From contig PNJK01000030.1 in assembly GCA_013821825.1 (NCBI GenBank), positions 1-39,760 of the forward strand: a stretch of 39,760 nucleotides of DNA, in the 5' to 3' direction. Of the stretch, positions 1 to 39,760 are shown piece after piece. A model generated the notes under the pieces. That model was not told where the DNA came from. It did not search any database and saw only the letters and a program-made list of their open reading frames with translations. The DNA is from Rhodobacter sp. Lineage in GTDB: Bacteria; Pseudomonadota; Alphaproteobacteria; Rhodobacterales; Rhodobacteraceae. Both the position numbers and the translations under genes were made by a program. How positions within the stretch are numbered: the first letter of the stretch is position 1; every line of letters begins with the position of its first letter.

Positions 1-512
1 AGGATCTCGCCGGGGATTTCCTTGAAATAGGTGTAGAGCATCCAGATGATGATCGGCAGGTTCATCAGCATCAGCGCGATGACAAGGCCGGTCCTGGTGT
101 CGATCATCCCGGTCCGCAGAAAGATGAGGTAGAGCGGGATCATCACCGCGACGGAGGGCATCATCTTGGTGGACAGCATCCACATCAGAAGATCCTTGGT
201 CCGCTTTCCCGGCACGAAGGCCATCGCCCAGGCGGCGGGGATTGCGATGGCGAGTCCCAGAAGCGTGGAGCCGACCGAGAGCACCACCGAGTTCCAGAAG
301 AAGCGCGGATAGTCCGACCGTGCCCAGACTTCGGCGTAGTTCTCCAGCGTCCAGTCAGCGGTAAAAAGCTGGGGCGGCGAGGCGACGGCAGAGGCTTCGG
401 TCTTGAAGCTGGTCAGGATCATCCAGAGGACGGGGAAGAAGATGATCAGCGCCACGCTCCAGGCTGCGAGGGTAATTACCATTTTGCGGCGGGGGCTCAA
501 TCTGCGTGCCAT
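1..512 (-). CDS. smoG: Polyol/sugar ABC transporter permease (MalG/SmoG type), 3' end cut by window
   Basis: Inner-membrane permease of a carbohydrate ABC importer. About 170 residues are visible from an ATG at 512 (MARRLSPRRK...) and the C-terminus lies beyond the left edge. Visible are a basic N-terminus, a first membrane helix (AAWSVALIIFFPVLWMILTS), a periplasmic loop with WTLENYAEVW, and two more helices, as usual for MalG-type subunits. The EAA loop that contacts the ATPase would lie off the window. A good ribosome site (GAAGGAGC) precedes the ATG, which lies 11 bp after the stop of the partner permease, so the two are co-transcribed. The sorbitol/mannitol assignment is inferred from the neighbouring binding protein. 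Confidence 0.85.
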   Translation of the reverse strand, partial: MARRLSPRRKMVITLAAWSVALIIFFPVLWMILTSFKTEASAVASPPQLFTADWTLENYAEVWARSDYPRFFWNSVVLSVGSTLLGLAIAIPAAWAMAFVPGKRTKDLLMWMLSTKMMPSVAVMIPLYLIFLRTGMIDTRTGLVIALMLMNLPIIIWMLYTYFKEIPGEI

Positions 513-523
513 GGGGTGCTCCT

Positions 524-1396
524 TCAGGCGTCCAGGTGCCGGCCAATGCCGCGCATCAGGAAATAGGCCACGATGTTGGCCAGGATCACCGCGATGATCC
601 CGCCCGCTGCTGCGCGTCCGATGTCCTTGGCCGCGATCGCCTGTTTGAAGATCATGTAGGGCAGCGTGGTAGAGGCTGAACCGGGGCCGCCTTGCGTGGT
701 GGTGAAGATCTCGCCGAAGATGCCCAGAAGGAAGATCGTCTGGATCAGGATCACGACGGTGATCGCCCGGGTCATGTGGGGCAGGATGATGTAGCGGAAC
801 CGGCTGACCGCTGTCGCCCCGTCCATTTCGGCTGCCTCAAGCTGTTCCGACGACAAGGATTGCAGCGCGGTCAGAAAGATCAGCGTCGCGAAGGGCAGCC
901 ATTCCCAGGCAACGATGAAGATGACCGAGGCCATCGGGTAATTTTCCATGAACAGGATCGGTTTCATGCCGACACCCTGCGCCAGTGAGGCGAGCATGCC
1001 GTTCTGCGGGTGCATGAACAGGTTTTCCCAGATCGAGGCAGCCACGGGCGGCATGACGAAGAAGGGCGAGATGACCAGGATGCGCAGCGGGCCCTGGCCC
1101 CAGATCGGTTGATCGATCAACAGGGCGATCAGGATCCCGAAGATGATCGTGATGGCCAGAACGCCGCCAACCAGCAGAAGCGTGTTCGAGATCGCCATCC
1201 AGAACTCGGGGGAGTTGATGAACCAGGTATAGTTCCGAAAGCCGACCCAGCCCGTCCGGTCGGGTGAGATCAGCCGATAGAGCCGGAACGAATAATAGAT
1301 GGTCATGGCCAGGGGGATGATCATCCAGATGAACAGGACGATGACCGAGGGCGCGACCATCAGGCGGGCTGCAAGACGTGAGGACTGCGTTGCCAC
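524..1396 (-). CDS. smoF: Polyol/sugar ABC transporter permease (MalF/SmoF type)
   Basis: A 290-residue integral membrane permease with six predicted helices, the normal length for single-domain MalF-type subunits. The ATPase-contacting EAA loop is clear near residues 190-215: EAAEMDGA followed ten residues later by ILPHM. The N-terminus (RLAARLMVAPSVIVLFIWMI) is the first helix. It pairs with the permease 11 bp downstream to form the transmembrane channel. It is separated from the binding-protein gene by 127 bp holding a strong hairpin. The substrate is probably sorbitol/mannitol, as in Rhodobacter SmoEFGK; this is inferred from resemblance and gene order. The ATPase gene is not in the window. 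Confidence 0.9.
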   Translation of the reverse strand: MATQSSRLAARLMVAPSVIVLFIWMIIPLAMTIYYSFRLYRLISPDRTGWVGFRNYTWFINSPEFWMAISNTLLLVGGVLAITIIFGILIALLIDQPIWGQGPLRILVISPFFVMPPVAASIWENLFMHPQNGMLASLAQGVGMKPILFMENYPMASVIFIVAWEWLPFATLIFLTALQSLSSEQLEAAEMDGATAVSRFRYIILPHMTRAITVVILIQTIFLLGIFGEIFTTTQGGPGSASTTLPYMIFKQAIAAKDIGRAAAGGIIAVILANIVAYFLMRGIGRHLDA

Positions 1397-1523
1397 GGGT
1401 GTGTCTCCGCTTCAGGGGTTAAGCTGATCCAGATGGACGGGCTACGGCCGGGCACCCCGCGCATCCTGGAAACTGCGGGGGAGAAAAGGTAACCCGGCCC
1501 GAGGTCGGGCCGGGTTCGCGGTC
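1397..1523 (-). other. Intercistronic spacer between binding protein and permeases
   Basis: A 127 bp spacer within the transporter operon. Its main content is the perfect inverted repeat at 1491-1516, listed separately. No open frame with coding character is seen. The spacing is unusual, because the other joints of this operon are 11 bp or overlapping. Confidence 0.7.
1491..1516 (-). terminator. Perfect 10-bp hairpin after the binding-protein gene (attenuator or mRNA stabiliser)
   Basis: The arms AACCCGGCCC and GGGCCGGGTT are exact reverse complements around a 6-nt loop, starting 7 bp after the stop of the solute-binding protein gene on the minus strand. Downstream on the transcript comes ACCTTTTCTC, a short, imperfect U-rich stretch. 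By analogy with malE-malF type operons, such a hairpin either terminates part of the transcripts or protects the upstream message from 3' decay, giving more binding protein than permease. The sequence shows the hairpin; the role is inferred. Confidence 0.6.
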
Positions 1524-2837
1524 TTACTTGATGTAGCCAGAGGCGGTCATTTCCTCCACAGCCAGAGCTTGCGCTTCGGCAAGGGCGTCATCAACCGACT
1601 TCTGACCGGCCAGGGCCGCCGAGAAGATCTCGCCAACGCTGGTAGCCAGGCCCGCAAACTCGGGGATCGCGACGAACTGCACGCCGACGTAGGGCACCGG
1701 CTTGGTGGCCGGGTTGGTCGGGTCAGCCGCGTTGATGCTGTCGATCGTCATCTTGGCGAAGGGCAGCGCTGCGTATTCCGCGTTGGAATAAAGCGAGGTG
1801 CGGGTGCCCGGAGGGGCGTTGCGCCAGCCTTCTTTCGACGCGACAAGGGCGATGTAGTCCTTGTTGGTTGCCCAGTTGACGAAGGTCTTGGCTGCATCCT
1901 TGGCGTCAGACGACGCGGGGATCGCCAGCGACCAGGCCCAGAGCCAGTTCGCCCGCTTGCCAAGACCGGCATCGGGGGCCAGCGCAAAGCCGACCTGCTC
2001 GGCAAATTCGGACTGAGCCGGATCGGTCAGCGAGCCTGCCGAAACGGTGGCGTCCATTCGCATGGCGCATTTGCCCTGCAGCGACAGCGTCAGGTTTTCG
2101 TTGTAGCCGTTGTTCGACGCGCCGGGCGGACCGTATTTGGTCAGAAGCTCGACATAGTCGGTCATCACGGCTTTCCATTCCGGCTGGTCGAACTGGGGAA
2201 CCCAGTTTTCGTCGAACCAGCGCGCGCCGTAGCTGTTGGCCATGGTGGTCAGGAAGGCCATGTTCTCGCCCCAGCCGGCCTTGCCGCGCAGGCAGATGCC
2301 GTAGATGCCGGCCTCGGCGTCGGTCATCGCGGCGGCTGCGGCCTTGATGTCGTCCCAGGTGGGCGCGTCGGGTATGGTGATGCCGGCCTTTTCGGCCAGG
2401 TCCTTGCGGTAGTTCACGAAGGACGATTCGCCGTAGAAGGGCGAGGCGTAGAGGTTGCCATCAACGGTCAGACCGCCGCGGATCGCGGGCAGCAGGTCGT
2501 CCACGTCATAGTCGGCGGGCAGGTCGTTCAGGCTTTCCAGCCAACCCTGCTTGGCCCAGATCGGAACCTCATAGGTGCCGATGGTGATGACGTCATACTG
2601 ACCACCGCCGGTGGCGATGTCGGTCGTCACGTTCTGGCGCAGGACGTTTTCTTCCAGCGTCACCCATTCGACCTTGATGTCGGGGTTCTTGGCATAGAAG
2701 TCGTCCATCAGACCCTGCATGCGGATCATGTCGCCATTGTTCACGGTGGCAACAGTGATGGTGGTTTCGGCCATCGCGGTGCCCGCAAAGGCAACGAGGG
2801 CGGTCGCGCCGAGAAGGGCGCGGAAAGTCGTTGTCAT
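1524..2837 (-). CDS. smoE: Periplasmic polyol-binding protein of an ABC importer (SmoE-like, SBP family 1)
   Basis: A 437-residue extracellular solute-binding protein, about the length of Rhodobacter SmoE (mannitol/sorbitol binding). Residues 1-23 form a Sec signal peptide (hydrophobic ALLGATALVAFAG, cleavage after TAMA). The mature N-terminus TITVATVNNGDMIRMQ and the segment QYDVITIGTYEVPIWAKQGW are typical of polyol-type family 1 binding proteins. The start at 2837 has a strong ribosome site (GGGAGGATACC). It delivers substrate to the two permeases encoded downstream and is probably controlled by the SorC-type protein encoded just upstream. Exact polyol specificity cannot be read from the sequence. 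Confidence 0.9.
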   Translation of the reverse strand: MTTTFRALLGATALVAFAGTAMAETTITVATVNNGDMIRMQGLMDDFYAKNPDIKVEWVTLEENVLRQNVTTDIATGGGQYDVITIGTYEVPIWAKQGWLESLNDLPADYDVDDLLPAIRGGLTVDGNLYASPFYGESSFVNYRKDLAEKAGITIPDAPTWDDIKAAAAAMTDAEAGIYGICLRGKAGWGENMAFLTTMANSYGARWFDENWVPQFDQPEWKAVMTDYVELLTKYGPPGASNNGYNENLTLSLQGKCAMRMDATVSAGSLTDPAQSEFAEQVGFALAPDAGLGKRANWLWAWSLAIPASSDAKDAAKTFVNWATNKDYIALVASKEGWRNAPPGTRTSLYSNAEYAALPFAKMTIDSINAADPTNPATKPVPYVGVQFVAIPEFAGLATSVGEIFSAALAGQKSVDDALAEAQALAVEEMTASGYIK

Positions 2838-2948
2838 GGTATCCTCCCTGGATCAGCGTATGAGCAAATCATCGCTACGTGGGTAAATGCTCACATTTGG
2901 CCCAGAGTCGTCAAGCCCTGTCTTTCGCCGCATTTGCGAAGGTCCGGA
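2838..2948 (-). promoter_or_regulatory. Promoter/operator region of the polyol transporter operon
   Basis: A 111 bp gap between regulator and binding-protein gene. It is noticeably AT-richer than its surroundings. It contains the palindrome AAATG-CTCA-CATTT at 2885-2898 and a second dyad, TGAGCA (2861-2866) with TGCTCA (2888-2893), the two sharing the TGCTCA half. These are the obvious candidate binding sites for the SorC-family regulator encoded immediately upstream. A promoter here would let the transporter be transcribed apart from the HAD and regulator genes. Inference only. Confidence 0.5.
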
Positions 2949-3899
2949 CTAGGTCAGAAGCAACCTGGCGGTGGGTTCGTCCGTGACCAACCCGTTGAGA
3001 ATGTAAGATTTCAATGCCGCCCGGATCGCCGGAACCTTTGATGCACCCGCAGCAACGCCGATCGCCGGGCGCGGAAGACCCTGGGCCACGCGCACGCCAC
3101 CCGTGCGGATATTGGTGCCGACGTCCAGATAATTGCCGTCCGAATCGAATACCCAGCCTGCAACTTCGCCGGCTGCCCCGGCCGCCTGCATCTCGTCCAG
3201 TTCGGCCCGGCTGACGAAGCCATCGGCCAGAAGCGGCGCGTCGTTCGACATTTGACCGACACCGACGAAGATCACGTCGGCAGTCCTGGCCAGTTCCACC
3301 ACCCGGCGCACCGGGGCAAGGGCGTGGAAAGCTGCGTTCTCTTCTGCCGTGGTCGAGATCACCGGGACCGGCATCGGGTAATGCGGGGCGCGGACCTTGT
3401 CGGCGATGCGCATGACCACGTCGAAGAACGAGGCGGAACCGTCCGGTGCGATGTTGCCGATCAGCGACACCAGGCGATGCTGGGGCGCGTCGATCTCGGT
3501 CATGGAATCGACCATGCCGCGCATGCCGCGCCCGGTGCCAAGTGCTATCACCAGCGGCTCCGGCATCCGAAGGAAACGCTCCAGCTCTGCCGCAGCGGCA
3601 GGCGCGATGGATCGCACCGGATCGGCTCCGGGACCAAGGCCCGGCGACACGCGCACCCGGATCTGGCCGAACCGGTCGGTCAGCGCGGCCTCAAGATCAA
3701 GGCAGGCGCCGATGCGGTGGTTCAGGCGGACATGGATCAAACCCTCGGCCATGGCCCGCGAAACAAGGCGCTGCGCCCGCTGGCGGCTGACGCCAAGTTC
3801 AGAGGCAATCTGGTCCTGTGTCTTGCCGGCGACATAGTAAAGCCAGCCGGCCCGCGCGGCGTCGTCAAGCAGGGTGGGATCGGGTTCAATCCGGTTCAT
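2949..3899 (-). CDS. SorC-family sugar-binding transcriptional regulator
   Basis: A 316-residue regulator. Residues 10-55 contain the N-terminal helix-turn-helix (AGKTQDQIASELGVSRQRAQRLV). The rest is the SorC sugar-phosphate-binding domain with the typical LGTGRGM near residue 120, VGVGQM near residue 215 and the C-terminal RPAIGVAAGASKV. SorC-family proteins sense a phosphorylated sugar or polyol and control an adjacent catabolic operon. The ATG at 3899 overlaps the stop of the HAD gene in an ATGA arrangement, so translation is coupled. Its position just upstream of the SmoE-like gene makes it the likely regulator of the transporter, acting through the palindromes at 2861-2898. Confidence 0.9.
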   Translation of the reverse strand: MNRIEPDPTLLDDAARAGWLYYVAGKTQDQIASELGVSRQRAQRLVSRAMAEGLIHVRLNHRIGACLDLEAALTDRFGQIRVRVSPGLGPGADPVRSIAPAAAAELERFLRMPEPLVIALGTGRGMRGMVDSMTEIDAPQHRLVSLIGNIAPDGSASFFDVVMRIADKVRAPHYPMPVPVISTTAEENAAFHALAPVRRVVELARTADVIFVGVGQMSNDAPLLADGFVSRAELDEMQAAGAAGEVAGWVFDSDGNYLDVGTNIRTGGVRVAQGLPRPAIGVAAGASKVPAIRAALKSYILNGLVTDEPTARLLLT

Positions 3900-4570
3900 C
3901 TTGGTCTCCGCAGGGCCGGGGCAGTCTGGAAGAAGTCTGCGAAGGCGTCAAATGTTCGGTTCGGGCGGGCGTGATCGGGGTCTTCGCTGGTCGGAGCCCG
4001 ACCCGCGAAATGGCTGCCGCCGGTGAAGTGCCAGACCTCCATTCCTGCCGCTATGGCAGCGCTCAGGCCGGTCCTGCTGTCCTCGATCACCAGCGTTCTG
4101 GCAGGGGATGCGCCCATGCAGGCGGCGGCGAACAGGAACAGGTCGGGCGCCGGCTTGCCGCGCTCTACCTGGCTTGCGGTGAACAGCCGGTCGCCGACCC
4201 GGTCGCGCAGACCGGTCAGCGACAAAGACATGTCGGCCCGGCGCGGCGATGAAGATGTGGCGACGCAGAACGGTACGGCAAGATCATCAAGAGCCTCGGG
4301 AGCGCCCGGCATCACGCTTAGACTGCGGCGGAATTCATCCAGAAGCCGCTCGCGGTACTGGTCCTCGAATTCTGCGGGCAGATCCAACCCGAATTCGTGG
4401 CGAATCTGCGCCATCACCGTCGGGTAGCTGCGACCAAGGAAGTTCCGCGCCACATAGTCGAGATCAATCTGAACGCCCAGACGGCCAAGTTCCCGGATCA
4501 GCATCCGGGCCGAGATGATCTCGCTGTCGATCAGCACGCCATCGCAGTCGAAGATCACCAGATCGAACAC
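3896..4570 (-). CDS. HAD-superfamily sugar phosphatase/phosphoglucomutase-like hydrolase
   Basis: HAD subfamily IA hydrolase (beta-phosphoglucomutase/phosphatase-like). The catalytic motif DCDG with LIDSE lies at the N-terminus, the Ser/Thr motif is VATSSS, the conserved Lys is in ERGKPAPD and the acidic motif is VIEDSRTG. The frame is open from an ATG at 4603, but I prefer the GTG at 4570, which gives MFDLVIFDCDG and has AAGGGGG five bases upstream; this yields 224 residues, normal for the family. It overlaps the SorC regulator by 4 bp. In this setting it probably dephosphorylates or interconverts a sugar phosphate from polyol catabolism, but the substrate is unknown. Confidence 0.85.
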   Translation of the reverse strand: MFDLVIFDCDGVLIDSEIISARMLIRELGRLGVQIDLDYVARNFLGRSYPTVMAQIRHEFGLDLPAEFEDQYRERLLDEFRRSLSVMPGAPEALDDLAVPFCVATSSSPRRADMSLSLTGLRDRVGDRLFTASQVERGKPAPDLFLFAAACMGASPARTLVIEDSRTGLSAAIAAGMEVWHFTGGSHFAGRAPTSEDPDHARPNRTFDAFADFFQTAPALRRPR

Positions 4571-4639
4571 CGCCACCCCCTTGTTGTCCGCCAGAGGGAT
4601 CATCGCGGCCGCGCGGCTGTCAAGTACAAGTGAAAGGGT

Positions 4640-5764
4640 TCAGGTCAGAAGCGACCAGAGGCCCGCCACGGCGGCAACGGCGAGAACGATGCCCGCGCCG
4701 AAAAAATAGCCAACGTTATCAGACATAAAGCGTCTGCCGGCCTGCGCCGCCGCTGCTGTTGATACGGTCGCAGCCGGCGCAGGCTCGGGCGTGGCGGGCT
4801 GCAATTCACCCTCTTCGCCCAGGCGGATCATCTCAAGCCAGGCAGAAGCGCTGTGAATGCGGTCCTTCGGCAAGACCCTGGTCGCCTTGTCGATCGATTC
4901 CAGGAATCCCTGGGGATAGCCCGGATATCGACCGGCCAGTGGTTGATATGGGTCAGGCAACCCCTCGGCCACAAGGGCCAGCCGCCGCTGGCTTTCCGGG
5001 GGGGCCTTGCCGGTGATCACGTGATAGACCGTGGCCCCAAGCGCATAAAGGTCGCTTGAGGGGCTCTGCTCGGCCCCGGTCAGGTAGAATTCCTGCGGAG
5101 AATAGCCGTCTTTCACCACCCGTCGCCCGGTCAATACGCGCGTGGCGCGGACGACCTGTTCGCTGGCGGCGCCAAAGTCGATCAGCACCGGATTGCCGTT
5201 CTGATCGATCAGGATGTTGTCCGGCGAGATGTCGCGATGCAGGATTCCGGCCTGATGGATGAACTCGACCGCGCTGAGCATCTTCTTCAGCAACAGGACG
5301 ATTTCGTCGGGCGTGAAGGCTTGGTCGGTCGACTCAAGAATGTCGTGAAGGTCTTTGCCTTTGATGAAGTCGATCGCCATGTAGGCCGTGTCGTTGTCTT
5401 CGAAGACCTGATGCACGCCAACGATATTCGGATGGACCAGCTTGGCAAGGCTGCGTGCCTCGTCCATGAAGTTCTCCACGAAGCTCCGCAACTCGCCAGT
5501 GTGCTTGCGCGACCGGGCGCGCACGATCGAGGTGCTGCGCCGGCACAGCGCGTTCGGGAAGCATTCCTTGATGACGACAGTCCGCTCCAGCGAATCCTTG
5601 GCCAGATAGGTGATGCCGAAACCGCCCGAATTCAGGAAGCCAAGGATGGTGTACTGGCCGCCAAGCAGTTGTGTGCCTTCCTTCAGATCATCGGCAAAGA
5701 CATCCGGCTCCACCTGGTAGGGGGCTGCGTCAAGGCGCGGGTCGATCTTCGTAGGGCCTTGCAT
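4640..5764 (-). CDS. Membrane-anchored Ser/Thr protein kinase (Hanks type)
   Basis: A 374-residue eukaryotic-like kinase. The glycine loop is NSGGFGITY (45-53), the ATP lysine K66 is in VVIKE, the helix-C Glu is probably E102, the catalytic loop is HRDISPDN (176-183) and the metal site is DFG (196-198). All catalytic residues are present, so it should be active. A Pro/Ala-rich linker follows at about 320-345, then a single C-terminal membrane helix (about 351-373) with essentially no extracytoplasmic sensor domain. It is not in an obvious operon with a phosphatase or FHA protein; the HAD gene starts 36-69 bp downstream. Substrate and signal are unknown. Confidence 0.9.
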   Translation of the reverse strand: MQGPTKIDPRLDAAPYQVEPDVFADDLKEGTQLLGGQYTILGFLNSGGFGITYLAKDSLERTVVIKECFPNALCRRSTSIVRARSRKHTGELRSFVENFMDEARSLAKLVHPNIVGVHQVFEDNDTAYMAIDFIKGKDLHDILESTDQAFTPDEIVLLLKKMLSAVEFIHQAGILHRDISPDNILIDQNGNPVLIDFGAASEQVVRATRVLTGRRVVKDGYSPQEFYLTGAEQSPSSDLYALGATVYHVITGKAPPESQRRLALVAEGLPDPYQPLAGRYPGYPQGFLESIDKATRVLPKDRIHSASAWLEMIRLGEEGELQPATPEPAPAATVSTAAAAQAGRRFMSDNVGYFFGAGIVLAVAAVAGLWSLLT

Positions 5765-6249
5765 CGATTGCGTTTCCAGTCCGGTGCCGTCGTCCTCAAG
5801 TTTTCGAAAGTCTCATCACGGCACCCATCACGAACCGTCGGCGACTGAATGTGAGGTTACACTGAGAATGTCACTTCTTCAGGTCAGGGTCAGCGGAAAT
5901 CTTGCCGTGGGCTGGGCCGAAAGTGGCGGCGGGGCGTCAGGAATGTGGCAGGAAGATGGCCATGACCTGGTTCCCTTCGCTGCCATGGCCGGCAAAACCC
6001 CATAAACAACCGATATTATTTCATTTGTTGCCTGGAGGCGACTGCGCGCCTGCCAGTAGACCTCTGATGCCGACCACCTGGCACTGTGGTAAAAAAATCA
6101 GCATTAGCAGTGGGATGGAGCATGGAATTGACAGGCGAAGACCGAAAGGGGCAGCGGGCCCAGGCCTTTGCGACAACTTCGAAATGTATTCATTGCGATC
6201 CCGCTCGCGCCGGGTGCGTCATCCTGCACAAGCGATTCGGTCCGGTCCC
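5765..6249. other. 485-bp region without a confident gene, upstream of the kinase
   Basis: It lies between the kinase start and the CRTAC1 stop, both on minus. It holds an AT-rich patch around 6003-6030 (unusual here) and a weak dyad ACCAC/GTGGT at 6073-6090 followed by seven A. On plus, an ORF of 45 codons (5868-6005, MSLLQVRVSG... ending MAGKTP) has passable codon use but no convincing ribosome site and no relative I recognise. I do not call it as a gene. The region could hold the kinase promoter and a long leader, an sRNA, or a decayed gene. Confidence 0.5.
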
Positions 6250-7809
6250 TCAGTCGGGCCGCCAGATTTCGGGGGGGCGACCGGGGCGCAGGATCTGGAA
6301 ACTCTGCGCCGGAACCGTCTGCCAGTCCCCGGCGGTGCCGTCTGGCCAGACCACGCGCAGCTCGACCGTTTTCTTGTCGCCAAGGCCGAAATGCAGCCAG
6401 CCGACCGACCCGCTTACATGCCCCCCGCCCGAGGTGATCTCGTGCCGTTCCACCACCTCGTCGCGTTTGATTTCGATCACCGCGCCGATCGCGTCGCGAT
6501 TGGTCCCGGGTTGTTCCAGCCGGACCTGTAGCCAATTACCCGCCAGATCTCCGGTGGACCGCCAGATCTCGACCGGGGTCCAGCGGTTCACAACGACAAG
6601 GTCCAGCCGTCCATCCAGGTTGAAATCCACCACCTGCGCCCCGCGTGACGTGGCGAAACTGCCCACCCCGGCCCGGTCTCCGGCTTCGACAAAGGTGCCG
6701 TCCGCCTGCTGCAACATCAGGTTGTTAGGATCCTGCGCCGCGAAATCCGGCATCTGCGACACGTTGCCCTTGGCCACGAAGAGATCAAGCAGGCCGTCGT
6801 TGTTCACATCGGCAAACTGCGCGTGCCAGGCGGTCGAGGGGTTGAGATCGCCCCCGGTATAGGGCCGGTGCGCGGTGACGCCTGAAGGATAGGCGATGTC
6901 GGCAAAATCCGGCAGACCCCTGGCGGGGTCCTTCAAGACCTGCAGCTTGTTGTCGGCCATGCTGGTCAGGTAATAATCCGGATAGCCATCCCGGTTGATA
7001 TCTGCCGAAGCTATGCCCATCCCCCAGATGCGCAGGCGTTTCCAGCCCTCGGCCTCCGTATAGAGCCGGGGCTGCAGGCCAGGCTCCAGACGCCAAAGCT
7101 GCTCCTGACCGCCCTTGTAGTATTCACGGTCGTTTGACACCCGCAGCGCGGGCTGGCCGGACCGGTTCCAGTCGGTGAACAGCATCGACAGCGCGCAGTA
7201 GGACGGGGTCAGGGGCAGGGGCGGCGCAAAGCCCAGACCCTCGGGCCGGTGCAGCCAGTTGTCGGTGCAGGATCCCCAAGGAAAAGCCGTCTCTTTGCGG
7301 TCAAGGTAGTTGCCGATGGCCAACGTGGGCCAGGTGGCCCCCGGTTCCCAGATCGCCGCAAAGGCGGTTGACCAGGCGTCGCCGCCATCAAAGCCCCAGG
7401 TGGCCGTCGCATCCTCGAACCTGCAGTCGCCAAGGCCGCGGAACAGCTTGTTCTCGCCCAGCCGCAGCACCACAAGATCCATCACCCCGTCGCTGTCGAT
7501 ATCCAGCGGATAAGCCCCGATCACCGCGTCAAGCGTCAGGGCATCGGTCTTCTCGAAGCTGAGGGCGCCACCTTGGGGGCTGCGGTTCCGGTAAAGCGCC
7601 GAAGGCCCTGCGCCACCAGAGATGAACAGGTCAGGGAACCGGTCGCCCGAACAATCAAACGTCGCAACCCCGCCGCCGACCATGTATTCCCATTCGCCGC
7701 TGTAGACCGTGTCGATACCGGCGGTCAGCGTCTCCTCGGTGAAGCGTGGCAGGGCAGGTTCGGCCGCAAGCGGTGCGGCGGTGGCAAGGAAAACCAGGGC
7801 GCGGATCAT
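6250..7809 (-). CDS. Secreted CRTAC1-family protein (FG-GAP/VCBS repeats plus ASPIC/UnbV domain)
   Basis: A 519-residue secreted protein. The ATG at 7809, not the further upstream one, gives a clean signal peptide (MIRALVFLATAAPLAAEP) and overlaps the preceding stop by 4 bp (ATGA). Several Ca-binding FG-GAP-type loops of the pattern DxxxDxxxD are visible: DCSGDRFPD, DIDSDGVMD, DINRDGYPD, DVNNDGLLD and DFNLDGRLD, consistent with a beta-propeller. The C-terminus (about RDAIGAVIEIK to SFQILRPG) matches the ASPIC/UnbV domain. Such proteins are adhesive or interaction modules; no enzymatic residues are obvious. Coupling to the haloperoxidase-like gene suggests a joint periplasmic or extracellular role. 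Confidence 0.88.
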   Translation of the reverse strand: MIRALVFLATAAPLAAEPALPRFTEETLTAGIDTVYSGEWEYMVGGGVATFDCSGDRFPDLFISGGAGPSALYRNRSPQGGALSFEKTDALTLDAVIGAYPLDIDSDGVMDLVVLRLGENKLFRGLGDCRFEDATATWGFDGGDAWSTAFAAIWEPGATWPTLAIGNYLDRKETAFPWGSCTDNWLHRPEGLGFAPPLPLTPSYCALSMLFTDWNRSGQPALRVSNDREYYKGGQEQLWRLEPGLQPRLYTEAEGWKRLRIWGMGIASADINRDGYPDYYLTSMADNKLQVLKDPARGLPDFADIAYPSGVTAHRPYTGGDLNPSTAWHAQFADVNNDGLLDLFVAKGNVSQMPDFAAQDPNNLMLQQADGTFVEAGDRAGVGSFATSRGAQVVDFNLDGRLDLVVVNRWTPVEIWRSTGDLAGNWLQVRLEQPGTNRDAIGAVIEIKRDEVVERHEITSGGGHVSGSVGWLHFGLGDKKTVELRVVWPDGTAGDWQTVPAQSFQILRPGRPPEIWRPD

Positions 7810-9122
7810 GCTTCGGTTCGCAATGCCGCCGCAAAGGCCCCGATGCAACGGCCCTGTTCAAGCCCGGCCTGATTGCCGAAACGGAAGTGGATGCCGCCGT
7901 AAAGCCTTGACATCGCTGCCTCTTCCGACGCCGCGTGGAAGGACGAAAACCCGCGAGGGTCAAAGCCGTCATCTTCGTGCGAGGTGTCTTCGAAGGCGAA
8001 ATTCTCGCCAAAGATCGCGGTCAGCACCGTGGCCGCTGCGCCCGATTGGGTACTGTGGCCCGAGGGGAATTCGGGAAATGGCGGGGTGATCAGCAAAGGC
8101 TCCCAAGCCGGGTCGATCACCCGCCGGATATAGGTGACCGGGCGCAGAAGGTTGAATTCGAACTTCGCGGCCCAGCAGGCGATGAAGGCATCCGCCTGCG
8201 CGATCCCCAGCTTTGCCAAGACGCCCGCCGTCACTTCGGCAGACAGCCCGTCGCGATCGGCGATGTCGAGAAGGATCGAGATCCAGTGCCCGGCCGGGGT
8301 GGACGACAGCATCGGGTCATCCGACCAGAATCGCGCGATCAGCTTCTGTTCGTCCGTGAGGTTGCGGCTGATCTCATAGACCTCAAGCGCCGTCGCATGA
8401 AACTCCGACCCAGGGGTTTCGTCATAGGCCGGAGGCGCGGCAGGGCCGCAAGCGGTGACCGAGGGCATGACAAACAGGCGGTTCTGGCCCCAGGCCGGCA
8501 ACAGCGGCGCCTGTTGCTGGCGCACAAGGCTGGTCGGCACCCAGTCTTGCGGGCGCGTACCCGGAGTGTAGTCACGGGGAAAGCCCATGTTGTCGATCGT
8601 GGCCCCGCCATCGGTCGCGGCCCAAGCAAGGATATGTTCGGCAATGGCCGTCCCGTGCGCCGCGCTGCGCGCGTGCAGGGCAGGATCAAGACCGTCGGCA
8701 ACTTGCGCGCCAAGCTGGTCGGTCAGCGCCGCATGGGCGCGCTGGCCTGTCGGGCCGGTGTTGCCGAACAAGACTTTTGTCGCCGCAGAAAGGGCATAAT
8801 GCAACGCGGTCGCGGGATCGGTGTCCCCGGATGGCTGCGGGGCAGGGGAGAGGCCGTTCACCTGTCCGGCAAGGCTGACAAGGCCGGGGTTGCCCGCCAC
8901 CAGCGCCTCATGCGAGGTGACGCCCAGATAGCCGAAGGCTCGGCTGGCCACGGGGGGCGAATAGGTCGCCGTATGGCGCACCAGTTCCAGCACCAGCCGG
9001 TGCCAGGTGACCAGAATCCTTTGGGCAAGCTCGTCTCGAGGCGCCGCCCATGCGGGAGAGGCGGCGACGGCCAGCGACAGGGCAAGGAATCGGCGACGGG
9101 GCAGGTGCAGGTGCTGTTTCAT
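7806..9122 (-). CDS. Tat-exported vanadium-dependent haloperoxidase/PAP2-like phosphatase
   Basis: A 438-residue member of the vanadium haloperoxidase/acid phosphatase superfamily. The three signature motifs are intact and in order: K320-x6-R327P328, PSGHS (353-357, general acid H356) and SR-x5-H (S405, R406, H412, the residue that binds vanadate in haloperoxidases). The N-terminus has a twin-arginine type signal (LPRRRFLALSLAV, cleavage near AWA), so it would be exported folded. The ATG at 9122 is chosen over one 12 codons upstream because AAGG sits at a good distance and the signal starts there. Haloperoxidase and phosphatase activity cannot be told apart from sequence. The stop overlaps the CRTAC1 start. 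Confidence 0.88.
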   Translation of the reverse strand: MKQHLHLPRRRFLALSLAVAASPAWAAPRDELAQRILVTWHRLVLELVRHTATYSPPVASRAFGYLGVTSHEALVAGNPGLVSLAGQVNGLSPAPQPSGDTDPATALHYALSAATKVLFGNTGPTGQRAHAALTDQLGAQVADGLDPALHARSAAHGTAIAEHILAWAATDGGATIDNMGFPRDYTPGTRPQDWVPTSLVRQQQAPLLPAWGQNRLFVMPSVTACGPAAPPAYDETPGSEFHATALEVYEISRNLTDEQKLIARFWSDDPMLSSTPAGHWISILLDIADRDGLSAEVTAGVLAKLGIAQADAFIACWAAKFEFNLLRPVTYIRRVIDPAWEPLLITPPFPEFPSGHSTQSGAAATVLTAIFGENFAFEDTSHEDDGFDPRGFSSFHAASEEAAMSRLYGGIHFRFGNQAGLEQGRCIGAFAAALRTEA

Positions 9123-9191
9123 GGCCGACCTTATGCCAAGCAGGAGCGGGGCAGGCAAGTGCCGTCCCGGCAGGTCACCCGGCCCGCTATC

Positions 9192-10565
9192 TCAGCCCCG
9201 TCCGGTCAGGAAGTTGCCCAAAGTTGCTAGCCGCGACGGCCCCGCCCCTGGCCGCGCCTCGCGCCGGTCCGCGGCGTTCAGAAGGGCATACATGCCGGTC
9301 ACGCCGAGCCAGCGAAACGGCTCCGGCTCCCAGGCGCGGACGCGGCGGTTGACCCAGGGCAGATGCACCAGGTCGCTGTCGCGGCCAAGCGCCAGATCGG
9401 CCAGCGTCCGCCCTGCCAGGTTCGAGGTCGAGACCCCGACGCCGACATAGCCCCCCGCCCAGCCAAGTCCGGTCGCCGGGTCAAGCCCCACCGTAGCACA
9501 CCAGTCGCGCGGCACGCCAAGGACGCCGCACCAGGCGTGATCAATCATCGCCTGCCGCGCGGCGGGGAAATGCCGGTGCAAGATCGCGGTCAGGCGGCGG
9601 ATCGTTTCCGGGTCCGGCGCGCCGTTGGTATCAAGGTTCGATCCGAACCGATACGGCACGCCCCGGGCGCCCACGGTAATCCGCCCCTCGCGCGTGCGCT
9701 GGAAATAGCAATAGGCATTGGCGAAATCACCAAGGATTTCATGGCCATCCCAGCCGATCTGTGCCCAGATCTCGTCAGACAAAGGCTCGGTCGCGATCTG
9801 GGCCGAGTTCAGCGGCAGCCAGTCGCGCTTCAATCCCGGAAGGCCCGCCGTGAAGCCTTCGGTGCAGCGCAGGATCACCGGGGCGCGGACAACGCCCCGG
9901 TCGGTCGTCACCAGACCCTTTTCATAGCCGGTGACGGTGGTTCCCTCGACCAGCCGCACGCCCAGCCGCTCGACCGCCGCCGCAAGACCGCGCACCAGCT
10001 TGGCCGGTTGCACCCGGGCGACGTTCGTCACCACCATCGCCCCGAGCGCTCCGGGAATGCGGATGCGGTCGGCAAGGTCGGCCGCACCCATCTCAAACAC
10101 CCGGTCGTCTTCGCCCCAATGGCGGCGAAGCGCCACTTCGGCCCGCATGCGGCTGACCTGCGCCGGGTACGTGGCCACCATCAGCTCTTCCGTGCGGTGG
10201 ATATCGGCGTCGATCCCTTCCGCCTCGGCGACACGGATCACCTCGTCCACCGTGCCGTTCATCGCCTCGACCATCGCGCGGAGCGCATGTTCCGAAGCGG
10301 TCTGCAGATAGCGCCGGTGGCTCCAGGCAAAGCCGCCGGTCAGCCAGCCGCCATTGCGCCCCGAGGCACCGAAGCCGGCGAAATCCTTCTCGATCACCAG
10401 CACGTCCAGCGATGGGCTGGCCTGCTTCAGGTAATAGGCAGTCCAGAGGCCGGTATAGCCCGCCCCGATGATCGCCACATCCGCCGTGCCGTCCCCGGCA
10501 AGCGCGGCTCGCCGGTAGGGCAGGCCGATGTCGGCATACCAGAAAGACACTTCGCCGATCTTCAT
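9192..10565 (-). CDS. DAO-type FAD-dependent oxidoreductase (PuuB/OrdL-like)
   Basis: A 457-residue flavoprotein. The Rossmann FAD motif IIGAGYTGLWTAYYL lies near residues 33-47, followed by VIEKD (ribose-binding acid) and the GASGRNGG segment typical of glycine/amine oxidases of the DAO family. The C-terminal GWAGGYVGVGVSTSNLAGRTLADL is the second FAD-contacting region. Relatives oxidise secondary amines such as gamma-glutamylputrescine or N-methyl amino acids; the substrate is not deducible. The ATG at 10565 (MKIGEVSFWY) is chosen because GGGGA precedes it and longer starts run into the tRNA at 10583-10659. The gene starts 17 bp after the tRNA. Confidence 0.88.
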   Translation of the reverse strand: MKIGEVSFWYADIGLPYRRAALAGDGTADVAIIGAGYTGLWTAYYLKQASPSLDVLVIEKDFAGFGASGRNGGWLTGGFAWSHRRYLQTASEHALRAMVEAMNGTVDEVIRVAEAEGIDADIHRTEELMVATYPAQVSRMRAEVALRRHWGEDDRVFEMGAADLADRIRIPGALGAMVVTNVARVQPAKLVRGLAAAVERLGVRLVEGTTVTGYEKGLVTTDRGVVRAPVILRCTEGFTAGLPGLKRDWLPLNSAQIATEPLSDEIWAQIGWDGHEILGDFANAYCYFQRTREGRITVGARGVPYRFGSNLDTNGAPDPETIRRLTAILHRHFPAARQAMIDHAWCGVLGVPRDWCATVGLDPATGLGWAGGYVGVGVSTSNLAGRTLADLALGRDSDLVHLPWVNRRVRAWEPEPFRWLGVTGMYALLNAADRREARPGAGPSRLATLGNFLTGRG

Positions 10566-10582
10566 GACCATCCCCGGCAAGC

Positions 10583-10659
10583 TGGTAGGCCCGGAGGGAC
10601 TCGAACCCCCAACCAAGGCGTTATGAGCGCCCTGCTCTAACCAATTGAGCTACAGGCCC
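10583..10659 (-). tRNA. ileX: tRNA with CAT anticodon, probably tRNA-Ile2 (lysidine-34)
   Basis: A 77-nt cloverleaf with encoded CCA. The acceptor is GGGCCTG paired with CGGGCCT, the D-stem GCTC/GAGC, the anticodon stem GGGCG/CGCCT with loop CTCATAA (anticodon CAT), and the T-loop TTCGAGT. CAT can mean elongator Met, initiator Met or Ile2. The C4-G69 and C5-G68 acceptor pairs and the G27-U43/G28-C42 anticodon pairs match the features TilS recognises in E. coli tRNA-Ile2, whereas E. coli elongator Met has U4-A69/A5-U68 and C27-G43. I therefore favour Ile2, which reads AUA after lysidine modification. Both G1-U72 and U6-G67 are wobble pairs. Confidence 0.9.
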
Positions 10660-10768
10660 GTAGCGGATCCTGCCTAGCATAAAGGGCAGGGCGGTCAAGC
10701 ATCCGGGCCTTTATTGCGAAGCGTTGCGGAAACGCGTATGGGGGCCGCGACAGTGATGGAGCGGCAGG

Positions 10769-11815
10769 ATGGCGACTGGGCGGAACGGGTTGACCTATGC
10801 GGACACGGGCGTGGATATCGACGCTGGAAACGCGCTTGTCGACCGGATCAAGCCTGCGGCCAAGGCCACAAGTCGCCCGGGCGTGATGGGCGGCCTTGGC
10901 GGCTTCGGTGCGCTGTTCGATCTGAAGGCCGCCGGATACACCGACCCGGTGCTGGTCGCCGCGACCGATGGCGTCGGGACCAAGCTTCGGATCGCCATCG
11001 ACACCGGCCATGTCGACACCATCGGCGTCGACCTCGTCGCGATGTGCGTCAACGATCTGGTATGCCAGGGCGCCGAGCCATTGTTCTTCCTGGATTATTT
11101 TGCCACCGGCAAGCTGGAGCTGGTCCAGGCCACCCGCATCATCACCGGCATCGCCAAGGGTTGCGCCGACAGCGGCTGCGCCCTGATCGGTGGCGAGACG
11201 GCGGAAATGCCGGGCATGTATCACAAGGGCGATTTCGACCTTGCCGGATTTGCCGTGGGCGCCATGGAGCGCGGCGGCGAGCTACCGGCTGGCGTGGCCA
11301 AGGGCGATGTCCTGCTTGGCCTTGCGTCGAATGGGGTCCATTCCAACGGCTACAGCTTCGTGCGCAAGGTTGTGGAACTGTCCGGCCTTGGCTGGGACGC
11401 GGCTTCGCCGTTTGGCGGTGGCTCTTTGGGCGAGGCTCTGCTGACCCCGACAAGGCTTTACGTCAATCAGGCGCTTGCCGCGATCCGCGCCGGGGGTGTG
11501 CACGGCCTTGCCCACATCACCGGCGGCGGGTTGACCGAAAACCCGCCGCGTGTCCTGCCCAAGGGGCTGGCTTGCAGGATCGACCTTTCGGCGTGGCAAT
11601 TGCCGCCGGTCTTCCGCTGGCTGGCCGAAACGGCCGGCATGGCCGAGGCGGAGCTTCTGAAGACCTTCAACTGCGGCATAGGCATGATGCTGGTCGTCGC
11701 CGAAGACCGGGCCGAGGCGCTGACCGCCCTGCTGCGCGACGCGGGCGAGACGGTTTTCCTGCTGGGAACCGTCGTCGAAGGGCAGGGGGTTCTCTACGAG
11801 GGCCGCCTGCTTTGA
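10769..11815 (+). CDS. purM: Phosphoribosylformylglycinamidine cyclo-ligase (AIR synthetase)
   Basis: A 348-residue PurM, full length. It performs ATP-dependent closure of FGAM to aminoimidazole ribotide, step five of purine synthesis, in the cytoplasm. Family marks include the N-terminal [70 protein letters not shown] and the C-terminal [15 protein letters not shown] seven bases before the ATG supports the start. It is the first gene of a purM-purN operon, with the purN start overlapping its stop. It diverges from the tRNA, with 109 bp of promoter space. Confidence 0.97.
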
Positions 11816-12399
11816 AGCGCGTCGCCATCCTGATTTCCGGGGGTGGCTCGAACATGCTGGCGTTGGTCCGTGACATGGTCGGGGACCACCCCGCGCGCCC
11901 GGTTCTGGTGGTCTCGAACGATCCCGCCGCCGCGGGCCTGACCCGTGCCGCAGCGCTGGGCGTGCCGGTGGCCGCGGTGGACCACCGCGCTTTCGCTGGC
12001 GACAGGCAGGCTTTCGAAACCGCGCTGCTGCGCGATATCGAGGCCGGCCGGCCCGATATCCTCTGCCTTGCAGGTTTCATGCGGATCCTGACCCCCGGCT
12101 TCGTGCGCCGCTTCGAGGGCCGGATGCTGAATATCCACCCCTCCTTGCTGCCGAAATATCCGGGCCTTCATACCCATGACCGGGCCCTTGCCGCAGGCGA
12201 TACCGAGGCAGGATGCACGGTCCATGAAGTGACGGCAGAACTCGACGCGGGCCCGATTCTGGGTCAGGCGCGGGTGCCGGTCCTGCCGGGTGATACCAGC
12301 GCAACCCTTGCCGCACGGGTTCTGGTGGCCGAGCATCGGCTTTACCCTGCCGTCCTGCGCCGATTTGTCGCCGGCGACCGGACGCCGCTTCTGCTTTGA
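11812..12399 (+). CDS. purN: Phosphoribosylglycinamide formyltransferase
   Basis: A 195-residue PurN that transfers a formyl group from 10-formyl-THF to GAR. The start is the TTG at 11812, giving [15 protein letters not shown], the standard PurN N-terminus. It overlaps the purM stop as TTGA, so translation is coupled. Catalytic features are present: [12 protein letters not shown] (Asn and His) and [10 protein letters not shown] (Asp). The same frame stays open back to 10714 through purM, but that upstream part is only the shadow of purM in another frame. Length is normal for the family. Confidence 0.95.
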
Positions 12400-12503
12400 T
12401 CGGCACGCGGAAGGGGCGTCACGGGGCTTTCCAACCGGGTTTTCCCTGCTTATAGCGGGGAGACCCCCCTGCGGGATGACCCCGCGACAGCGAAAGGACG
12501 GCC

Positions 12504-13661
12504 ATGCGCACCATCACCACGACAGAAGACCTTGCCGCTTTCTGCGCGGCCGCCAAGGCCGAACCCTACGTCACCGTCGACACCGAATTCCTGCGCGAAC
12601 GCACTTACTGGTCCAAGCTCTGCCTGATCCAGATGGCCCTGCCCGGCGCGAATGGCGACGCGGTTCTGGTCGACCCGATCGAAGGGTCCGACATGTCGAT
12701 GGAACCGCTCTATGACCTTTTCCGCCACCAGGCGACGGTCAAGGTCTTCCACGCTGCCCGTCAGGACCTCGAGATCTTCTTCGTTGAAGGCAATGTCTTT
12801 CCAAGACCGCTGTTTGACACTCAGGTCGCCGCCATGGTCTGCGGCTTTGGCGAGCAGGTCGGTTATGAAACGCTGGTCAAGAAGATTGCCAAGGCCAACC
12901 TCGACAAGACCAGCCGCTTCACCGACTGGTCGCGCCGCCCCTTGTCCGATGCGCAGAAGGACTACGCGCTGGCCGATGTCACCCATCTGCGGGTGATCTA
13001 CGAATGGCTGGCCGCCCAGCTGAAGAAGAACGGCCGAGCGGAGTGGGTCGCCGAAGAACTGGCGATCCTGACCGAGCCCGAGACCTATACCGTCCTGCCG
13101 GATGAGGCCTGGATGCGGATCAAGACCCGCACCACCTCGGGCCGCTTCCTGGCGGTGGTCAAGGCGCTGGCGCGTTTCCGTGAAACCTATGCGCAGGCGC
13201 AGAACGTGCCGCGCAGCCGGGTGATGAAGGACGACGCGCTGCTTGAGCTTGCCTCGACCCGCCCGGCCACGACCGAGGAACTGGGCCGCTCGCGTCTTCT
13301 GCTGCGCGAAGGCCGCAAGCCGGAGATCGCCGAGGGCATCCTGGCGGCCGTCAAGGAAGGGCTGGAAATGCGGCCCGAGGATATGCCGAAGATTGACGCC
13401 CAGCGCGAACAGCTTCAGGTCAATCCGGCGCTGGCCGACCTGTTGCGCGTGCTTCTGAAGGCCAAGTCCGAAAACCTTGGCGTGGCCCCGCGCCTGATTG
13501 CCTCAAGTGCCGATCTGGACGCGATTGCCGCCGGGGAACGCGATGTCCCCGCCCTGGGTGGCTGGCGGCGCGAGGCATTCGGCACAGATGCCATGCGTCT
13601 TTGCCGGGGCGAAATCGCCCTTTCTGCCAAGGGCAGCGAAGTCCGGGTCGTGGATCTTTGA
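12504..13661 (+). CDS. rnd: Ribonuclease D
   Basis: A 385-residue 3'-5' exoribonuclease of the DEDD family, acting in tRNA 3' maturation. The exonuclease domain has D26-x-E28 (VDTEFLRE), the second motif in VFHAARQDLEIFF and the third in DYALADVTHL. An HRDC domain follows at about residues 205-285. AAAGGA lies well placed before the ATG. It follows purN by 104 bp; that gap holds a small dyad (GCGGG/CCCGC near 12472-12486) but no clear terminator. The purM-purN-rnd order is, to my knowledge, common in Rhodobacteraceae. Confidence 0.95.
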   Translation: MRTITTTEDLAAFCAAAKAEPYVTVDTEFLRERTYWSKLCLIQMALPGANGDAVLVDPIEGSDMSMEPLYDLFRHQATVKVFHAARQDLEIFFVEGNVFPRPLFDTQVAAMVCGFGEQVGYETLVKKIAKANLDKTSRFTDWSRRPLSDAQKDYALADVTHLRVIYEWLAAQLKKNGRAEWVAEELAILTEPETYTVLPDEAWMRIKTRTTSGRFLAVVKALARFRETYAQAQNVPRSRVMKDDALLELASTRPATTEELGRSRLLLREGRKPEIAEGILAAVKEGLEMRPEDMPKIDAQREQLQVNPALADLLRVLLKAKSENLGVAPRLIASSADLDAIAAGERDVPALGGWRREAFGTDAMRLCRGEIALSAKGSEVRVVDL

Positions 13662-13674
13662 CCTGACCGGCGCC

Positions 13675-14133
13675 TCAGCGCCCGGCCGACCTGGCGTTTC
13701 CGGCGCCTTGCACGACAATCTCGCGCACCGCGTCCAGCTTGTAGTCGGAAATGTAGATCGCCACCTCGACCTCACGCGACCGGGGGGTGTTCACATCCGT
13801 CTTGGTGATGGGCGGCAGCAGCCGGAATTCGTAGACCAGCACCCCGTTCTCATCCAGCGGCAGCGGCACCAGTTCCGCCGACCACCAGCCTTGCGTCGGG
13901 GTCAGGCCTGTGGCACGCACAATCGCCCCGCCGGGCATCGGCTCGACCGACATCGACAGCACCGCCTCGACCAGGGGGCGCGGATCGGCGCTCTCGCCCG
14001 GAAGGACGATGGTTTCGCGCGGCTCGGACCGCTTGAACCAGTTGAGCGGGTTCAGCTTACTGTCACGCACCCCGCCACAGCCGACCAGGGCGGTGAAGAG
14101 AACGGCAATCAGCAGAGGGCGGGCAACAGGCAT
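13675..14133 (-). CDS. Small lipoprotein of unknown function
   Basis: A 152-residue protein with a lipoprotein signal: the ATG at 14133 gives MPVARPLLIAVLFTALVGC, with lipobox LVGC and Cys19 as the acylation site. AGGA lies nine bases upstream; a longer start at 14196 would bury the signal. The mature part is Pro/Glu/Val-rich, with predicted beta strands (GGAIVRATGL, VLVYEFRLLPP, VEVAIYISDY). I do not recognise a named family. Convergent with rnd, 13 bp apart, the two ends sharing the dyad GGCGC-CTCA-GCGCC at 13669-13682. Confidence 0.8.
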   Translation of the reverse strand: MPVARPLLIAVLFTALVGCGGVRDSKLNPLNWFKRSEPRETIVLPGESADPRPLVEAVLSMSVEPMPGGAIVRATGLTPTQGWWSAELVPLPLDENGVLVYEFRLLPPITKTDVNTPRSREVEVAIYISDYKLDAVREIVVQGAGNARSAGR

Positions 14134-14255
14134 GGCAGCTTTCCTGAAAGACTGCCCCTTGGGTAGCCGATGGGGCGGCGTTTGAAAAGCGCTCATGCAG
14201 GGCTGGACACATCGGCAGGTGCGGCTTACCTCAAGCCCCAGCAGGGGGATGGGTC

Positions 14256-14663
14256 ATGGCCACCGAAGCCTTTGAAGAACTCGCGGAAACCTTCGAATTC
14301 CTTGACGACTGGGAAGACCGCTATCGTCATGTGATCGAGCTTGGCAAGGCGATGCCGCCGCTTGATGACAGCTTCAAGGTGCCCGCGCTGAAGGTGCAGG
14401 GCTGCGCAAGTCAGGTTTGGCTGCGCCCGATCATCGACAAAGGCCGCTTCGATTTCCAAGGCGACAGCGATGCGATGATCGTGCGCGGGCTGATCGCTAT
14501 CTTGCATGCGCTTTATGCGGGCGTGCCAGTGGCCGAGGTGGCAAAGGTCGACGCGGCGGCGGAACTGGGCCGTCTGGGCCTGAACGACCACCTCAGCGCG
14601 CAACGGTCGAACGGCCTGCGGGCAATGGTCGCGCGGATCCGCGAAACCGCTGGCCGCGCGTGA
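14256..14663 (+). CDS. sufE: SufE-family cysteine desulfuration protein
   Basis: A 135-residue SufE. It accepts sulfane sulfur from the desulfurase SufS and passes it to the Fe-S scaffold. The acceptor cysteine is C50 in the conserved VQGCASQVW. The rest shows the standard SufE pattern (FEFLDDWEDRYRHVIELG at the N-terminus, FQGDSDAMIVRGLIAIL in the middle, GLNDHLSAQRSNGLRAM at the end). The gene stands alone, not in a suf operon, as is usual for this stand-alone paralogue. Its last 71 bp overlap the 3' end of the DUF427 gene on the other strand. Confidence 0.95.
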   Translation: MATEAFEELAETFEFLDDWEDRYRHVIELGKAMPPLDDSFKVPALKVQGCASQVWLRPIIDKGRFDFQGDSDAMIVRGLIAILHALYAGVPVAEVAKVDAAAELGRLGLNDHLSAQRSNGLRAMVARIRETAGRA

Positions 14664-14991
14664 TCGTGACCTTGTCGGCGTAAAACGCCAGACACTCCCG
14701 GATCGCGGCCATGTCGTGCAGGGGGTCCTCACAGGACCAGACGGCATTTTCCAGCACACCCGACGGCGTGCCGATTGAATAATCGCTGGCCTTGCCCTTC
14801 CAGGGGCAAGTTGACGCCCGTGTCGTCCGGTCCAGCGGAGCCATGTCGATATCCGTGCGCGGAACATGGACAACGGGGGGACAGCGGCCCTCGCGCAGGT
14901 CCAGCGCATCGGCTGACGTGCCAAGACCCATCTCCACGACGGACACGCTGACCGGGTCCTTGATCGGGGTGACGGAGATGTAGCTGGCCAT
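14593..14991 (-). CDS. DUF427 domain protein
   Basis: A 132-residue member of the DUF427 family, recognised from CPWKGKASDYS and the preceding VPRTDIDM region, with WSCEDPLHDM following. Function is unknown. The ATG at 14991 (MASYISVTPIK) has GGGG eight bases upstream and comes 12 bp after the aminopeptidase P stop, suggesting one operon. A TTG at 15003 is possible but less likely. The C-terminal ~20 residues (GQRFRGSARPLP...) are read from DNA antisense to sufE and look unlike the family, so the natural end may have been extended past an ancestral stop. Confidence 0.85.
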   Translation of the reverse strand: MASYISVTPIKDPVSVSVVEMGLGTSADALDLREGRCPPVVHVPRTDIDMAPLDRTTRASTCPWKGKASDYSIGTPSGVLENAVWSCEDPLHDMAAIRECLAFYADKVTITRGQRFRGSARPLPAGRSTVAR

Positions 14992-15003
14992 CGAAAACCC
15001 CAA

Positions 15004-16803
15004 TCAGATCGGAGCGCAGGCGCCTTTCAACCACTCAAGGGTAGCATCCGAAACGCGCGGGGCAAGTTTTTCCAAAACTGCTGCGTGATAGGCATTCAGC
15101 CAGTCCCGTTCGCCCGGCGACAGGGCCGAGGCCAGCACCAGCCGCCGGTCGAAGGGCGCGAAAGTCAGCGTCTCGAAAGCCAGCTGCGCCCGGTTGTCGC
15201 CCAAGGGCGCTGCAGGTTCGACCACGATCAGATTCTCCAGCCGGATGCCGAAGGCGCCTTCCCGGTAATAGCCGGGCTCGTTCGACAGGATCATCCCGGG
15301 TTCCAGCGGCACATCCGACAACCGGCTGATCCGCTGCGGCCCTTCGTGTACAGACAGGAAGGCTCCGACGCCATGGCCGGTGCCGTGGTCATAGTCCTGC
15401 CCGGCCAGCCAGAGGGGAAAGCGCGCCAGGGCGTCGATATCGCGCCCCGCCAGCCCCTTCGGAAACCGCACCCGGCTGATGGCGATCATGCCTTGCAGCA
15501 CGCGGGTATAACATCCCCGCGCCTCATCCCCCGGATCACCCACCGCGATCGTGCGGGTGATGTCAGTGGTACCGTCCGGGTACTGCCCGCCCGAATCGAC
15601 CAGCAGCAACTCGTCCCGGCGGATCGGGCGATTCGAAGCCTCGGTCACCCGGTAATGAATGATCGCCCCATTCGGCCCCGCGCCGCAGATCGTGTCAAAA
15701 CTGATGTCATGCAGCGAGTTCGTCGCGCGCCGGAAGCCTTCCAGCGCCTGCACCACTGCAATCTCTGTCAGCCTGCCCTTCGGAGCCTGATCGTCCAGCC
15801 AGCGCAGGAACTCAGCCATCGCCGCCCCGTCGCGCAGATGCGCCTCACGGGTGGCGGCAATCTCGGCCGCGTTCTTGCGCGCCTTTGGCAGCTTGCAGGG
15901 GTCGTCACCCCAGGCAACCGGGATTCCGGCGGCCGTCAGAAACTCCGACACCGCCAGGGGTGCCGAGACCTTGTCGACCCGCACCGCCCCTTGAAGAGCA
16001 CGCAGGCAAGGCACGAACGCCTCTGTCGGATGCAGCGTCACCTCCGGCCCAAGATGGGCAAGGGTGTCGCTGTCGAACTTGTCCGCCGCTGCGAACAGCT
16101 GCACCTGCCCGTCGGCCATGAGGATCGCGAAACCCTGCAGGACCGGGTTCTTCGGAACATCCGCGCCACGGATGTTCAACAGCCAGCAGATCGAGTCGGG
16201 CAAGGTCAGGACCGCTGCCGCCTGACCCGCCACTCGCAAGCTCTCAGCCAGTCGCGCCCGCTTGGCGGCAGAGCTTTCTCCCGCCAAAGCATCAGGGTGG
16301 ACAAACGCCCTGCCAACCGGTGGCAAAGGCTGGTCCGGCCAGATGGCGTCAATCGGATTAATGTCGCACGGCCAAATGGATACGCCTGTATTCTCAAGTA
16401 CTCTCTTAAGAGTCTCGATCTCCTCCGCCGTGTGCAGCCAGGGATCAAACCCAAGCTTGCCAGCCGCCAGGTTACCTTTGATCCAGTCTCCCGGCTTCAC
16501 CTCGGGCCAGGCCACCGGAGTGAACGCCCCAAGGTCAACCTGCGCCTTCACCTGCGTCCGGTAGCGTCCGTCGATGAAGACCCCCGCCACGTCGGGCAAT
16601 ACGATGCAGAACCCCGCCGACCCGGTGAATCCGGTCAGCCATTGCATGCGCTCATCCCGCGCGGCCACATACTCGCCTTGATGCGCATCCGCGCGTGGCA
16701 CGAGAAACCCGTCCAGCCCCATCTCGCGCAGCTTCGTCCGTAACGCTGCCAGCCTTGGTGGTCCCTGATCCGGCGAGGAATGGCTTTCAAAGCTTTGAAA
16801 CAC
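15004..16803 (-). CDS. pepP: Xaa-Pro aminopeptidase (aminopeptidase P, M24B)
   Basis: A 599-residue cytoplasmic metallopeptidase that removes an N-terminal residue preceding proline. It contains two creatinase-type N-terminal domains and a C-terminal pita-bread domain. Metal ligands are visible in LLVDSGGQYPDGTTDITRT (two Asp), HGTGHGVG (His), SNEPGYY (Glu) and IRLENLIVV (Glu). The three-domain form is about this length. The frame is open to 16932, but GTG at 16803 gives MFQSFESH... with AGAGGA at a good distance. The upstream part would be read from an intergenic repeat. It is followed 12 bp on by the DUF427 gene. Confidence 0.93.
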   Translation of the reverse strand: MFQSFESHSSPDQGPPRLAALRTKLREMGLDGFLVPRADAHQGEYVAARDERMQWLTGFTGSAGFCIVLPDVAGVFIDGRYRTQVKAQVDLGAFTPVAWPEVKPGDWIKGNLAAGKLGFDPWLHTAEEIETLKRVLENTGVSIWPCDINPIDAIWPDQPLPPVGRAFVHPDALAGESSAAKRARLAESLRVAGQAAAVLTLPDSICWLLNIRGADVPKNPVLQGFAILMADGQVQLFAAADKFDSDTLAHLGPEVTLHPTEAFVPCLRALQGAVRVDKVSAPLAVSEFLTAAGIPVAWGDDPCKLPKARKNAAEIAATREAHLRDGAAMAEFLRWLDDQAPKGRLTEIAVVQALEGFRRATNSLHDISFDTICGAGPNGAIIHYRVTEASNRPIRRDELLLVDSGGQYPDGTTDITRTIAVGDPGDEARGCYTRVLQGMIAISRVRFPKGLAGRDIDALARFPLWLAGQDYDHGTGHGVGAFLSVHEGPQRISRLSDVPLEPGMILSNEPGYYREGAFGIRLENLIVVEPAAPLGDNRAQLAFETLTFAPFDRRLVLASALSPGERDWLNAYHAAVLEKLAPRVSDATLEWLKGACAPI

Positions 16804-16876
16804 TTCGCAGTTCCTCTCTGCCCAAATATCCTCGGGGGGTGAATGGCCGAAGGCCAGAGGGGGGCGGAAAGCCCCC
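16804..16876 (-). repeat. GC-rich hairpin element between cobT and pepP, likely dispersed intergenic repeat
   Basis: The 73 bp contain GGGGGC-GGAAA-GCCCCC (16860-16876) and TGGCC-GAA-GGCCA (16844-16856) followed by the string GAGGATATTTGGGC on the minus strand, ending in the pepP ribosome site. From memory, blocks with GAGGATATTTGGGCA beside a GGCC hairpin recur in Rhodobacteraceae intergenic DNA, so I read this as one copy of a dispersed repeat. No second good copy occurs in this window, so the repeat status is inference. Confidence 0.4.
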
Positions 16877-18748
16877 TTACCCCGCCCGCCGCATCCCCAG
16901 CGCCCGGGCGCGTTTCTTCGGGTCCACCTCAAAGAGCCCTGCCAACTGCTCGGTCATTGCGCCGGCCAGCTGTTCGACATCGGTGATCGTCACCGCGCGC
17001 TGGTAATAGCGCGTGACGTCATGGCCGATGCCGATTGCGATCAGTTCCACCGCCCGCCGACGCTCCACCATCGCGATCACGTCGCGCAGGTGTTTTTCCA
17101 GATAATTCGCGGGGTTGACTGACAAGGTTGAATCGTCCACCGGCGCACCGTCCGAAATCACCATCATGATCTTGCGTGCCTCGGGCCGCGCCATCGCGCG
17201 GCGGTGCGCCCATTCCAGCGCCTCGCCGTCGATGTTTTCCTTCAGGAGGCCCTCTTTCATCATCAGCCCAAGGTTCGGCCGCACGCGCCGCCACGGCGCA
17301 TCGGCTGCCTTGTAGACGATGTGGCGCAGATCGTTCAGCCGCCCCGGCATCTGCGGCCGCCCCTGCGCCAGCCAGCGCTCGCGGCTTTGCCCGCCCTTCC
17401 AGGCCCGGGTGGTAAAGCCCAGGATTTCCACCTTGACCGAACACCGCTCCAGCGTCCGCGCCAGCACATCCGCACAGATCGCCGCGATCGAAATCGGCCG
17501 CCCCCGCATCGAGCCGGAGTTGTCCAGAAGCAGCGTCACCACGGTGTCGCGGAAATCGGTGTCCTTCTCCTGCTTGAAGGACAAAGGGGTGGTCGGGTTC
17601 GCTACCACGCGGGCAAGACGGCCCGCATCCAGCGTGCCTTCCTCAAGGTCGAAGAGCCAGGATCGGTTCTGCTGCGCCTGCAGGCGGCGCTGCAATTTGT
17701 TGGCCAGTCGGCTGACTGCGCCTTTCAGGGGCTCAAGCTGCTGGTCCAGATAGGCCCTCAGTCGCTCCAGCTCTGCCGGTTCCGCCAAGTCCTCGGCCTT
17801 GATTTCCTCATCGAAATCCGTGGTGTAGACGGCATAGTTCGGATCCGCGTCGGAATAGGGCGCGGGCGGCGGTGGTTCCAGAGGGGCCTCGCCCTCGGGC
17901 AGTTCCGCCTCGTCGCCTTGCTCCATGTCGGCGCTGTCTTCCATCGTGACTTGCGCCTGGGACTGGTCCTGCTGTTCTTCCTGGCTTCGTTCGGGCGAGG
18001 CTTCGGGGTCTTCGCCCTCTTCCTGCTCGTCGCCCGCGGAATCGGGTGCGTCCTGGTCTTCCTCGGCCTGGTCGTCGCCCGCATCCTCATCCGGCGCATC
18101 GGGGTCGTCGCCCAGCTGGTCACCATACCCGAGGTCGGAAATCACCTTCCGCGCCAGACGGGCAAAGGCCGCCTGATCGGTCAGCACATGGTCCAGGTTT
18201 TCCAGAGTGGCCCCGGCTTGGTCCTCGATGAAGCCCCTCCACAGGTCGACGACATGCCCGGCAGATTTCGGCAGGTCCCGATCAGTGGCCAGTTGACGCA
18301 CCAGGTAGCCCGCCGCCACCGCAAGCGGCACTTCGCTGGCCTGTGTCGCCTGGCCATAGCCCTTGCGGTCCGCCTCATGCGCGATCTTGGCGTCGATGTT
18401 CCCCGCAGTGCCGGGCATGGCGCGGGCGCCCACCGCCTCGCAGCGGGCGGTTTCCATCGCTTCATAGATATCGCGGGCAAGCGGGCCTGTGGGCGCATAA
18501 CGGGATGCCACGCCATCGTCGTGATACCGGCGGCGCAGGGCGAAGGCATCCGCCGTGCCACGCGCCAAAAGCACCTCGTCCCGCGTCATTCTTCGGCTGA
18601 CCTGCGGCAGGCGCACGCCTTCCTTGGACATCCCCGACGGGTCGACCGAATAGGTTACCGTCATCTCCGGATCATCCGCCATCGTGCGGGTGGCCTCGGC
18701 CAGAGCCTTCTTGAACGGATCGGCGGGGTTGTCGCTGGGCTTGCTCAT
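16877..18748 (-). CDS. cobT: Aerobic cobaltochelatase subunit CobT
   Basis: A 623-residue CobT, the MIDAS-bearing subunit that, with AAA+ CobS, drives cobalt insertion into hydrogenobyrinic acid a,c-diamide by CobN. The N-terminal domain (1-205) is followed by a long acidic Asp/Glu/Gln linker (about 205-300) and a C-terminal von Willebrand A domain with the MIDAS DNSGSM at 409-414. The ATG at 18748 ([12 protein letters not shown]) is chosen; the frame stays open upstream but only as antisense of the divergent gene. cobS lies about 1.8 kb away on the same strand, separated by three small genes. cobN is not in the window. Confidence 0.95.
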
Positions 18749-18813
18749 GGACGTAGGTAAAGCACCGCAGCAAGGCCGCGGCAAGACCGTGCCGCCGGGG
18801 CAGCGACGGAAAC

Positions 18814-19308
18814 GTGACTTCATGCCGGGCTGATCGCCGACCGGACCGGCACCGCGACCGGTTGCCGGCTGCCGTGCTTCACATTGGGGCTTTCCGCCTG
18901 GGTCTCTTGCCTTGCCTTTTTCTTGCCCTGTCCATCGCCGGCCCGGTCCTTGCCGAAGGGACCGCAACCGATCTTCAGGGCGCGCTGCCCGGTTTCACCT
19001 TTGGCGACACCCTCAATTGTCTGGCCTTTCAGATCGCATGGCTTGAAGTGGCCGCTTCCGTAGCTCCGACGCGCGATACGAAAGAGATGGTGTTCTGGTC
19101 CCGCCTTCTGGCCGCGAAAGGCTGGGCTGAAGACGCGGCCGGCTTCGATCTCCGCTTTGACGAGGCGCTGGAGAGGTTCCGCGCGACCCGTTCGGTGTTT
19201 GTCAGCAACCCGTCCGACACCGAAGCCCGGGACATTGCCGACACTGACCTGACCATGATCGGCAAGTTCTGCTGGTTTCAGGCGCTGGCCGTACCCGGTG
19301 AGGGCTAA
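18814..19308 (+). CDS. Small secreted protein of unknown function
   Basis: A 164-residue frame starting with GTG at 18814, or about 144 residues from a GTG at 18874 ([18 protein letters not shown]), which gives a cleaner signal peptide cleaved near VLAEG. The mature part has three cysteines and an alpha-helical look ([46 protein letters not shown]). I recognise no family. It diverges from cobT with 65 bp between them and lies 136 bp before the FMN reductase gene on the same strand. Confidence 0.65.
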
Positions 19309-19444
19309 TTTGCCCAGGAATTGGCCGAAAAGTCCCTTGAATGTGCGCCCCCGCACAGAACCGGCGCGAGGGTGCGGAATTGGCAGGGCGGCATTTGGCA
19401 ACACATAAAGCGGGCAGCAAACCTCACCCACAAGGACCTCTCCC

Positions 19445-20047
19445 ATGACCAATCCCAAGATCGCGATCATCGTTTCGTCCACCCGTCCGACCCGCTTTGC
19501 CGACATCCCCACCGCATGGATCAAGGCGCAGGCTGAAGCCCGCGGCGACATGGATGTCGAGGTCCTGGACCTCCGCGACTATCCGATGCCCTTCTTTGAC
19601 GAGGTTGCCTCGAATGCCTGGGCCCCGACCCAGGATCCGACCGCACAGAAATGGCAGAAGAAACTGGCCAAGTTTGACGGCTACATCTTCGTTGTCGCCG
19701 AATACAACCGTTCGGTGACTGCCGTGCTGAAGAACGCGCTCGATCAGGCCTATGTCGAATGGGCGCGGAAGCCTTTTGGCGCCGTGGCTTACGGCTCGAT
19801 GGGCGGCACCTCGGCGATGGCGCACCTGCGGATGATCGGCGTGGAGCTGCAGATGGTTCCGGTCCGCAATTCCGTCCACATCGGCGGCAGCGACTTCTTC
19901 CGGGTGAATCCCGGCTTTGGCGGGTCGGGCAATCTGGCCGACATCGAGGCGACGATCACCGGTTCGGCCAAGGCGATGCTGGACGACGTGGTCTGGTGGG
20001 CCAAGGCGACGATGGATGCCCGCACCCAGCTGGCCGCCGCCGCCTAA
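19445..20047 (+). CDS. NAD(P)H-dependent FMN reductase family flavoprotein
   Basis: A 200-residue flavodoxin-fold protein. The N-terminal beta strand and FMN phosphate loop are IAIIVSSTRPTRFAD; the second FMN-contacting element is VAEYNRSVTAVLKNALD, the usual PEYN-type loop with P replaced by A. The third is YGSMGGTSAMAHLR. Family members reduce FMN, quinones or azo compounds with NAD(P)H. AAGGA eight bases before the ATG supports the start. The stop overlaps the end of the convergent small gene by 4 bp. It is a single-gene unit; the substrate is unknown. Confidence 0.9.
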   Translation: MTNPKIAIIVSSTRPTRFADIPTAWIKAQAEARGDMDVEVLDLRDYPMPFFDEVASNAWAPTQDPTAQKWQKKLAKFDGYIFVVAEYNRSVTAVLKNALDQAYVEWARKPFGAVAYGSMGGTSAMAHLRMIGVELQMVPVRNSVHIGGSDFFRVNPGFGGSGNLADIEATITGSAKAMLDDVVWWAKATMDARTQLAAAA

Positions 20048-20451
20048 CCCAGGATCATTTCACGACACTCGGCGGCAAGGGTCTCGGCCCTTGTCGCCGC
20101 CTGTTTGGCGGCCTCCGGGTCCGCTCTGAACCGTGCCTGAAACAGAAGTGCCCGATAGGCGACCTTTGACTTGATCCGCCGGTCAAGCACTCTGCGGCCT
20201 TCCCCTTCCGCCATCGACGCCTCGATCAGCGACACCATCGCCCCAAGCTCGGACGCCGTCCGCTCCGACCCCGGCCCGTCGAACATCCACTGCTCTTCCA
20301 TCAGGGCCGAAAGCCTGCCTGCGCAGACAGAAAAGCTGCGCAAGAGCGGATCGGCTGCCCCGGGACCGCCAAGGCAAACCCCAAAGGCCAAGACGGCCAG
20401 AAGAGTTTCCAAACCGCGCGGCATTTCAGCATTGAGCGGCTGAAAGCGCAC
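20044..20451 (-). CDS. Small secreted protein of unknown function
   Basis: A 135-residue frame from GTG at 20451; an ATG at 20424 (MPRGLETLLAVLAFGVCLGG) would give a signal peptide cleaved near GAADP. The mature part is helical with two cysteines (FSVCAGRLSALMEEQWM near the start, AECREM near the end), resembling small periplasmic proteins seen in Rhodobacteraceae but without a function I can name. It follows cobS on the same strand, beyond a good terminator, so it is probably transcribed alone. Confidence 0.65.
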   Translation of the reverse strand: MRFQPLNAEMPRGLETLLAVLAFGVCLGGPGAADPLLRSFSVCAGRLSALMEEQWMFDGPGSERTASELGAMVSLIEASMAEGEGRRVLDRRIKSKVAYRALLFQARFRADPEAAKQAATRAETLAAECREMILG

Positions 20452-20490
20452 TTCTTCAAGGCGAAAGAAAAACCCTTCGGAAGGCTGCCC

Positions 20491-20516
20491 ATGAATAAAA
20501 CCGCCCCGAAGGGCGG
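20491..20516 (-). terminator. Rho-independent terminator downstream of cobS
   Basis: On the minus strand the transcript reads CCGCCC-UUCG-GGGCGG followed by UUUUAUUCAU. The 6-bp GC stem is closed by the very stable C(UUCG)G tetraloop and followed by a U-run, all the hallmarks of an intrinsic terminator. It lies 24-50 bp after the cobS stop and before the small secreted-protein gene. Confidence 0.85.
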
Positions 20517-20540
20517 CCCAGGTCGCGCCATGAGAGGCGA

Positions 20541-21527
20541 TTACTTCATCGCCATGCTCGCAGCGCTCTCCGGCAGTTCTTCCGCGAAACAGCGCTGGTA
20601 GAACTCGGCGACTGTCTGCCGCTCCATCTCGTCACACTTGTTCAGGAAGGTAAGCCGGAAGGCATAGCCGACGTTGCGGAAGATTTCTGCGTTTTGTGCC
20701 CAGTTCAGGACCGTCCGGGGCGACATCACGGTGGAAAGATCGCCGTTCATGAAAGCCGTCCGCGTCAGGTCGGCGACCGTCACCATCTGGCTGATGACCT
20801 TACGGCCCTTCTCGGTGTTGTAATGTGAATTCTTCGCCAGGATGATCGCGGCTTCGGCATCGTGGCTCAGATAGTTCAGCGTCGCCACCAGTGACCAGCG
20901 GTCCATCTGTGCCTGGTTGATCTGCTGGGTGCCGTGATAAAGCCCCGTCGTATCGCCCAGACCCACGGTATTCGAGGTCGCGAACAGGCGGAAATACGGG
21001 TTCGGCGTGATGATCTCGTTCTGGTCGAGCAGGGTCAGCTTGCCGTCGTGCTCCAGCACCCGCTGAATCACGAACATCACATCCGGGCGGCCGGCATCGT
21101 ATTCGTCGAAGACGATGGCGACGGGGTTGCGCAGCGCCCAAGGCAGGATGCCCTCGTGGAACTCGGTGACCTGCTTGCCGTCGCGCAGCTTGATCGCATC
21201 CTTGCCGATCAGGTCGATCCGGCTGATGTGGCTGTCAAGGTTGACCCGCACGCAGGGCCAGTTCAGATGGGCGGCGACCTGTTCGATATGGGTGGATTTG
21301 CCGGTGCCGTGATAGCCCTGGATCATCACCCGGCGGTTATAGGCAAAGCCCGCAAGGATCGCCAAAGTGGTGTCGGGGTCGAACTTGTAGGTCGGGTCGA
21401 TCGCTGGCACGCGGTCGGTGCGGTCGGCAAAGCCCTTTACGCGCATGTCGGTATCGATGCCGAACACATCGCGGACCGAGATTTCTTCGGTCGGTTTCAT
21501 TGCCTGATCCAGCATGCCTTCGCCCAT
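20541..21527 (-). CDS. cobS: Aerobic cobaltochelatase subunit CobS (AAA+ ATPase)
   Basis: A 328-residue AAA+ ATPase of the MoxR/CobS type. Walker A is GYHGTGKST (71-79), Walker B is [11 protein letters not shown] (about 135-145), and sensor 1 lies in [10 protein letters not shown]. It powers cobalt chelation with CobT and CobN in late-insertion (aerobic) B12 synthesis. The start at 21527 has a near-perfect ribosome site (GGAGGATTACCG). The J-domain gene lies 109 bp upstream on the same strand and may be co-transcribed. Confidence 0.95.
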
Positions 21528-21636
21528 CGGTAATCCTCCACGCCCCTTTGCGCGGCCCCGTCATCCTTGGAACAAATTGCCGGGGGGTTCAAGGGGAAGG
21601 GGTGCGCCGGCCCTGCTGTTCAAGCCGGCCGGGGGG

Positions 21637-22269
21637 TCATTCCCGGAAATACCGGCTGTCCTTCAACTGGTCCCAGGCCCAGACCACCTCTTGCAGGCGT
21701 TCCTCATCGCTGCGGTCGCCGGCATTCATGTCGGGGTGCAGGTCCTTGACCAGGCTTTTGTATTGCTTGCGGATTTCCGTCTTGGTCCAGGTGTCGCGGG
21801 CGTCCAGAATCTCGATCGCCTTGCGCTCGGTCGGCGGCAGCTTTCGCGTCGCGGTCGAGGCGGGCTTGCCGGGGTTCTGGGTGGCCTTCTCGCCCAAGAG
21901 CGCCATCGGGTCGTTCACCCCCAGCCGCGCCCAGGCATTGCCGTCGCCCAGCCGCGAGAAGGGTTTGGTTTCCCGTTCCCAGACCCGGTCTTTCTCCTGG
22001 AATTTCTGGAATTCTTCGTCGGTGGTGCCGTGGAAAAAATTCCACTTTAAGTTGTATTCGCGGATGTGGTCCTTGCAGAACCAGAAGAATTCATCCAGCA
22101 AGTCCGGGGATTTCGGGGCGCGATAGGCGCCCTTCTCCTGACAGCCGGGATAATCGCAACCGCGGTCCGAGGTCTCGAAGGCGCCAGACATGCCGCGACG
22201 CCCCGACTTCTTGCGCTTCTTGTCGGCTGAAACGCGAAGATCGAACTCAAAGGGCGGGCGATTGGTCAT
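21637..22269 (-). CDS. J-domain protein (DnaJ-class co-chaperone)
   Basis: A 210-residue protein with the J domain at its C-terminus, not its N-terminus: the HPD tripeptide is in KDLHPDMNAGD, preceded by the positively charged helix IRKQYKSLV. The N-terminal half has conserved Cys (CDYPGCQ, FWFCKDH) that could bind zinc. It should stimulate DnaK ATPase for a special client. Its placement beside cobS and bolA recurs in alphaproteobacteria as far as I know, but the client is unknown. It diverges from bolA with 70 bp between starts. Confidence 0.9.
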   Translation of the reverse strand: MTNRPPFEFDLRVSADKKRKKSGRRGMSGAFETSDRGCDYPGCQEKGAYRAPKSPDLLDEFFWFCKDHIREYNLKWNFFHGTTDEEFQKFQEKDRVWERETKPFSRLGDGNAWARLGVNDPMALLGEKATQNPGKPASTATRKLPPTERKAIEILDARDTWTKTEIRKQYKSLVKDLHPDMNAGDRSDEERLQEVVWAWDQLKDSRYFRE

Positions 22270-22339
22270 CAGGGGTCTTTCCGACTCGGGGCTGCGAGTT
22301 TAGGGCTTTTCCCGGCAGAGAGAAGAGGGCAAGGGCAAG

Positions 22340-22591
22340 ATGGGCGTGAAAGATGAAATCGAGGCGCGATTGCGTGGGGCGTTTTCGCCCGAGAGGCTGG
22401 AAGTGACCAACGAAAGCCACCGCCACGCCGGGCACGCGGGGGATGACGGATCGGGGGAAAGCCATTTCCACATCCTGATCCGCGCCGGGGCCTTCGCACC
22501 GATGTCCCGCGTCGCCCGCCACCGCGCCGTGCAACAGGCGCTGGGGGATCTGAACCAGCGCATCCACGCGATTGCGCTGGATATCGGCTGA
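22340..22591 (+). CDS. bolA: BolA family protein
   Basis: An 83-residue BolA-like protein. The hallmark is ESHFHILI (conserved His) followed by VARHRAVQQALGDL near the C-terminus. In bacteria BolA proteins bind monothiol glutaredoxins with a shared 2Fe-2S cluster and act in iron-sulfur handling or as regulators. The loop HRHAGHAGDDGSG is longer and richer in His/Gly than the minimal family and could bind metal. It diverges from the J-domain gene. Confidence 0.92.
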   Translation: MGVKDEIEARLRGAFSPERLEVTNESHRHAGHAGDDGSGESHFHILIRAGAFAPMSRVARHRAVQQALGDLNQRIHAIALDIG

Positions 22592-22765
22592 CTCCGCCGG
22601 GCGGGCAAGTCACAGCGGCAAAAGCCGCTTCCGAGCCTGCGCTCCGCTTTCGGAAATACCCTCCTGGGGGCGGGGGGAAAAGCGCGGTCGCCGATCCGAT
22701 CCTGAAGCGCGCTCTTCTTTCGTGAGGCGAGACACTGGCTGTTCCGGGCAGGACTACAGCAGCCC
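22592..22765. other. Convergent spacer bolA/glcB with hairpins
   Basis: 174 bp with no gene. It holds AGCGGC-AAAA-GCCGCT (22614-22629), a 6-bp stem directly after bolA that lacks a U-run, and then TTCCGA...TCGGAA around it and to 22655. The stretch reads AGGGTATTTCC on minus, loosely like the element at 16804-16876. It may act as a bidirectional terminator region or be a second, diverged copy of a dispersed repeat. Confidence 0.4.
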
Positions 22766-24901
22766 TTACCCCTGCTTGACCTTCGCCCGCCAGGCATGAA
22801 GGACGGGTTCGGTATAGCCCGAAGGCTGCTCCCGCCCCTTGAAGACGAGCTCCACCGCCGCTTGGAACGCCGCCCCCTGGAACGAGGGTGCCATGGGCCG
22901 GTAGAGGGGATCGCCCGCGTTCTGTCGGTCCACCACGGCGGCCATTTTCTTCATCACCTCCGTCACCTCTTCAGCCGAGACAACTCCATGATGCAGCCAG
23001 TTCGCGATATGCTGCGCCGAGATCCGGCAGGTTGCGCGGTCCTCCATCAACCCGACATCATGGATGTCCGGCACCTTGGAGCAGCCGATCCCCTGATCGA
23101 CCCAGCGCACCACATAGCCAAGGATGCCCTGCACGTTGTTTTCCACCTCTTCGGTGATCTCTGCTTCGGACCAGTTCACCCCTTTGGCCAGCGGCAAGGT
23201 CAGCAGTTGTTCAAGGCTGGCGCGGGGGCCTCCGGCGGCGATGCGGTCCTGAACGGCGGGCACGTCCGTCTTGTGGTAATGCGTGGCGTGCAAGGTCGCA
23301 GCAGTGGGCGAGGGGACCCAGGCGCAGCTGGCCCCGGCCTCGGGATGCGCGCCTTTCTGGGCCAGCATCGCGGCCATCAGGTCGGGCATCGCCCACATCC
23401 CCTTGCCGATCTGCGCCCGGCCCTTCAGCCCGCAGGCAAGTCCGATGTCGACGTTGCGGTCCTCATAGGCCTTGATCCAGGCCTGCCCCTTCATCTCGCC
23501 CTTGCGAACCATCGGCCCGGCTTCCATCGACGTGTGAATCTCGTCCCCGGTCCGGTCAAGGAAACCGGTGTTGATGAAGGCGACCCGCGCCTTCGCCGCC
23601 CGGATGCATTCCTTCAGGTTGGCGGAGGTTCGACGTTCTTCATCCATGATGCCAAGTTTCACCGTGTTGGCAGGCAACCCCAACGCCGCCTCGACCGCGT
23701 CGAAGATCCGGCAGGTGAGGGCCACCTCCGCCGGCCCATGCATCTTCGGCTTGACCACATAGACCGATCCCCGCGACGAGTTTCGCGGGCCGTCGGTCTT
23801 TTGCACGTCATGCAGGGCGCAAAGCGTGGTCAGGAAGGCGTCCATGAGGCCTTCGGAAATCTCGCCACCTTCAGCATCCAGAACGGCGGGCGTCGTCATC
23901 AGATGGCCGACATTGCGCACCAGCATCAGCGCCCGGCCTTTCAGGTTGGCCGCCGATCCGTCCGGGGCGGTAAAGTCGAAATCGGGCGCTAGGCTGCGGG
24001 TTATGGTCCGCCCGTCCTTCTCAAGCATTTCTTCCAGATCGCCGCGCATCAGGCCCAACCAGTTGGAATAGGCAGCGACCTTGTCCTCGGCGTCCACGGC
24101 GGCGATGGAGTCTTCGCAGTCCATGATCGCGGAAAGCGCCGATTCCAGCCGGATGTCGGCGACCCCGGCCTTGTCCTGCGCGCCGATCCGGTGGCCGGGA
24201 TCGACCCGCAGGACGATGTGCAGGCCGTGGTTTTTCAGGATGACTGCGTTCGGTGCATCGGGCGCGCCCCTATAGCCCGCGAACTGGTCGGAATCGCGAA
24301 GGGCGGGGGAAAGCGTCCCGTTTTCAACGCGGTAGGCCAAGACATCGGCATGCGATCCCTTTGCCAGTGGCACGGCATCGTCAAGAAAGGCCCGGCCCCA
24401 CGCGATCACCCGCGCGCCGCGTTCGGGGTCATAGGCCTTGCCTTGCGGCTGGTCCCCCAGCGCGTCGGTCCCGTAAAGCGCATCATAGAGGCTGCCCCAG
24501 CGCGCGTTCGCGGCGTTCAGGGCGTAACGTGCGTTCATTACCGGCACCACAAGCTGCGGGCCGGGGATAGTGGCAATTTCGGGGTCCACGCCTTCGGTTT
24601 CGATCCGGAAATCGGGGCCTTCAGGCTCCAGATAGCCGATCTTTTCCAGGAATGCGCGATAGGCCTCCGGGTTATCGCTCTGGCCGCGCCGGGCAATGTG
24701 CCAGGCGTCAATCTGTGTCTGCAGCTCGTCGCGCCGGGCAACGGCGGCCCTGATCAACGGGTTCAGGTCGCACACAGCTTGCGCAAAGTCCGACCAGAAC
24801 TGATCGGCCGCGATGCCGGTGCCGGGCAAGGCCTGATGTTCGACGAAGGTTGCTAGCCGTTCATCCACTGTCAGCCCGGATTTCCCCACTCGCATCGCCA
24901 T
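22766..24901 (-). CDS. glcB: Malate synthase G
   Basis: A 711-residue MSG that condenses glyoxylate with acetyl-CoA to malate (glyoxylate and glycolate use). Family marks: the N-terminal [16 protein letters not shown], the central [14 protein letters not shown] and [35 protein letters not shown] regions, and near the C-terminus [21 protein letters not shown] containing the catalytic Asp. The frame is open far upstream to 25342, but that part is antisense of the ArsR gene; ATG at 24901 has AGGAGG seven bases before it and gives the normal length. No isocitrate lyase gene is nearby. Confidence 0.96.
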
Positions 24902-25031
24902 CACACCGCCTCCTGCATACCGTTGCACACAATAGGGTGTGGCGCAGGTGCGGGGCAAGGGCAGCAACCCGGCCATTGTGCGGCAATTCCGGAAATTCCT
25001 GCACGGCAGTCTAAGACTTAGCCAGGTGTCG

Positions 25032-25069
25032 AAGTATCTGTTTGCATCGACTCTCTGGCCAAGATACTT
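25032..25069. promoter_or_regulatory. Inverted repeat in the glcB/arsR divergent promoter, candidate ArsR operator
   Basis: AAGTATCT (25032-25039) and AGATACTT (25062-25069) are exact reverse complements 22 bp apart, ending 6 bp before the ArsR-family start codon. A second palindrome, CTAAG-A-CTTAG, sits at 25011-25021. ArsR/SmtB repressors bind dyads overlapping their own promoter, so these are the best candidates for autoregulation. The gap 24902-25075 also serves glcB. Confidence 0.5.
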
Positions 25070-25075
25070 AGTGAC

Positions 25076-25414
25076 ATGGCTAAGCAAGATCCCAACCTTT
25101 CGCGGCTGTTCCACGCCTTGTCCGACCCCACGCGGCGGATGATGCTGGGCCGCCTTGCCCGTGGCCCGGCGGCGGTGACCGAGCTTGCCGGACCAACCGG
25201 CCTGCGACTGCCGACGATCATGCGGCATCTTTCGGTGCTGGAAGAGGCAGGGCTGGTCAGCACGCGCAAGGACGGGCGCGTGCGGTCCTGCGCGCTGGAA
25301 CCGCAGGCGATGGAGCCGGTGCGAGGCTGGCTGGACGAACACCGCGCGGTCTGGGAGGCGCGGCTGGACCGTCTGGATGATTACGTGATGACCCTTATGG
25401 AGAAACGGGAATGA
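25076..25414 (+). CDS. ArsR-family transcriptional regulator
   Basis: A 112-residue winged-helix regulator. [23 protein letters not shown] is the typical N-terminal signature, and [26 protein letters not shown] is the recognition helix plus wing. It lacks the CxC metal motif of arsenic sensors. It fits the subgroup that is coupled to SRPBCC/AHSA1 genes, whose signal is unknown. The stop overlaps the next start by 4 bp (ATGA), so the two are translated together. Likely autoregulated through the repeat just upstream. Confidence 0.93.
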
Positions 25415-25881
25415 CCCATCTTGATCCGGACCTGGACCTCGTTCTCGTGCGGGACCTGAATGCCCCGCGCGACATTCTTTACAAATGCTGGACCACGCCA
25501 GAGCATCTCATGCAGTGGTTCGTGCCGAAGCCGCACAAGGTGACCGCCTGCGAGCTGGACCCGCGACCGGGCGGGGCGTGCAACACGACTTTCGACGTCG
25601 AAGGCAAGCTGATGGAAAACAAGGGCGTCTACCTTGAGGTAGTACCTAACGAAAAACTTGTCTTCACAGATACTTACACCACTGGCTGGAAGCCCGCTCC
25701 AGACCCCTTCATGACCGCGATCGTGACCTTCGAGGATATCGGCAACGGCCGGACCCGCTATACCGCCGTGGCCCGGCATCGGAATGCCGATCTGGCGAAG
25801 TCACATCGGGACATGGGGTTTCTTGACGGTTGGGGCACGGTTGCGACCCAGCTTGAGGCCTATGCTCAGGGACTGAAATGA
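25411..25881 (+). CDS. SRPBCC (AHSA1-like) domain protein
   Basis: A 156-residue single-domain helix-grip protein of the AHSA1/START superfamily: [26 protein letters not shown] near the start, [15 protein letters not shown] in the middle and [14 protein letters not shown] at the end. Such proteins bind hydrophobic ligands; paired with ArsR regulators they form small stress or detoxification operons of unknown chemistry. The stop overlaps by ATGA with a further start at 25878, now a broken gene, so the original operon had at least three cistrons. Confidence 0.92.
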
Positions 25882-26068
25882 CCGGGTCGGATACGACGGG
25901 GGCCGAGATGAACGGGGCGGACGGGCGCACGATGGTGCTGGAGCGCGTCATCGCGGCACCGGTCAGAGCAATACCTGACCTCGTCCCAGACCTTTTCCCG
26001 CTTCTCGCGCAAGGTGAAAGGCCGCCCGCAGGTGATGCAGTCATTTCCGGCAGGTCGGTTCTCTTCAC
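25866..26068 (-). pseudogene. Frameshifted DUF2256 gene downstream of the photolyase
   Basis: GTG at 26068, 12 bp after the photolyase stop, starts MKRTDLPE, a typical DUF2256 N-terminus. The rest of the family pattern, CITCGRPFTLREKREKVWDE then VRYCSDRCR, is present only in another frame of the same strand. One missing base in the GGAAATGA stretch (26043-26050) accounts for the break: an added A would give ENDCITCGRPF. The tail after CSDRCR (to the stop at 25866) is antisense of the SRPBCC remnant. DUF2256 proteins are short Cys-rich (zinc ribbon-like) products often next to cryptochrome/photolyase genes. A sequencing error or programmed shift is possible. Confidence 0.6.
25878..25967 (+). 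pseudogene. 5' remnant of a second SRPBCC/AHSA1 gene
   Basis: The ATG at 25878 overlaps the preceding stop (ATGA). The first 30 codons end RTMVLERVIAAPV, the standard opening of AHSA1 proteins, after which family similarity stops abruptly at about 25967. The frame runs on to 26144 with residues (RAIPDLVPDLFPLL...) that are only the antisense of the DUF2256 and photolyase DNA. Usual family length is about 140-160 residues, so more than three quarters are missing. A deletion or recombination joint near 25967 explains this. The 88-residue chimeric product may still be made. Confidence 0.7.
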
Positions 26069-26080
26069 GCCGCGCGGCAA

Positions 26081-27586
26081 TCAGAGATCCAGCGTCAGCT
26101 GCGCCGAGGGCGCGCGGCGCCGGGGGCTGCGGTTGTTGACATAGTGCGGGTCAGCGCGGCTGGAGTGGCTGTGGACGATGCGCGCGGCCTCTTCGGCGAA
26201 ACCAGTGGTCTTGCGGGCCTGCCAAACCACATCCCGCGCGGCGCGGGCAGCCGTTGCGACGTCGATGATCGGCTCGGGGTAGCGACGGCCCAGAAGCTGC
26301 CGCGCCTCGGACCATTTCCACGGCTCCTGCAGGAAGGCATCCGGGACCGGGGCCAGTTCCGGCAGCCAGCGCCGGGTGAATGCGCCGGTCGGGTCCTGGT
26401 TCTGGCCATGCTTCACCGGGTTGCAGATGCGCGGGATGTTGATGCCGCTGGTACCCGATTGCATCTGGACCTGAGGCCAGTGGATGCCCGGTTCGTAATC
26501 GGTGAACATTCGCGCCAGATGGGCTCCGCTGGCCCGCCAATCCAGCCAAAGGTGATGGGAGGCAACCGATGTCACCATCGCCCGCATCCGGAAATTCAGC
26601 CAGCCGGTTGCGCGAAGATAGCGCATGCTGGCGTCAAGGAAGGGCAGTCCGGTTTCGCCAGCCTCCCAGGCGGCAAGGCGGGTGAGGTCGCTGTCCCTTG
26701 GGCGCAGGCTTTCGGCGCCCGGGTGCAGGGCGCAAAGCTCGATCGAGGGTTGATCCTCAAGCTCCTGGATGAAGTGGTCGCGCCAGGCGAGGCGCGACTG
26801 GAAACTGTTCAGCGCCCCGCCCCAGCGACCACCGGGCCGTTCAGCCTGCCGCGCGCCGGTCGCCTGCACCACCTCACGCAACGAAAGCGTGCCATGCGCC
26901 AGATGCGGCGACAGCCGCGAGCAGGCGCGCTCGCCGGTGAGGGGAGAGGACATGGCGCTGCGGTAAGGCTCAGCGCGTCGGGTCAGAAAGCTGTCGAGGA
27001 GATCGAGGCCCCGGGTCCGGCCGCCAAGCTGGCGGTGCGGGCAGGGGTCTGTCGCGAGCTTGAGCGCGCGGGCTGTGGGGATCGGCCCCGGCTCGGCCCC
27101 TGCGACGGCGCGCAGGGTGGGGGGCGGCACGAGGGGTCCGGCCATGAAGCTATCGCGCTGATCTGCCCAGCCGTCGCGGCTGGCCAGCCGGCGGACAACG
27201 CCCGACTGCGGCAGTTCGGTCCATTCCACCCCCGCGCCGCACGCCCATGCCGCAACCTTGCGGTCGCGGGCGTAGGTCCAGAGGTTTCCCGTTTCCTCAT
27301 GGCTGACGATACGGGCGATCCGGTGCTGGCGACAAAGCCGGTCCAATACCGCCACCGCATCGCCCACCCGCACGACGAGAGGCGCGCCCATTTCGGCAAG
27401 CCCGGCCCGCAGGTCGGCAAGGCTTTCGGCCACGAAGTCCCATTGCCGGGCCGAAGCGTCGGGGCCCGCCCAAAGCGCGGGTTCGACCAAGAAAACCGGC
27501 AGAACTGATCCCAGACCAGCCGCCAGGGTCAGCGCAGGATGGTCATGCAGGCGCAGGTCGCGCTTGAACCATAAAAGAACATTCAT
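26081..27586 (-). CDS. Cryptochrome/deoxyribodipyrimidine photolyase family protein
   Basis: A 501-residue flavoprotein. The N-terminal photolyase domain opens with MNVLLWFKRDLRLHDHPAL, which fixes the start at 27586. The C-terminal FAD-binding domain shows LAWRDHFIQELE, GLPFLDASMRYLRATGWLNFRMRAM and HWPQVQMQSGTSGINIPRICNP. It could repair UV dimers or act as a blue-light sensor. The IHWPQVQMQSGTSGIN segment differs from classical class I photolyases and resembles a cryptochrome-like subgroup found with DUF2256 genes. It is divergent from pepN. The ribosome site is weak. Confidence 0.88.
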   Translation of the reverse strand: MNVLLWFKRDLRLHDHPALTLAAGLGSVLPVFLVEPALWAGPDASARQWDFVAESLADLRAGLAEMGAPLVVRVGDAVAVLDRLCRQHRIARIVSHEETGNLWTYARDRKVAAWACGAGVEWTELPQSGVVRRLASRDGWADQRDSFMAGPLVPPPTLRAVAGAEPGPIPTARALKLATDPCPHRQLGGRTRGLDLLDSFLTRRAEPYRSAMSSPLTGERACSRLSPHLAHGTLSLREVVQATGARQAERPGGRWGGALNSFQSRLAWRDHFIQELEDQPSIELCALHPGAESLRPRDSDLTRLAAWEAGETGLPFLDASMRYLRATGWLNFRMRAMVTSVASHHLWLDWRASGAHLARMFTDYEPGIHWPQVQMQSGTSGINIPRICNPVKHGQNQDPTGAFTRRWLPELAPVPDAFLQEPWKWSEARQLLGRRYPEPIIDVATAARAARDVVWQARKTTGFAEEAARIVHSHSSRADPHYVNNRSPRRRAPSAQLTLDL

Positions 27587-27699
27587 GGAACACAGAGATA
27601 GACCAACCGCCGGATTCGTAAAGCCGCAAAAGCCTGTTGCTGGTATCTGACTTGCGCCCGCGACCGAAGCCCGTAGCTTGACCGCAAAGGGAGCCACGC

Positions 27700-30264
27700 A
27701 TGACCGCAGCGCAGAAGTCCGTCCACCTGGCCGATTACCAGCCCTACACGCATCTGATCGACGGGGTGGAGTTGACGTTCCGGCTTCAGCCCTCTGCCAC
27801 CCGTGTCACCGCCCGGCTGGCGTTGCGCCCGAATCCCGCGCGCCCCGGCCGCCATGCGTTGCGCCTGAATGGCGAGGGGCTGAAGCTCTTGTCCTGTCTT
27901 GTCGACGGCCAGCCGGTCACTCCGAAGACGGACGCCCGCAGCCTGACGATCGCCGCCAAGGCCCTGCCGGCCGGTCCCTTCGTGCTTGAAACCGAAGTCG
28001 AGATTGCGCCTGAATCGAACACCGCGCTGGAGGGTCTCTACATGTCGCGCGGCATGTACTGCACCCAGTGCGAGGCGGAGGGCTTTCGCAAGATCACCTA
28101 TTACCCTGACCGTCCCGACGTGATGGCCCGGTTCAAGGTGCGGATCGAAGGGAGCCAGCGGGTCCTCTTGTCCAACGGCAATCTGGTGGCCAAAGGCAAG
28201 GGCTGGGCCGAATGGGACGATCCGTGGCCCAAGCCCGCCTATCTTTTCGCTCTGGTCGCGGGCGATCTGCGTGCGCGGTCGGGCAGGTTCCGCACCTTTT
28301 CCGGCCGCAAGGTCGCCCTGAATATCTGGGTGCGTCCGGGGGATGAAGACCGCTGCGGCTATGCAATGGACAGTCTGCAACGGTCGATGAAATGGGAGGA
28401 AGAGGTCTACGGCCGTGAGTACGACCTCGACGTTTTCAACATCGTCGCCGTCGACGATTTCAACATGGGCGCGATGGAGAACAAGGGGCTGAACATCTTC
28501 AACTCCCGCTACGTCCTCGCCTCGTCCGAAACCGCGACCGACGAGGATTTCGCCCGGATCGAGGCGATCATCGCGCATGAGTACTTCCACAACTGGACCG
28601 GCAACCGGATCACCTGCCGCGACTGGTTCCAGCTTTGCCTGAAGGAAGGTCTGACGGTCTTTCGCGACCACCAGTTCTCCGGCGAGATGCGGTCGGCGGC
28701 CGTGCGGCGGATCGAGGATGTGGTGGCGCTCCGTGCCCGCCAGTTCCGCGAGGATGCGGGGCCGCTCGCCCACCCCGTCCGCCCCGAAAGCTTTGTCGAG
28801 ATCAACAATTTCTACACGGCCACGGTCTATGAAAAGGGTGCCGAGGTTATCGGCATGCTGAAGACCCTGGTCGGCGATCAGGCTTACACGCGCGCGCTGA
28901 ACCTTTATTTTGATCGACATGACGGCGATGCGGCCACGATCGAAGACTGGCTGAAGGTGTTCGAAGATGCCACGGGCAGGGACCTTGCCCAGTTCAAGCT
29001 GTGGTATTCCGAAGCCGGAACCCCGCATCTGAAGGTTCAGGAAGACTGGGCCGACGGGATCTATTCGCTGACCTTCACGCAAGAGAACCCGGCCACTCCC
29101 GGCCAGCCGGAGAAGCACCCCAAAGTCATCCCGATCAACGTCGGCCTGTTGAACCCCAACGGCGACGAGGTGGTGCCGACCCTTATGCTGGAGATGACAC
29201 GGGCAAAGCAAAGTTTCCGTTTCGAAGGGTTGGCGGCACGGCCTATCCCCTCGATCCTGCGGGGATTTTCTGCGCCGGTGGTCCTTGACCGCAAGGTAGC
29301 CTCTGCCGAGAGGGCCTTCCTTCTGGCGCATGACACCGACCCTTTCAACCGTTGGGAAGCGGGCCGGGCGCTCGCCAAGGATGTGATGGCCGCAGTGGCG
29401 ACCAAGGGTGCCGATGTCAGCGCCGACTGGCTGGACGGGGTGGCAAGGGTGACCTTTGACGAAAGTCTTGATCCCGCCTTCCGCGCGCTGTGCCTGCGCC
29501 TTCCGGCTGAAGATGACCTGGCCCAGACCATTCATGCCGCTGGTCGGGTGCCGGACCCGGCCAAGATCCACACCGCCCGCCGTGCGATGGTGGGTGCGCT
29601 GTCGGTCCGCCTCGGCGAGGGGCTGCAGCGTCTTTATGACAGCCTTGATGACGGGGCCGATTTCTCACCGGATGCGGTGCAGGCAGGGCGGCGGGCCCTG
29701 CGGATGGCAGCACTGTCGCTGCTGACCCGGCGGGACGGCGGCAAGCTGGCCGCAGCTGCCTACACAAACGCAAGAAGCATGACCGAGGAGATCGGCGCCC
29801 TTTCGGCGCTGCTGGACGTGCGGCAGGGCAAAGTCCAGATCGCGGCTTTTGCGGACCGTTGGGGGCATGACCGCAACGTGATGGACAAGTGGTTTGCGTT
29901 GCAGATCAGCTTTGCCGAACCGGCACAGGCGGCGCCGCTTACGGGCGACCTTGCAGCCCGCCCGGACTTCGACTGGAAGAACCCCAACCGGTTCCGGTCG
30001 GTGATTGGGGCGCTGGCGGCCAATCATGCGGGGTTTCACCACCGCTCGGGCGCGGGGTATCGGCTGGTGGCAGACTGGCTGATCCGGCTGGACCCGCTGA
30101 ACCCGCAGACCGCAGCGCGTGTGTCGACAGCGTTCGAGACCTGGCCGCGCTATGACGCAAGGCGCCGGGCCCATGCGAGGGCAGAGCTTCAGCGCATCCT
30201 TGCGACCCCTGGCCTGAGCGGGGATCTGCGTGAGATGGCGGAACGGATGATCGCGGCGGGGTAG
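27700..30264 (+). CDS. pepN: Aminopeptidase N (M1 family)
   Basis: An 854-residue zinc aminopeptidase, full length. The exopeptidase motif GAMENKGLNIFN and the zinc site HEYFH (293-297), with a further Glu in LKEGLTVFRD, are intact. It trims N-terminal residues from peptides in the cytoplasm. AAAGGGAG precedes the ATG. It diverges from the photolyase gene with 113 bp between them. The 3' end lies 7 bp from the convergent lytic transglycosylase gene, with no room for a separate terminator. Confidence 0.96.
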   Translation: MTAAQKSVHLADYQPYTHLIDGVELTFRLQPSATRVTARLALRPNPARPGRHALRLNGEGLKLLSCLVDGQPVTPKTDARSLTIAAKALPAGPFVLETEVEIAPESNTALEGLYMSRGMYCTQCEAEGFRKITYYPDRPDVMARFKVRIEGSQRVLLSNGNLVAKGKGWAEWDDPWPKPAYLFALVAGDLRARSGRFRTFSGRKVALNIWVRPGDEDRCGYAMDSLQRSMKWEEEVYGREYDLDVFNIVAVDDFNMGAMENKGLNIFNSRYVLASSETATDEDFARIEAIIAHEYFHNWTGNRITCRDWFQLCLKEGLTVFRDHQFSGEMRSAAVRRIEDVVALRARQFREDAGPLAHPVRPESFVEINNFYTATVYEKGAEVIGMLKTLVGDQAYTRALNLYFDRHDGDAATIEDWLKVFEDATGRDLAQFKLWYSEAGTPHLKVQEDWADGIYSLTFTQENPATPGQPEKHPKVIPINVGLLNPNGDEVVPTLMLEMTRAKQSFRFEGLAARPIPSILRGFSAPVVLDRKVASAERAFLLAHDTDPFNRWEAGRALAKDVMAAVATKGADVSADWLDGVARVTFDESLDPAFRALCLRLPAEDDLAQTIHAAGRVPDPAKIHTARRAMVGALSVRLGEGLQRLYDSLDDGADFSPDAVQAGRRALRMAALSLLTRRDGGKLAAAAYTNARSMTEEIGALSALLDVRQGKVQIAAFADRWGHDRNVMDKWFALQISFAEPAQAAPLTGDLAARPDFDWKNPNRFRSVIGALAANHAGFHHRSGAGYRLVADWLIRLDPLNPQTAARVSTAFETWPRYDARRRAHARAELQRILATPGLSGDLREMAERMIAAG

Positions 30265-30271
30265 AGGGCCG

Positions 30272-30898
30272 TCAGCCAGCCTTGCAATAGGGCTGTTCGC
30301 GGGTCCACGAGGCCATATCGGCGCGCTTTTCCGAACTGCGCAGCGGCGCCCAGTCGCGGCCGATGCCGCGATTGCCGCCGCCGGCAACCAGTCCATCCCT
30401 TGCAACCTGTTCCGACATGATCTCGACGGCGCATGCAAGGTTGGCTTCGCCGTCCTTCAGCTCTCCAACCGAAGTCGCTTCGCATCCGTAGTTCGCGGCG
30501 GACCGGGGCGAGATCTGCATCAGGCCGATCCAGCGCCCACCCCCGCCCGTGGCGCGCGGGTTCCAGGTGCTTTCATACTTTGCGACCGCCGACAGCAGGC
30601 CGGCCCAGAAAGCCCGGCGTGCCTCGATCGAGGCCTCGGGATAGGCCGGGCACCAGGTTTCGATGTCTGCGGGAACCCGATCAGACAAGAGCGCATCCTT
30701 GTTTGACAGGGCGACAAGAGTCGATTCGGTCCAAACCTCACCCTCGGGATGCTGATCCCAGCCCATCGGAGGGGCGACGAAGGACATTTGCTCGGGCGAG
30801 GCACCTTGGACGCAGGCAGAGAGCGAACCCACGAGCAGGAATAAAGAAAATGCGCGCTTGATCCTGCCAGCGTCACTTGAAATCCACCGCATTTCCAT
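30272..30898 (-). CDS. Lytic transglycosylase-like lipoprotein
   Basis: A 208-residue protein. The N-terminal signal AFSLFLLVGSLSAC carries a lipobox with Cys29, predicting a lipid anchor. The catalytic SLT-like domain has AVAKYESTWNP with the likely catalytic Glu109, followed by GRWIGLMQISPRSAANYGC, the usual GLMQ signature. It would cleave peptidoglycan glycan strands. The small size leaves little beyond the catalytic domain. The start could be the ATG at 30898 or two codons later. Confidence 0.85.
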   Translation of the reverse strand: MEMRWISSDAGRIKRAFSLFLLVGSLSACVQGASPEQMSFVAPPMGWDQHPEGEVWTESTLVALSNKDALLSDRVPADIETWCPAYPEASIEARRAFWAGLLSAVAKYESTWNPRATGGGGRWIGLMQISPRSAANYGCEATSVGELKDGEANLACAVEIMSEQVARDGLVAGGGNRGIGRDWAPLRSSEKRADMASWTREQPYCKAG

Positions 30899-30965
30899 CT
30901 TTCCGCCCTGATCCTTGGCAAGTGTTCGCTAGCGCGGGCCTGCATTCCGCCCTGGAAACGAGCTG

Positions 30966-32174
30966 ATGCTGATTACCCCGTCACTTCTGCATGTGAAAAC
31001 CCGGGCCAGCCACGGTAGGCAGGAAACTGCCGTTTCGCTGCGCCCGGCTGGAGTGGCGCCTGGCTTTGATCTTGATGGTATTACTGCGGAACAGGTGCTG
31101 GCGCGGCTTGATGTGCCGGTCATGCGGCAGGGCCCGGAAGAGATCGAGTGGCAATGCATCCGTGACGACCATTCCGCGATGGCTAACGCCGGGGAATGGG
31201 AGGACCTGCTGGACGCCTTGCGCTTTGCCGACCAGGACCGGACCATGGCGTCAGGCGGTCAGCGCGTCGCCCCGCTGATCAGCGAAGGGATTCGCTCTGC
31301 CCTTTCCGCAGCGATTGCCCGCGACGACCTGCAGGCCGCAGCGGCTAAACTTACCCGGTTCCAGGCTATTTATGAATTGCACCACGGCAACTACGCTGCT
31401 GCCCATCTGGTGGCGCAGGCGGAAATCGACATCGGCTGCGTCAAGCGCGAGATGGCGACCCGGGGCCAGTTGTCCCGTGACCTGCTGGCCGAAAGCGCGG
31501 CCCATTTTGATTCTGCCGAAGATCTGCTGGAGCTTTACGACCCCATAGAAGAAATGTCGCCGTTGTTGGCGAGCACCCGGTATCTTCTGGTCCGGGGGAT
31601 CGAGGACGGTGGCACCCTCTGCCGTGACTGGTTCGAAGACTGGTCCGACCTCGACCCCGAGGATGCGACTGCGCATGCCGCACATGCCGTCCACATGCTG
31701 CCGGACTGGTTCGGGTCACTCGCCATCTTCGAGAAAGAGGCGCGCAAGGCCGCCGCGATGACCGAACACGTCACCGGCAAAGCCGCCTATGCGGTCTTCC
31801 ACATTGCCGCGCGCGACCATCTTGGCGACATGTTGCCGTCGCTTGACCTCTTGCCGTTCCTGCAGGGACTGGCCGATTACCAGACCGCTACCGGCTGCCA
31901 GCACCGCGCCAATATCGCGGCCAGCCTGCTGACCGAGATGGTCCACGACTACAAGCTTGCCGGTCCTGCCTCGGCCTATCAGCTGACCAAGACCCGGGCG
32001 GCCTTGTCCGATGTGCTGTGGAACCGGCTGCACGAGGTGCACCTGGACAGCTGGACCCATGGCGCCGACAGCCTGGCTTTCGCCTTGTGGGAAATCTTCG
32101 GCCCGGCCCTGGAGCACGGCGCGCGCGTCATTCCGAAGGGCAACGGCCTTGGCACCCGCGTGCCCCGCCGCTGA
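30966..32174 (+). CDS. Conserved-looking protein of unknown function, 402 residues
   Basis: A long frame with strong coding character and GGAAACGAG upstream of the ATG. Soluble, largely alpha-helical, with no signal peptide or membrane helix. The middle is rich in helix pairs (ALSAAIARDDLQAAAAKL, FQAIYELHHGNYAAAHLVAQAE, ESAAHFDSAEDLLELYD) that suggest a TPR-like or other helical-repeat scaffold, and there are several Trp/Asp pairs (WFEDWSDLD). The Gly/Lys/Arg-rich tail (GNGLGTRVPRR) is basic. I recognise no family and no catalytic motif. It is 77 bp upstream of gatB on the same strand and may be co-transcribed. Confidence 0.8.
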   Translation: MLITPSLLHVKTRASHGRQETAVSLRPAGVAPGFDLDGITAEQVLARLDVPVMRQGPEEIEWQCIRDDHSAMANAGEWEDLLDALRFADQDRTMASGGQRVAPLISEGIRSALSAAIARDDLQAAAAKLTRFQAIYELHHGNYAAAHLVAQAEIDIGCVKREMATRGQLSRDLLAESAAHFDSAEDLLELYDPIEEMSPLLASTRYLLVRGIEDGGTLCRDWFEDWSDLDPEDATAHAAHAVHMLPDWFGSLAIFEKEARKAAAMTEHVTGKAAYAVFHIAARDHLGDMLPSLDLLPFLQGLADYQTATGCQHRANIAASLLTEMVHDYKLAGPASAYQLTKTRAALSDVLWNRLHEVHLDSWTHGADSLAFALWEIFGPALEHGARVIPKGNGLGTRVPRR

Positions 32175-32251
32175 CGGCACCCCGAACCGACAGACCCCTT
32201 GCCCGCCGCCCGCGCCCGGCCTAAACCGGCCCGCAGGAAAGCTTCGGAGGC

Positions 32252-33766
32252 ATGATGCTCGACCTCGCAACTACCGCGCCGACCCCAAAGGTGATCGCGG
32301 GCGCCAAGGCCGATTGGGAACTGGTCATCGGCATGGAAATCCATGCGCAGGTGTCGTCCAACGCCAAGCTCTTTTCTGGCGCCTCCACCACATTCGGCGC
32401 CGAGCCGAATTCCAACGTCTCGTTCATCGATGCCGCGATGCCTGGAATGCTGCCGGTCATCAATGACTTTTGTGTTGAACAGGCGGTGCGGACCGGGCTT
32501 GGCCTGAAGGCGCGCATCAACCTGATGTCGGCCTTTGACCGGAAGAACTATTTCTACCCCGACCTGCCTCAGGGCTATCAGATCAGCCAACTTTACCACC
32601 CCATCGTGGGCGAGGGCGAGGTGATCGTCGAAATGGGTCCGGGCGTGGCGCGGTTGGTCCGGATCGAGCGGATCCATCTTGAACAGGATGCGGGCAAGTC
32701 GATCCATGACATGGACCCGAACCAGTCCTTTGTCGATTTCAACCGGACCGGCGTGGCGCTGATGGAAATCGTCAGCCGCCCCGATATCCGGGGACCGGAA
32801 GAAGCCGCGGCCTATGTGACGAAGCTACGTCAGATCCTGCGCTATCTGGGGACTTGCGACGGCAACATGCAGAACGGCAACCTGCGCGCCGACGTGAACG
32901 TGTCGGTCTGCAAGCCCGGCCAATATGAGAAGTATCAGGCAACGCAGGATTTCTCGCATCTGGGAACGCGGTGCGAGATCAAGAACATGAACTCGATGCG
33001 GTTCATGACGCAGGCGATAGACTACGAAGCCCGCCGCCAGATCGCCATTCTGGAGGATGGCGGCAAGGTGCATCAGGAAACCCGGCTTTACGATCCCGAC
33101 AAAGGCGAGACGCGGTCGATGCGGTCGAAGGAAGAAGCGCATGATTACCGCTATTTCCCTGACCCCGACCTATTGCCCCTGGAGATCGAGCAGGCCTGGG
33201 TCGATGCCATCGCTGCCCGGATGCCGGAATTGCCGGATGCCAAGAAGGCGCGGTTCATGGCCGACTATGGCCTGACCGATTATGACGCCAACGTGCTGAC
33301 TGCCGAACTGGAAAGCGGCCGCTACTTCGACGAGGTAGCGAAGGGCCGCGACGGGAAGACGGCTGCGAACTGGGTGATCAACGAGCTGTTCGGGCGCCTG
33401 AAGAAGGAAGGCCACGACATCTCGGAAAGCCCGGTTTCGGCGGCACAGCTGGGCGGGATCATCGACCTGATCGCCGCCGGCACGATCTCGGGGAAGATGG
33501 CGAAGGATCTTTTCGAGATCGTCTACACCGTAGGAGGTGACCCTGCCGTCATCGCCCAAGCGCGTGGCATGAAGCAGGTCACCGACACCGGCGCGATCGA
33601 GAAGGCCGTGGACGAGATCATTGCCGCGAACCCCGATCAGGTGGAAAAAGCCAAGGCGAACCCAAAGCTCGCGGGCTGGTTTGTCGGTCAGGTGATCAAG
33701 GCGACGGGCGGCAAGGCCAACCCGGCGGCAGTCAATGCGCTGGTGGCCGCGAAGCTCGGGCTTTGA
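32252..33766 (+). CDS. gatB: Asp-tRNA(Asn)/Glu-tRNA(Gln) amidotransferase subunit B
   Basis: A 504-residue GatB that phosphorylates and amidates misacylated Glu-tRNA(Gln)/Asp-tRNA(Asn) with GatA and GatC. Family marks are [68 protein letters not shown] and [13 protein letters not shown]. The C-terminal YqeY-like tRNA-binding domain (about 355-504) ends [24 protein letters not shown] lies directly before ATGATG, so the second ATG (32255) may be used. gatA and gatC are not adjacent. Confidence 0.96.
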
Positions 33767-33822
33767 GCCACAACCGTTGCGGGGCGCCCGACAAGGTTGG
33801 CCCAAACCCCGCGGCTGTGGCT
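33766..33822 (+). other. Long imperfect hairpin immediately after gatB
   Basis: AGCCACA (33766-33772) pairs with TGTGGCT (33816-33822), and inside it GCGGGG (33779-33784) pairs with CCCCGC (33807-33812). It begins at the last base of the gatB stop. There is no following U-run, so it is not a classic terminator; it may protect the mRNA 3' end or be a small structured RNA. Confidence 0.4.
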
Positions 33823-33859
33823 GCACAGGCGCGGTTCTGCCGAAAAAACCTTACGTGAT

Positions 33860-33888
33860 TTGAATCTGGCCGAAGAATCTCATAACAC
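33860..33888 (+). promoter_or_regulatory. Possible sigma-70 promoter of the DUF4177 gene
   Basis: TTGAAT (33860-33865) and TAACAC (33883-33888) are 17 bp apart in an AT-rich stretch 28 bp before the ATG at 33916. Only a weak match to consensus, but the local drop in GC supports a promoter here. Confidence 0.3.
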
Positions 33889-33915
33889 TCTGCCAACCAA
33901 CGCGGAAGTAACCCG

Positions 33916-34299
33916 ATGCAGCGTTTTGAATACAAGGTCATTCCGGCCCCGAGACGGGGTGAAAAGGCGCGGGGGGTGAAGACCACCGAAGACCGGTTTG
34001 CGCTTGCCCTGACTCTTCTCCTGAACGATTTGGGCGCCGACGGGTGGGATTATGTCCGGGCTGACGCCTTGCCCTGTGAGGAACGTGCCGGCCTGACCGG
34101 GACCAGGACCACATTCCAGAATGTGCTGGTCTTCCGGCGTCCCCTTTCCGCCGTCGGGGCTGAGGAACGCCCCGCAATGCGGCTTTTGACGCAAGAGCCT
34201 TTGTCGGCCGCGTCCCCGCGCCTTGGCCCGGCAGAGACGCCGCTTGCGGGTGTGGCCCCGTCACTCGGGTCCGCGAAACCTGGGCTTGCGGCCGAGTGA
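33916..34299 (+). CDS. DUF4177 domain protein
   Basis: A 127-residue protein. The N-terminal 75 residues match the DUF4177 pattern: FEYKVIPAP at the start, LNDLGADGWDYV in the middle and FQNVLVFRRP at the end. The remaining ~50 residues are Ala/Pro/Leu-rich and look disordered. Function is unknown. The stop abuts the stop of the convergent aminotransferase gene exactly (TGA next to TCA, forming TGATCA). Confidence 0.85.
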   Translation: MQRFEYKVIPAPRRGEKARGVKTTEDRFALALTLLLNDLGADGWDYVRADALPCEERAGLTGTRTTFQNVLVFRRPLSAVGAEERPAMRLLTQEPLSAASPRLGPAETPLAGVAPSLGSAKPGLAAE

Positions 34300-35400
34300 T
34301 CAGCCAGCGGCGTTCAGGGCCTGCGGCAGAGTTTCTTCCACGATATCAAGGGTCTGCTTGTCGCCCAAGCTGATACGGATGCAACGGTCCAGCGGGGCGA
34401 CGCCGGGCATCCGGATAAACACGCCGCGTGCGCCCATTTCGGCCAGAACCCTGCGTGCGAAATCCCCGTCACGGCCACAGTCGATGGTCACGAAATTGGT
34501 GGCGGATGGCAGGGGAAAAAGCCCGTTCGCCCGGGCGATGTCCGACAGGCGATCCCGCGCGGCAAGGGTTGCCGCCCGCACATTCGCCAGCCAGTCCTGA
34601 TCGGCCAAGGCAGCAAGAGCGCCAGCCTGCGAGACCCGCGTCATCCCGAAATGATCCCGGACCTTGTCGAAGGCCAGCGCAAGCTCGGGGTTGGTGATCG
34701 CATAGCCGACGCGCGCGCCGGCCAGGCCGTAACCCTTTGAAAAGGTAAGCAACCTGATCACTTGCGGATGATTGACGGGAATGCTGGGGACGGTGTTGGC
34801 CGGTGCCAGATCGGCATAGGCCTCGTCAAGGATCAGCAGGGTTTCTTCCGGCAGGCCGGCGACCAGATCCTCGATCACGGCGGCCGAGTGGTGGCTGCCC
34901 ATCGGGCTGTCAGGATTGGCCAGATACATCAGACGTGCCTTCGTCGCCTGCGCTGCGCCCAAAAGCGCCTCGGGGTCTTCGTGGGCATCCCTGTAGGGCA
35001 CGCGGGTAAGGGCACCGCCATAGCCCGCCACATGAAAGTTGAAGGTCGGATAGGCGCCAAGGCTGGTAACCACCGGGGTGCCCGGCTCAAGCGTAAGGCG
35101 GCAGATCAGGCCCAGAAGGCCGTCGATTCCCGGGCCTACGGCGATATGGGCCGCAGTCACGCCGTGGTGCGCCGCAAGCGCCTGTTTCAGATCGTGATTT
35201 TCCGGATCGCCATACATCCATGCGTCCGCGGCTGTCGCTGCCATGGCTGCTATAGCCTTGGGCGAGGGGCCGAAAAGCGATTCATTCGCGCCAAGCCTGG
35301 CGCGGAAGTGGATGCCGCTTCGCCGCTCCAAAGTCTCGGGGCCGGTGAAGGGGACCGTGCTGGGCAGACTGGCGGCGTGCGGGGTCAGAAAGCGCGTCAT
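34300..35400 (-). CDS. PLP-dependent aminotransferase (HisC-like, class I/II)
   Basis: A 366-residue fold-type I aminotransferase. Visible are GANESLFGPSPKA, the DEAYAD segment with the cofactor Asp, and FSKGYGLAGARVGYA with the Schiff-base Lys. It resembles histidinol-phosphate aminotransferase in layout. The usual PNNPTG motif is replaced by NPDSPMGS, so substrate use may differ from true HisC. The ATG at 35400 (MTRFLTPHAASLP) is preferred over 35469. It lies alone, not in a his operon, downstream of valS. Confidence 0.85.
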   Translation of the reverse strand: MTRFLTPHAASLPSTVPFTGPETLERRSGIHFRARLGANESLFGPSPKAIAAMAATAADAWMYGDPENHDLKQALAAHHGVTAAHIAVGPGIDGLLGLICRLTLEPGTPVVTSLGAYPTFNFHVAGYGGALTRVPYRDAHEDPEALLGAAQATKARLMYLANPDSPMGSHHSAAVIEDLVAGLPEETLLILDEAYADLAPANTVPSIPVNHPQVIRLLTFSKGYGLAGARVGYAITNPELALAFDKVRDHFGMTRVSQAGALAALADQDWLANVRAATLAARDRLSDIARANGLFPLPSATNFVTIDCGRDGDFARRVLAEMGARGVFIRMPGVAPLDRCIRISLGDKQTLDIVEETLPQALNAAG

Positions 35401-35479
35401 CGGGTCAGGCTGGCATGGGGCAGAACCGCGCGCAAGAGGCGCTACGTCCCTACAGCAGCGATGACGCACTTGGACTGCG

Positions 35480-35520
35480 GCCTACGAAGAAACGAGGAAA
35501 GGGGGGCGATGAGCCCCCCT
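35480..35520 (-). terminator. Probable intrinsic terminator of valS
   Basis: AGGGGGGC (35500-35507) and GCCCCCCT (35513-35520) form a perfect 8-bp stem with a 5-nt loop, about 50 bp after the valS stop. On the minus strand it is followed by TTCCTCGTTTCTTCG, a T-rich but interrupted tract. This fits a terminator separating valS from the aminotransferase gene. Confidence 0.6.
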
Positions 35521-35570
35521 CTCGTCTCAAGCGCGCCTCGGTTTCCCAGGATTTCTCCGGGCCGAAGAAA

Positions 35571-38500
35571 TCAGCCAAGGTCCGCAAGGCGGGCGAGGGC
35601 GACCTTGATCTTGGCCGCTTCATCCTCGCGTGCTCCAAGGTTCGACTGGGCCTCCATCACCACGTCCTCGGGGGCGGATTTGGCGAAGTTCGGGTTGTCG
35701 AGCCGGCCTTTCAGCCCACCGATCTCTTTGCCCAGCTTCTCCAACGCCTTTTGCAGGCGGGATTTTTCCTCGGCAATGTCGATCAGGCCCTGCAGCGGGA
35801 TCGCGAAAGCTGCCCCTTCAGCGGCGACCGCTATGCTGCCCTTGGGGGCGGGGCCTTCGGTGACCTGATCAATGCGGGCGAGGCGTTTGATCAGCACTTC
35901 ATTGCGCTGGAACGCCTGCCGGGCCTCGTCGGTCAGGCTGGTGCCTACAAGGTCGGCCTTCAGGCCCACCGGCACATGCACCTGCGCGCGGGCGGATCGG
36001 ATGTCGTCGATGAGGGTGGTGACGAAGGACATCTCGGCTTCCGCTGCGCGGTCGATCAGGCTGGCAGGCAGGGTCGGCCAGTCGGTATGGACGAGGAGTT
36101 TCTCGCGTTTGCCGGTAGAGCCCCACAGGTCTTCGGTGATGAAGGGCATGAACGGGTGGAGAAGGATCATCGACTGGTCGAGGACCCAGGCCATGGTCTG
36201 GCGGGTTTCCTCGGCGTCGGGGCCGTCGAACAGGGGCTTGGCGAATTCGACATACCAGTCGCAGACCTTGCCCCAGACGAACTTGTAAAGCGCGTCGGCG
36301 GCGGTGTCGAAGCGGAAGTCTTCAAGCGCCGCGTTGACTTCGGCGAGGGTCTTCGCAGTTTCGCCGATGATCCACTTGTTCGCGGTGGCCTTGGGCGCGG
36401 GCGCGGGGCTGGTGGCGTGACCCTCCCAGACCCCGTTCATCTCGGCAAAGCGGCAGGCGTTCCAGAGCTTGGTCCCAAAGTTGCGGTAGCCCGCGATGCG
36501 GCTCGTGTCGAGTTTCAGCACGCCCCCCAGCGAGGCCATCGCCGCATTGGCAAAGCGCAGCGCATCGGCGCCGTATTCGTCGATGATCTCCAACGGGTCG
36601 ATGACGTTGCCCAAGCTTTTGGACATCTTCTTGCCCTTGGCGTCGCGGACAAGACCGTGCAGGTAGACAGTGTGGAAGGGGATGTCATTCACCACGGCAA
36701 GCTGCATCATCATCATCCGGGCGACCCAGAAGAAAAGGATGTCTTGGCCCGTGACGAGGACCGAGGTGGGGAAGTATTTCTGCAACTCCGGCGTGGGTTC
36801 CGGCCAGCCGAGCGTGCCGATCGGCCAGAGGCCAGAGGAGAACCAGGTGTCGAGGACGTCGGGGTCGCGCCAGACGGGGTAAATCAGCCGGGTTGCGTCC
36901 TGCCCCGTCTCATAGGCTGCCAGCGAGGCGGCGAGGGCCTCCACTGCGGCGGCGCGGTCGGCGACCTCCACCACGCGGGCATGGTTCAACGGATGGGGCA
37001 GGGCCGCCAGATCGTCGAGGAACTTGTCGGTGACGGAAAGGAAATCCGACGCGCAATTGTAGATCGCCTCACGCTGGACATGGCCGCCGTCGCCCAGGAC
37101 ACGCAGGATCTCAACCTCGTCCAGGGCCTCGTCGCCTTCGTCATCCCTGAATTCCGGCGCGGAGAGGTCGAGGCCATACCACACCGGAATCTGGTGCCCC
37201 CACCAAAGCTGGCGGGAGATGCACCAGGGCTCGATGTTTTCCAGCCAGTGGTAATAGGTCTTCTCGCCGCTTGGCGGGATGATCTTGGTGCGCCCTGCGC
37301 GCACCGCCTCCAGCGCGGGCTCCACGATCTTCGCGGTATCGACGAACCATTGGTCGGTCAGCATCGGCTCGATCACCACCTTGGAGCGGTCGCCGAAGGG
37401 CTGCATGATCGGCTTCGCTTCGACATAGGGGATCATCCGTTCCCCGTCCCGGGCCTGACCCGGGACCTCCGCGCTATCCGGCGCGCCAGTTGTGGGCGGA
37501 GGCCCCGGCTCGGAGGCCGGGGCGGGGTCGGGGACCATGACCGCCAGCCCTTCGGCAGTGATCTGCCCGACCACGCGTTTGCGCGCCTCGAACCGGTCAA
37601 GGCCGCGAAGGTCGTCGGGGACCAGGTTGATCGCGTCGACTTCCACCTCGGTCAGGGTCCGCTTACCCTTGGCCACGGCCATCGCCACGGCGGCGGCCTC
37701 ATCATAGGGGGCGCCATCGGCCCGCATCCGGGCGCGGGTATCCATCAGCCGGTAGCAGGGGATATCGGCGCGCTTGGCGACGGCGTAGTCGTTGAAGTCA
37801 TGCGCGCCGGTGATCTTCACGGCACCGGAGCCGAAGGTCGGGTCGGGGTATTCGTCGGTGATGATCGGGATCAGGCGGCGATGCTCCTTCGGTCCGACCG
37901 GAATTTCGCAAAGTTTCCCGACGATTGACGCATACCGTTCATCCGATGGATGAACTGCCACCGCCCCGTCGCCCAGCATGGTTTCAGGCCGCGTCGTGGC
38001 GATGGAAATGTAATCCCGCACCTCGCGCAGGGTTACGCGGCCCTCGGCGTCCTTCTCGACATATTCATAGGTCTCTCCGCCCGCGAGCGGGTATTTGAAG
38101 TGCCACATGTGGCCGGGAACCTCGGTATTCTCGACCTCAAGGTCCGAAATCGCGGTCTCGAAATGCGGGTCCCAGTTGACGGGGCGCTTGCCGCGATAGA
38201 TCAGGCCCTTCCGGTAGAGATCGACAAAGACCTTGATCACCGCGTCGTGGAAGTTGCCCTCTTCGCCCGCAGGCGCACCCGGCGCGCCGGACATGGTGAA
38301 AGCCTCACGGTCCCAGTCGCAGCTTGCGCCCAGCCGCTGCAACTGCCCGATGATCGTGCCGCGCGACTTCAGCTTCTGCTCCCATACCTTCAAGGTGAAG
38401 GCCTCACGCCCCATCTCGCGGCGCGAGACGTTGCCTGCCTCGGCCATCTCACGCTCGGTGACCATCTGGGTCGCGATCCCTGCATGGTCGGTGCCGGGTT

Positions 38501-38738
38501 GCCAAAGCGTGTCGTCGCCCATCATCCGGTGCCAGCGGGTCAGGATGTCCTGCAACGTGTTGTTGAAGGCGTGGCCCATGTGAAGGCTGCCGGTCACGTT
38601 CGGCGGCGGGATCATGATGGAAAAGGCCGGGTGGCCCGGCTTGGCATTGGCCCCGGCCGCGAAGGCCTTGGCATCAAGCCAGAGTTTTGAAATCCGGGCC
38701 TCGGCTTCGGCGGCGTTGAAGGTCTTTTCCATCGGCAT
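35571..38738 (-). CDS. valS: Valyl-tRNA synthetase
   Basis: A 1055-residue class Ia synthetase. The HIGH motif is SLHMGHAF within [13 protein letters not shown] and the KMSKS motif is KKMSKSLGN. The editing domain ([24 protein letters not shown] nearby) and the C-terminal coiled-coil arm (about 990-1055, [20 protein letters not shown]) are present. Start: ATG at 38738 with AGAGGA eight bases upstream, two codons before another ATG. At residues about 401-432, between GLAVMV and the [14 protein letters not shown] block, lies an in-frame Pro/Ala/Gly-rich stretch encoded by palindromic DNA; it lies in a variable surface region and all catalytic motifs are intact. Confidence 0.96.
37445..37535. 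repeat. Palindromic repeat inserted in frame in valS
   Basis: Three nested dyads lie in under 80 bp: GTCCCGGG-CCTGA-CCCGGGAC (37447-37467), CCTCCGC (37467-37473) with GCGGAGG (37497-37503), and GCCCCGGC-TCGGAG-GCCGGGGC (37503-37524). The plus-strand translation contains VPGLTRDL and the valS frame contains VPGQARDGE, peptide shadows I associate with short dispersed repeats of alphaproteobacteria. No stop codon falls in the valS frame. Boundaries are estimated. The repeat status rests on structure and memory, not on a second copy here. Confidence 0.6.
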
Positions 38739-38809
38739 TGGCGCGTTCCTCTTGGTCGCTGGGGTTCTAGCGCGCCCCGCGGCCAAGGGAAAGGTTCAGA
38801 ACGTACCGC

Positions 38810-39120
38810 TCAGAAGGTCGGAGGGCCGGAAAGCGCCCGTGCAAAGGCCAGCGCGGCAAGCCAGACCGTCGCGCGGGCAGGGCTGTCCGACAGCCTGCGG
38901 CTGGCGATCCAACCGCCAAGCGGCAGCGCCTGCAGCGCGTGGATCGTCAGAAGAAGTGGCAGGCGAAGATCGCCCACCTCACGCGACCAGCCCATCAGTG
39001 GCTCGCGGGCGCCAGTGACAGGGGTGCCGATGGGGTGGCCGGTGCCCCCTGCCATCGTGCCCGCGACGATGACTGTCAGGACAAAGGTCAGGATCAGTCA
39101 AAGCGCGATGGAAATGTGCA
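38810..39120 (-). pseudogene. 5'-degraded small membrane-protein gene
   Basis: From ATG at 39055 the frame gives 81 residues (GTGHPIGTPVTGAREPLMGW, then DLRLPLLLTIHALQALPLGGW and a final helix). Upstream in the same frame the DNA still encodes a membrane helix, LILTFVLTVIVAGT, with no usual start codon, and beyond a TGA (near 39090) further likely coding sequence (LAPALHISIAL). This suggests a longer membrane protein that lost its start and gained a stop, abutting the Lrp gene. A start downstream of the helix would remove the first membrane segment. Confidence 0.5.
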
Positions 39121-39129
39121 GCGCCGGGG

Positions 39130-39561
39130 CTAGACCGCCCTGTCGATCTTGGTGCTAAGATGGATGAGGCTTTCCGAGCTTCGCACACCCGTCATCGCGC
39201 CGATCTGGTCCAGCACCTGATCCAGCACCTGCGTATTCGGGCAGGCGACCTGCAACAGGAAATCGAATCGACCCGAGGTGGTGAAGACCCGCTCCACCTC
39301 GGCGATGGATTTCAGCCGGGTCAGGACCGCCGCTTGCGACCGGGGCTCGATGGTCAGCAGAACTGATGCCCGCAGGCGGCCTTCGCGGGCGCCTTCGCCG
39401 AGTTTGAGAGTATAACCCGCAATCACGCCGCTGGTTTCCAGCCGTTCAAGCCGCGCCTGAATCGTCGACCGGGCGACCTTCAACCGCCGCGACAGAGTGG
39501 CAACGGACATCCGTGCATCGGCGCCAAGCAGCCCAAGGATATTGCGATCCAGTTCGTCCAT
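39130..39561 (-). CDS. Lrp/AsnC-family transcriptional regulator
   Basis: A 143-residue regulator with the N-terminal helix-turn-helix (LDRNILGLLGADARMSVATLSRRLKVARSTIQARLERLE) and the C-terminal RAM ligand domain (ASVLLTIEP, VERVFTTSGRFDFLLQVACP, VRSSESLIHL). Such proteins sense amino acids and usually regulate a divergent gene plus themselves. The upstream 39562-39760 is AT-rich with an inverted repeat and would be shared with a gene lying beyond the right edge. Confidence 0.93.
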   Translation of the reverse strand: MDELDRNILGLLGADARMSVATLSRRLKVARSTIQARLERLETSGVIAGYTLKLGEGAREGRLRASVLLTIEPRSQAAVLTRLKSIAEVERVFTTSGRFDFLLQVACPNTQVLDQVLDQIGAMTGVRSSESLIHLSTKIDRAV

Positions 39562-39760
39562 TCAATCTGCCATCCTTTTCGTCATTATAACGACGTCCTG
39601 CCGCATTTATACAGTTTTGTTCGGTGAGTTTGTACAGCATATGCGGCATCCTCGATTGCAGGAAAAGGGCGGCTCATACGCACCTGGCCTGGTTCACTTG
39701 AAACCACGCTGGTGCCCGGTCCCGCAGCTGCATAGGGAAGGGCGTAGCGTCTTGTTGGCA
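39562..39760. promoter_or_regulatory. Lrp upstream region with inverted repeat
   Basis: TGCCGCAT (39599-39606) and ATGCGGCA (39641-39648) are exact reverse complements 34 bp apart, enclosing two TACAG boxes (TATACAG, TGTACAG). CGTCATTATAACGACG at 39580-39595 is a second AT-centred dyad next to the Lrp start. These are candidate Lrp sites. No gene is supported to the window end; an ATG at 39641 opens a frame to the edge but has no ribosome site and lies in the repeat. Confidence 0.45.

Follow-up and report, generated by a model that had tools for sequence, protein, structure and literature searches.

Translated palindromic repeat units in a valyl-tRNA synthetase loop of Rhodobacteraceae and in other conserved genes

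Translated palindromes are best known from the intracellular Rickettsia and Wolbachia. Rickettsia palindromic elements, as described in PMC2229807, are 105–146-bp, Rickettsia-specific repeats that form in-frame fusions within conserved protein genes, and a test with guanylate kinase reported there found the effect to be neutral or slightly harmful. The CGTC superfamily of REPs is characterized in parts of PMC3733652 by an unpaired CGTC (or TGTC, CCTC) end, an 8–9-bp stem usually starting with A-T, a loop of 4–5 and a CCA-like tail; according to those parts it occurs mostly in Alphaproteobacteria, mainly as head-to-head dimers, and has no dedicated transposase known. The same parts of PMC3733652 place REPs within genes of several species, tRNA synthetases among them (valS may be included), and report different REPs at about one recB site in two Xanthomonas species.

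The DNA analyzed here (the window, 39,760 nucleotides) is the entire contig C30 of a Rhodobacteraceae genome (G000; 4.0 Mb, 234 contigs), and carries a palindromic element translated within valS. Its host genus belongs to a different order from Rickettsia in the same class, and translated palindromes here occur in conserved genes in another part of the class of Rickettsia and Wolbachia. An earlier reading made from the DNA alone (the sequence-only reading) had likened the element to those of Rickettsia. The parallel was apt in that RPE-4 and RPE-6 belong to the CGTC superfamily of REPs, as stated in part of PMC3733652; the element proved to be a REP dimer whose family occurs throughout the genus and is not confined to Rickettsia.

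We distinguish the repeats below as families A to E. Like the Rickettsia elements described in part of PMC2229807, they lie in frame in conserved genes (here valS, nnrD, cobN, cobG and carB), but they are built of ~30-bp units in pairs, and the connection to Rickettsia runs through the superfamily description. They share with CGTC REPs, as these appear in parts of PMC3733652, the short palindrome, the 5-nt loop, the inverted dimers, the sometimes intragenic position and an alphaproteobacterial host, and they may likewise have no dedicated transposase (PF01797 was over its cut-off in 0 of 32 genus genomes), whereas here several families share gene loops. By sequence, family C fits the CGTC superfamily (CGTC, A-T first pairs, 5-nt loop), with a tail other than CCA in the copies read. 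Family A resembles it, having CGTC and a 5-nt loop, but differs from the description in PMC3733652, in which CGTC is unpaired and A-T pairs come next: here GTC is paired into the stem, which does not open with A-T pairs. Families B and E start with GTAG and form inverted pairs, as do the GTAG REPs with RAYT treated in part of PMC3733652, in contrast to which RAYT scored over the cut-off in 0 of 32 genomes of our genus. The sharing of one position in orthologous genes by different REPs recalls the Xanthomonas recB case (PMC3733652, in part), which concerns one gene in two species, whereas here several genes and many species are involved. REPs inside genes are thus already known, as are Rickettsia palindromic elements. 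What is new, as far as shown by the literature searched (titles and abstract openings, with few subscription journals), is that unrelated repeat families have used the same loops in several conserved genes of related bacteria. We found no paper in that literature dealing with REPs that are translated in Rhodobacteraceae or that lie in valS.

The palindromic element in valS

The element and its gene occupy the following positions in the window.

35571..38738, minus strand: valS, valyl-tRNA synthetase, P0001 (NCBIfam NF004349; ATG at 38738 and TGA stop checked, choice of start codon presumed)
37441..37534, minus strand: inverted pair of REP units, in frame as P0001 residues 403–434 (inverted repeats and copies elsewhere in the genome)
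37442..37470, plus strand: first unit, family A, CCCCGTCCCGGGCCTGACCCGGGACCTCC, with the coding-strand reading EVPGQARDG (8-bp stem and family A pattern)
37473..37495, no strand: spacer separating both units, with 7-bp complementary tails on either side (arm pair)
37496..37534, minus strand: second unit, a diverged family A variant, stem CCCCGGC/GCCGGGG (8-bp stem)

P0001 (1056 aa) scored 1135 bits with the NCBIfam valine–tRNA ligase model NF004349, whose cut-off is 704, and its frame is open, as noted in the sequence-only reading. The closest valS among named genomes, within the best 80 of 588 relatives, were those of Rhodobacter sp. SGA-6-6 and Fuscovulum blasticum, a set from which the nearest records are possibly absent. 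The insertion site corresponds approximately to residues 333–339 of T. thermophilus ValRS (1gax), where the HMMER gap opened when a relative with a short loop (L121) was used as the query. The loop is presumably exposed, which would let it tolerate the insert as a surface loop.

Three tight GC-rich dyads had been claimed for the element, and all three stems were present. The inverted-repeat search returned perfect 8-bp stems in the first unit (37446–37453/37459–37466) and in the second (37502–37509/37516–37523), and the family A pattern matched the first unit with 0 mismatches at C30:37446–37469. The middle 7-bp dyad CCTCCGC/GCGGAGG (37466–37472/37496–37502), which lies within a 16-nt arm pair of 88% complementarity, was not tight, its arms being separated by 23 nt. 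The outer arms (37441–37460/37515–37534) were 75% complementary, indicating that the stretch consists of two inverted units, for which separate folds or a single hairpin are both possible.

Taken alone, the fold of the element was only moderately unusual (z −2.62), since 2 of 200 dinucleotide shuffles folded as well. As an inverted repeat it scored 10, which 5 of 200 codon shuffles also reached, and four further inverted repeats of the same window scored 11, as might be expected if chance GC-rich palindromes had arisen within a GC-rich coding loop. This is the weak point for the window's own copy considered by itself. A search of 36900–38100 for RNA families returned only mir-934, whose 19.7 bits fall short of the gathering score of 80. 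We judged the element to be above chance because its unit is repeated elsewhere in the genome, not because of its fold. With a 116-nt query against the own genome, both halves of the element found a match on contig C35, the first at 97% over 31 nt (E 6.4e-8) and the other at 84% (E 7.4e-4), and there they are adjacent and form a full inverted pair; the same arrangement (A-,A+) was seen in several clusters of genome G001.

The own genome contained 6 matches to the family A pattern, the valS copy included, and 15 to the family B pattern, each against 0 in the reversed-pattern control; across genomes the control for family A gave 0–1 matches per strand. A looser first pattern for the own genome was dropped, as it gave 10 matches per strand against 7 in the control. 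The unit is therefore not single-copy, with up to 44 family A matches in a sister species, and a short palindrome in multiple dispersed copies is what defines REP/BIME in the broad sense. These repeat-family matches already refuted chance as an explanation, to which we assign a negligible probability; uninterrupted 22–24-bp stems in the same loop of three relatives (see below) stand against it as well. The suggestion that the insertion is recent was left unsupported, since the window copy is diverged.

Elsewhere in the window, positions 25017–25084 hold an imperfect inverted repeat with 23-nt arms and 47% GC inside, compared with 62–66% in the flanks.

Repeat families at the valS loop of relatives

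We compared 110 valS loci, 30 from 61 genomes and 80 representing the best 80 of 588 relatives. Repeat units were present in 9 of the 103 loops read, the other 94 matching no unit (7 of 110 loci were unread). The carriers fell into family A (the own locus L021, L030 and L038), family A variants (L077, L100), family B with GTAG (L037, L040) and family C with CGTC (L089, L102); the unit finder, in which mismatches were allowed, labeled L037, L089 and L102 as family A variants, and we reassigned them to B, C and C, respectively, by reading. Of the 27 genus loops, 26 were readable: 5 had units and 21 were unit-free and 28 residues long, consistent with the earlier claim of a segment that is extra compared with the usual ValS. 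Orthologues thus lack the segment and the unit is multicopy, so that neither condition named as refuting the sequence-only reading was borne out and that reading is largely supported. However, the window element was not simply added to the loop usual in the genus, as the residues T.LKKSVDKETGAEHLE are missing from it. In the family as a whole the loop varies in length and sequence even without repeats.

Several of these copies were far more regular than the one in the window. The L040 loop contained a 24-bp perfect stem, and the L030 and L038 loops had 22 uninterrupted pairs inside a 29-bp stem with two mismatches; for each of the three, 0 of 200 codon shuffles did as well. A scan of the 100 of 110 loci that were anchored found inverted repeats scoring at least 14 inside five valS genes (L030, L036, L037, L038 and L089), every one in this loop; the own copy scored below 14, and the unanchored L040 and L102 were examined separately.

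The L036 loop (G003:C3) contained poly-G and poly-C runs, Ns and family B-like edges at the position of the expected hairpin. It probably represents an assembly failure at the hairpin, and its assignment to a family is correspondingly putative. Hairpin sites of this kind may be lost from draft genomes.

Copy numbers were compared with carriage in valS. Family A was most abundant in G001 (44 matches) and G020 (34), whose valS genes both contain the family A pair; the next highest count was 24. The family B pattern (GTAGGTCGGGGCNNGCCCCGAC, with up to 2 mismatches and GTAG at one end) was found in 30 of 32 genus genomes and most often in G004 (41), which has B in its valS, whereas G003 (14) and G027 (11) had fewer matches than several non-carriers. 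A rank test of carriage against copy number in 27 genomes gave p = 0.010 for A and p = 0.07 (not significant) for B, and after subtraction of two matches for the valS copy 0.016 and 0.11, respectively. Family C patterns had 39 matches in Jannaschia marina and 33 in M0601, both carriers, and 0 matches in the genomes of the valS carriers L077 and L100.

The occurrences are separate on the valS tree. With 37 valS sequences from which the loop was removed, parsimony required five changes of state for insert versus none, and six for family states; L077, L089, L100 and L102 (Jannaschia marina and others of the family) lie outside this tree. The own locus L021 was sister to L024, and L036 to L028, L024 and L028 both being without an insert. 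A single clade of the six genus carriers, L036 included, was rejected (AU p 0.011), for a group that had been chosen after a first tree. L040, represented by 48% of the columns, shifted its position between two trees.

The residues preceding the insert hint at a loop segment exchanged by recombination. AVMV was found in all 5 readable repeat-bearing alleles of the genus and AVT in all 21 repeat-free ones, so that AVMV and the repeat segment may have moved together among valS alleles by homologous recombination, a few original insertions being passed around. L030 and L038, which have one common element, were mutually closest in their flanks, and the flank nearest to that of L037 was that of L030, another bearer, both as exchange would predict. 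On the other hand, the flanks of L021 and L040 were closest to repeat-free alleles, and the elements belong to different families, for which one imported allele is an insufficient explanation. We regard such passing around as possible yet somewhat unlikely to account for the pattern.

Translated units in other conserved genes

Protein-family matches spanned or flanked the element in nnrD, carB, cobN and cobG as well as in valS. For G001, the 24 family A clusters (20 stretches) were examined for spanning frames, and profile searches were made on the frames of five: the carB, cobG, cobN and nnrD frames had family matches spanning or flanking the element, and in L209 the domain started after the element. 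Since five frames were profiled, at least 4 of the 24 clusters lie within genes. In the own genome the clusters numbered 15, spread over 12 stretches. Three of their frames were profiled: one was confirmed, as nnrD (L194, z −9.6), and the frames L187 and L192, each searched in one library, gave no family match.

At G000:C93:5759–7411 (L194, L215), nnrD (NAD(P)H-hydrate epimerase/dehydratase) contains a translated pair of family B units, nearly perfect, ahead of VLDADAL.

At this place in nnrD, units were present in 18 of the 23 loops read and in 18 of 20 within the genus (7 of 30 loci were unread; the three outgroup loops read had no unit). Four families were represented, as 6 B, 4 E (GTAG), 3 A, 4 D and one loop with A plus D; in this last case (L238, genome G006) both units were in one translated loop. 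Such recurrence at one loop could mean that the repeat-coded segment or the mRNA hairpin is functional, for instance in translation tuning or as an interaction surface, and that selection maintains it. This appears improbable, as the families, the lengths and the encoded peptides differ among species, and two genus nnrD loops and the 94 valS loops mentioned above do without a unit.

The two unit-free genus nnrD loops, L225 and L228, are short, and L225 has a small GC palindrome which by eye looks like a collapsed hairpin.

In cobN, 11 of the 26 loops read had units (3 of 29 were unread, and the second piece of one genome, L282, was left out). In five of the D cases in cobN, the inverted repeat was matched or beaten by 14–59 of 200 codon shuffles. 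A single A unit was found in 4 of the 22 carB loops read (6 of 28 were unread, two of 30 loci having been left out, one as partial and one as a weak second match), and in all four the inverted repeat was not beyond codon shuffles (6–48 of 200), so that in these five cobN and four carB loops the unit call rests on the sequence of the unit. At the same carB place L288–L290 had a five-residue insert without a repeat, which suggests that this loop tolerates length change as such.

In cobN L260 and L261 an A unit was called, and the adjoining D-like part was read by eye.

The comparison of cobN L253 (162 nt) with its insert-free relative L264 (81 nt) showed a whole pair against none. This bears on the idea that the palindromes grew in place, hairpin-templated mutation perfecting inverted repeats in a loop that is free to vary. 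The variation of the valS loop across the family without repeats would be compatible with such growth, and so would the imperfect palindrome of the window's own copy; the whole cobN pair argues against it, and the idea was already disfavoured by unit sequences that match dispersed copies within the same genomes. We consider it very improbable.

Origin and movement of the units

Our main reading, which we hold at a probability of roughly 0.85, is that a CGTC-like dimer of the REP/BIME kind entered the ValRS loop and was then translated, and that copies of such repeats, which also occur across the genus and in certain relatives, survive in tolerant loops which several families reuse. Being GC-rich, the units of families A and B that were tested lack stop codons in five or six of the six frames, and inserting them with a net length divisible by three would thus add a Pro/Ala/Gly/Arg-rich segment. 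Intragenic copies would then survive only where a loop tolerates additional residues, which would explain why the ValRS, NnrD, CobN and CarB loops hold inserts in many species, often from different families. Inserts at these shared loops would later decay or be replaced. Near-neutrality, transposition-like movement and turnover of the units are what this sequence of steps would imply. Because unrelated hairpin families also entered the same ValRS loop in related bacteria, the window element appears to be a parasite of the genome that is tolerated rather than a functional component of ValRS.

The Y1/RAYT domain (PF01797) was found over the cut-off in 0 of 32 genus genomes, with two weak matches below it, and in 15 of 149 genomes sampled across the family. 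RAYT was therefore rejected as the mover within the genus, a point against the movement that the main reading proposes.

A bolder extension of the main reading is that a handful of loops in enzymes serve as permanent docking sites, which unrelated palindromic repeats enter, share and replace, moved by something other than Y1/RAYT, with one repeat perhaps itself the target of the next. We put this forward tentatively, as an unlikely proposal; if true, nnrD L238 and cobN L260 and L261 would be turnover caught midway.

Because different families reuse the same loops, these genes offer natural replicates, in which one protein loop occurs with several inserts and, in other relatives, empty. Such replicates would lend themselves to measuring what an insertion costs, to mapping the sites at which enzymes permit one, and to the search for whatever moves REPs where RAYT was not found.

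In the own genome, two similar stretches lie 212 bp apart (G000:C4:6845–6922 and 7057–7134, L185), each with one unit of family B and one of family A. A further hairpin follows, and reading by eye shows its end to be GTAG-like.
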